A stretch of 48,605 nt of DNA from Aquaspirillum serpens DSM 68 (GTDB lineage: Bacteria; Pseudomonadota; Gammaproteobacteria; Burkholderiales; Aquaspirillaceae). The position numbers and the translations under genes are program-made. The stretch spans positions 1 to 48,605 of the forward strand of contig NZ_ATVC01000010.1 in the NCBI RefSeq assembly GCF_000420525.1. Direction: 5' to 3'. Position 1 is the stretch's first letter. Every line of letters starts with the position of its first letter. Positions 1 to 48,605 of the stretch are shown piece after piece. The notes beneath the pieces are model-generated. The model did not search any database and was not told the DNA's origin. It worked only from the letters and a program-made list of their open reading frames with translations.

Positions 1-257
1 TCTAAATCCTTCAAGGCGTGTTGCAAGGCTTGACTAGGCGACTCACTCAGCCAAGCAAGCTCTTGTTTCCAAGTCGGCAACAGATTGGCCAATTTGACGT
101 AAGAAAAACGAATCGTGGGGTCAGTCTGATACCATTCCTTTTGCAACGCCAACGCCTTATTAAAGACGAACCGACACGAACCCGCAAAGCGCGACATGTG
201 TCGTTTTTGCTGGCTGTTGGGTGTCAGTTGGAACTTGAAGGCTTGAAGTCGTTTCAT
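1..257 (-). CDS. tnpB: IS200/IS605-family TnpB, N-terminal part (runs off the left edge)
   Basis: The minus strand from the ATG at 257 reads an open frame of 85 codons to the window edge. It begins MKRLQAFKFQLTPN and continues with RFAGSCRFVFNKALALQKE. This is the N-terminal helix-turn-helix region of IS605 OrfB/TnpB proteins. TnpB is the RNA-guided nuclease of these transposons, related to Cas12. The RuvC-like and zinc-finger parts would lie beyond position 1, so I cannot tell whether the gene is intact. The only earlier ATG runs into a stop almost at once. No tnpA is seen on the right side. The identification rests on the N-terminal pattern alone but is quite characteristic. Confidence 0.85.
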   Translation of the reverse strand, partial: MKRLQAFKFQLTPNSQQKRHMSRFAGSCRFVFNKALALQKEWYQTDPTIRFSYVKLANLLPTWKQELAWLSESPSQALQHALKDL

Positions 258-327
258 GCGCTCATTATACAAACAGCAAAGTAAACATTGATTTGTTTTT
301 ACTTTACAACCGCAACACTAAACCCTA

Positions 328-387
328 AAACGGCTTTGCCGTTTGCGCCTGATATCCCCGCCATGAATAGCGAGGTTTTACGGCGCA
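328..387. repeat. Structured non-coding element beside tnpB (candidate IS end)
   Basis: Two compact secondary structures lie between tnpB and uvrB. A perfect 7-bp stem with a 3-base loop occupies 328-344. An outer 6-bp stem, TGCGCC (344-349) with GGCGCA (382-387), encloses an imperfect hairpin at 356-375. IS200/IS605 elements carry subterminal hairpins at their ends, so this is probably the transposon end next to the tnpB start, or a remnant of one. Exact boundaries cannot be seen because these elements make no target duplication. Confidence 0.5.
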
Positions 388-402
388 GGGGATAAAATCC
401 AT

Positions 403-430
403 TTGACAAAAAAATAATTTTATTTATGAA
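403..430 (+). promoter_or_regulatory. Candidate sigma70 promoter of uvrB
   Basis: A perfect TTGACA at 403-408 is followed after 16 bases by TATGAA at 425-430, in a very AT-rich stretch about 100 bases upstream of uvrB. No LexA-type operator (CTGT-N8-ACAG) was recognised near it, so SOS control is not apparent from the sequence. Confidence 0.45.
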
Positions 431-530
431 CAATAGATTATCGACAACACCGCAGCGAATGCAACTTTATCTTGGCAGAGCAGCCCAATACAATTGACGG
501 TCTTTTGTTTTCTTTTTGAGCTTCTGCCAC

Positions 531-2525
531 ATGGTCAACGCTGCTATGGTTTTTAACCTGCACCAACCCTTTCCGCCTGCGGGTGATCAACCGCAAGCGA
601 TTGCACAACTCTATGCTGGTTTGCAGCAGGGCTTAGCGTATCAAACCCTGCTTGGTGTAACGGGGTCGGGTAAAACCTACACCATGGCGAATGTGATTGC
701 ACGGACAGGGCGGCCAGCATTGGTGATGGCACCGAATAAAACGCTGGCCGCCCAGCTCTACGCAGAAATGCGCGAGTTTTTCCCCGACAATGCGGTGGAA
801 TATTTCGTTAGCTATTACGATTACTACCAACCAGAAGCTTACGTCCCTAGCCGTGATTTGTTTATTGAAAAAGACTCACAGATTAACGAACACATCGAAC
901 AAATGCGGCTGTCGGCGACGAAATCGTTGCTAGAACGGCGTGATGTTGTCATTGTGGCGACGGTCAGTGCCATCTATGGCATCGGTGATCCCAGCGACTA
1001 CCACCAGATGATTTTGTATTTACGGGAACAAGAAAGTCACAGCCGACAAAGCATTATTAGCCGCCTCACCACCATGCAATATGAACGCAATGACAGCGAT
1101 TTCAGCCGTGGCTCGTTCCGTGTACGCGGCGACATTATTGATATTTTTCCGGCAGAACATGCCGAGTTAGCAGTCAGAATTTCACTATTCGATGAAGAAA
1201 TCGAAAGTCTGCATCTATTCGACCCCCTCACTGGTCACATCAAACAACGGGTAAGCCGTTTTACTGTCTTCCCTTCAAGCCACTATGTCACCCCACGCGA
1301 AACGGTGCTGCGCGCTTGTGAAGCGATCAAAACAGAGCTCAATCAACGCCGGCGGCAATTTGAACAAGATGGCAAACTGGTGGAAGCGCAACGACTGGAA
1401 CAACGAACCCGTTTTGATTTAGAAATGTTGTACGAAATGGGCTTTTGTAAGGGTATTGAAAACTACTCACGCCATCTCTCCGGCAAACCGGCTGGCTCAC
1501 CACCACCGACGCTGTTTGATTATCTCCCCCCCGATGCCTTGTTATTTGTTGATGAATCACACGTTACCATTCCACAAATCGGCGGCATGTATCGCGGAGA
1601 CCGCGCACGGAAAGAAAATTTGGTGGAATATGGCTTCCGCTTGCCGTCGGCAATGGATAACCGCCCGTTACAGTTTGAAGAATTCGAAGGCTTGATGCCA
1701 CAAACCATCTTTGTTTCTGCCACTCCGGGGGTGTATGAAAAGGAACACAGCGGCCAAGTGGTCGAACAGTTGGTGCGGCCAACCGGTCTTATCGACCCAG
1801 AAGTGATTGTGCGGCCAGTGTTAAGCCAAGTAGATGACTTAATGAGTGAGATCACCTTGCGTGTTCAACAAGGTGAACGGGTGTTGGTGACCACCTTAAC
1901 TAAGCGAATGGCAGAGCAACTCACCGACTATTACAGCGAACATGGCATTAAAGTGCGCTATCTCCACTCGGATATTGATACCGTAGAACGGGTTGAGATT
2001 ATTCGAGATCTGCGGCTTGGGGTGTTTGATGTGTTAGTTGGGATTAACTTATTGCGCGAAGGTTTGGATATTCCAGAAGTCAGTTTGGTAGCGATTTTAG
2101 ATGCCGATAAAGAAGGCTTTTTACGCAGTGAACGCTCGTTGATTCAAACCATTGGCCGAGCAGCGCGCCATTTGCACGGGACAGCGATTTTATACGCCGA
2201 CCGCATCACCCCTTCGATGCAAAGAGCGATGGAAGAAACTGCCCGCCGCCGCGAAAAACAACAGCAATTCAACATCACACATGGCATTGTGGCACGCGGG
2301 GTAGCGAAGAAAATCACCGATATGATTGATGGGGTTTATGCGGCTGAACCGGCGGCTCGCTTTGAGACCCATAGCAAAGCTTTAGATGAAAAAGCCTTGG
2401 CCAAGCGGATTAAAGAAACCGAGAAAGCGATGTTGGATGCTGCACGCGACCTGCGTTTTGAGCAGGCCGCCGAGCTACGAGATCAACTGCGCCAGCTTAA
2501 GGCGCAGCTATTTCAAGGTGATTAG
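531..2525 (+). CDS. uvrB: UvrABC excision nuclease subunit B
   Basis: UvrB receives damaged DNA from UvrA, verifies the lesion with its beta-hairpin and recruits UvrC for incision in nucleotide excision repair. The protein (664 aa from this start) has the usual length. Near the N-terminus is PAGDQP, then Walker A GVTGSGKT at about 42-49. The tyrosine-rich hairpin [14 protein letters not shown], the helicase motif VDESH, the late helicase motifs ([22 protein letters not shown]) and a C-terminal UVR motif (about 625-660) follow. The start is uncertain: ATG at 531 is chosen, an in-frame ATG lies at 546 and a TTG at 516, and none has a good Shine-Dalgarno site. The 3' end overlaps the convergent tex gene by 4 bases. 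The gene stands alone, with its own promoter and a transposon fragment upstream. Confidence 0.96.
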
Positions 2526-4846
2526 CGTTTCAGTTTCGCTAGCGCCTCTGCCATCGCTTGATTACGCGGCGGGGCGCTATCTCGTGGTGTCGGTTTTGTG
2601 GCAGGCCGTGCCCCCTCGCTACGGCGGCTGCCTCCTTGACGGGCAGTGGCCGCGGCCCCTGCTTCATCATCTAAGCGCATGGTTAAGGCAATCCGTTTAC
2701 GCGCCACATCCACTTCTAGCACTTTGACTTTAACCAGCTGTCCCGCTTTGACCACTTTGCGTGGATCGCTGACAAACTGGTGTGATAGGGCGGAAATATG
2801 CACCAAACCATCCTGATGCACACCAATATCGACGAAAGCGCCGAAGTTGGCCACGTTGGTCACCACGCCTTCCAATACCATGCCCACCTGCAAATCAGTT
2901 AGCGATTCCACGCCCTCGGCAAACGTAGCCGTCTTAAATTCGGGACGTGGATCACGTCCGGGCTTTTCTAGCTCACGCAAAATATCGACAACCGTCGGCA
3001 CCCCAAAACGCTGATCGGTGAAATCTTGTGGACGCAAAGTTTTGAGTAATTGGCCATCACCAATCACAGCTTGGATATTGCGCTGTACCGTCGCTAAGAT
3101 TTTTTCGACAACGGGATAGGCCTCTGGGTGCACCGCCGAGGCATCAAGGGGATTGTCTCCCTGCATAATGCGCAAGAAACCGGCGGCTTGTTCAAAGGTT
3201 TTTTCGCCTAGACGTGGTACATCGAGTAGCTGTTTGCGACTACGGAAGGCGCCATGTTGATTGCGCCATTGCACAATATTATTCGCCAAGGTGCTATTGA
3301 GCCCTGACACCCGCGTCAACAGTGGTACCGAAGCCGTGTTCACATCCACCCCAACCGAGTTCACACAGTCCTCGACCACGCTATCCAAAGAACGCGCCAA
3401 ACGGGAAGGGTTGACATCATGTTGATATTGACCGACCCCGATCGATTTCGGATCGATTTTGACCAATTCAGCTAAAGGATCTTGTAAGCGACGGGCAATC
3501 GATACCGCACCACGCAGACTGACATCTAAATCGGGGAATTCTTTTGCAGCCAACTCGCTGGCTGAATACACCGATGCCCCTGCCTCAGACACCATCAATT
3601 TATGCAGCTTATAGTCAGTTTGACAGTGCGCAACCAGTTCGGCAGCCAATTTATCCGTTTCACGACTGGCGGTGCCGTTGCCGATAGCAATCAACTCGAC
3701 ACGATGTTTTTTCACCAAGGCCGCTAACACTGCCAGCGATTTATCCCATTCTCGACGCGGTTCGTGGGGATAGATGGTTGCTGTTTCCAACAGTTTTCCG
3801 GTACGGTCAACCACCGCCACTTTCACACCGGTGCGAATGCCGGGGTCTAGCCCCATGGTAACGCGAGGGCCAGCCGGTGCTGCCAGCAACACGTCTTGCA
3901 CGTTACGTGCAAACACTTGAATTGCCTCGGTTTCAGCCTGCTCACGCAAAGTTTGAATCAGTTCCAACTCCAACGACAAAAACACTTTAGCGCGCCAGCA
4001 TAGGCGAACCGTATCAAGTAACCAACGGTCGGCTGGGCGGCCTTGGTCACTGATGGCAAAGTGCTGCGCTATTCTTTGTTCGTAATAGCTGCGCTCAGTC
4101 ACCGGTATGTCTTCTGGTTGATACTGCACCGCAAGGGTGAGTACCCCTTCATTGCGTCCACGCAACATCGCCAGTACGCGATGCGAAGGAAGGGTTTTAA
4201 GTGTTTCTTGATATTGGAAGTAGTCGGCAAATTTAGCACCGTCTTGTGCCTTACCTTCGACACAACGCGCCACCAAGACGGCATGCTGCCATAGATGTTG
4301 GCGAAACTCACCCAGTAACTCGGCATTTTCAGCAAAACGCTCAATCAAAATTGCACGCGCACCATCGAGTGCAGCTTTTGCATCAGCCACGCCTTTATCG
4401 ACGGCAATAAAGGGCTGTGCCGCTTGTTCTGGTGATTGTGAAGGATCGTCTAACAGAGACTCTGCCAATGGTGCCAACCCTGCCTCACGCGCGATCTGTG
4501 CTTTGGTGCGGCGTTTGGGCTTATAGGGCAGATATAGGTCTTCTAACGTCGTTTTGTTTTCCGCCGCATATAAAGCAGTTTCCAACGCAGGTGTCAGTTT
4601 TTCTTGTTCACGAATGCTGTTGAGGATGGTCTCGCGGCGGTCATCCAGCTCGCGCAAGTATTGCAAACGCTCTGCCAATTCACGCAACTGGGTATCATCT
4701 AGTCCCCCAGTAGCTTCTTTACGATAACGCGCAATAAAGGGAACCGTGGCCCCTTCATCCAATAAACCAACGGCAGCAACGACTTGGGCCTCACGAACAT
4801 TGAGTTCGGAGGCCAAACGATGAGTCACACTAGGCAGCATAATCAT
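2522..4846 (-). CDS. tex: Tex-family S1 RNA-binding transcription accessory protein
   Basis: Tex is a cytoplasmic nucleic-acid-binding protein, homologous to the core of eukaryotic Spt6, thought to act in transcription and linked to toxin expression and stress tolerance. The 774-aa product has the standard layout: an N-terminal helical region with [15 protein letters not shown], a YqgF/RuvC-like domain starting around GLDPGIRTG (about 330), helix-hairpin-helix repeats ([33 protein letters not shown]) and a C-terminal S1 domain (about 650-725, [17 protein letters not shown]). A basic, proline-rich tail of about 50 residues ends the protein. A second in-frame ATG lies two codons after the chosen start. 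The gene follows the small MerR-like gene by 19 bases on the same strand, so it may be cotranscribed with ihfA. Confidence 0.95.
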
Positions 4847-4865
4847 TTCAAAAAAGGCCGCCGCC

Positions 4866-5210
4866 TCAGCGCGTAGCTAATAACGGGGCTTGGGCAGAAG
4901 ACAACAAGCCTTGGAGTTCGGCTCGTAATTGGGCAGGACTCAGACCATCGCGTTCACGCAGGCGACGGCGCAGGCCATTGAGGGTGTATTCCTCATCGAC
5001 TAACAAGGTACGCAAACGGCGTGCAATCAACACTTCATGATGTTGATAATAGCGACGTTGTGCCATGCTGCGACGAGGTTGTAGGGGCAGGAAAACGCTT
5101 TCCCACTCTCGTAATTGTTCAACACTTACCCCTGCTAACTGCGCCACTTCACCGACCGTGAAGTAGCGCTTGGCAGGAATAGGCGGCATCTTAGCCACGG
5201 GCTGCGCCAT
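4866..5210 (-). CDS. Small MerR-family DNA-binding protein
   Basis: The 114-aa product carries a MerR-type winged helix-turn-helix: [14 protein letters not shown] at about 16-29, then the wing region with [33 protein letters not shown]. No metal-binding cysteines or long effector domain follow, so it is shorter than metal-sensing MerR proteins. The start at 5210 has a GAGGATCATC ribosome site and overlaps the ihfA end by 20 bases, implying translational coupling. A MerR-like gene directly behind ihfA is a recurrent arrangement in proteobacteria. Its target is unknown and the sequence gives no clue beyond DNA binding. The alanine- and leucine-rich C-terminus has no recognised domain. Confidence 0.88.
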
Positions 5211-5493
5211 GATGATCCTCTACCATTCCCTTGAGTTTTTGGCTGGCATGGAAAGTCACCACCCGACGGGCAGTGATTGGAATTTCTTCGCCAGTTTTTG
5301 GATTACGGCCTGGACGCTGTGGTTTATCACGCAATTGGAAATTACCAAAACCTGATAATTTGACCGATTGTCCCTCTTCAAGCGCCAGTCGGATTTCTTC
5401 GAAAAACGACTCTACCATATCCTTAGCATCACGCTTATTCAAGCCAACTTTATCAAATAACAAATCCGAGAGTTCCGCTTTAGTCAGCGTCAT
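5191..5493 (-). CDS. ihfA: Integration host factor subunit alpha
   Basis: IHF is a heterodimeric nucleoid protein that bends DNA sharply at specific sites, assisting recombination, replication and sigma54 promoters. The frame is open further upstream, but [13 protein letters not shown] is the family start and has a GAGG ribosome site a few bases before it, giving 100 aa. Visible hallmarks are the [22 protein letters not shown] arm, whose proline intercalates in the minor groove, and [16 protein letters not shown] at the C-terminus. The gene follows pheT by about 87 bases, the classical pheST-ihfA order, and continues into the MerR-like gene. The alpha rather than beta assignment rests on this context and on the N-terminal sequence. 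Confidence 0.96.
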
Positions 5494-5580
5494 AACAATC
5501 CTCAATACAATGGTAAAAATATACCCCACCACCGGTATGATTTGACATACCGGTGCCTGAATCAATTTAGGCAGGGGACA

Positions 5581-7944
5581 TTACAGACGGAGCTGAGCGG
5601 CATGGCTGTTTGCTGCAGCCGCGATCAAATCTTGCATCACAGAATCTACTTCTGCATCTGTGAGCGTGCGGGCAGTATCCTGCATTAACACCTTGAAAGC
5701 AAGACTCTTTTTCCCTTCTTCCACGCCTTTACCACGATAGACATCGAACAAAGCAATCTCTGTCACCAAGTGGGATGCTGCAGCGCGCAATGTGGTTGCC
5801 AAAGCGTCCACTTCTAGCGTATCTGCCACCACCAAAGCCAAATCACGACGTACTGCAGGGAAGCGCGACACGGCTTGGGCTTGGATGGTGTGTCGTGCTA
5901 ACAGCGGCTGTAAATCAAGTTCAAAGTAGATAGGCGCTGCCACTAAATCGTATTTCTGTACCCATTGCGGATGCAGCTCACCCAAAATACCGACCACTTT
6001 GCCATCCAGCAACACCTCAGCACAACGACCCGGATGGAGGGCTGGATGGGCTGCGCGGCGGAAAGTCAGCTGTCGTGGTGAGAACAAGACTTCGATATCC
6101 GCTTTGACATCAAAGAAATCGACTTTTTCTGCTTGATAAGACCACTGCACGGCAAAGCGAGTGCCATACGCCAAGCCTGCCAATTTTTCGGGTTGTTCGA
6201 CTTCACCAGTGGCCGTTTTGAGAAAAACACGCGCCATCTCAAATACGCGAACTCGGTTTTGTTTGCGTTTGAGATTGTGGCTTAAGGTATCGAGCAAGCC
6301 ACCTAACAAGGTCGAGCGCATTACGCTCATCTGGCTGGCAATCGGGTTGATCAAACGAATCGGCGTCGTATTGGCGGCAAAATCGTTTTCCCACTGCTCA
6401 TCAACAAAAGCGTAGGTCACCACTTCTTGATAATCGCGCTGCACCAATACTCGGCGCAATTCCGCCCGTGGAGTCTGCTGTTCCGGCAACGGCAACATTG
6501 CCAGACGACCACGAATATTGTCAGCGGGGATGGCATCATAGCCATACACACGGGCGATTTCTTCGATGAAGTCTTCCTCAATCACCAAATCAAAACGTGC
6601 TGCTGGTGGAGTGATGATAAAACTATCGGCCTGCTGTTCAAACGGCAAACCTAAGCGAGCAAAAATTGCTGCCATTTCAGTTGCAGTCAACGACATGCCT
6701 AACACACGGTTCACACGGTCAACTCGCACAGCCACGGGCTTGCGGGCAGGCAATTCCGTCACTTGTTCCACCACTGGCCCCGCTACGCCACCGCAAATAT
6801 CAATAATTAAAGCCGTGGTACGTTCCATCGCCTCGGCCTGCAGCGTGAAATCAACGCCACGTTCATAGCGGAAAGAAGCATCCGAACTGAAACCTAATCG
6901 ACGAGCGCGACCAGCGATCGCTTCCGGTGCAAAGAACGCCGACTCGAGAAACACAGCGGTGGTGTTGTCATCCACTTCGCTATTTGCACCACCCATCACA
7001 CCCGCTAATGCCACCGGCCCAGTTTGGTCGGTAATCAACAGCATGTCAGCATCAATGGCAATTTCTTTACCATTCAGCAACGTCATCCGTTCACCGGCCT
7101 GAGGGAAACGAACTTCGATATCGCCCTGCAATTTATTGTGATCAAAGGCGTGTAAAGGCTGACCCAATTCGAGCAGGACAAAATTAGTCACATCCACCAC
7201 GGCCGAAATCGAACGCACACCAGCCCGCTCAAGGCGTTGTTTCATCCATGCCGGTGTTGGAGCTTGCGCATTGACTTGTTCAATCACGCGCCCAAGGTAA
7301 CGGCCACATGCCGCCCCTGCTGCCAATTTAACCGTACGTTGACTGGTGATCGTCACTGGAACAGGAATGATAGTCGGGGCTTGTAATGGGGAGGTGGTCA
7401 GGGCAGCGACTTCACGCGCAATGCCACGAATGCTTAAACAATCAGCGCGGTTTGGCGTGATTTTCAGCTCAATCACGGTGTCGTCTAAGGCTAAGTAATC
7501 GCGCAAATTAACCCCAACCGGCGCATCTGCTGGCAATAACAACAAGCCATCCACGCCGTCGGGAATACCCAATTCTTGACCAGAACACAACATACCATTC
7601 GATGCCACACCACGCATTTTGGTGGCTTTGATTTTGAAATCACCTGGCAACACAGCGCCCAAGGTTGCACAAGGGACTTTCGCCCCTTCGCTGACATTGG
7701 GTGCACCGCAGACAATTTGTTGCAACTCGCCACTGCCAATATCGACTTCACACACGCGCAGACGGTCGGCGTTTTCGTGCTTACGCACAGATTTCACTTC
7801 AGCAACCACCACACCAGAAAAAGCTGGCGCAGCAGAGGCTTGTGATTCGACTTCTAACCCTGCCATGGTCAACAAGTGACCCAATGCTTCGCTCGCCAAG
7901 TTGGGATTGACCCACTCACGCAACCATTGTTCTGAGAATTTCAT
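5581..7944 (-). CDS. pheT: Phenylalanyl-tRNA synthetase beta subunit
   Basis: PheT forms the alpha2-beta2 enzyme that charges tRNA-Phe. It carries tRNA-binding and editing functions. The 787-aa length is typical of proteobacteria. Domains in order: an EMAPII-like tRNA-binding domain (about 45-150, with ENADRLRVCEVD and IVCGAPNV), B3/B4 editing domain (about 210-370, with GVRSISAVVDVTNFVLLELGQPLHAFD), B5 domain, a catalytic-like core (about 480-690) and the C-terminal FDX-ACB anticodon-binding domain (about 695-787, SRFPAVRRDLALVV). An AAGGA ribosome site precedes the start. It lies 24 bases behind pheS in one operon and is followed by ihfA. Confidence 0.97.
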   Translation of the reverse strand: MKFSEQWLREWVNPNLASEALGHLLTMAGLEVESQASAAPAFSGVVVAEVKSVRKHENADRLRVCEVDIGSGELQQIVCGAPNVSEGAKVPCATLGAVLPGDFKIKATKMRGVASNGMLCSGQELGIPDGVDGLLLLPADAPVGVNLRDYLALDDTVIELKITPNRADCLSIRGIAREVAALTTSPLQAPTIIPVPVTITSQRTVKLAAGAACGRYLGRVIEQVNAQAPTPAWMKQRLERAGVRSISAVVDVTNFVLLELGQPLHAFDHNKLQGDIEVRFPQAGERMTLLNGKEIAIDADMLLITDQTGPVALAGVMGGANSEVDDNTTAVFLESAFFAPEAIAGRARRLGFSSDASFRYERGVDFTLQAEAMERTTALIIDICGGVAGPVVEQVTELPARKPVAVRVDRVNRVLGMSLTATEMAAIFARLGLPFEQQADSFIITPPAARFDLVIEEDFIEEIARVYGYDAIPADNIRGRLAMLPLPEQQTPRAELRRVLVQRDYQEVVTYAFVDEQWENDFAANTTPIRLINPIASQMSVMRSTLLGGLLDTLSHNLKRKQNRVRVFEMARVFLKTATGEVEQPEKLAGLAYGTRFAVQWSYQAEKVDFFDVKADIEVLFSPRQLTFRRAAHPALHPGRCAEVLLDGKVVGILGELHPQWVQKYDLVAAPIYFELDLQPLLARHTIQAQAVSRFPAVRRDLALVVADTLEVDALATTLRAAASHLVTEIALFDVYRGKGVEEGKKSLAFKVLMQDTARTLTDAEVDSVMQDLIAAAANSHAAQLRL

Positions 7945-7968
7945 ATTATCGTCCTTGCTGACCCACGA

Positions 7969-8961
<993 letters not shown>

Positions 8962-9072
8962 CTATCGTCGAGAAAGGAAATAAGAGAAAAACAGGAATTA
9001 ACAACACTTCACGGCAAGGTGCCACCACACTTTGGCGTCAAATGTTGTTCACAATCGAAACCGCACAGGGAT

Positions 9073-9098
9073 AAAAAAAGGGAGGCAAAGCCTCCCTT
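9073..9098 (-). terminator. Rho-independent terminator behind rplT
   Basis: On the minus strand a perfect GGGAGGC/GCCTCCC stem with a 3-base loop (core 9080-9096) is followed by seven or more T residues. It lies 16 bases after the rplT stop, separating infC-rpmI-rplT from pheST. The A-run on the other arm makes it partly bidirectional. Confidence 0.9.
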
Positions 9099-9113
9099 CT
9101 CTTATGCTGTCGA

Positions 9114-9473
9114 TTAAGCTGCGAGGCTGGCTTTGGCTTTTTCCACCAATTGAGCAAACACGGCTTTTTCGAACACAGCCAAATCGGCCAACACTTTACG
9201 GTCGATTTCAATCGCGGCTTTTTTCAGGCCGTTCATGAATTTGCTGTATGGCAAACCGCACTCACGCGCAGCAGCATTGATACGAGCAATCCACAATTGA
9301 CGGAACTGACGCTTACGTTGACGACGGTCGCGATAAGCATATTGACCGGCTTTCATCACCGCCTGTTTAGCGATGCGATAGACGTTCTTACGACGGCCGC
9401 GATAGCCTTTGGCTAAAGCAAGAATTTTCTTGTGACGAGCACGGGCGGTAACACCGCGTTTAACGCGAGGCAT
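9114..9473 (-). CDS. rplT: 50S ribosomal protein L20
   Basis: L20 binds 23S rRNA early in large-subunit assembly and in some bacteria represses its own operon. The 119-aa product is full length. It begins [18 protein letters not shown], continues with the basic [17 protein letters not shown] helix and ends with the globular part containing [19 protein letters not shown]. An AAGGAGTTA ribosome site sits just upstream. The gene follows rpmI by 11 bases and ends at a strong terminator. Confidence 0.98.
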
Positions 9474-9484
9474 AGATTAACTCC

Positions 9485-9682
9485 TTAAGCGTAGGGCAAC
9501 ATAGCACGAACGGAAGCCATATCGCTGGCGTGTACCATGGTGGTACCGCGCAACTGGCGTTTGTTCTTCGTGGTTTTCTTGGTCAGAATGTGGCGTTTGA
9601 AGGCCATCGAGCGCTTCACACCACCGTTACCCAACACTTTCAGGCGTTTTTTTGCACCCGATTTGGTTTTCATTTTTGGCAT
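9485..9682 (-). CDS. rpmI: 50S ribosomal protein L35
   Basis: L35 is a small basic protein of the large ribosomal subunit. The 65-aa product starts [20 protein letters not shown] and contains the family pattern with [24 protein letters not shown] supplies the ribosome site. It lies between infC and rplT as in most bacteria. The 168 bases upstream are structured and may be the target of L20 autoregulation. Confidence 0.98.
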
Positions 9683-9850
9683 GGAAATAATCCTACAACC
9701 TATTTTTTAGATTCGGCACAAGGTGGTCGATAATCGACACTTAGTCACCTTTGTGCCCCGCTTTTGTGCGAGAGATAACCATTTCTCGCAAAAACCAGAG
9801 CGGCAGGTTGCCCTGCCGCACCAGTTAATTCTTACCGGAAAGCTGTCAGA
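9683..9850 (-). promoter_or_regulatory. Structured rpmI-rplT leader
   Basis: The infC-rpmI gap is unusually long for this compact operon and holds three inverted repeats. They are an 8-bp perfect stem with a 4-base loop at 800-819 of the 9-kb block (9800-9819), followed on the minus strand by TCTGGTTTTT; a longer stem pairing GCGAGA (9768-9773) with TCTCGC (9784-9789); and GTCGAT/ATCGAC around 9732. In E. coli and in Firmicutes this mRNA region is where L20 controls rpmI-rplT. The same role is inferred here from position and structure only. Confidence 0.45.
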
Positions 9851-10369
9851 TTACTTTTTCTTTGGTGCCATGACCATGACCATCTGACGGCCTTCCATTT
9901 TGGGGAACTGCTCGACAACGCCGTATTCCGCCAAATCAGCTTCCACCCGTTTTAACAAAGCCAAGCCTAATTCTTGGTGAGCCATTTCACGCCCTCTAAA
10001 GCGGAGCGTGATTTTTGCTTTATCACCTTCGTTCAAGAAGCGAGTCAGATTACGCACTTTAACGTTGTAATCGCCGTCATCGGTACCGGGACGGAATTTG
10101 ACTTCTTTCACTTGAATCTGTTTTTGCTTGAGCTTGGCTTCGTGCTTACGCTTGCTCTCCTGATATTTGAATTTACCGTAGTCCATGATCCTGACAACAG
10201 GTGGCTGGGCATTCGGTGCAATTTCAACCAGGTCTAACTCTAACTCTTCTGCTTTCGCAAAAGCCTCACGTAAATTCACGATGCCGAGTGGCTCGCCTTC
10301 ATTTCCTACCAAACGAACTTCACGGCCGGTAATTTCGCCGTTGATTCGTGGTTCGCGTTCCTGAGCGAT
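9851..10369 (-). CDS. infC: Translation initiation factor IF-3 (AUC start)
   Basis: IF3 binds the 30S subunit, prevents premature 50S joining and checks start-codon fidelity. No ATG gives a full-length protein. The correct start is the rare ATC at 10369, seven bases after a strong GGAGG, giving [14 protein letters not shown] and 172 aa. IF3 genes conserve such abnormal starts because IF3 discriminates against them, which gives autoregulation. The N-domain ([14 protein letters not shown]-like region, about 20-75), the lysine-rich linker ([17 protein letters not shown]) and the C-domain ([41 protein letters not shown]) are all intact. An upstream in-frame ATT lies too close to the ribosome site. 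The gene follows thrS by 23 bases. Confidence 0.96.
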
Positions 10370-10392
10370 GGCAATTCCTCCAAACTTAAATC

Positions 10393-12312
10393 TTATTGTG
10401 CTGCACGTTTTTGGGCGGTTTCTGCTTTCATGCGCTCAATAAACGCATCTAAAGACATTTGACCTAAATTTTCACCCGAGCGGGAACGAACAGCGACCAA
10501 GTTGTCTGCTTTTTCTTTGTCACCCACGATTAACTGGTATGGCAACTTTTGCAAACTGTGTTCGCGGATTTTATAGTTAATCTTCTCGTTTCTCAAGTCA
10601 AGTTCAACACGCAACCCTGCCTGACGCAGCTTTTGTGCAACGTCACGGGCATAATCGGCCTGTGCTTCCGAGATATTAGCGACCACCATTTGCAATGGTG
10701 CCAACCACATTGGGAAAGCACCAGCATAGTGTTCAATCAAAATCCCAGTGAAACGTTCCAACGAACCAAACAAGGCGCGGTGCAGCATCACCGGACGTTT
10801 TTTCGTATTGTCTTCAGCAACATAGGCAATATCAAAACGTTCTGGCAGGTTCATATCGACCTGTAAAGTGCCACATTGCCAATCGCGACCGATGGCATCA
10901 CGCAATACAAATTCTAGTTTCGGACCATAGAATGCGCCTTCGCCGGGGAAGAGCTGATAAGGCATACCCATGCTTTCTAAAGCGCCGGCTAATGCACCTT
11001 CTAATTTATCCCATACTTCGTCCGAACCGATGCGATTTTCTGGCCGAGTGGACAATTTAATGATGACATTATCAAAACCAAAGTCTTTATAGATGTCGAG
11101 AATCAGCTTCACCACATCGCGACATTCACCTTCCATCTGCTCTTCGGTACAGAAAATATGGGCATCATCTTGTGTGAAGTGACGTACACGCAACAGACCA
11201 TGCAACGCACCAGAAGGCTCGTAGCGATGCACTTTACCAAACTCGGCCATGCGTAATGGTAAATCGCGATAGCTCTTCAAGCCTTGGGCAAACATCGACA
11301 CCGCACCAGGACAGTTCATCGGCTTGAGCGCATAGACCCGCTCATCCTCTGTGGTCGTGGTGTACATGTGGTGGTGATAGTTAAACCAGTGGCCGGAGAT
11401 TTCCCACAGGCTACGATCCATCATATCGGGGGTATTCACCTCGACATAGCCAGCTTCTTCCTGACGATCGCGCATGTAGTTAATCAGGCTATTGAATAAA
11501 CGCCAGCCTTTAGGGTGCCAAAACACCGCGCCAGGGGCTTCATCTTGCATGTGGAACAAGTTGAGCTGTTGGCCTAATTTGCGGTGGTCGCGTTTCTCGG
11601 CCTCTTCAAGCATGTGCAAATAGGCTTCTAAGTCTTCCTTTTTCGCCCATGCAGTGCCGTAGATACGCTGCAACATTTCATTTTTTGCATCACCGCGCCA
11701 GTAGGCACCCGCCACTTTCATCAGCTTGAACACTTTCAAGCGACCAGTAGAAGGTACGTGCGGGCCACGACATAAATCAGTGAACAGCCCTTCGGTGTAC
11801 AACTTAATTTTTTCGCCTTCAGGAATTGCCGCAATCAGCTCACATTTGTAGTGTTCGCCTTGTTCTTTGAAGAAAGCGATCGCCTCATCGCGGCTGACCA
11901 CACGGTGAGAAACAGGAATGTCTTGTTTTGCCAATTCCGCCATTTTCTTTTCGATGGCCTCGAGGTCATCGGGGGTAAATGGGCGGGTATAGGCAAAATC
12001 GTAGTAAAAGCCATTTTCGATCACAGGCCCAATGGTCACTTGTGCTTCAGGAAACAGACTTTTTACGGCAAAAGCTAATAAGTGTGCGGTTGAATGGCGA
12101 ATAACTTCGAGGCCTTCACTGTCTTTATCGGTGACAATGGCAAGGTCGGCATTCTGTTCAATCAAAAACGAGGTATCAACCAATACCCCATCCACACGAC
12201 CAGCAAGGGCAGCACGAGCCAAGCCCGCACCAATTGACGCGGCCACCTCAGCAACCGTTACCGGCTGCGCAAAAGAACGGATCGAACCGTCCGGCAAGCG
12301 AATATCAGGCAT
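10393..12312 (-). CDS. thrS: Threonyl-tRNA synthetase
   Basis: ThrRS charges tRNA-Thr and edits mischarged serine. The 639-aa product has all domains: TGS (about 1-62), the N2 editing domain (about 70-225, with [12 protein letters not shown] and the zinc-like histidine region HYKCEL), the class II core (about 245-540, with [14 protein letters not shown] carrying the zinc cysteine, and [11 protein letters not shown]), and the C-terminal anticodon domain (about 540-639). GGAGAC before the ATG is the ribosome site. The gene is preceded by a leader encoding four consecutive Thr codons and a terminator, so its transcription is probably attenuated in response to tRNA-Thr charging. It continues into infC. 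Confidence 0.98.
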
Positions 12313-12386
12313 GATGTCTCCAGCGCACCCAGTGCGCGTGTATTCAGGAAATAACCATTCAGAAGAAAACGACAGACGAAAAAAAA

Positions 12387-12409
12387 GTGCGGCCGGAGCC
12401 GCACTTTTT
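12387..12409 (-). terminator. Attenuator terminator upstream of thrS
   Basis: GTGCGGC (12387-12393) and GCCGCAC (12398-12404) form a perfect stem with a 4-base loop. A-runs and T-runs flank it: on the minus strand eight T residues follow. It lies about 75 bases before the thrS ATG and 35 bases after the end of the Thr-rich leader peptide. It may act as a regulated attenuator, or simply end tRNA-Val transcripts. Confidence 0.85.
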
Positions 12410-12419
12410 CGAGAATTGC

Positions 12420-12481
12420 CTCAAATGGCCCAACCATGTCAGTTTATGGGTGGGTAGTGGTAGTTCGCACAGCCATTTGAG
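12420..12481 (-). promoter_or_regulatory. 10-bp inverted repeat enclosing the thrS leader peptide
   Basis: CTCAAATGGC and GCCATTTGAG are perfect complements at 12420-12429 and 12472-12481. In the transcript the first arm holds the leader-peptide start codon, so folding would compete with its translation. Inside, CCCACCC and GGTTGGG can extend the stem with one mismatch. A ribosome on the leader would open this structure, as in amino-acid attenuators. Confidence 0.6.
12444..12476 (-). CDS. thrS leader peptide MAVRTTTTHP
   Basis: On the minus strand ATG GCT GTG CGA is followed by ACT ACC ACT ACC, then CAC CCA TAA, giving a 10-residue peptide with four Thr codons in a row. AGGA lies eight bases before the ATG, an ideal ribosome site. 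The peptide sits between tRNA-Val and thrS and is followed by a strong terminator. Established attenuators of amino-acid operons and of pheST use exactly this logic: ribosomes stall at the cognate codons when charged tRNA is scarce, and the terminator then does not form. The peptide and structures are directly visible. The control mechanism is inferred. Confidence 0.75.
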   Translation of the reverse strand: MAVRTTTTHP

Positions 12482-12499
12482 TTATCCTTTTTGGAATTT

Positions 12500-12576
12500 T
12501 GGTAGGCGCGATTGGAATCGAACCAACGACCTCCACCATGTCAAGGTGGCGCTCTAACCAACTGAGCTACGCGCCT
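12500..12576 (-). tRNA. tRNA-Val (GAC anticodon)
   Basis: The minus strand folds into a full cloverleaf. There is a 7-bp acceptor stem AGGCGCG/CGCGCCT, a D-arm with AGTTGGTTA, an anticodon stem CCACC/GGTGG with loop TTGACAT (anticodon GAC, reading GUC and GUU), and a T-arm with TTCGATT. The discriminator is A and the CCA end is encoded (12500-12502). It lies upstream of thrS and probably shares its transcript. Confidence 0.97.
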
Positions 12577-12593
12577 GTCGTTGAGAGACACGA

Positions 12594-12622
12594 ACTATAC
12601 AGATGCCCTTTGCGGAACGCAA
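12594..12622 (-). promoter_or_regulatory. Sigma70 promoter of tRNA-Val and probably thrS-infC-rpmI-rplT
   Basis: On the minus strand TTGCGT (12617-12622) and TATAGT (12594-12599) are separated by exactly 17 bases. The -10 box lies 17 bases before the mature tRNA 5' end. No better promoter is seen between the tRNA and thrS, so the thrS operon may be read from here through the attenuator. Confidence 0.65.
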
Positions 12623-12638
12623 GCCCTTTTTGAAAAAA

Positions 12639-12666
12639 TTTTCACTTAAGGGGAGTGGGGTATACT
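12639..12666 (+). promoter_or_regulatory. Candidate promoter of tgt
   Basis: A good -10 box TATACT lies at 12661-12666. The best -35 match is TTTTCA at 12639-12644, with a 16-base spacer. A perfect 12-base palindrome AGCAAGCTTGCT lies in the leader at 12683-12694, ten bases before the tgt ATG. It could be an operator or simply a leader hairpin. Confidence 0.45.
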
Positions 12667-12676
12667 TGTCGGCTAA

Positions 12677-13822
<1,146 letters not shown>

Positions 13823-13825
13823 ACC

Positions 13826-13849
13826 ATCTATCGCAAGCCGATAGATTTT
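13826..13849 (+). terminator. Weak terminator or attenuator after tgt
   Basis: A perfect 8-bp stem ATCTATCG/CGATAGAT with a 5-base loop starts four bases after the tgt stop and is followed by a short T run. The stem is AT-rich, so termination is probably partial, letting some transcripts continue into yajC. Confidence 0.5.
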
Positions 13850-13914
13850 CCAAAACAATCACCGTTACAATTCTTGTTTAATTTGCATTTTTCCCTCAAG
13901 GAGCATTGAGTCTC

Positions 13915-14238
13915 ATGTTGTTTATTACCCCTGCTTATGCCAACGTTGCCGCCCCTGCTGGTATCGATTTCATGCAATTTTTGCCGATGATCGGTATTTT
14001 TATCTTGTTCTGGTTCTTACTGGTTCGGCCCCAACAGAAAAAGGTAAAAGAACATAAAGCGATGTTAGAAGCACTGCAAAAAAACGATGAGGTTGTCACA
14101 CAAGCAGGCATTGTGGGTCGTATCGTTAAGCTGGAAGAACAAAATGTCAGCTTAGAAATTGCCTCGAATGTCACCATTCAAGTACGCCGTGAAGCTATTG
14201 GCATGAAACTGGAAAAAGGCAGCTTCAAGCCTCAATAA
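13915..14238 (+). CDS. yajC: Sec translocon accessory protein YajC
   Basis: YajC is a small inner-membrane protein that associates with SecDF and the SecYEG channel. The 107-aa product has one membrane segment (about 19-39, MQFLPMIGIFILFWFLLVRPQ) followed by the conserved RPQQKKVKEHKAML stretch and a cytoplasmic domain with VVTQAGIVGRI. ATG at 13915 is preferred to the in-frame TTG at 13906, which lies too close to the AAGGAG ribosome site. It is followed by secD after a hairpin-containing gap. Confidence 0.95.
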   Translation: MLFITPAYANVAAPAGIDFMQFLPMIGIFILFWFLLVRPQQKKVKEHKAMLEALQKNDEVVTQAGIVGRIVKLEEQNVSLEIASNVTIQVRREAIGMKLEKGSFKPQ

Positions 14239-14288
14239 GGATTGATCAGCTTGTCCCAGCTTCAATGCTCAACAAGCTTATCCCTCAG

Positions 14289-14316
14289 GCCTGCCATGTT
14301 TATCATCGTGGCAGGC
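14289..14316 (+). terminator. Hairpin between yajC and secD
   Basis: GCCTGCCA (14289-14296) pairs perfectly with TGGCAGGC (14309-14316) over a 12-base loop. A pyrimidine-rich but not T-only tail follows. It may attenuate readthrough from the abundant tgt-yajC transcript into secDF, or stabilise the upstream mRNA. Confidence 0.45.
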
Positions 14317-14345
14317 TTCATTTCTCTTAATCTGGCGCTCGTCTC

Positions 14346-16160
14346 ATGAATCGATATCCCCTCTGGAAATACTTGGTCATTGCAGTGACCTTATTGCTCA
14401 GTGCGGTTTACACTTTGCCTAACTTCTACGGTGAAACGCCTGCCGTCCAGGTTTCTAGCACTCGGCAAGCCCTGCCCGTTGATACCAATCTCATGCAACG
14501 GATTGAGAAACGACTGGCCAATGAAAAAATTCAGGCTAATGGTATTTTTCTTGATGGCAATAGCCTGAAAATTCGGCTGAACGATACCGATACCCAAATC
14601 AAAGTCCGTGACTTGGTACAACAAGAAATCGGTGACAACTACATTGTGGCGCTTAATCTATTAGCAGCGTCGCCAACATGGCTCACTCAACTGAAAGCAC
14701 ACCCGATGTTCCTCGGGTTGGATCTGCGTGGCGGTGTTCATTTCTTGCTAGAAGTTGACATGAATGCAGCGGTGGACAAAACCTTAGAACGCTATGCTGG
14801 TGACGTCAGACGCGAGTTGCGAGCACAAAAAATTCGTTATGGCAGTTTGAAACGCCATCGCGACAATATTGAAATTTCTATGCGTGATGAGGCTGAACTG
14901 CAAAAGGTTGAAGCACTCGTTCGTGACAAACTTCCCAATCTTTCACTTAAAGCAGATGAGAGCAGCCGCATTCTACGATTGAGCTTGACCGAAGCGGAAA
15001 TGATCAAAATCCAAGGGGATGCTATCCGCCAAAACATCACAACATTACATAATCGTGTCAATGAGTTAGGGGTGGCAGAACCCGTGATTCAACAATCTGG
15101 TGCCAATCGGATTGTCGTGCAATTACCCGGGGTACAAGATACTGCTAAAGCCAAAGATATTTTAGGCCGCACAGCCACCTTGGAAGTTAGGATGGTGGAA
15201 GATGAGCCAAGTAAGTTGGCCGAAGCCCTCTCCGGTGTTATTCCTGCAGGTTATGAATTATTGGATGAGTTGAGTGCACAGGGTTCGCAAAAAATTCTGG
15301 TCAAACGAGAAGTCGAACTCACAGGCGACAATATCAACGATGCTCAACCCGGTTTTGATGAAAATGGTACGGCAGCAGTTCATATCAACCTCGATTCCAC
15401 TGGTGCCAGTATCTTCCGCCAAGTCACAGCGGACAATATCGGCAAGCGAATGGCAATGGTGCTGATTGAAAAGGGTAAAGGTGAGGTTGTCACTGCCCCA
15501 GTCATCCGCAGTGAAATCGGTGGTGGCCGTGTGCAAATTTCGGGCTCCATGAACGCCGCAGAAGCCAGTGATATTGCCTTATTACTGCGTGCTGGCTCAC
15601 TTGCTGCGCCGATGAACATTATCGAGGAACGCACAGTTGGCCCTTCTTTAGGTAAAGAAAATATCGAGAAAGGCTTTAACTCAACCTTATACGGTTTTGC
15701 CGCTGTGGCTTTGTTTATGGCGATCTACTACCGTGTTTTCGGGGTAATTTCAGTCATTGCGCTGGCATGTAATGTGTTAATGCTGGTTGCTTTACTGTCG
15801 ATGCTACAAGCTACGCTCACGCTACCCGGCATTGCGGCGATTGCTTTGACTTTGGGGATGGCAATTGACGCAAACGTGTTGATTAACGAACGGGTACGAG
15901 AAGAAGTACAAAATGGTGTGCCACCACAATCGGCTATTAAAGCTGGTTATGAACATGCATGGGCGACAATTCTTGATTCGAATATCACCACGCTGATTGC
16001 AGGTCTGGCATTATTGATTTTTGGCTCGGGCCCCGTTCGTGGTTTTGCCGTAGTGCATTGTCTTGGTATTTTGACCTCGGTATTCTCTGCTGTTTTGGTA
16101 TCACGCGGCATTGTTAACTTGGTCTATGGCGGTCGCCGTATCAACAAATTATCGGTTTAG
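14346..16160 (+). CDS. secD: Protein translocase subunit SecD
   Basis: SecD and SecF form a proton-driven RND-type membrane complex that pulls exported proteins out of the SecYEG channel on the periplasmic side. The 604-aa product has an N-terminal membrane helix (about 8-25). A large periplasmic P1 region with FLGLDLRGGVHFLLEVDM (around 120) follows. Five more membrane helices lie in the last 170 residues, with the conserved GMAIDANVLINERVREE in the fourth helix. Its aspartate is the proton-relay residue. Length and motifs are normal. secF follows after 29 bases. Confidence 0.97.
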   Translation: MNRYPLWKYLVIAVTLLLSAVYTLPNFYGETPAVQVSSTRQALPVDTNLMQRIEKRLANEKIQANGIFLDGNSLKIRLNDTDTQIKVRDLVQQEIGDNYIVALNLLAASPTWLTQLKAHPMFLGLDLRGGVHFLLEVDMNAAVDKTLERYAGDVRRELRAQKIRYGSLKRHRDNIEISMRDEAELQKVEALVRDKLPNLSLKADESSRILRLSLTEAEMIKIQGDAIRQNITTLHNRVNELGVAEPVIQQSGANRIVVQLPGVQDTAKAKDILGRTATLEVRMVEDEPSKLAEALSGVIPAGYELLDELSAQGSQKILVKREVELTGDNINDAQPGFDENGTAAVHINLDSTGASIFRQVTADNIGKRMAMVLIEKGKGEVVTAPVIRSEIGGGRVQISGSMNAAEASDIALLLRAGSLAAPMNIIEERTVGPSLGKENIEKGFNSTLYGFAAVALFMAIYYRVFGVISVIALACNVLMLVALLSMLQATLTLPGIAAIALTLGMAIDANVLINERVREEVQNGVPPQSAIKAGYEHAWATILDSNITTLIAGLALLIFGSGPVRGFAVVHCLGILTSVFSAVLVSRGIVNLVYGGRRINKLSV

Positions 16161-16189
16161 GTTTTTTCGACCTAGGTTGAGGAGTCGAC

Positions 16190-17125
16190 GTGGAATTATT
16201 CAGCTTTAAAAAAGACATTCCGTTTATGAGCTATGGCAAGCTCACAACGGCAATCTCTTTACTGACCTTTGTGCTAGCCGTGGTCTTTCTGTTATGGAAA
16301 GGGCTAAACCTTTCGGTAGAATTTACCGGCGGCACGGTGATGGAAGTGCAATATCAACAAGCGGCAAATCTGGAAACGATTCGCGAGCAGGTTGCCAAAG
16401 TGTCGCAAGGCGAACCAACGGTACAAAGCCTCGGCACCACACGTGATGTCCTGATTCGTTTGCAAAATCAGAATGATAAAAGTTCTGCTCAGCTGTCAAA
16501 TGAGGTCTTAGCAGCACTCAAAGCCAATGGTAGCCAAGTCGAATTACGGAAAGTGGAATTTGTCGGGCCGCAGGTGGGAGAAGAATTACTCACTCACGGT
16601 TTAACCGCCCTCAGCCTAGTGATTGTTGGCATCATGGCTTATCTAGCCATGCGCTTCGAATGGCGGTTTGCGGTCTCAGCAATTATTGCTAACTTGCATG
16701 ATGTAATTATCATTCTGGGGTGCTTTGCTGCTTTTCAATGGGAGTTTTCTCTAACCGTGTTGGCCGCTGTGCTAGCGGTGCTGGGCTACTCAGTGAATGA
16801 ATCGGTGGTGGTGTTTGACCGTATTCGTGAAAACTTCCGCAAACCGAGTATGCGCGGTCGTAGCGTGGCAGAAATTATCGACAACGCCATCACAGCCACC
16901 ATGAGCCGGACAATTATCACCCACGGCTCAACCGAAATGATGGTATTAGCCATGTTACTGTTTGGTGGCCCTAGCTTGCACTATTTTGCATTAGCTTTAA
17001 CCATCGGCATTGTATTTGGCATTTATTCGTCTGTTTTAGTCGCCAGCCCACTGTTAATGTTTTTAGGCGTCTCACGTGAGAATCTGATTAAGCAGCCAAA
17101 ACCAAAAGAAGAAGCCGTCGTGTAA
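16190..17125 (+). CDS. secF: Protein translocase subunit SecF (GTG start)
   Basis: The partner of SecD in the proton-driven export complex. The start is GTG at 16190, with GAGGAG six bases ahead, giving 311 aa. Near the N-terminus is a membrane helix (about 17-36), then the conserved SVEFTGGTVMEVQY strand. Five further helices follow, including LGYSVNESVVVFDRIREN, the SecF counterpart of the SecD proton-relay motif. The C-terminus is charged. A terminator directly behind closes the yajC-secDF unit. Confidence 0.97.
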   Translation: MELFSFKKDIPFMSYGKLTTAISLLTFVLAVVFLLWKGLNLSVEFTGGTVMEVQYQQAANLETIREQVAKVSQGEPTVQSLGTTRDVLIRLQNQNDKSSAQLSNEVLAALKANGSQVELRKVEFVGPQVGEELLTHGLTALSLVIVGIMAYLAMRFEWRFAVSAIIANLHDVIIILGCFAAFQWEFSLTVLAAVLAVLGYSVNESVVVFDRIRENFRKPSMRGRSVAEIIDNAITATMSRTIITHGSTEMMVLAMLLFGGPSLHYFALALTIGIVFGIYSSVLVASPLLMFLGVSRENLIKQPKPKEEAVV

Positions 17126-17155
17126 ATCGCAGACCTCTTTCATTTTGCCTTAAGC

Positions 17156-17195
17156 CCGCCAGCTGCTTTTTACAGTATGCTGGCGGTTATTTTTT
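17156..17195 (+). terminator. Rho-independent terminator behind secF
   Basis: CCGCCAGC (17156-17163) pairs with GCTGGCGG (17179-17186) and is followed by TTATTTTTTC. It starts 30 bases after the secF stop and separates it from the dedA-family gene. Confidence 0.85.
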
Positions 17196-17210
17196 CATCT
17201 GAGGTTGAGT

Positions 17211-17852
17211 ATGGATTTCGTCTGGTTTTTGGTTGATTTCATTCTTCATATCGACCGCCACTTAGCAGAATTAGCCAGTCAATATGGGCCTTGGCTGTTT
17301 TTAATTTTATTTTTAATTATTTTTTGTGAAACAGGTTTAGTGGTTACCCCATTCCTACCTGGTGATTCACTTTTGTTTGTGACTGGTGCCATTGCTGCAA
17401 CAGGAGCATTTGATATTCATTTGATGGTCATCACCCTACTGATTGCAGCCATTTTAGGCGATACAGTGAATTACCATATTGGACAGAAACTAGGGTTGAC
17501 TGTGTTTGATCGACCCAATTCTCGTGTTTTTCGGCGTGAATATTTAGATAAAACCCATGCTTTTTATGAGAAACATGGTGGAAAAACTATTATTATTGCT
17601 CGTTTTGTTCCCATTGTTCGAACCTTCGCGCCATTCGTCGCAGGAGTGGGTAGCATGAGCTATCGCCAATTCCTATCTTATAATGTCATCGGTGCTGTCC
17701 TCTGGGTATGTGGTTTTGCTTATGCTGGCTATGTATTCGGCAATTTACCGTGGGTGAAGCAAAATCTGAGCGTACTGATTTTTGCCATTATTATTCTGTC
17801 TATTTTACCGGGTGTAATTGAAATTGTGCGCCACCGTAAATCTGCTGCCTAA
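17211..17852 (+). CDS. DedA-family membrane protein
   Basis: DedA/VTT proteins are inner-membrane proteins needed for envelope integrity. Members have been implicated in lipid-carrier recycling and proton-dependent transport. The 213-aa product has the family signature [16 protein letters not shown] (about 40-56), the second re-entrant region [23 protein letters not shown] (about 137-160) and several membrane helices. The essential acidic (Glu, Asp) and arginine residues of the family are present. ATG at 17211 lies seven bases after GAGG and is chosen over the in-frame TTG two codons earlier. It is followed within 15 bases by mutL. Which DedA subgroup it belongs to cannot be decided by eye. 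Confidence 0.92.
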
Positions 17853-17867
17853 TTGAAATCACACGCT

Positions 17868-19793
17868 ATGCAACCAAAACGTATCCAAGCCCTATCCTCG
17901 CTCTTGATTAGCCAAATTGCCGCAGGTGAAGTGGTTGAGCGTCCTGCCTCTGCATTAAAAGAAGTTTTAGAAAACAGCCTTGATGCTGGTGCACATAGCA
18001 TTGCGATTGATCTTGCAGAGGGCGGTACCAAGCTCATTCGGGTGCAAGATGATGGCATGGGGATTCCGGCAGAAGATTTGCCGTTAGCCCTACAAAGACA
18101 CGCCACTTCAAAGATCCAAGCGCTAGAAGACTTGCAACAGGTGAATACGCTGGGGTTTCGTGGCGAAGGCTTGGCCTCGATTGCGGCAGTTTCTCGACTC
18201 ACCCTTAGCAGCCGCACTGAAGATTGCGAAATAGGCTGGTCGATTCAGGCAGAAAATGGGGTGCTATCCGAACCCGAACCCTGTCCTCGTACCGTCGGCA
18301 GCAGTATCGAGATTGCTGATTTATATTTCAACACCCCTGCCCGACGTAAGTTTCTCAAAACAGCCTCCGCTGAGTTTGCCCAATGTCATGCCGTGGTTGA
18401 ACGATTGGCCCTAGCATGGCCACACTGTGCTTTTTTACTCAAACACAACCAAAAACAGATTTTACGTCTTGGCAGTCATACCCCCGATGAGCGTATTGCA
18501 GCAATTGCAGGGGAAGAATTCGCCCAACATGGGCTGAAATTAAAAACACAAGCGGCGCATCTTAAGCTGCAGGGGATATTAGGACATCCCACCCTGCCAC
18601 ATCGACAACGTGAAGTGCAGTTTTGCTTTGTAAATGGTCGTTTTGTACGTGATAAGGTGTTACAACACGCTTTACGACAGGCTTATCACGATGTGTTACA
18701 TCATGAGATTAAGCCGCACTATGTGCTGTTTCTTGAATTGCCCCCTGAAGAGGTTGATGTCAACGTCCACCCCACCAAAACAGAAATTCGCTTTCGTGAT
18801 AGTCAGGCCATTCATCGTTTTGTATTTCAGGCCGCACATCAAGTGTTGTCAGAAACCCGAGCCGGTCATATTTTTAGCACACCAACACCGGTGGCTTCTG
18901 TTACAGCCTCGCCCCCCCCTCAGCAGCAGCCCACACCAAGCAGCCCTGTCGCAACAATCACTCCACCCGCCAGTGCCTCCTCCAATTCAACACGGGAAAA
19001 TGCTTCATTGCACAGTCCATCTCGTTCTAGTGCCCCTACATCGGAGCGGGTTCAACAGAATGGGGGAAAAGGACTGGCGTTTTATCAAACTTTGTTTAAG
19101 GGGATACAAGATGATGCTTTATTGCAAGAGCCCAGTATCCGTGCGACAACACCCCTCACCGCACCAACCCCAACGGTCTTAGAATCATCAGCACCAGAAT
19201 CGCGCTTTCCTCCACTCGGCTTTGCCATAGGCCAACTACATGGGGTGTATATTCTGGCGCAAGCGGAAACAGGTTTGGTCATTGTCGATATGCATGCAGC
19301 CCATGAGCGCATTGTGTATGAAAGACTGAAAAACGCCTTTCACCGCGACCAAAGCTTACCCAGTCAAAGCTTATTATTGCCGTATAGCTATGCCGCAAGC
19401 ACGATCGAATGGGTCACCGCCGAACAAGGCCAATCCACCTTAAGCCAATTAGGTTTTACCTTTACGCTCAATGAACCGAATCAAATTGTGCTACATGCCA
19501 TTCCAGCGGCGTTGGAAAAAGCCGACCCGATACCCTTGCTCAGTGCCACCTTGGCCGAACTTCACGAGTTTGGTAGCAGCCGCGTGATACAAGAACGACT
19601 TGATCATTTACTTGCCACCATGGCCTGTCATGGTGCAGTCAGAGCCAATCGACAACTGAGTCTGACGGAAATGAATGCTTTGTTGCGCGATATGGAAGAA
19701 ACCGAACGCAGTGGTCAATGCAATCATGGCCGCCCCACTTGGCGCACATTATCACTCCAAGAGCTCGATCAGTTGTTCCTGCGGGGACGATGA
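17868..19793 (+). CDS. mutL: DNA mismatch repair protein MutL with endonuclease motif
   Basis: MutL links mismatch recognition by MutS to strand incision. The 641-aa product has the N-terminal GHKL ATPase (QIAAGEVVERPAS, ENSLDAGA, DDGMGI, GFRGEGLASIAAVS), a transducer domain (about 205-330), a long low-complexity linker rich in Pro, Ser and Thr (about 345-400) and a C-terminal dimer domain. The latter contains DMHAAHERIVYE (about 474-485), matching the endonuclease pattern DQHA(X)2E(X)4E with Met for Gln. ACHGAVRANR and the CNHGRPTW motif are also present. It should therefore nick DNA itself, as in species without MutH. The start is ATG 17868; a TTG at 17853 abuts the previous stop. The last 42 bases overlap the convergent hydrolase gene. 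Confidence 0.96.
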   Translation: MQPKRIQALSSLLISQIAAGEVVERPASALKEVLENSLDAGAHSIAIDLAEGGTKLIRVQDDGMGIPAEDLPLALQRHATSKIQALEDLQQVNTLGFRGEGLASIAAVSRLTLSSRTEDCEIGWSIQAENGVLSEPEPCPRTVGSSIEIADLYFNTPARRKFLKTASAEFAQCHAVVERLALAWPHCAFLLKHNQKQILRLGSHTPDERIAAIAGEEFAQHGLKLKTQAAHLKLQGILGHPTLPHRQREVQFCFVNGRFVRDKVLQHALRQAYHDVLHHEIKPHYVLFLELPPEEVDVNVHPTKTEIRFRDSQAIHRFVFQAAHQVLSETRAGHIFSTPTPVASVTASPPPQQQPTPSSPVATITPPASASSNSTRENASLHSPSRSSAPTSERVQQNGGKGLAFYQTLFKGIQDDALLQEPSIRATTPLTAPTPTVLESSAPESRFPPLGFAIGQLHGVYILAQAETGLVIVDMHAAHERIVYERLKNAFHRDQSLPSQSLLLPYSYAASTIEWVTAEQGQSTLSQLGFTFTLNEPNQIVLHAIPAALEKADPIPLLSATLAELHEFGSSRVIQERLDHLLATMACHGAVRANRQLSLTEMNALLRDMEETERSGQCNHGRPTWRTLSLQELDQLFLRGR

Positions 19794-20672
19794 GACTGCT
19801 GTTTGCTGCTGATCAAGATGCACGCGCAGGAAACGCACCACGGCCTGCGCTTCAGCCGCCATATCAGCAAACCCCTCATGATCGCCTTGACTGACACGCA
19901 ATTGACCAAGGCCGAATGGGGCGGCTTGATAGAGGGCTTGTGCCTCTGACATCGGCACGGTCTGATCATGTTCGCCATGCAAAATCAGCACTGGACAACG
20001 CAATTTATCGATCGAACGGATAGGTGCGATATTGTCGAACGAGTAGCCAATCACTTTCTGCACATAGCGCAAGATATATGCCCCAATCGGTTTCATGGGA
20101 ATACGTTTACTTGCTAACCAACGGCGCATCATCGTTTCAGGATGCGTAAAAGCAGCCACACTAACCAGTGCGAATAGATCACGGCGCCGACTGGCAACCA
20201 ATAAAGCAGCACCGGCGCCTACCGAGTGCCCCAGTAAAGCAATTGGCTGTTGTTGACACAGGGAATGTTGTTTTAAGAACGTAATCCCAGCTTCAATGTC
20301 TTCCGCAAAACGTGGTAATGAAGCAAAACTGTCGTCGTCACTACGACCATGACAACGCGCCTCTAATAGCAAGACATGAAAACCAGCCTGCAGTAATGGA
20401 GAAACCAACGGCAACATCAATGCCGCATTGCTACCCCAGCCATGCATCACCAATAGCGTCGGGCGTGGTTGCGCTGCGCAAGGCAGCCACCAAGCAAATA
20501 ACTTTTTTTGGTTTTTGGTGGTAATAAACAGATTTTCTGCGGATAAACCAAACTCACTGGGTTGAGTATGATGTGGCAACCGTGGCGCACGCAATCCGCG
20601 CCGGATTAACCAATGGAATCCTGTTCGCAACCCTAAACCCAACCCTACCCCAGTTATTGTCGCTAACCACAT
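19752..20672 (-). CDS. Alpha/beta hydrolase, probably membrane-anchored
   Basis: The 306-aa product starts with a hydrophobic stretch (about 1-22) followed by arginines, which suggests an N-terminal membrane anchor. The alpha/beta hydrolase fold follows: the oxyanion region LLVMHGWGSNAAL (about 75), LLLEARCHGRSD, the nucleophile elbow GHSVGA (serine around 150), the acid in LILHGEHDQTVP and the catalytic histidine in GDHEGF near the C-terminus. The triad is complete, so it is probably an active serine hydrolase. Substrate unknown; esterase, thioesterase or peptidase are all possible. The gene lies downstream of the cco terminator on the same strand and overlaps the mutL 3' end by 42 bases. 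Confidence 0.88.
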   Translation of the reverse strand: MWLATITGVGLGLGLRTGFHWLIRRGLRAPRLPHHTQPSEFGLSAENLFITTKNQKKLFAWWLPCAAQPRPTLLVMHGWGSNAALMLPLVSPLLQAGFHVLLLEARCHGRSDDDSFASLPRFAEDIEAGITFLKQHSLCQQQPIALLGHSVGAGAALLVASRRRDLFALVSVAAFTHPETMMRRWLASKRIPMKPIGAYILRYVQKVIGYSFDNIAPIRSIDKLRCPVLILHGEHDQTVPMSEAQALYQAAPFGLGQLRVSQGDHEGFADMAAEAQAVVRFLRVHLDQQQTAVSSSPQEQLIELLE

Positions 20673-20684
20673 CGCTATACCCTT

Positions 20685-20717
20685 AAAAAAACAACGCCCT
20701 CAACAGGTGAGGGCGTT
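20685..20717 (-). terminator. Rho-independent terminator behind ccoP
   Basis: AACGCCCTCA (20693-20702) and TGAGGGCGTT (20708-20717) form a perfect 10-bp stem with a 5-base loop, followed on the minus strand by a G and seven T residues. It starts 25 bases after the ccoP stop and closes the ccoNOQP operon just before the hydrolase gene. Confidence 0.92.
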
Positions 20718-20742
20718 ATCTTAGGTGGTCAACAGCGCAAAA

Positions 20743-21657
20743 TTATTTCGCAGCGTTGTTGCTCAAACCCCATACATAAGCGGTCAGCAAATGAATTTTG
20801 CCTTCGCCTAAGAACTCATTCCAAGCTGGCATCTGGTTCTTACGACCGTTGGTGATACCTTCCATGATGACTTTCTCAGTGCTGCCATACAACCATACGT
20901 TGTCAGTCAGGTTAGGCGCACCAATTGCTTGGTTACCTTTACCATCAGGACCGTGACATGCTGCACAGACCGCATTAAATGCTTCTTTACCACGAGTTGC
21001 ACGCTCAGCATCATGCTTTTTGCCGGACAACGACAACACATAGTTAGCGGTATCACGCACTTTTTCTTCACCAAACGCAGCACCGAAGGCTGGCATTTGA
21101 CCAATACGACCATTCACTAAAGTTTCGTGAATTTTTTCTGCCGAACCACCATACAGCCAGTCGTTGTCAGTCAGATTTGGGAACCCTTTTGCACCGCGAG
21201 CATCAGCACCGTGGCACTGCATACAGTAGGTTTGATACAAACGATTACCCATCGCACGCGCTTCAGGATCTTTTGCCAACTCTTCCACGCTCACTTTTAA
21301 GTAGCGATCGTATAAAGGTTGGTATTTTGCTTCAGCTTGTGCACGTTCTTCTTTGTACTGACCCACCGAAGTCCAGCCGCGAATCCCTTTGAACGTCCCC
21401 AGACCTGGATATAACACCAAGTAGGCTACGCCGAAGATCAAGGTGAGGTAGAACATCCACATCCACCATTTCGGCAGTGGGTTGTTATATTCCTCAAGGT
21501 CACCGTCCCACACATGACCCATCGTCTCAACTTTTTCACCAGCTTTGACCGTTTTGGCTTTAGCTTGAGTCGTCAACAGTAATGTCAGGCCGACAATACC
21601 GATGATGACAATCGCCGAGATCCAGATGCTCCAGAAATCACTTACGAAGTCACTCAT
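20743..21657 (-). CDS. ccoP: cbb3-type cytochrome c oxidase diheme subunit CcoP
   Basis: CcoP passes electrons from soluble cytochromes to CcoO and CcoN. The 304-aa product has two N-terminal membrane helices (about 10-30 and 65-85), separated by the family stretch with VWDGDLEEYNNPLPKWW. Two c-type heme domains follow, with CMQCH (about 144) and CAACH (about 232). Each has a distal methionine candidate in the repeated GQMPAF and NQMPAW loops. The start codon overlaps the ccoQ stop by 4 bases (ATGA), so the two are translationally coupled. Confidence 0.97.
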   Translation of the reverse strand: MSDFVSDFWSIWISAIVIIGIVGLTLLLTTQAKAKTVKAGEKVETMGHVWDGDLEEYNNPLPKWWMWMFYLTLIFGVAYLVLYPGLGTFKGIRGWTSVGQYKEERAQAEAKYQPLYDRYLKVSVEELAKDPEARAMGNRLYQTYCMQCHGADARGAKGFPNLTDNDWLYGGSAEKIHETLVNGRIGQMPAFGAAFGEEKVRDTANYVLSLSGKKHDAERATRGKEAFNAVCAACHGPDGKGNQAIGAPNLTDNVWLYGSTEKVIMEGITNGRKNQMPAWNEFLGEGKIHLLTAYVWGLSNNAAK

Positions 21658-21860
21658 TGTTTTGCTCCAAGGGAGCCCGCTGTCTGACCCGACGGTGCTT
21701 GCTGTGGACGATCCGAAGCCTCGTCTGCAAAAGGCAGGTTAGAAGCCTCATCAAAGCGCTGCTTAGGCGCTCGGCTATAAGCCCAGAACACAATCGCCAA
21801 GAAACACACAATACCCATCACCGTGACGATGGTACGAATCAGATTAGCGGTATCACCCAT
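21654..21860 (-). CDS. ccoQ: cbb3-type oxidase small subunit CcoQ
   Basis: CcoQ (FixQ) is a small single-span protein that stabilises the cbb3 oxidase. The 68-aa product has one membrane helix (about 8-28) followed by WAYSRAPKQRFDEASNLPF, the family pattern, and a polar C-terminal tail. It lies between ccoO and ccoP and shares 4 bases with ccoP. Confidence 0.92.
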   Translation of the reverse strand: MGDTANLIRTIVTVMGIVCFLAIVFWAYSRAPKQRFDEASNLPFADEASDRPQQAPSGQTAGSLGAKQ

Positions 21861-21874
21861 GATAATTTTCCGTA

Positions 21875-22489
21875 TTAGCGGGTATTTTTAATAGCCAGAC
21901 CAAGACCTTGCAGATAGGCAATCATTGCATCCATTTCAGATTTACCTTCCACTTCGCTCTTAGCGTTAGCGATTTCTTCATCGGTGTAAGGAACGCCCAG
22001 AGTACGCAGCGTTTTCATCTTGGCAGCAACGCCATCAGCGTCAGCCAAGTTTTTCTCTAACCAAGGGAAACCGGGCATATTGGACTCGGGCACCACATCA
22101 CGAGGATTGATCAAGTGCACACGATGCCACTCATCAGAGTAACGACCGCCAACACGAGCCAAGTCTGGACCAGTCCGCTTCGAACCCCACTGGAATGGAC
22201 GATCGTAAACCGACTCACCCGCAACAGAGTAGTGACCATAACGCTCAGTTTCGGAACGGAACGGACGAATCATCTGTGAGTGACAGTTGTAGCAACCTTC
22301 ACGCACATAGATATCACGACCCGTCAGTTGCAAAGCGGTATAAGGCTTGACCCCTGGTGCTGGCTGAGTGGTTGATTTTTGGAACATCAAGGGCAAAATT
22401 TCCACCAACATTGCCACACTGATGACGAGGAAGGTCAGCACGATCAAATAACCGACGCGTTCCTCAATAAGTTTCTGAATTTTTTCCAT
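21875..22489 (-). CDS. ccoO: cbb3-type oxidase monoheme subunit CcoO
   Basis: CcoO is the membrane-anchored monoheme cytochrome c of the cbb3 oxidase. The 204-aa product has an N-terminal membrane helix (about 13-36), then [29 protein letters not shown] with the heme-binding CYNCH (about 66-70). The typical [22 protein letters not shown] and the axial methionine candidate in SNMPGFPWL follow. It lies 18 bases behind ccoN and 14 bases before ccoQ. Confidence 0.97.
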
Positions 22490-22507
22490 GAGTGTTAAAC
22501 CTCGACC

Positions 22508-23935
22508 TTAAGCGTGAGCGTGAGTGGAGAGAGCCGGAATCTTGGCGTCCACAGCACGACCGAGGCCAGCGGTACGCAGTACGTTGTAGGCCATCAGGAA
22601 CATACCAGCCAGATACATAAAGCCACCCAGCAGACGAATGAAGTGGTACGGATAGGTTGCTTTCACCACTTCAGCAAAGGCGTAGGTCAAAGTGCCATCT
22701 GGGTTCAGCGCACGCCACATCAGACCTTGCATCACACCCGAGATCCACAGTGCCGCGATGTACAACACAACACCAACGGTTGCCATCCAGAAGTGCGCTT
22801 CAATCAGTTTGTTGGAGTACATTTGTTCACGACCGAACAAGCGTGGCACCAAGTAGTAGATAGAACCGATACTGATAAAGCCCACCCAACCCAAAGCACC
22901 AGAGTGAACGTGACCTATAGTCCAGTCGGTGTAGTGCGACAAGGCATTCACGGTTTTGATCGACATCATTGGGCCTTCGAAGGTGGACATACCATAGAAG
23001 GACAACGACACAACCAAGAATTTCAACACAGGGTCAGTACGCAGTTTGTGCCATGCGCCAGACAGGGTCATGATACCGTTAATCATACCACCCCAGCTTG
23101 GAGCCAGCAGAATCAGCGAGAACACCATACCGATCGACTGAGTCCAGTCAGGCAGCGCGGTGTAGTGCAGATGGTGAGGACCTGCCCACATGTAGGTGAA
23201 GATCAACGCCCAGAAGTGCACCACCGACAGACGGTAGGAATAAACAGGACGACCCGCTTGCTTTGGCACAAAGTAGTACATCATGCCCAAGAAGGCAGCG
23301 GTCAGGAAGAAACCCACCGCATTGTGGCCATACCACCATTGCACCATGGCATCCACTGCACCAGCATAAGCAGAGTAAGACTTGGTGAAGGAAACAGGCA
23401 ACGCCATGCTATTCACAATGTGCAACAAGGCAACGGCCAGAATAAACGCGCCGTAGAACCAGTTGGCCACATAAATGTGTTTCACTTTACGCACAGCGAT
23501 GGTGCCGAAGAACACGATTGCGTACGACACCCAAATCACAGCGATCAGGATATCGATTGGCCATTCCAATTCGGCATATTCTTTACCCGATGTAAAGCCG
23601 AGTGGCAGAGTTACTGCGGCCAATACAATCACCAGCTGCCAACCCCAGAAGGTAAAGGAAGCCAGCTTTTCAGCGAATAGACGAACTTGAGAAGTTCTTT
23701 GAACAACATAGTAAGACGTAGCAAACAGCGCACAGCCACCAAAAGCAAAAATCACCGCATTGGTATGCAGGGGGCGCAGACGGCCAAAGTGAAACCACGG
23801 GCCAAAATTCAGCTCGGGCCACACCAACTGGGCGGCGATAATCACGCCAACCAGCATGCCAACAATCCCCCAGACCACGGTCATGATGGCAAATTGGCGC
23901 ACCACCTTATAATTATAAGTGGATTGCGTTTCCAT
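22508..23935 (-). CDS. ccoN: cbb3-type cytochrome c oxidase catalytic subunit CcoN
   Basis: CcoN is the heme-copper catalytic subunit that reduces oxygen with high affinity under microaerobic conditions. The 475-aa, multi-helix protein shows the heme b histidine in [14 protein letters not shown] (about 57) and the CuB helix [13 protein letters not shown] with the nearby tyrosine in MMYYFVP that forms the cross-link in C-family oxidases. The paired histidines in [14 protein letters not shown] and the C-terminal heme ligands in [14 protein letters not shown] are also present. GGAG nine bases upstream marks the start. It heads ccoNOQP. An FNR-type site lies about 310 bases upstream. Confidence 0.98.
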
Positions 23936-24288
23936 TTAAGGTTTCTCCAAGGTTACAAACGTAAAATCTTGCGAGGTCGCCGCACTTAGGCTATTGACGG
24001 CACGTCCCTCCGCCACCAGCTTGAAATCTCATCCCAACACCTTATCTAGAGATGACTTTCCTGTCGTTTCAACATCCCAACTTTTGAAACTTGACATTAT
24101 TACCGGTGGATCACCCTGCCCGAAACAGATGCTTTTGTATCGGACCGACATATTGCACCGCGCTATTCTACATCCAGACGGGCTTTGTACCAACGCTACA
24201 TGGGCTGTGGTAGCTGGATTGTATTGTCATGTCTTGACATCTTATTGACCTACATCAAGCGTATTCGGCCTAACGACGAGCAAATCAC
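23936..24288. other. Divergent intergenic region between ccoN and the M61 peptidase gene
   Basis: These 353 bases hold no convincing gene. A plus-strand open frame exists here but has no good start, and its protein resembles nothing recognised. The right part (24211-24258) contains the FNR-type site and -10 box described separately. If that promoter is right, ccoN has a leader of about 275 bases. I see no terminator or known riboswitch fold in it. Confidence 0.6.
24218..24258 (-). promoter_or_regulatory. FNR/ANR-type site with correctly placed -10 box (cco promoter)
   Basis: TTGAC-N4-ATCAA at 24245-24258 matches nine of ten bases of the FNR consensus TTGAT-N4-ATCAA. On the minus strand TACAAT at 24218-24223 would start transcription near 24211. 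That puts the site centre about 41 bases upstream, the class II activator position. This fits oxygen-limited induction of ccoNOQP. The site is also only 31 bases from the M61 gene start, where it could repress. ATGTC-TT-GACAT (24229-24240) is a second small inverted repeat in between. Confidence 0.65.
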
Positions 24289-26091
24289 ATGTTTACTGTT
24301 CATTATCAGATCTCAGCACACCCCACCCACGCACAAGCATTAGATGTTGCTATCGAGATTACGCTTCCAGCACCGCAAAACGTACAACTCATGCTACCAA
24401 CATGGATACCTGGTAGCTATCTTATCCGCGAATTCTCACGTCATCTGCACGCCATCACAGCAACGACAGCACAAGGTCAACCTTTGTTATGTCAAAAAAT
24501 CGATAAACACCGTTGGTGCGTTGCAGCAACGGAAACCCATTTTACCGTACGCTACACAGTTTATGCTTACGATTTATCAGTTCGCGGTGCCTACCGAGAC
24601 CAACAGCGGGTATTTATCAATCCAGCATGTGTTTGCCTCGAGCTAGAAAACGTCACAGAAGCGACTTTTTCTCTCGGTCTTTCTGCTTTTGGCAACCCAA
24701 ACTGGGCAGTTGCCACTGCCCTACCTGCACAGAACGTCAATTCACTGGGTTGGGGACGCTATACCGCCACCGATTATCAACATTTGATCGATTGTCCCAT
24801 AGAAATCGGTTCGTTTCAGCGAGTTTGCTTTGATGTTGAGGGGCTTCCCCATGAATTTGTTTTATCGGGAGCGGATGAACGGGTGGATATCGCTCGTTTA
24901 GTCAACGACACCGCAGCGATTTGCCGCGAGCAGATTCGTTTTTTTGGTGGAGAAACACCGTTTACACGCTATGTCTTTCTGTTACATGTTGGAGATGGCT
25001 TGTATGGCGGTTTAGAGCATACATCAAGCACTGCTCTACTGGCTGATCGCAAGGCTTTGCCCCTGCACAATACCACACAAACCAACGATGACTATTTAGA
25101 TTTACTGAGCTTGATTAGCCACGAATATTTCCATGCTTGGAATGTCAAAACCATCAAGCCGCAAGCCTTTACGCCCTATCAGCTACAAGCAGAAAGCTAT
25201 ACACGTTTATTGTGGGCCTTTGAAGGTATTACCTCGTATTACGATGAATTGTTCGTTTTGCGCGCAGGGCTGATGTCGTTCGAGACCTACTGCAACAAAC
25301 TTGCTCATAGCATAAGCCACGTTCAACGCCAACCAGGACAACAGCGACAAACCTTGGAAGAATCAAGCTTTGACGCATGGATTAAATTTTACCGGCCAGA
25401 TGAAAATACTGCCAATGAGGTGGTCAGTTACTATCAAAAAGGCGCATTAGCAGCACTGATATTGGACTTAGCGATTAGACGCCATAGTCAACAAACACAG
25501 TCGTTAGATGATGTCATGCGTCACCTGTGGCGACATGTTACGACAACCCAACAAGGCTTGGCCGAAACGGAATGGGAGCAATTAGCCAGTGCTTATCTTG
25601 GTTGGGACATTTCGCCGCTATGTGATGTGCTGTTGAGAAGCACACAACCGCTTCCCCTAGCAGAATACTTAGCCGATGCAGGGATTGATGTCAGCTGGCA
25701 TGTTGCAGCGCATGACCAAGATAAGGGCAAAGCCATCACCCTTTCCTCCGCTTTACCCACCCCAGCACAATGCGGTGTTAGCTTGGGCGTTCGGACACAA
25801 ACAGATGTCTTAGGGTGTAAATTACACACAGTTTATCAAGGGGGCGCGGCGGCAGAAGCGGGGCTTGCCGGTGGCGATATTATTTTAGCAATCAATGGAT
25901 TACGGATTAAAGATTTAGACAGTGCATTAAGCGGCTATCAAGCAGGTGATAAAATTGCAGTCCACATCCTCCGTCGGGAATATTTGTTGCAGTTTGAAAT
26001 TATTTTATCAAATAAACCTTTAGATACCTGTTATTTACAACATTCAGATTTTGCATTGCAACAAAATATCTGGCCAGCCGCGATTGTGTAA
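24289..26091 (+). CDS. M61-family metallopeptidase with PDZ domain
   Basis: M61 enzymes (glycyl aminopeptidase type) are zinc aminopeptidases. The 600-aa product has an N-terminal beta domain with LPTWIPGSYLIREFSRHL (about 36-52) and the substrate-side motif YGGLEHTSS (about 242). The zinc site HEYFHAWN (278-282) follows, with the third ligand probably in LLWAFEGITSYY. A helical domain follows, then a C-terminal PDZ domain (about 500-575, with GGAAAEAGLAGGDIILAING). No signal peptide is visible, so it is probably cytoplasmic. The ribosome site is weak. It stands between the cco promoter region and pepN, with its own terminator. Confidence 0.93.
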   Translation: MFTVHYQISAHPTHAQALDVAIEITLPAPQNVQLMLPTWIPGSYLIREFSRHLHAITATTAQGQPLLCQKIDKHRWCVAATETHFTVRYTVYAYDLSVRGAYRDQQRVFINPACVCLELENVTEATFSLGLSAFGNPNWAVATALPAQNVNSLGWGRYTATDYQHLIDCPIEIGSFQRVCFDVEGLPHEFVLSGADERVDIARLVNDTAAICREQIRFFGGETPFTRYVFLLHVGDGLYGGLEHTSSTALLADRKALPLHNTTQTNDDYLDLLSLISHEYFHAWNVKTIKPQAFTPYQLQAESYTRLLWAFEGITSYYDELFVLRAGLMSFETYCNKLAHSISHVQRQPGQQRQTLEESSFDAWIKFYRPDENTANEVVSYYQKGALAALILDLAIRRHSQQTQSLDDVMRHLWRHVTTTQQGLAETEWEQLASAYLGWDISPLCDVLLRSTQPLPLAEYLADAGIDVSWHVAAHDQDKGKAITLSSALPTPAQCGVSLGVRTQTDVLGCKLHTVYQGGAAAEAGLAGGDIILAINGLRIKDLDSALSGYQAGDKIAVHILRREYLLQFEIILSNKPLDTCYLQHSDFALQQNIWPAAIV

Positions 26092-26127
26092 AATCAGTAC
26101 AAACAACAATTTATGTCTTTTTTAAAG

Positions 26128-26159
26128 ATGCCGCCTTATAATAGGCGGCATTGTTTTTT
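26128..26159 (+). terminator. Rho-independent terminator behind the M61 peptidase gene
   Basis: ATGCCGCCT (26128-26136) and AGGCGGCAT (26143-26151) form a perfect 9-bp stem with a 6-base loop, followed by TGTTTTTT. It starts 36 bases after the M61 stop and ends 17 bases before pepN, so pepN must have its own promoter, or one overlapping this stretch. Confidence 0.9.
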
Positions 26160-26176
26160 ATCTCTAGCTGAACATT

Positions 26177-28822
26177 ATGACTGCAACCAGTTCGTCTCCG
26201 ACCATTCATCTTCGCCGCGATTATCAGGCCTCGCCATTTTTGGTAGATCGTATCGATCTGACTTTTGATATCCGTGACCAATCTACCCGCGTTCATTCAC
26301 GGTTGTTAATTAAACGTAATCATCACGCTATTGCACAAAACGATCTGGTATTACATGGTGCGGCATCACTGAATTTGATTCAGCTAGATGGAGAGGTTTG
26401 GCCAACTGAACGCTACCAAATCAATTCAACAGAAGAAACATTAACGTTATTTGATGTACCAGAAAGTTTTATTTTAGAAATCGAAACCGAAGTATTCCCA
26501 GAAAAAAATACCAGTTTAATGGGGCTTTATGCTTCTAATGGCAATTTATTTACCCAATGCGAACCAGAAGGTTTTCGCAAAATCACCTATTACCTCGATC
26601 GCCCTGATGTCATGGCGAAATTTTCTACCACATTAATTGCCGATAAAACACGCTATCCAGTGTTATTGTCCAATGGCAATAAAGTCGGGCAGGGAATTTC
26701 TGATAAAAAACGGCATTGGGTAAAATGGGTTGATCCTTATCGTAAACCCAGCTATCTGTTCGCGGTGGTAGCGGGCAAGTTGGCTGTGGTACGCGATGAA
26801 TATATCACCCGTTCTGGGCGCAAAGTTGCCCTCGAAATTTATGTCGAAACCCATGATGTGGATAAAACCCAACATGCTTTGCGTTCATTGAAACGTGCCA
26901 TGAAATGGGATGAAGACCGCTTTGGCCTTGAGTACGACCTCGACACTTATATGATTGTTGCTGTCGGCGACTTTAATATGGGGGCGATGGAAAATAAGGG
27001 GCTCAATATCTTCAATACAAAATTCGTTCTTGCGCGACAAGACACTGCCACCGATTTTGATTTTGAAGGGGTGGAATCGGTAATTGGTCATGAATATTTC
27101 CATAATTGGACCGGTAATCGTGTGACTTGCCGCGATTGGTTTCAGTTATCGCTAAAAGAAGGTCTAACGGTTTTTCGCGATCAGGAATTTACTGCCGATT
27201 TATACAGTCGTGCTGTAAAACGGATCGAAGATGTGCGACAGCTGCGCACAGCACAATTTCCAGAAGACGCCGGCCCAACCGCCCACCCGATTCGTCCCGA
27301 TTCTTATATTGAAATGAATAATTTCTACACCATGACCGTGTATGAAAAAGGGGCCGAAGTGGTGCGGATGTACCAAACGCTATTTGGGCGTGAAGGTTTC
27401 CGTAAGGGACTAGAATTGTATTTCCGCCGCCATGATGGTCAGGCGGTTACCTGCGATGATTTCCGCCAAGCGATGGCTGACGCCAATCAATATGACTTAA
27501 CACAATTTGAACGATGGTATGACCAAGCAGGCACACCCGAAGTGGCAGTGGAGATGTTCTATAGCCCCTCGGCACACAGTGTCACTTTGCATATCAGACA
27601 ACATTGTCCAGCGACCCCTGGCCAAACAGACAAAGCGCCGTTTCTGATCCCTCTCACGGTGGCGTTGTTTGATCCGAACGGCAAGGCCTATCCGTTACAG
27701 ATGTCAGAGGAAACTGAGGCGCAGGGCGATGAACGGGTGTTAATTTTGCGTGAACGCGAACACAGTTTTACGTTTATCAATATCGATCACCTACCGATTC
27801 CATCGCTGCTGCGTGATTTCTCGGCACCGGTCAAACTGCATTACCACTACAGCGCGGAGGAACTGGCATTTTTATTCGCCCATGACACCGATGCTTTTAA
27901 TCGTTGGGAAGCCGGTCAGATTTTATTCAGACAGACCATTTTGCAACAGTTAGAACACCCATCGTCCAATGCTGCTCTACCGGCGGTGATTATCGAGGGT
28001 GTGCAACGAATTTTACATAGCGACAGCTTAGACCCTGCTTTTAAAGCCTTAGCCTTAACCCTACCAAGTGAGGTGGAGTTATTTGAAGCCGTGCCGGGAG
28101 AGGTTGATCCAGTAGCGTTGGTGCAAGCTCGGGAAGCTGTGCGTGCAGCACTTGCGCGCAGTCTGCGCCATGAATGGCAAGCGATGTATCAGCGTTGTCA
28201 GCGTCCGGCGTTCCACCATGAAGACAGCGGATGGCGCAGTTTAAAGAATCTGTGCTTGGCGTATTTGAATGCGGTGGACGACCCCATTGCGGTTGAACTG
28301 GCACAAGTGCAATACCAAAAAGCAGACAATATGACCGATCAAGCGGGAGCATTAAGTGCTTTGCGTGATCGGCAAGGCGCAATACGCGATCATTTATATG
28401 AAGATTTTGCCCAGCGTTGGCAAAAAGAAGCGTTGGTAATGGATAAATGGTTTGCGCTTCATGCGGCTAGCCTGCGGCCAGATACGCTCAATCGTACTGA
28501 GGCCTTGTTACAACACCCGTGTTTTTCCTTGAAAAACCCGAATAAAGCGCGTGCAGTTTTGGGCTCTTTTGGCCGTAATTTGCTGCATTTTCATGCGGCT
28601 GATGGCAGTGGTTACCGCTTCTTGGCACAAAAAGTGTTGGAGATCGACCAGTTTAATCCACAGGTTGCATCACGTTTGGTGAGCTTGTTTAACCGCTGGA
28701 CACGGCTAGAACCCCAACGACGGCAGTTAATGAAACAGGAGCTGACCACGATTGTGCAACAAGCCGGTTTATCCCGCGATGTGTTCGAAATTGTCTCTAA
28801 ATCGCTCGAAGCAGCACACTGA
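26177..28822 (+). CDS. pepN: Aminopeptidase N (M1 family)
   Basis: PepN is a broad-specificity cytoplasmic zinc aminopeptidase that completes degradation of peptides released by ATP-dependent proteases. The 881-aa product matches the proteobacterial PepN length. The N-terminal domain has RRDYQASPF and FTQCEPEGFRKITYYLDRPDVMA. The exopeptidase motif GAMENKG is at about 269-275 and the zinc motif HEYFHNW at 305-311, with the third ligand in LKEGLTVFRDQEF. A beta domain and a long helical C-terminal domain (about 545-881) follow. Two different zinc aminopeptidases thus stand side by side. The gene ends three bases before the convergent rnhB end. Confidence 0.97.
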   Translation: MTATSSSPTIHLRRDYQASPFLVDRIDLTFDIRDQSTRVHSRLLIKRNHHAIAQNDLVLHGAASLNLIQLDGEVWPTERYQINSTEETLTLFDVPESFILEIETEVFPEKNTSLMGLYASNGNLFTQCEPEGFRKITYYLDRPDVMAKFSTTLIADKTRYPVLLSNGNKVGQGISDKKRHWVKWVDPYRKPSYLFAVVAGKLAVVRDEYITRSGRKVALEIYVETHDVDKTQHALRSLKRAMKWDEDRFGLEYDLDTYMIVAVGDFNMGAMENKGLNIFNTKFVLARQDTATDFDFEGVESVIGHEYFHNWTGNRVTCRDWFQLSLKEGLTVFRDQEFTADLYSRAVKRIEDVRQLRTAQFPEDAGPTAHPIRPDSYIEMNNFYTMTVYEKGAEVVRMYQTLFGREGFRKGLELYFRRHDGQAVTCDDFRQAMADANQYDLTQFERWYDQAGTPEVAVEMFYSPSAHSVTLHIRQHCPATPGQTDKAPFLIPLTVALFDPNGKAYPLQMSEETEAQGDERVLILREREHSFTFINIDHLPIPSLLRDFSAPVKLHYHYSAEELAFLFAHDTDAFNRWEAGQILFRQTILQQLEHPSSNAALPAVIIEGVQRILHSDSLDPAFKALALTLPSEVELFEAVPGEVDPVALVQAREAVRAALARSLRHEWQAMYQRCQRPAFHHEDSGWRSLKNLCLAYLNAVDDPIAVELAQVQYQKADNMTDQAGALSALRDRQGAIRDHLYEDFAQRWQKEALVMDKWFALHAASLRPDTLNRTEALLQHPCFSLKNPNKARAVLGSFGRNLLHFHAADGSGYRFLAQKVLEIDQFNPQVASRLVSLFNRWTRLEPQRRQLMKQELTTIVQQAGLSRDVFEIVSKSLEAAH

Positions 28823-28825
28823 GGA

Positions 28826-29431
28826 TTAGAACAAGGCGCGCTGTTGCTGGGCAACAGCGCGTTTAACCGGCGCAAAACTCAGGCGGTGAACAGCTGCAAT
28901 GGGGCCAAATTGTTCTAAGGCGGCTAAATGGGCCGCAGTGGGATAGCCCTTATGTGCAGCAAAACCATATTGTGGATAGGTCTGGTCCAACAACACCAAT
29001 TCGGCATCACGCGCCGTTTTTGCCAAAATCGAAGCGGCAGAAATGGCTTTGACTTTGCTATCACCTTTGACAATCGCCTCTGCCGCCATCGTCAAGCCGC
29101 TGGGAATACGATTACCATCCACCAACACACGTTGCGGTTGTAAGGCCAAGCCTTCTACTGCCCGCCGCATCGCTAACAAGCTGGCCTGTAAGATATTGAG
29201 CTGATCAATTTCTGCCACTGATGCCGAGGCAATACACCACGCTACGGCATGTTGTTTGATTTCAGCTGCCAGTTGATCGCGTTTTTTCTCTGACAGCGTT
29301 TTCGAATCTGCCAAACCAACAATCGGGCAGACATCAGGGAGAATCACCGCCGCCGCTACCACGCTGCCGGCTAACGGCCCACGGCCTGCTTCATCGACAC
29401 CGGCAATCCACTCAGTTAAGCATTCGCTCAC
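28826..29431 (-). CDS. rnhB: Ribonuclease HII
   Basis: RNase HII removes ribonucleotides from DNA and RNA-DNA hybrids. The 201-aa product begins with the catalytic [19 protein letters not shown] (about 11-29), has the conserved [10 protein letters not shown], the third acidic residue in VLVDGNR and the C-terminal catalytic [10 protein letters not shown]. It overlaps the lpxB end by 4 bases. The last codons form an 11-bp perfect hairpin that may serve as the transcription stop of the convergent pepN. Confidence 0.97.
28837..28864 (+). terminator. Strong hairpin inside the rnhB end, candidate pepN terminator
   Basis: CGCGCTGTTGC (28837-28847) and GCAACAGCGCG (28851-28861) form a perfect 11-bp stem with a 3-base loop, 15 bases after the pepN stop, followed by TTT on the plus strand. 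The T run is short, so it may act more as an mRNA-end stabiliser. It lies within the final codons of rnhB. Confidence 0.5.
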
Positions 29432-30621
29432 CGGTTTCCCTTTTTCTCTTTTCCACCATGCAAGGCGATGGTTTGCAACACGGCTTGGGCAGCTAACAAA
29501 GCACTATCCGCCCGCAAAGTACGATGTAACACTGTAAATTCTTGTTCCAACCAAGCGCGATACAGTGGATCGGCATAGTGTTGCAACATCATATTGGCAA
29601 GATTTTCTGGTGTTGCCTCATGTTGCAACAACTCTGGTACCACAAAACGACCACAAAGAATGTTAGGTAAACCCACATATGGTAGTTTCAACTTATGCTT
29701 AACCAAATGGTAAGTCATCGTGGAAATGCGATAGCTAATTACCATCGGCCGTTTTGCCAAAGCCACTTCTAAAGTTGCCGTACCACTCGCCACCAATACC
29801 CCATCCGCCGCGATCATTGCATCACCGGCATGACCATACAGCACTCGCAATGGCAGTGATTCCATCTTCCACTCTTTTAACAACGCTTGCACCCGATCTA
29901 AGGTAGGGCGTGTTGCCACCGGTAATAAAAACTGTGCGTCGGGTAAGGCTTGGTGAATCAGCGAGGCCGCCTCTAAAAAGAGCTGCCCCATGTATTCAAT
30001 TTCGCTGATGCGGCTACCAGGAAGGATAGCAAACACCGGACTGTCAGTTGCCAGTTGCAGGCGATGGCGCATAGCGTCGCGGTCGGGTACATCAGGAAAA
30101 CGCTGTGCTAGTGGATGGCCGACGAAAGTAACCGCCACCCCTGCTTTTTCGTACAGCGGCGGTTCCATTGGAAACAAGGCTAAGATGTGATGTACCGAAC
30201 GTTTGATGCGTTCAATCCGTTCTGGCCGCCATGCCCAAATCGAAGGACTGACATAATGCACCGTAGAAATACCCGCTTCTTTGAGGCTTTCTTCTAAGCC
30301 AAGATTAAAGTCCGGCGCATCAATTCCAATAAATACATCAGGCGGTTCAGCCAACAACGCTTTTTTTAAACCACGGCGAATACCCAATAGGCGGGGCAAA
30401 CTGCGTAACACTTCGGCATAACCGCGCACCGCCAGCGCTTCTTGTGGGTACAAACTATGTAATCCCTGCGCCTCCATTTTGGGGCCACCAATACCGACAC
30501 ATTCAATGTCTGGCCGTTGTTGCCGCAGGGCTTCGATCAGATGTGCGCCGAGTGTATCGCCTGACGCTTCTCCAGCAACCAAGGCCACCTTTAAGGCCTG
30601 AGGACGAGAAAACAAAGGCAT
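29428..30621 (-). CDS. lpxB: Lipid-A-disaccharide synthase
   Basis: LpxB joins UDP-diacylglucosamine and lipid X to make the lipid A disaccharide at the inner face of the membrane. The 397-aa product has the family start [18 protein letters not shown] (about 13-30) and [51 protein letters not shown] and LLPGSR-like [11 protein letters not shown] follow. The GT-B nucleotide-binding part has [21 protein letters not shown]. It follows lpxA by 2 bases and overlaps rnhB by 4, consistent with one operon. Confidence 0.98.
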
Positions 30622-30623
30622 GA

Positions 30624-31397
30624 TTATCGAATCACACCACGTTGGCTACGCGCAAAGAAGTCAGGGAAAAGCTGTAACACGGGCTCGTTCTCTGCTGCTT
30701 GTGCAATACGTTGTTTAGCTTCTTCAAGCGGTAACCCCTCTCGATAGAGGGTTTTATAAGCACGCCGAATAATACGAATTTGCTCACTGCTAAAACCGCG
30801 ACGTTTTAAGCCTTCGCTATTGATGGTCGCGGGGCGGGCATGGTTACCCGCCACAGTCACATAGGGCGGCACATCTTGCACGATAATCGAACCGCCAGCA
30901 CTCATTGCATGGGCGCCAATTTTGCAAAATTGATGTACCGCCGTCAGACCACCGAGAATCACCCAATCATCGACTTCAACATGACCGGCAAGAGTGGCGT
31001 TATTCGCCAAAATCGTGTGGCTACCGACAACACAGTCATGGGCAATGTGGACATAAGCCATAATCCAATTGTCGTCGCCAATACGGGTAATCCCTTTATC
31101 CTGCACCGTACCTACACTGATGGTGCAAAATTCGTGGATAGTATTGCCATGACCAATCCACAATTCGGTTGGCTCGCCACGATATTTTTTATCCTGAGGC
31201 GCACAACCCACTGCCGCATGGGAATGGATTACATTGTTTTCACCCAGATGCGTGCGGCCGCTGATTACCACATGCGCACCGATACGGCTGCCAGCGCCAA
31301 TGGTGACCTCAGGCCCAATCACCGCGAAGGGGCCAACTTCAACAGAAGAGTCGAGCTGTGCTTGTGGATCGACAACAGCAGAAGGATGAATGGCCAT
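30624..31397 (-). CDS. lpxA: UDP-N-acetylglucosamine acyltransferase
   Basis: LpxA puts the first hydroxyacyl chain on UDP-GlcNAc, the first step of lipid A synthesis. The frame is open upstream to a GTG inside fabZ. The ATG at 31397 ([10 protein letters not shown]) is chosen because GGGAG lies at a suitable distance, giving 257 aa. Hexapeptide repeats form the left-handed beta helix (about 5-185). The catalytic histidine sits in [11 protein letters not shown]. The C-terminal helical domain starts with GLKRRGFS. It is located between fabZ (4-base gap) and lpxB. Confidence 0.97.
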
Positions 31398-31401
31398 GGT
31401 G

Positions 31402-31881
31402 TTAAATCTCCCGCCGCGCACACATTAAATCAGCCTCACAGGCTAATTCACCATCAACTAAGGCACGGGCGGAAAATTTGCCAATGCCGCGTGATACCCG
31501 CAACATTTCCACTTCAAAAATCAGTTGATCGCCCGGCACCACTTGACGTTTAAAACGCGCATTATCGATACCGACAAAGAAATACAGTGCGTTTTCTTGC
31601 CGTACATCACCATCATGGGTTTTGATGGCTAAAATACCTGCCGCTTGTGCCAAGGCTTCAATAATCAATACCCCCGGCATCACCGGATATTGTTCAAAAT
31701 GTCCCACAAAAAATTGTTCATTCACGGTCACATTTTTTAATGCTTTAACGCGCTTGCCTTTTTCCAGTTCTAGTACACGATCAACCAGCAAAAAAGGATA
31801 GCGGTGAGGCAACAATTTCATAATGTCGCGAATGTCGATCTGGGTTTCGATGTCGGTTGTTTGTAGCGAAGTATCGCTCAT
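31402..31881 (-). CDS. fabZ: 3-hydroxyacyl-ACP dehydratase FabZ
   Basis: FabZ dehydrates 3-hydroxyacyl-ACP in fatty acid elongation and competes with LpxA for the 3-hydroxyacyl chain, so the pairing with lpxA sets a membrane balance. The 159-aa product has [14 protein letters not shown] and the active-site stretch [21 protein letters not shown]. The latter holds the catalytic histidine and glutamate of the hot-dog fold. ATG at 31881 is seven bases after AGGAC. The longer open frame begins at a TTG and is not preferred. Confidence 0.97.
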
Positions 31882-31890
31882 AATCAAGTC

Positions 31891-32937
31891 CTAAGAATGA
31901 GTCTCTGACGCAGCCTGCTGCGCCTCCAACGTCTTAACGCGTTGGTATAATCGATCAAGCTGACGCAATTGCGCAGCGTTATGGGTCCATTCACGATGGG
32001 TCGCTAATGGATAAACAGCGGTGTAATGTCCGGGTTCACGGATGGACTTCGCCACCAATGTTCCGCCCGAGATATGCACACGGTCACCAATTTGCAGATG
32101 ACCAGAAATCATGCCGGCGCCACCCACCATACAATAGGCACCAATACGCGTTGAACCGGCCACCCCGACACACGCCGCCATCGCGGTATATTTGCCAACA
32201 CGGACGTTATGGGCAATTTGAATTTGATTATCCAAACGCGCACCATATTCAATCACCGTATCGGCTAAAGCACCGCGATCGATGGTGGTATTGGCGCCAA
32301 CATGAACATTGTCTTCAATCACCACTCGGCCAATTTGTGGAATATCGAACCACCCTTCCTCAGCCCCAGCCCATGCCATACCAAATCCATCGGCACCAAT
32401 GACCGCGCCACTGTGAATCACACAGCGCGCACCAATTCGGCAATCACGGTAAACCGTGACACGGGGATGTAATACCGTGCCAGCACCGATTTCTACCCCA
32501 TCCCCCACCACACAACCGGCATGAATTACAACATCATCAGCGATTTTGACCCCAGCACCGATTACCACTTGGGCGGCAATATGTGCCGATGGCGCAATGT
32601 CGCTGTGATCACCGATGACGGCAGAGGGATGAATTGTCGGTGTATAACGCGGTTGTGGATGCAGTAACCGCGCAACTTTAGCAAAATAGAGATACGGATC
32701 TGCAGCCAGAATCGCACTATTAGGCACCTGCTCTGCCAATTCTGGACGCACAATCACCGCTGCAGCGCGACAAGCGGCCAATTGCTGGCGATATTTGGGA
32801 TTGGCCAGAAAAGCGATATCACCATCGCCAGCGGTTTCTAGTGGTGCGACAGCCTTAATCTGCACATCCTCACCACGCCACTCTCCACCGAGTGCCGCTA
32901 CCAACTCGGATAAATGAAACCCCACGGTTTGGCTCAT
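31891..32937 (-). CDS. lpxD: UDP-3-O-acylglucosamine N-acyltransferase
   Basis: LpxD adds the second hydroxyacyl chain in lipid A synthesis. The 348-aa product has the N-terminal uridine-binding domain (about 1-100, with VAPLETAGDGDIAFLANPKY), a hexapeptide-repeat beta helix (about 103-310) containing GADGFGMAW and the catalytic histidine region IQIAHNVRVG, and a C-terminal helix (about 320-348). Its start overlaps the ompH/skp end by 4 bases. It is followed by fabZ after 9 bases. Confidence 0.98.
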   Translation of the reverse strand: MSQTVGFHLSELVAALGGEWRGEDVQIKAVAPLETAGDGDIAFLANPKYRQQLAACRAAAVIVRPELAEQVPNSAILAADPYLYFAKVARLLHPQPRYTPTIHPSAVIGDHSDIAPSAHIAAQVVIGAGVKIADDVVIHAGCVVGDGVEIGAGTVLHPRVTVYRDCRIGARCVIHSGAVIGADGFGMAWAGAEEGWFDIPQIGRVVIEDNVHVGANTTIDRGALADTVIEYGARLDNQIQIAHNVRVGKYTAMAACVGVAGSTRIGAYCMVGGAGMISGHLQIGDRVHISGGTLVAKSIREPGHYTAVYPLATHREWTHNAAQLRQLDRLYQRVKTLEAQQAASETHS

Positions 32938-33425
32938 TTATCCAACTCCTTCAACACTCGGTCGGTTAAGTCATAGCGCGGGCTGACATACACAGCATCT
33001 TGCAAAATCAAATCAAACTGATCTTGCGCTGCCAACTGACGAATAGCGCGGTTTGCACGGTCGCGTACAGCAGCAAATTCTTCATTGCGGCGCAATGCCA
33101 AGTCCTCACGGAACTCACGCTGTTTTGCTTGAAACTCACGATCTAGCTGTGCCAGCTCGCGCTCACGGTTGCGGCGTTCGCTGTCGTCCGGCTTCATTTT
33201 TTCAATGCGACTTTGCAAATCACGCGCACGCGCTGCCAACTTCTTCAGCTCTTGTTCGCGCTGAGCAAACTCACGTTCTAGACGTTGTTGTGCCAATACT
33301 GCTGGTTTTGCCTCACTGTAAATCCGCTCAGTGCTGACATAACCAAACTTAAATTCAGCGGCTGCCGCTGGCCATGCCGACAGCAAACCTAAGATTGCTA
33401 AGCCCGTGCTTATCCGTTTTCTCAT
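32934..33425 (-). CDS. skp: Periplasmic chaperone OmpH/Skp
   Basis: Skp holds unfolded outer-membrane proteins in the periplasm and delivers them to the BAM complex. The 163-aa product has a signal peptide (about 1-23: basic start, hydrophobic core LAILGLLSAW, AAA-type cleavage). Then comes FKFGYVSTERIYSEAKP and a long charged coiled coil (about 50-135). ATG 33425 is chosen, with AGG seven bases ahead, rather than the TTG two codons earlier. It lies between bamA (15-base gap) and lpxD (4-base overlap). Confidence 0.95.
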   Translation of the reverse strand: MRKRISTGLAILGLLSAWPAAAAEFKFGYVSTERIYSEAKPAVLAQQRLEREFAQREQELKKLAARARDLQSRIEKMKPDDSERRNRERELAQLDREFQAKQREFREDLALRRNEEFAAVRDRANRAIRQLAAQDQFDLILQDAVYVSPRYDLTDRVLKELDK

Positions 33426-33440
33426 GGTCAACCTTTGTCC

Positions 33441-35720
33441 TTAGAACGTGGTGCCCAATGTAAATTGGAAACGCTGTAGCTTGTCGTCTTCTTTCTTACG
33501 TAAGGGATAGGCCAAGCTAAATTTCATCGGGCCGATTGGCGACAACCAAGTCAGAGCAGCACCGGCAGAGTAGCGAATCTCGTCAGAAGCACCGGTCTTA
33601 ATCTCGCCCCCCCACAATGTCCCAGCATCGACAAAGGCACTGGCACGAATGGTCTTATCGTCTTTCATCCCGGGGAAGGGGAACAGCAATTCGGCACTGG
33701 CCACCGCACGCCGCGTTCCGCCATAAGCATCGCCATTTTCGTCTTTTGGACCAATGGTGCCGGTTTCAAATCCTCGCAATGAACCAATCCCACCCAAGAA
33801 GAAGTTTTGGTAGAACGGCATTTTTTCTGTGCTGCCGTAAGGTTGAACAAAGCTCAACTCACCCGACAACGCCAAAGTAAAGGTTTTTGATAAGGGGAAG
33901 AACCATTGTTGTGCGTGAACAAATTTACCGTATTCAATATCGCCACCGGGTAAGCCAAATTCGGTGTTCACTCGCATCACCCGACCTTGTGTAGGCCACA
34001 GGGCGCTATCACGGGTATCACGTGCCCAACCGGCGCGGGCTAACCATGTCAGGTTGCTCTTGCCGAAATCGCGCACAAAATCACGATAGCGAATTGGACT
34101 GTCCTCAAACACTTCAACCTTATTGTGTTCGGCACCCAAACTAAAGTTGACAGTATCGTATTCGGTAATCGGTACGCCAAAACGGACAGCAAAACCCGAG
34201 GTATCGGTTTGATAGTTGTAACGGTCAATATTGTTTGGGGTGTAACGGCGGGTGTAAATGTCATAACCAAGCGACACGCCATCAATCGTGAAGTAAGGGT
34301 CGGTAAATGATAGGTTGAGGTAACGATTTAACTTGGAGGTGTTAAACGAAGCACTCACCGCTTTACCCGAACCAAAGAAGTTCGACTGTGAAATCCCTGC
34401 GGATAAGATCAAGCCTTCATTTTGGGCATAACCAGCACCCAAAGTAACGTTACCGGTGGGCTTTTCTTTCACCGAGAAATTGACATCGACTTGGTCAGCA
34501 GTATCTGGCACCGGCGGTGTTTCGACATTCACATCGGTGAAGTAACCCAGCAAATCCACCCGTTCTTTAGAACGCTTAATTTTTGCCGAGTCATACCAAC
34601 CGCCCTCGACCTGCCGCATTTCACGCCGAATCACCTCATCACGAGTACGGGTATTACCGACAATGTTGATACGGCGCACATAGCTCCGCTTACCGGGATC
34701 GACAAAGAAGGTAAACGCCACTTGTTGTTTATCGCGATCAAGCTGGGGGGCAACGTTAATATTGGCAAAGGCGTAGCCTTCTTGCCCTAAACGTTCGCTT
34801 AATGCCGAGACTGAGCCATTAACCTTATCTCGGGTAAAAATATCGCCGGTTTTGATTTGCAGTAAATCGCGCATTTCTGGTTCGGGAACAATGAGATCTC
34901 CCGCCAGTTTGACATCAGAAACTGTGTATTTTGCGCCCTCGGTGATATTTACCGTGAGGAACATATCTTGTTTATCAGGGCTAATACTGACCTGAGTTGA
35001 GTCAATCGAAAACTCAAAATACCCTTGATTCAGATAAAAAGCGCGTAACTTTTCTAAATCACCAGATAATTTTGGCTTGGAATACTGATCGTCCTTCGTA
35101 AACCAAGATAACCAACCACCGGTTGACAGCGAAAATTCTTTTAATAACTCTTTTTCTTCAAAATCGCGATTGCCGACGATTCGAATTGATTTAATTCGTG
35201 CTGCCGCACCTTCGTTAATATCAAACGTAATCGCCACCCGATTGCGTTCTAGTGGTGTGACTTTAGTGTTGACTTCAACCGAGTATTTACCTCGGCTGTA
35301 ATATTGCCGTTTTAGTTCTTGTGTTGCCAAATCGAGCAAAGCGCGGTCGAAAATCCGCGATTCGGCCAGCCCATTTTCTTTGAGGGCTTTTTTCAGTTGG
35401 TCTTTATCAAATTCTTTTGAGCCATTAATGATTAACTCGGCCACCACTGGACGTTCAGCCACCGAGACAATCAACACATCGCCTTCGTGCTCAATCCGCA
35501 CATCGTTAAAGAAACCGGTTGCAAACAGCGCTTTAATCGACGCTTCGGCACGCGCATCAGTGAACGTATCACCGACCTTAATCGGTAAATAATTGAACAC
35601 CGTGCCGGGCTCAGTACGTTGTACGCCTTCGACACGAATATCCTTCACCACAAAGGAGGATGCAGCCCAGGCCGGAGCCATGGCCACGCTAACAGCAGCA
35701 GCAAGGTAGGAAAGTTTCAT
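33441..35720 (-). CDS. bamA: Outer membrane protein assembly factor BamA
   Basis: BamA is the central beta-barrel that inserts proteins into the outer membrane. The 759-aa product has a signal peptide (about 1-19, AWA cleavage region) and five POTRA domains (about 22-345), the first with FVVKDIRVEGVQRTEPGTV. A C-terminal 16-stranded barrel follows. The loop 6 motif is LRGF in GGIGSLRGFETG, where most proteins have VRGF. The final residue is phenylalanine, the usual C-terminal signal. It is placed between rseP and skp, the normal envelope-cluster order. Confidence 0.98.
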   Translation of the reverse strand: MKLSYLAAAVSVAMAPAWAASSFVVKDIRVEGVQRTEPGTVFNYLPIKVGDTFTDARAEASIKALFATGFFNDVRIEHEGDVLIVSVAERPVVAELIINGSKEFDKDQLKKALKENGLAESRIFDRALLDLATQELKRQYYSRGKYSVEVNTKVTPLERNRVAITFDINEGAAARIKSIRIVGNRDFEEKELLKEFSLSTGGWLSWFTKDDQYSKPKLSGDLEKLRAFYLNQGYFEFSIDSTQVSISPDKQDMFLTVNITEGAKYTVSDVKLAGDLIVPEPEMRDLLQIKTGDIFTRDKVNGSVSALSERLGQEGYAFANINVAPQLDRDKQQVAFTFFVDPGKRSYVRRINIVGNTRTRDEVIRREMRQVEGGWYDSAKIKRSKERVDLLGYFTDVNVETPPVPDTADQVDVNFSVKEKPTGNVTLGAGYAQNEGLILSAGISQSNFFGSGKAVSASFNTSKLNRYLNLSFTDPYFTIDGVSLGYDIYTRRYTPNNIDRYNYQTDTSGFAVRFGVPITEYDTVNFSLGAEHNKVEVFEDSPIRYRDFVRDFGKSNLTWLARAGWARDTRDSALWPTQGRVMRVNTEFGLPGGDIEYGKFVHAQQWFFPLSKTFTLALSGELSFVQPYGSTEKMPFYQNFFLGGIGSLRGFETGTIGPKDENGDAYGGTRRAVASAELLFPFPGMKDDKTIRASAFVDAGTLWGGEIKTGASDEIRYSAGAALTWLSPIGPMKFSLAYPLRKKEDDKLQRFQFTLGTTF

Positions 35721-35729
35721 AGGTGGCGG

Positions 35730-37076
35730 TCATCCCGCGAAAAGACGGTTGAAATCGTTAAAAATCGCGAAGAGCATCAAGGTCAGTAACAACACCAAAC
35801 CGACGCGATAGCCAAAAGCCTGAGCTTGTTCTGATAAAGGTTTACCCTTCACCAACTCGGCAACATGATACAGCAAGTGCCCCCCATCCAGCATAGGAAT
35901 AGGCAACAGGTTTAATACCGCTAAGCTGACGCTGATTAACGCCAAAAACTCAATATAAGACGACAGGCCACGCCGAGCCGTTTGCCCAGCAAAATCAGCG
36001 ATGGTTAAAGGCCCGCTGAGATTTTGTAAACTGACGTCGCCCAATACCATGCGATAGAACATCGAGAACGATAAACGCACATCGCGCCATGTCCGACTCA
36101 CCGCCACCACCAGCCCATCAATCGGGCCAGCTTGCTGTTCAAACTGCAATTGCGCTAACCATGCCGCATCGACCTGTGGCGCAACACCAATGCGGGGGAT
36201 GCGTTGACCATTTGGGGCATCAACCCAGTTTGGAATGACTGACACGGTAAAACGCTGTTCACCGCGCTGAATGGTTAACAGCAGCGGTTGTTGCGGTTGC
36301 CCTTGTTGCCGCAGGGCACGAACCAAATCGCCCCATTCTTTCACCGGATGTGAACCGACTGCCTCAATGGTGTCACCAATACGCAGACCAGCTTGAAAAG
36401 CCGGTGAGTCAGGTTCAAGCGCCGCTACTTGTGGCAGCAAACGCTGTGGTAATAATCCCAAACCAGCGACTGCCGCCGGCTCTGCCGAGAGACCACGCTC
36501 ATTCGGCGGCGGCAAGGTACGAGTACCATATTCGGTGTGTAGTTGAATCGCTTGTTCTGGTTGCGACAAGGCATCCAGTAGTGCCAAGCGTAGCCCTGCC
36601 CAATCTTCAATGGTGGTTTCATTGACTCGCTCAACCCTGTCACCCGATTTCACGCCAGCCTGTGCCGCTGGGGTATCTGGCAACACCGTACCAATGAGAG
36701 GGCGCAAGGCTTCGGTACCCGACCACGCAAGCGCAGCATAAAACACCACCGCCAACAGCAAATTAGCCGCTGGCCCTGCCGCTACCACAGCCATCCGCGC
36801 CAAGACGGGTTGTGCCGCAAAGGTATGGGCACGCCAAGCCTCGGGCATCTGCGGTTCGTAAGTGTCTAGCATTTTGACGTAACCACCGAGGGGGATGGGC
36901 GCCAATGTCCACTCAGTCCCATGACGATCACGCCAGCTAAACAGCGGTTTACCGAACCCCACCGAAAAGCGCAGAACATGAATCCCAGCACGCCGCGCCA
37001 CCCAATAGTGGCCCAGCTCGTGAAATGTCACCAAGATACCAATGGCAACTAAGAACGCTAACACCGTGGTTAGCAT
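35730..37076 (-). CDS. rseP: Site-2 intramembrane protease RseP
   Basis: RseP cleaves membrane-anchored anti-sigma factors and signal peptides within the membrane. The 448-aa product has the zinc motif HELGH at 19-23 in the first membrane helix. Two PDZ domains follow (about 115-205 with [16 protein letters not shown], and about 205-290 with [17 protein letters not shown]). The second metal-ligand motif [15 protein letters not shown] lies near the C-terminus with further membrane helices. It overlaps the dxr end by 7 bases and precedes bamA by 9 bases. Confidence 0.97.
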
Positions 37077-38275
37077 GTGATTCGCTCCACGTGTTGCAAG
37101 GTGTAACTGCGTACAGCCTGATCCAAAGCAAACAAATCATCCAAACACCCACTGTTTGCGTGGGCAAAGTGTGTCAAAGCGTTTTCTACCAATTGGGGAA
37201 TGGCAGTAAAGCGGATTTTTTCCGCTAAGAAAGCCGCCACTGCAATTTCGTTGGCGGCATTTAACACCGCTGGGGCATCAGCCCCCTGTTCTAATGCAGC
37301 AAAAGCCAAGCTTAATGCGGGGAAACGCACAAGGTCTGGTTGTTCGAAGGTCAGCGGAGGCAAGGACAGAAAATCTAAAGCAGCGACACCGGCAGTGATT
37401 CTCTCCGGCCACGCTAAGGCATGAGCAATCGGCGTCCGCATATCAGGGGTTCCCAACTGCGCCAATACCGACCCATCACGGTAGCGCACCATGGAATGAA
37501 TCACGCTTTGTGGATGCACCACCACTTCAATTTGTTCTGGTATGGCATCAAATAACCAGCGTGCCTCGATCACTTCCAAGCCTTTATTCATCAACGAGGC
37601 CGAGTCAACCGAGATTTTTCGCCCCATCACCCAATTCGGATGAGCACAGGCTTGGGCAGGCGTCACCGAAGACAGCGCCTCAGCGGAGAATTGTCGGAAC
37701 GGCCCACCCGAGGCGGTTAAGATAATTTTCTCCACCCCAGCTTGTGCCAATGACACACAATCAGCCGGTAACGATTGGAAAATCGCGTTGTGTTCGCTAT
37801 CGATGGGCAATAAACGCGCACCAGATTCGGTAACCGCTTCCATAAAAAAGCGACCGGCCATCACTAACGCTTCTTTATTAGCCAATAACACCTTTTTTCC
37901 GGCTTGTGCTGCGGCCAACGCTGGCGGCAGGCCAGCCGCGCCGACAATCGCCGCCATCACGGCGTCAACATCAGGATGGGCAGCAATCTGTTGTAATGCC
38001 TCGGCACCATACAACACTTCTGTGGTGCATCCTTGCTGACGCAGACCTTGTTGTAATTGGGCCGCGCTAGCTGCTTCGAGCGTTACCGCATAACGGGGTT
38101 GAAATTGGATGCATTGTTGAGCCAATTTATCAATTTGTTGTCCACCGCTTAAGGCAAACACCTGATAGCGGTCGGGGTGGCGTGCGACGACATCGAGAGT
38201 ATTGACGCCAATCGTCCCTGTCGCACCCAAGACCGTCAGTAATTGTGGCGAGGAAGAAGACACTTGCTGTTTCAC
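37070..38275 (-). CDS. dxr: 1-deoxy-D-xylulose 5-phosphate reductoisomerase (probable GTG start)
   Basis: Dxr makes 2-C-methyl-D-erythritol 4-phosphate, the committed step of the MEP isoprenoid pathway. With the GTG at 38275 the protein is 401 aa and starts [13 protein letters not shown], the usual length. An ATG at 38329 would overlap cdsA by 17 bases and add 18 residues. The NADPH loop reads GATGTIG, where GSTGSIG is usual. Other landmarks are [32 protein letters not shown], and the substrate/metal region [27 protein letters not shown]. It supplies isoprenoid precursors for the uppS product two genes upstream. Confidence 0.95.
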
Positions 38276-38312
38276 GCGATTATCCCGTTCGTTTTTGCCG
38301 TTGAGAGACAGA

Positions 38313-39134
38313 CTAGAAAGCAGAGACATAGGCTTGCAGGGCAGCAGCCACGGCCAATACAGCAATCAAACTGTCAATTCTATCCAACACACCACCATGT
38401 CCAGGAAGTAGTTGGCTAGAGTCTTTCATCCCCGCTTGACGCTTAAACCACGATTCCAATAAATCACCAACAATGCTCACCGCAGTCAGCGACCACGCTA
38501 CGAGCACCCACATCCATACCGGTAACGACCAAGATTGCAACAGCTCGGTTTGAGAGAGGATCACTGCATAGATCGCCACAGCAACCAAAGCACCATAGAC
38601 CCCTTCCCAGCTTTTGCCAGGGCTAATCGCTGGCGCCAATTTGCGGCGGCCAAAGGTTTTGCCAGAAAAGTAAGCGGCGGTGTCAGCCAACCACACTAAA
38701 GCCATCAAAGCCAACAATAGGCTGGCAGACGTTGGACTGGGTCGCCATGTTTGCAACGCACTCCAAGCCGGTAACAACAACAACCAGCCAACACCCATGG
38801 CCAATAACGGCTGTTTTAATAATGACCAACGCTGTTTAAGCCATAGCGGCGCAGCCACAAACCAAAACAGCAACACCAAACCATGCACCGCCAGTGGCAA
38901 CGGATAAGCAACACGATCGGATGAGACAATCCAAGCGGTTAACCCTGCTGCGGACAGTGCAAGATAGAAAATTTGTTGCAGACGAGACAACTGCACTAGG
39001 CGTGACCATTCCCACAACCCCAGCAACGTGATCAGCGCAGTAAACGCAGCCCATTGCCAAGAATCAAACGCAAATAAGGCTGCTAGCATCACTGGCAATA
39101 ACACCAGAGCAGTCAGGACACGCAATTTCAGCAT
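38313..39134 (-). CDS. cdsA: Phosphatidate cytidylyltransferase
   Basis: CdsA makes CDP-diacylglycerol, the precursor of all phospholipids. The open frame extends far into uppS. The real start is ATG 39134 ([17 protein letters not shown]), four bases behind the uppS stop, giving 273 aa. The protein is almost entirely membrane helices. The family signature lies near the C-terminus, with [31 protein letters not shown]. The neighbouring uppS and dxr tie it to the lipid and cell-wall carrier cluster. Confidence 0.97.
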
Positions 39135-39138
39135 AAAA

Positions 39139-39897
39139 CTAATCCAAGCGACGCAGCGCGGGGTCAAGCTGTTCGCTGGTGCGGCCAAAGCGACGTTCGC
39201 GACAACGATAAGAATGCATGGCCGCTTCGAGCGCAGCGCGATCGAAATCGGGCCATAAGGTTTCAGTGAAATACAGCTCGGCATAGGCCAGCTGCCACAG
39301 CAGGAAATTACTTATCCGCTGTTCACCGCCGGTGCGGATAAACAAGTCGGGTTCAGGCGCTTGACCTAGGGACAAATAGGGCTGGAGATCGGCCTCTTGT
39401 ACCGGTTGCTGAGGATCGTGACCTGCGGCCAGCAGTTGGTTCACTGCATGCAAAATATCCCACCGCCCACCGTAATCGGCAGCCACCGTCAACACCAAGC
39501 CTTGATTATTGGCTGTCCGTGCCTCAGCCGCCTCGATGCGTGCCACCAAGTCAGCAGAAAAACGCGCACGATTGCCAATCACTTGCAACCGGATATCGTT
39601 GCGGTGTAACCGTTCAACCTCGCGTTCGAGCACATCTAAGAATAGCCCCATTAAAAACGAGACTTCTTCGAGAGGCCGCCGCCAATTTTCGCTAGAAAAA
39701 GCAAACAGCGTCAGGTATTGCACTCCAAGTTCCGAACAAGCGCGCACCGTGGCGCGCACCGCTTCCACCCCGCGTTTATGCCCCGCAATGCGAGGTAAAA
39801 AGCGGCGTTTTGCCCAGCGCCCATTGCCATCCATAATGATGGCAATGTGGCGGGGAACGGCATCCACCGTGGGCAGAGTTTGCGTGCTACTGGGCAA
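39139..39897 (-). CDS. uppS: Undecaprenyl diphosphate synthase (TTG start)
   Basis: UppS builds the C55 lipid carrier used for peptidoglycan and O-antigen. The 252-aa product starts at TTG 39897, nine bases after AAGGAG. No ATG lies upstream of the conserved region. Landmarks: [16 protein letters not shown] (about 17-32, catalytic aspartate), [22 protein letters not shown] and the C-terminal [28 protein letters not shown]. It is followed by cdsA after 4 bases and preceded by frr after 13. Confidence 0.97.
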
Positions 39898-39910
39898 AGG
39901 GTAATGCTCC

Positions 39911-40468
39911 TTAGATTTCCATCAGCTCTTTTTCTTTTTCTGCCAAAGCTTTGTCGATTTCGGCGACAAACTTGTCAGTCAGCTTTTGGATGTCTTCTTG
40001 GGCACGACGCTCTTCGTCTTCGGTAATCGCTTTGTCTTTCAACAAATTTTTCAGATCGTTATTGCTATCACGGCGCACATTGCGAACGGCCACACGGGCG
40101 TTTTCTGCTTCACCTTTCACGATTTTGGTTAAATCGCGACGACGTTCTTCAGTCAACATCGGCATTGGCACACGAATTAAATCGCCATTAGAAGCAGGAT
40201 TCAGACCCAAATCAGAGTCACGAATCGCTTTTTCAATTTTTGCCGCCATGCCCTTTTCCCATGCTTGCACCCCGATGGTACGCGCATCGATCAGCGTGAC
40301 ATTACCGACTTGGTTAATCGGTGTGGGCGAACCGTAATAATCGACGGTGATATGGTCGAGCAAACCGGTATGAGCGCGACCAGTCCGCACTTTGGTCAAA
40401 TCGGTTTTGAAGGTTTCTAGGGTTTTTTGCATCCGCTGTTCAGCAGATTTTTTAACATCATTAATCAT
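39911..40468 (-). CDS. frr: Ribosome recycling factor
   Basis: RRF splits post-termination ribosomes together with EF-G. The 185-aa product has the family length. It shows [19 protein letters not shown], the domain II part with [14 protein letters not shown], and the C-terminal helical part with [19 protein letters not shown] and [23 protein letters not shown] lies about 11 bases before the ATG. It is in the order tsf-pyrH-frr-uppS. Confidence 0.98.
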
Positions 40469-40509
40469 TGGAAATCACACTCCAAAGCAAGGGTTGGAGA
40501 AAAAAATGT

Positions 40510-41235
40510 TTAGCAGTGTACCAGTGTGCCTTCATCATCGCCAAGCACCACACGACGCAGACCGCCTTCTTTGAAAATGCTAAATACTTTGATATTCAGT
40601 TTTTGGTCACGGCATAACGCCAGCGCAGTAGCATCCATCACTTTCAGATTTTTGATAATCGCTTCATCAAAAGTCAGTTTTTGATAGCGAGTGGCTTCGG
40701 GGTTTTTCTTCGGATCGTCAGTGTAAACCCCATCGACTTTGGTTGCCTTTAACATCACATCGACGTTCATTTCCATCCCACGCAACGCAGCAGCGGTATC
40801 GGTGGTAAAGAACGGATTGCCCGTACCAGCAGCAAAAATCACCACTTTGCCATCTTCCAAATACTGCAATGCCTTGCTGCGAATATAGGGTTCAGCAATT
40901 TGTTGCATGGTTAAGGCCGATTGCACTCGAGCAGACATACCACGGCGGCTCATGGCATCTTTCAATGCCAGTGCATTCATAACTGTCGCCAACATCCCCA
41001 TATAATCTGCTGTTGCACGATCCATCCCAGCCGCAGTCGGCGCTACGCCACGGAAGATGTTGCCACCACCGATCACAATCGCAATTTGCACGCCGAATGC
41101 GAGCACTTCTTGAATTTGGGTCACAATTTGTTCGATGGTTTCACGGTTGATACCGTAGCTGTCATCCCCCATCAGGGCTTCGCCGGACAATTTCAGCAGG
41201 ATGCGCTGATAAGCCGGGGTGCGGGTTTCGCTCAT
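40510..41235 (-). CDS. pyrH: UMP kinase
   Basis: PyrH phosphorylates UMP to UDP in pyrimidine nucleotide synthesis. It is a hexamer of the amino-acid-kinase fold. The 241-aa product shows [13 protein letters not shown] near the N-terminus, [11 protein letters not shown], the phosphate-binding [17 protein letters not shown] and [16 protein letters not shown]. It follows tsf after a terminator and a possible promoter, and precedes frr by 41 bases. Confidence 0.98.
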
Positions 41236-41263
41236 GACTTAGACCTTTATAAATGCTTAAAAG

Positions 41264-41291
41264 ATAAAACAGTGACAATCGGAATTGCCAA
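41264..41291 (-). promoter_or_regulatory. Weak candidate promoter of pyrH
   Basis: On the minus strand TTGGCA (41286-41291) and TTTTAT (41264-41269) are 16 bases apart, about 30 bases before the pyrH ATG. The -10 box is poor. The strong terminator behind tsf makes some promoter here likely. Confidence 0.35.
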
Positions 41292-41349
41292 ATCAGCAAA
41301 CTTGAACAACGCAAATTTCCTCATTTGGCATACCCAATCAGTATGTTCG

Positions 41350-41381
41350 AAAAAAGGCACCTCATAACCGAGGTGCCTTTT
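41350..41381 (-). terminator. Rho-independent terminator behind tsf
   Basis: AAAAGGCACCTC (41352-41363) and GAGGTGCCTTTT (41370-41381) form a perfect 12-bp stem with a 6-base loop, followed by T residues on the minus strand. It starts 19 bases after the tsf stop and ends the rpsB-tsf unit. Confidence 0.93.
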
Positions 41382-41399
41382 CGCGTAAGAAAACAGAAA

Positions 41400-42275
41400 T
41401 TACGCTTTGCTTGCAGCAGCGGCGGCAGCAGCCACTTCAGCAGCGTAGTCTTCTTGTTTTTTCTCGATGCCTTCGCCTACAACAAACATGGTGAAGCGGT
41501 TCACTTTCGAGGATTTTTCAGCCAACAGTTTTTCTACGGTTTGGTCTGGGTTTTTCACGAAAGCTTGGCCCAACAAAGTCACTTCAGCCAAGTATTTGGT
41601 GATACGACCTTCAACCATTTTTGCCACGATATCAGCAGGCTTGCCAGACTCAGCCGCTTGTGCGGTGTAGATACGGCGTTCGGATTCTAAGGTTTCAGCA
41701 GGTACTTCGTCTTTCGACACACAAATTGGCTTAGAAGCAGCGATATGCATCGCGATATCTTTACCCACTTGCTCATCAGCACCGTCGAAGTCAACCAACA
41801 CGCCAATTTTCGAGCCATGCAAGTATGCAGCCAATTTGCCGGCGGTTTCGTAACGCACAAAGCGACGAACAGAGATGTTCTCGCCCAATTTAGCGATCAC
41901 GGCTTTACGTTCAGCTTCTAAAGCGCCATCGTTGGCGGCCATCAGCGCTTCAACGTCAGCTGGGTTTACCGCCAACACGGCTTTAGCGGCAGCGTTAGCA
42001 AAAGCCAAGAAGCTGTCATCTTTTGCCACGAAGTCGGTTTCGCAGTTGACTTCTAACAACACGCCATTTTGGCCGTCGATCAAGTTAGCAATCACGCCTT
42101 CGGCAGCAGTACGGCCAGCCAATTTACCTGCTTTCGCACCCGATTTAATACGCAGGATTTCTTCAGCTTTTTTGATATCGCCTTCTGCTTCAACCAAGGC
42201 TTTTTTGCATTCCATCATGCCCAGACCGGTTGCGGCACGCAGATCGGCCACCATTTTTGCGCTAATTTCAGCCAT
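41400..42275 (-). CDS. tsf: Translation elongation factor Ts
   Basis: EF-Ts exchanges GDP for GTP on EF-Tu. The 291-aa product has the UBA-like N-terminal domain ([26 protein letters not shown]), the core motif [14 protein letters not shown] (about 78-91), a dimerisation/coiled-coil region and the C-terminal module. The gene follows rpsB, with an intercistronic hairpin between them, and ends at a strong terminator. Confidence 0.98.
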
Positions 42276-42380
42276 TGAATGACTCCTGAATAAATAGAAT
42301 TACGGTTGTGAAGCCACAGCCGTCAAAGATACGATTTTGGCGATTACCGTTTGATGACAAGCGGCAATGACGCCACATTC

Positions 42381-42406
42381 AAAAAAAGGGGCATACGCCC
42401 CTTTTT
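42381..42406 (-). terminator. Intercistronic terminator/attenuator between rpsB and tsf
   Basis: GGGGC (42388-42392) and GCCCC (42397-42401) with flanking A5/T5 arms form a short stem. On the minus strand a run of seven T residues follows. It lies 22 bases after the rpsB stop. In many bacteria a partial terminator here lowers tsf expression relative to rpsB. Confidence 0.75.
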
Positions 42407-42427
42407 GCTTAGACTGTCTCGAGCAAA

Positions 42428-43165
42428 TTACTCAGCAGCGGCAGCTTGTGCTTCAGCAGCAGCGGCAACCACTTCTTGCAGCGATTGTGCTTTGCCTTCC
42501 AACACGGCATCAGCGATACCACGAGCGTACAGACGAATTGCGCGAGCAGAGTCGTCGTTACCAGGGATCACATAGTTCACGCCGTCTGGAGTGTTGTTGG
42601 TATCCACCACGCCAATCACTGGAATACCCAGTTTTTGTGCTTCGCTCACTGCGCCTTTTTGGTAGCCAGTGTCGATAATGAAGATTGCGTCAGGCAAACC
42701 TTTCATTTCGCGGATACCGCCCAAGCTGCGGTCGAGTTTTTCGACTTCGCGTTGCAGATCCAACATTTCTTTCTTGTTGTAACCAGCATCAGCATTGGTC
42801 AACAAAGCTTGTTTGTCTTCCAGACGCTTGATCGATTGTTTGACGGTTTTGAAGTTAGTCAACATACCGCCCAACCAGCGTTGGTCAACGTAAGGCATAC
42901 CAGCGCGTGCGGCTTCTTCGCGCACGATGTCACGAGCTTGACGCTTTGTACCCACGAACAACACGGTACCTTTGTTTGCAGTCAAACGACGCACATAGTT
43001 TTGTGCTTCGAGGAACAAAGGCAGGGTTTTTTCGAGGTTGATGATATGAATCTTGTTGCGGCTGCCAAAAATGTACTGAGACATTTTTGGGTTCCAGAAG
43101 CGAGTTTGGTGACCAAAGTGCACGCCAGCTTCGAGCATTTGGCGCATAGTAACTTGAGTGGACAT
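42428..43165 (-). CDS. rpsB: 30S ribosomal protein S2
   Basis: S2 binds late to the small subunit next to S1. The 245-aa product shows the family start [24 protein letters not shown], then [41 protein letters not shown] and the C-terminal [27 protein letters not shown]. An Ala-rich tail ends it. AGGA precedes the ATG. It is transcribed from the promoter at 43276-43305 through a hairpin-rich leader. Confidence 0.98.
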
Positions 43166-43275
43166 CAGTAATTCCTGAAAATCAAAGGGTTATTCCGCCA
43201 TTCGCGCGGTTGACCTAAAGGCACCCTTTGGCGCGAATGTGAGTAATACGCGCTAACTCATTAGCGCGGCGCGAG
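43166..43275 (-). promoter_or_regulatory. Structured leader of rpsB
   Basis: Two perfect 8-bp stems fill the leader: CGCGCTAA/TTAGCGCG (43249-43256 with 43261-43268), and ATTCGCGC/GCGCGAAT (43200-43207 with 43231-43238). Structured rpsB leaders bound by S2 are known in gammaproteobacteria. A comparable feedback role here is an inference from position and structure. Confidence 0.5.
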
Positions 43276-43305
43276 AGGATAGCACAGAAGGCACAACCGC
43301 TTCAA
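43276..43305 (-). promoter_or_regulatory. Promoter of rpsB-tsf
   Basis: On the minus strand TTGAAG (43300-43305) and TATCCT (43276-43281) are separated by 18 bases. GC-rich sequence follows at the expected start, like the discriminators of growth-rate-controlled ribosomal promoters. Transcription would begin just ahead of the first leader hairpin. Confidence 0.6.
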
Positions 43306-43312
43306 TGTAAAA

Positions 43313-45793
43313 CTAACGCGGTGGTAACGGCAAAATGGCACTGCCGTCATACACCAGCAAAGCAAACAGCTGTTCGCTTAGCCCACGTAACTGTTGCAAC
43401 TGAGCACCATCCGTAGGCATGTCTTGCTGTTGTTGGCCGAGTAATTGGCGTGCTAATTGATGAGTTTCGCGATGTAAGCGGTCTATTTCAGCAAACAATG
43501 CCGGCGAACCATAGCGGGTTAAATCTTCTTGCAACAGCCATTGACCAAAACGGCATTGCGTTTCATCTAATGCAGGTAAAGGTATGGCAGAAGGGGCGGA
43601 TGAGAGGTGTGATTCAATCGTACGAATCCACGCCCGATGTTCTACCGCTGCAAACAATAATGGCAATAGATCACGGCTGGCCCGCGAAAGACTGCGCCAG
43701 CGCACGGGCGGCTGCCAAGTTGCCAACCACGCCGCCACCTGTTCCGCCGGCATGGGATGTGCAATAGCAAACCCCTGCGCCAACTCACATCCTAAACGTA
43801 ATAGAAAATTACCTTGCTCTTCTGACTCCACGCCCTCTGCCACCACACGGCAGCGGAAAGCATGAGCCAGCCCTAACACGCCCTCGAGCATCGCCAAATC
43901 ATCAGGGTCGTTCAACATATTGCCAACAAAACGATGATCAATTTTAAGCTGACTGGCGGACAGACGGCGGATATAGTCAAGCGAACTATAACCAGTGCCA
44001 AAATCATCCAATGCCACAGCCACCCCCAAGGCATTGCAGGTGCGAATCGCCTCCGATGTCGCCGCCATATCATCGAGTGCGCTGGTTTCTATGATTTCTA
44101 AACACAGACTAAAACGCGGTAATTCGGGGTAACGCGCCAGCACTTCACCCAAAAATGGCAGAAATGCAGACGATTGAAATTGTCGAGCACTCAGATTGAC
44201 ACTGACAGAAATCGATAAACCTTGCGTTTGCCATTGCAACATTTGTTGTAGCGCGGAATGCACCACCCATTCACCCAGCTGCAAACACAACTTATCATTA
44301 TCTAAAATAGGTAGAAAATCTCGCGGTAAAACAACCGTGTCTGAATCGGGCTGCCAGCGCAACAGTGCCTCAACCGCCATCAGTTCACCCGTGCGCATAT
44401 TGACTTGTGGCTGATATAACAAGAAAAATTCGCCCAAAGTAAACGCTTGGTGCAAACGTTCTAAGCGTTGGTGTAACTCACGCGCCCGTTTGTCTTCTTC
44501 GGGATCAAAAAAACGATAGCGATTCTTACCGCTTTGTTTCGCACGATACATCGCTTGATCGGCTTGGCGGAGTAGAAAATCGGCATCAACCGCGCCATGC
44601 ACAGGATAGAGGGCAACCCCAATGCTGGCCGACACTTGCAGCTGTGCATCACTAAATGCCACCGGCTGTGCTGCCGCCCCTAACAGACGATCAAGTAAGA
44701 TGATCGTATCAGCGTGTTCCGATAGATCGGTGACCACCGCCACGAATTCATCACCACCTAACCGTGCGACGGTATCGGTCTCGCGTAAGGCTTGCCGCAT
44801 TCGCCGCGCCACAGTGGTCAACAGCACGTCACCTGCTTGATGACCATAGGTGTCATTCACCGCCTTGAAGCCATCCAAATCAATATAAATCAAGGCAATT
44901 TTGCTATTTTGGCGATGGGTATGACGCATTTCTTGGCTCAGACGATCAGCCAACAAAGCGCGGTTTGGCAAACCCGTCAAGGCATCAAAATGGGCCAGTC
45001 GTTCTAGTTGTTGTTGTTGCTGTTTTTGTAGCGTGATATCCGTAAAGAAACAGACATAATGAGAAATCACCCCACGACCATCGTAAACCGCACTGATCAT
45101 CAACTGGGCAATAAACAATTCACCATTCTTACGCTGATTCCACACCTCACCCTGCCATTGCCCCTGCTGTTGGAGATATGACCATAGATTGTCATCAAAA
45201 GCGGCTTGATGCTGCGGCGCATTCAATAAATAGGAAGGTTGATTGAGTAGCTCATCGCGGGGATAACCAGTCATATCACTCAAAGCCGCATTACATTCGA
45301 TGATATGACCATCCGGCGCGGTAATCATGATGCCTTCAGAGGCGTGGGTAAACACCGTCGCGGCAAGGCGCGCATCCGCTTCACGATCATGCCGTAGGAT
45401 GGCATAGCGGATGGCTTTTCTGACGTTACTGCCATCGGTGCCTTTACTGAGAAAATCCTCTGCGCCGGCGGCAATCGCTGTTTGAATGGTTTCGTGCTGG
45501 TCCAATCCCGTTAGCACCACAATCGGCGCATCAGGTAATAATTTACGGCAGCTAGCGACCGTTGAGATGCCAAAAGAATCTGGCAAATTAAGGTCGAGCA
45601 ATACCACGTCGGGGTGAATCCCTTGGTGGATTTTGCGTTCAGCCGCCGCCAGACTTTCGACAATATGAACATCAAATGCGGTTGGACTGCGCTCTAAAAG
45701 CTGCCATCGAATCAGTTGTGCATCACCAGGATCATCCTCGATCACAAGCACAACAGGACAAGCGGCGGGTGTGCTGGTAGGATCGGGATACAT
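43313..45793 (-). CDS. Response regulator with PAS, GGDEF, EAL and a C-terminal CZB-like domain
   Basis: This is a bifunctional-type cyclic-di-GMP enzyme of 826 aa. Order: receiver domain (about 14-130, acidic pair ED-D at 19-21, phosphoacceptor Asp67), PAS (about 145-260), diguanylate cyclase with intact GGDEF (346-350) and an inhibitory-site RxxD five residues before it, phosphodiesterase with EALLRW (475-480), ETSAL, LDDFGTGYSS and LKIDHRFV. The last 120 residues have H..W, CRFGQW and HRETH spaced like a CZB zinc-binding domain. Both catalytic signatures are intact. The gene lies 52 bases behind a histidine kinase without its own receiver, so phosphorylation by it is likely. AGGA marks the start. 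Confidence 0.93.
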   Translation of the reverse strand: MYPDPTSTPAACPVVLVIEDDPGDAQLIRWQLLERSPTAFDVHIVESLAAAERKIHQGIHPDVVLLDLNLPDSFGISTVASCRKLLPDAPIVVLTGLDQHETIQTAIAAGAEDFLSKGTDGSNVRKAIRYAILRHDREADARLAATVFTHASEGIMITAPDGHIIECNAALSDMTGYPRDELLNQPSYLLNAPQHQAAFDDNLWSYLQQQGQWQGEVWNQRKNGELFIAQLMISAVYDGRGVISHYVCFFTDITLQKQQQQQLERLAHFDALTGLPNRALLADRLSQEMRHTHRQNSKIALIYIDLDGFKAVNDTYGHQAGDVLLTTVARRMRQALRETDTVARLGGDEFVAVVTDLSEHADTIILLDRLLGAAAQPVAFSDAQLQVSASIGVALYPVHGAVDADFLLRQADQAMYRAKQSGKNRYRFFDPEEDKRARELHQRLERLHQAFTLGEFFLLYQPQVNMRTGELMAVEALLRWQPDSDTVVLPRDFLPILDNDKLCLQLGEWVVHSALQQMLQWQTQGLSISVSVNLSARQFQSSAFLPFLGEVLARYPELPRFSLCLEIIETSALDDMAATSEAIRTCNALGVAVALDDFGTGYSSLDYIRRLSASQLKIDHRFVGNMLNDPDDLAMLEGVLGLAHAFRCRVVAEGVESEEQGNFLLRLGCELAQGFAIAHPMPAEQVAAWLATWQPPVRWRSLSRASRDLLPLLFAAVEHRAWIRTIESHLSSAPSAIPLPALDETQCRFGQWLLQEDLTRYGSPALFAEIDRLHRETHQLARQLLGQQQQDMPTDGAQLQQLRGLSEQLFALLVYDGSAILPLPPR

Positions 45794-45845
45794 GGATTTT
45801 TCCTATGTGAAGAACAAGAAAGACTGAAAGCATATCAAATTTTCA

Positions 45846-48215
45846 TCAAGCAACCAAAGCATCTATTGCTATTTCTGGTTGAGCTTGCCATTTTGGCAAC
45901 GAAAAATAAAACATACTGCCACACCCTTCGCCAGCAGATTCAATCCAAATTTTTCCACCATGTCGCTCAACGATTTTACGGCACACCGCCAGCCCCACCC
46001 CGCTGCCCTCATATTCATTACGAGTATGCAAACGCTGAAAGACTTTGAACAAACGGTGGAATTGGTTTGGCGCAACACCAATCCCATTATCTTTGACACA
46101 AAATAACCACCCTTCCTCATCCTTCGCTTCTACGGTGATGACGATATGGGGGGTGCGATCTCGTGCGCGATATTTGATTGCGTTACCAATTAAATTTTGA
46201 AATAAACGGGTCAGTTCATCACGAGAGACGTGTAATTGTGGCCACTCGCCAAGGATGTCGATGTGCGCTTGTGCTTCATGAATCGCTGGCGACAAAAAAT
46301 GCAACGCTTCATCAAGAGGTTCACGACTGTCCACTACGGCCAAAGGTGACCCTTTGCGCCCAACCCGAGAGTATTCCAACAACGACACCAACATCTGATC
46401 CATACGCAATGCACCATCACGAACAAAGAATATCATCTGTTGTGTATCGGTGTTGAGATGTTGTGCCAAACTTTGTTCCAACAGTTGCACATAGCTGCTG
46501 ATCATTCGCAGGGGTTGGCGTAGATCATGCGAAGCAACATAGGCAAACTGTTCTAATTCGGCATTGGAACGAGCCAGTTCCTCGCGTTGCAGCGCCAATA
46601 AACGTTCAGTTTCTTTACGTTGCGTGATGTCGCGATAAATCGTCAAGAAGTGAGGTTGATCTTCTAATTCCACCCGCTGCACTGTGACATGGACAGTGAT
46701 CACACTGCCATCTTGCTTGCGGTGTAGCGTTTCAAAATCGTCATAACCCTCGGTTAACAGATGCTCGAAACGAGCGGTGGTTTGCTCTGGATGTTCATAA
46801 GCGTCGTATGCCGGAATCGGCAAAAGCGCGAAATCGTCTGCGCTATAACCGAGTTGTTGATGGGCAGCAGGATTGAATTGCACAGGTAAAGCGGTTTCAG
46901 GGTCAATCAATACCACCCCATCTGGCAACATCTCAAACAGACTGCGCATCCGAACGTCGCTACTACGCAAAGCGAATTCAGCCTGTTTACGCCGGCTAAT
47001 ATCCGTATGTGTCCCAGCCATCCATAACGGTTGACCATTTTCGTCACGCGAGACCACTTTACCTCGGTCTAACACCCATACCCAGTGCCCCTCACGATGG
47101 CGCATGCGAACTTCGGCCTCATAACAGTCCACCTCACCTGCAAAATGGGCTTGGAGCAACGATTCTGAGGCAGCAAAATCTTCAGGATGCGTAAAATGCA
47201 ACCAAGTATTGATGCTAATAGGTTGTAACTCGTCAAGGCGATAACCAATAATTTCGGCCCAACGCTCATTAAAACGGGTCTCACCCGAAGGAATGTGCCA
47301 TTCCCATGTCCCAACACTGGTACCCCATAAGATATTGCTTAGACGCTGGCGTTCTTGTTCAAGATGCTGTTCCAGCGTTTTGAGATGAGTTTGATCAAAC
47401 AAATAGCCACGGATATGCAACAACTCACCCTTATCATCAAACACTAAACGAGTGAAATCGTAATACCAGCGATAGTCACCGTCTTTATGTCGGATCCGAT
47501 AGCTCTGTTCAAAATGTGGGGTCTTGGACGCAATATAATTCGCCACTTCGGCAGTAATACGCGATTGATCTTCGGGATAAATTAAATCGAAGAAATGAAA
47601 GGTATCTGCGAACACTTCATGTTTTTGATATCCCAACACCGCCGCTACATTGTCTGAAACATGGCGCAATGGCCAACCACGCGAAGGCAACCAACTCATC
47701 ACCATCACAGGGCCGGAAGAAAACAATTTCAGTTCTTCTTCTAGGTGTTGTTGGGCAATTTTGCGTAAACCAATGTCGTGCCATGTCACCAACATGCACT
47801 CTTGACCATCGGTAGAAAAATAAGACAGTGAGACTTCAGCAAAAAATAGGCTGCCGTCGGCACGAACATGAGTCCATTCGAAGCGTTGTTGCTGTTGACC
47901 TTCGCTTAATAACTGCATCAGGTCATTGGCTTTTTGTTCAGATAACTCACCGTCTGGCTGATACGGGGGAGACAGTTCAGCGGGTGTTTTGCCAACGACA
48001 GCAGAGTTGTCGACATAGCCTAAGATATTCAGCGCAATTGGGTTGCAATCGACAAATCGGCCTTGCCGAATAACAAGCGCAGGTTCGGGGAAATGATGTA
48101 GTACCGAGCGGAGGTAGTGATACTTTTTTTGACTCGTTTGCCATTGCCACCAAAGCACAGCGCAAAGGCAGAGCAGCAAGAAAGTGATCAACCATGGAAA
48201 CAAAGGTGAAGCCAT
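45846..48215 (-). CDS. Multi-PAS sensor histidine kinase (possibly phase-variable)
   Basis: From ATG 48215 the product is 789 aa. One membrane helix (about 7-24) comes first, then four PAS-type domains (about 35-150, 160-285, 300-420, 430-545). A HisKA domain has ASHDLRQPLR with His563, and a HATPase domain has NLIGNAIKYRA, VKDNGIGV and GSGVGLAVCRKIVERHGGK. The H-box resembles phytochrome-type kinases. There is no receiver domain; the next gene provides one. The frame stays open upstream through 14 heptamer repeats. ATG 48215 has only a weak ribosome site, whereas a well-placed ATG at 48406 is out of frame at this repeat number. Translation may thus depend on repeat slippage. The two starts would differ by an N-terminal extension with a signal-peptide-like stretch. 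Confidence 0.9.
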   Translation of the reverse strand: MASPLFPWLITFLLLCLCAVLWWQWQTSQKKYHYLRSVLHHFPEPALVIRQGRFVDCNPIALNILGYVDNSAVVGKTPAELSPPYQPDGELSEQKANDLMQLLSEGQQQQRFEWTHVRADGSLFFAEVSLSYFSTDGQECMLVTWHDIGLRKIAQQHLEEELKLFSSGPVMVMSWLPSRGWPLRHVSDNVAAVLGYQKHEVFADTFHFFDLIYPEDQSRITAEVANYIASKTPHFEQSYRIRHKDGDYRWYYDFTRLVFDDKGELLHIRGYLFDQTHLKTLEQHLEQERQRLSNILWGTSVGTWEWHIPSGETRFNERWAEIIGYRLDELQPISINTWLHFTHPEDFAASESLLQAHFAGEVDCYEAEVRMRHREGHWVWVLDRGKVVSRDENGQPLWMAGTHTDISRRKQAEFALRSSDVRMRSLFEMLPDGVVLIDPETALPVQFNPAAHQQLGYSADDFALLPIPAYDAYEHPEQTTARFEHLLTEGYDDFETLHRKQDGSVITVHVTVQRVELEDQPHFLTIYRDITQRKETERLLALQREELARSNAELEQFAYVASHDLRQPLRMISSYVQLLEQSLAQHLNTDTQQMIFFVRDGALRMDQMLVSLLEYSRVGRKGSPLAVVDSREPLDEALHFLSPAIHEAQAHIDILGEWPQLHVSRDELTRLFQNLIGNAIKYRARDRTPHIVITVEAKDEEGWLFCVKDNGIGVAPNQFHRLFKVFQRLHTRNEYEGSGVGLAVCRKIVERHGGKIWIESAGEGCGSMFYFSLPKWQAQPEIAIDALVA

Positions 48216-48277
48216 GATGACAGACTCTGAATAAGGTCGAATACTTGCCACCGCACTAGTACTTGCGACAGCACCCG

Positions 48278-48406
48278 TTAACAACAGACAAATCTGTCTC
48301 CAGACACGAGACACGAGACACGAGACACGAGACACGAGACACGAGACACGAGACACGAGACACGAGACACGAGACACGAGACACGAGACACGAGACACGA
48401 GATCAT
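48278..48406 (-). other. Short frame from the upstream ATG through the repeat tract (out of phase with the kinase)
   Basis: ATG at 48406 has AGGGA eight bases ahead and lies about 28 bases after the predicted transcription start. It enters the heptamer tract, reads repeating SCLVSRV, and stops at TAA 48280-48278 after 42 codons. One more or two fewer 7-base units would join this ATG in frame to the kinase. The repeat has no stop in any frame, so the fusion would be uninterrupted. Confidence 0.6.
48302..48402. repeat. Heptanucleotide tandem repeat, 14 perfect copies
   Basis: The 7-base unit AGACACG (CGTGTCT on the minus strand) is repeated 14 times without a single mismatch from 48302 to 48399, with three further matching bases. 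Perfect tracts whose unit is not a multiple of three are typical slippage sites. It lies at the 5' end of the kinase gene. It has no spacers and is not a CRISPR array. Confidence 0.97.
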
Positions 48407-48440
48407 GATGTTTATCCCTGTCTAAAGGTTGACAAGAACA

Positions 48441-48470
48441 ATTATATCACGAGCGAATATTTTTTGTTTA
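48441..48470 (-). promoter_or_regulatory. Extended -10 promoter of the kinase-regulator pair
   Basis: On the minus strand TATAAT (48441-48446) is preceded by TG one base away (48448-48449), a perfect extended -10. TAAACA at 48465-48470 gives a partial -35 with an 18-base spacer. Transcription would start near 48434, leaving a leader of about 28 bases before the ATG at 48406. Confidence 0.7.
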
Positions 48471-48498
48471 AATTTTACAAAAAAATCATTTATATCAA

Positions 48499-48605
48499 TT
48501 AATACAAATTCTCGACCACTAATAACCATGGACGACCGCCCGCTTCGAGCTGAATCTTGCCATTTTCATCTAATTGCACACGAATCTTTGTCACCGAATT
48601 GCGCA
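48499..48605 (-). CDS. C-terminal end of an unrecognised gene (runs off the right edge)
   Basis: The minus strand reads 34 codons, RNSVTKIRVQLDENGKIQLE then AGGRPWLLVVENLY, to a TAA at 48499-48501. The balanced amino-acid pattern with alternating hydrophobic strands looks like real coding sequence, unlike the AT-rich spacer after it. I do not recognise the family. No hairpin terminator separates it from the promoter at 48441-48470. Confidence 0.6.
   Translation of the reverse strand, partial: RNSVTKIRVQLDENGKIQLEAGGRPWLLVVENLY

Follow-up and report, generated by a model that had tools for sequence, protein, structure and literature searches.

Organization of the thrS locus

How is the supply of threonyl-tRNA synthetase adjusted where thrS is preceded by a short reading frame with four consecutive Thr codons and an intrinsic terminator? 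In E. coli, thrS is the textbook case of translational feedback by the gene's own product. The locus considered here is located in a window of 48,605 nucleotides (the whole stretch of DNA that was analyzed, contig NZ_ATVC01000010.1 of Aquaspirillum serpens DSM 68), and a preliminary description had read the arrangement as ribosome-mediated attenuation. The enrichment of Thr codons and the co-varying pairings reported below support this reading at the sequence level. Thus, thrS is very probably controlled by a ribosome-mediated transcription attenuator sensing charged tRNA-Thr (estimated probability of about 0.88), in which, as sequence and comparison show, a Thr-rich leader ORF precedes both an intrinsic terminator and three arms whose pairings exclude one another.

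All features described are on the minus strand. The first gene of the presumed transcript encodes a tRNA-Val (anticodon GAC, 12576-12500; identified by ARAGORN and by the Rfam tRNA model with 71.7 bits), placed directly upstream of the leader with 23 nt between its 3' end and the leader ATG. Many relatives have the same tRNA-Val upstream of thrS, and it is absent near some of the leader-bearing ones. A promoter-like TTGCGT-N17-TATAGT (12622-12594), recognized by eye and below the threshold of the promoter scan, precedes the tRNA gene and has TTGCCA/TTGCGT-N17-TATAGT counterparts in three relatives of the family (L010, L011, and L013). It is probably the start of the predicted tRNA-Val/leader/thrS transcript. 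Since no promoter-like site was found by the minus-strand scan of the interval between the terminator and thrS, and the promoter-like sequence recognized by eye lies before tRNA-Val, we infer that the tRNA, the leader, and thrS are probably transcribed as one unit.

The leader ORF (12476-12444) has ten codons and a stop (ATG GCT GTG CGA ACT ACC ACT ACC CAC CCA TAA), encodes MAVRTTTTHP with the Thr run at 12464-12453, and is predicted to be translated from the Shine-Dalgarno sequence AAGGA (12489-12485), 8 nt before the ATG at 12476. Its assignment relies on the sequence, the homologues, and the enrichment test. The peptide, the ribosome site, and the four Thr codons are located as first described, and the same holds for the 10-bp inverted repeat with the start codon in its first arm, CTCAAATGGC (12481-12472) and GCCATTTGAG (12429-12420), as well as for the strong terminator between the leader ORF and thrS. 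The latter, evident in both sequence and fold, consists of GTGCGGC-TCCG-GCCGCAC with A5/T8 (12409-12379), with 75 nt from the last G/C base to the thrS ATG at 12312. The thrS gene itself (12312-10393; ORF and homology) encodes a threonyl-tRNA synthetase of 639 aa. The 123-nt leader RNA folds with -45.7 kcal/mol (z = -6.4 versus dinucleotide shuffles). As a side observation, CGTC (12378-12375) abuts the T-tract of the terminator, as it does in 19 of the 59 leaders analyzed below, which belong to several families.

Three segments would compete for pairing. Arm 1 (CTCAAATGGC, 12481-12472), which contains the leader start codon, has arm 2 as its partner, as indicated by sequence, fold, and co-variation. 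Arm 2 (GGGCCATTTGAG, 12431-12420), assigned from sequence, co-variation, and folding, may pair either with arm 1 or, through GGGCC, with arm 3. Arm 3 (GGCTC, 12400-12396), within the terminator 5' arm and loop, is the putative antiterminator partner of GGGCC according to the truncated fold with a Thr-stalled ribosome and to the homologous pairings in relatives. In the window, this pairing is aided by TTTGAG (12425-12420) with CTCGAA (12413-12408).

The Thr-rich leader in Betaproteobacteria

The gene thrS was located in 40 relatives, in 80 named loci, and in 156 of the 160 genomes of the order. Upstream DNA was examined for ~170 loci, of which 149 (mostly betaproteobacterial) were kept and 21 set aside as likely non-betaproteobacterial, based on name or weak similarity. 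ATG ORFs 7-25 codons long and carrying three or more Thr within four codons were then counted, using dinucleotide shuffles as background. Such Thr-rich ORFs precede thrS in 38 of the 149 loci versus 0.40 expected, and in none of the 21 set-aside loci. No other amino acid exceeded the background by more than about one count in the same 149 loci (observed versus shuffled, Arg 3 and 3.6, Leu 2 and 2.6, Phe 2 and 1.1).

Within the window's family, each of the six genomes sampled has the leader, with the peptides MAVRTTTTHP, MAFRTTTTGISTLA, MAAQTTPTGSFSLHG, MHARTTNTK.., MHARTSNTR.., and MNARTENTG... The Vogesella leader is MFKRTTTTRISR, Aquitalea has an ORF with WRTTTTR, and Aromatoleum has MFRTTTEAGN; MTPRTTT.. 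is found in Massilia, Cupriavidus, Roseateles, and Comamonas, Acidovorax has MTPRTTT.. or MTPRTTS.., and a further leader outside the window's family is MSFRTTTTGTLNQG. At the later Thr positions all four synonyms are used (ACC 50, ACG 22, ACT 21, ACA 12), which points to selection on the amino acid. The comparison of relatives, set as a test in the preliminary description, has thus shown that Thr is kept at the amino-acid level across many betaproteobacterial families.

Nearly all leader-bearing relatives have the terminator. Many of the sampled betaproteobacteria have no recognizable leader, and some of these retain a terminator between tRNA-Val and thrS; loci L020, L022, and L033, for instance, contain tRNA-Val, a terminator-like hairpin, and thrS without a leader ORF. 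Three genomes (G037, G082, and G121) each have a second, more divergent thrS copy.

The strongest rival to attenuation is that the hairpin is a plain terminator of tRNA-Val, with constitutive readthrough to thrS and a fortuitous short ORF. The position of tRNA-Val directly upstream of the leader would fit this explanation, as would L020 and L022, where tRNA and terminator precede thrS without a leader. It would not account for the class-wide enrichment of Thr in the ORF, nor for the co-variation of the alternative pairings. Moreover, leader and terminator persist at loci of Roseateles, Acidovorax, and Comamonas for which the upstream DNA fetched contained no tRNA-Val gene, an argument against a hairpin that serves as a tRNA terminator only. 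We regard this explanation as very improbable.

Co-variation of the alternative pairings

For the analysis of pairings, 59 leaders were used, a terminator being required for inclusion. Arm 1 was defined as the stretch from the ribosome site to the Thr codons, arm 2 as the one around and after the leader stop codon, and arm 3 as the terminator 5' arm plus loop. Across the 59 leaders, arm 2 lies at or just after the stop codon (its start is at a median of 3 nt past the first base of that codon) and pairs either with the terminator 5' arm, forming the antiterminator, or with the ribosome-site/start-codon region. In a permutation test that, over all 59 leaders, overcounts relatives, the own 2:3 duplexes reached -14.4 kcal/mol versus -12.7 for swapped ones (z = -5.5, with 0 of 20,000 permutations as good), and the own 1:2 duplexes -22.3 versus -18.6 kcal/mol (z = -8.4). 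For the control, in which arm 2 was paired with the 3' arm of the terminator, the same leaders show no co-variation (z = -0.4). When the test was repeated on 22 representatives less than 72% identical, with the tree otherwise ignored, the 1:2 pairing gave p < 1e-4, mostly from the ribosome-site/start-codon part, and the 2:3 pairing only p = 0.04.

Several arms 2 and 3 have changed and still match, such as CUAGUCG/CGGCUAG in Massilia and allies, GGUUCGCGC/GCGCGGACC in Comamonas-like leaders, UCAAGGU-GCGUUUU/AAAACGC-G-GCCUUGG in Ralstonia, CUGAGUCG/CGACUUAG in L126 and L130, and GAGCC/GGCUC in L006 and L015, with GGGCC/GGCUC in the window. The last pairing had been proposed as a weak antiterminator in the preliminary description. 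The proposal holds in so far as the homologous site in relatives is longer and co-varies, being exclusive with the terminator; in the window by itself, the antiterminator is no better than shuffles (p = 0.2). By comparison of sequences, GGGCC/GGCUC is the window's predicted form of the antiterminator, confirmed only by the relatives. Among these, L047, L092, and L126 have long antiterminators.

Ribosome position and folding

Transcripts ending at the terminator loop were folded for the 22 representatives, with the ribosome footprint masked. The mean number of expected 2:3 pairs was 1.4 without a ribosome, rose to 6.1 when the A site held the first Thr codon, and was 1.8 when it held the stop codon, so that in these constrained folds the pairing is decided by whether the ribosome is at the control codons or at the stop codon. 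The difference between Thr-stalled and free RNA was 4.6 versus 1.7 with shuffled linkers (p = 0.001), and that between the Thr and stop positions 4.3 versus 2.2 (p = 0.02). Taken by itself, 2:3 pairing under the Thr stall was no more extensive than in shuffles. Given that the differences are larger, switching appears to have evolved as much as antiterminator strength. The model thus suggests that the evolved trait is an efficient 1:2 stem removable by a Thr stall, as much as a strong antiterminator.

Folding with and without a ribosome had been put forward as a check for the window as well. The expected direction was obtained, the 2:3 pairs rising from 2.0 in the free RNA to 5.6 when the first Thr codon occupies the A site (2.4 at the stop codon), but the size of the switch is matched by 30-48% of shuffles. 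A ribosome stalled at the first Thr codon gives a minimum-energy structure in which GGGCC/GGCUC encloses UUUGAG/CUCGAA; a ribosome at the stop codon gives the 10-bp start-codon stem. In the model, the start-codon repeat would therefore be the competing 1:2 stem, opened when a ribosome sits on the first Thr codons. At the fourth Thr codon, the ribosome leaves this stem closed, and thus it is the first Thr codons that are expected to count most. Unlike in most relatives, the stop codon in the window is 12 nt before GGGCC, so release would rely here on the 1:2 stem. In the full-length fold the terminator always wins, also when a ribosome is stalled, so a kinetic switch has to be assumed.

Proposed mechanism

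Based on these pairings, the attenuator would operate as follows. When charged tRNA-Thr is plentiful, the ribosome would clear the Thr codons, and arm 1 would take arm 2 after release; in many relatives, the ribosome at the stop codon would itself cover arm 2. With arm 2 occupied, arm 3 would be free for the terminator and transcription would end after the leader. When charged tRNA-Thr is scarce, the ribosome would stall at the first Thr codons and mask arm 1, with its ribosome site and start codon, so that arm 2 could capture arm 3, pre-empting the terminator and allowing readthrough into thrS and beyond. If the leader were untranslated, the default would be formation of both the 1:2 stem and the terminator. 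The response to tRNA-Thr charging is one that we infer. As tRNA-Val precedes the attenuator on the presumed transcript, it would still be made upon termination.

Conservation of the CGA-ACU codon pair

An unexpected feature of the leaders is the near-invariant dicodon CGA-ACU, which encodes Arg and the first Thr (12467-12462 in the window). Of the 59 leaders, 52 have CGA as the Arg codon ahead of the Thr run, and 52 have ACT as the first Thr codon; in the thrS genes at 36 of these loci, the shares are 3.2% for CGA among Arg codons and 8.9% for ACT among Thr codons. The pair is thus near-fixed, whereas the later Thr codons vary freely. A tentative and rather doubtful explanation is that CGA-ACU acts as a built-in pause device, raising the sensitivity of the switch to tRNA-Thr charging. 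When the first Thr codon enters the A site, CGA, presumably poorly decoded, would occupy the P site, the ribosome then being where it would mask arm 1. Placing CGA in a his leader of Salmonella increased de-attenuation (PMC4046918), making a pause role plausible. Alternatively, CGAACU may be kept through pairing with arm 2 (in many Burkholderiales, for instance, CGA-A-CUA with UAGUCG). When the codon part of arm 1 was taken by itself, co-variation with arm 2 gave z = -0.98, and the mean pairing with arm 2 is 0.39. A pairing of CGAAC with the T-loop of tRNA-Val was ruled out, as loci with no upstream tRNA-Val found keep CGAACU. The combination of variable arms with a fixed CGA-ACU offers a natural experiment on the correct placement of the ribosome stall.

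Relation to known regulatory systems

The enterobacterial thrL governs thrABC, and its peptide has Ile codons too. The corresponding Rfam family (RF00506, Thr_leader) shares with the element described here a Thr-rich leader peptide and a terminator, and scores 17.9 bits on the window versus a gathering score of 55. The Rfam scan of the window, the leader, and eleven relatives gave tRNA alone at the gathering threshold and, below it, weak matches to Thr_leader and ncS025. In kind, the proposed mechanism is the already known ribosome-mediated attenuation of the trp/his/pheST type. As in pheM-pheST of E. coli, a leader peptide enriched in the amino acid of the synthetase is combined with competing hairpins and an intrinsic terminator ahead of a synthetase operon (PMC1262725); the differences are the Thr codons before thrS, the presumed co-transcription with tRNA-Val, and the use of the start-codon/ribosome-site region as arm 1.

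Among synthetase genes, leader peptides have been described or predicted for pheST, trpS, and leuS (PMC1262725), for hisS paralogues of bacilli (PMC2965389), and for alaS, leuS, trpS, and thrS of Streptomyces lividans (PMC8079986). The last one, thrL (MKRVRPFLETTPGFVPAR), likewise lies before thrS, but it is unrelated in sequence to the leader in the window, has two Thr and, according to the authors, a leaderless start and no U-rich terminator (PMC8079986). In a survey of B. cenocepacia, two tRNA synthetases with short 5' UTRs were reported, BCAL3373 and BCAL3436 (PMC5688073). For Betaproteobacteria, we found no report of thrS attenuation in the open-access literature; the survey of Lopatovskaya et al. 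2010, by its title on aminoacyl-tRNA operons, may list one.

In Firmicutes, T-box leaders of thrS also turn the gene on by antitermination in response to uncharged tRNA-Thr, but through direct tRNA binding and without a leader peptide; in the window, no T-box was matched in Rfam, either at gathering or at E <= 1. The E. coli operator acts on the same gene with feedback on the supply of threonyl-tRNA synthetase, and differs in that it relies on protein binding and translational repression instead of transcription attenuation. That an operator of this kind controls thrS here as well, with the synthetase bound to a tRNA-like element in the 5' UTR blocking translation and the leader being minor, is very unlikely. 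The mechanism is established for E. coli (and named in PMC2965389), and a 5' UTR of 66 nt follows the T-tract, with a small GCGCAC-UGG-GUGCGC hairpin seen by eye near the thrS ribosome site; yet, these 66 nt have neither an anticodon-like CGU loop by eye nor an Rfam match, and an operator would leave the Thr codons and the terminator unexplained. Equally improbable is that translation of the leader governs the stability of the leader RNA, or a trans-acting small RNA, instead of termination: a terminated leader RNA of ~120 nt would be produced continuously and many 5' UTRs of B. cenocepacia yield short transcripts (PMC5688073), but the cis pairing of antiterminator and terminator is conserved and its position before thrS is constant.

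With attenuation as the preferred reading, the class that is sister to that of E. coli appears to use a leader peptide for the control of the same gene. With operator, T-box, and the proposed attenuator taken together, the same task would be solved in three or more ways on a single gene. The element has a simple build, is widely conserved, lends itself to reporter fusion, and suggests names for many unannotated ORFs of 9-20 codons and leader RNAs in Burkholderiales and Neisseriales.

Genes downstream of thrS

The genes downstream of thrS were read as infC, rplT, and pheS. In the rplT-pheS gap, GGGAGGC-TTT-GCCTCCC forms a strong hairpin that, with the T-run behind it, resembles a terminator (~9097-9074, minus strand). 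A Phe-rich leader ORF was sought before pheS in the window and none was seen, unlike in the case of E. coli pheM. For infC, an apparent AUC start follows GGAGGAATTGCC (~10370, minus strand) and the ORF list has a later TTG start; a non-canonical start codon is typical of IF3 genes.
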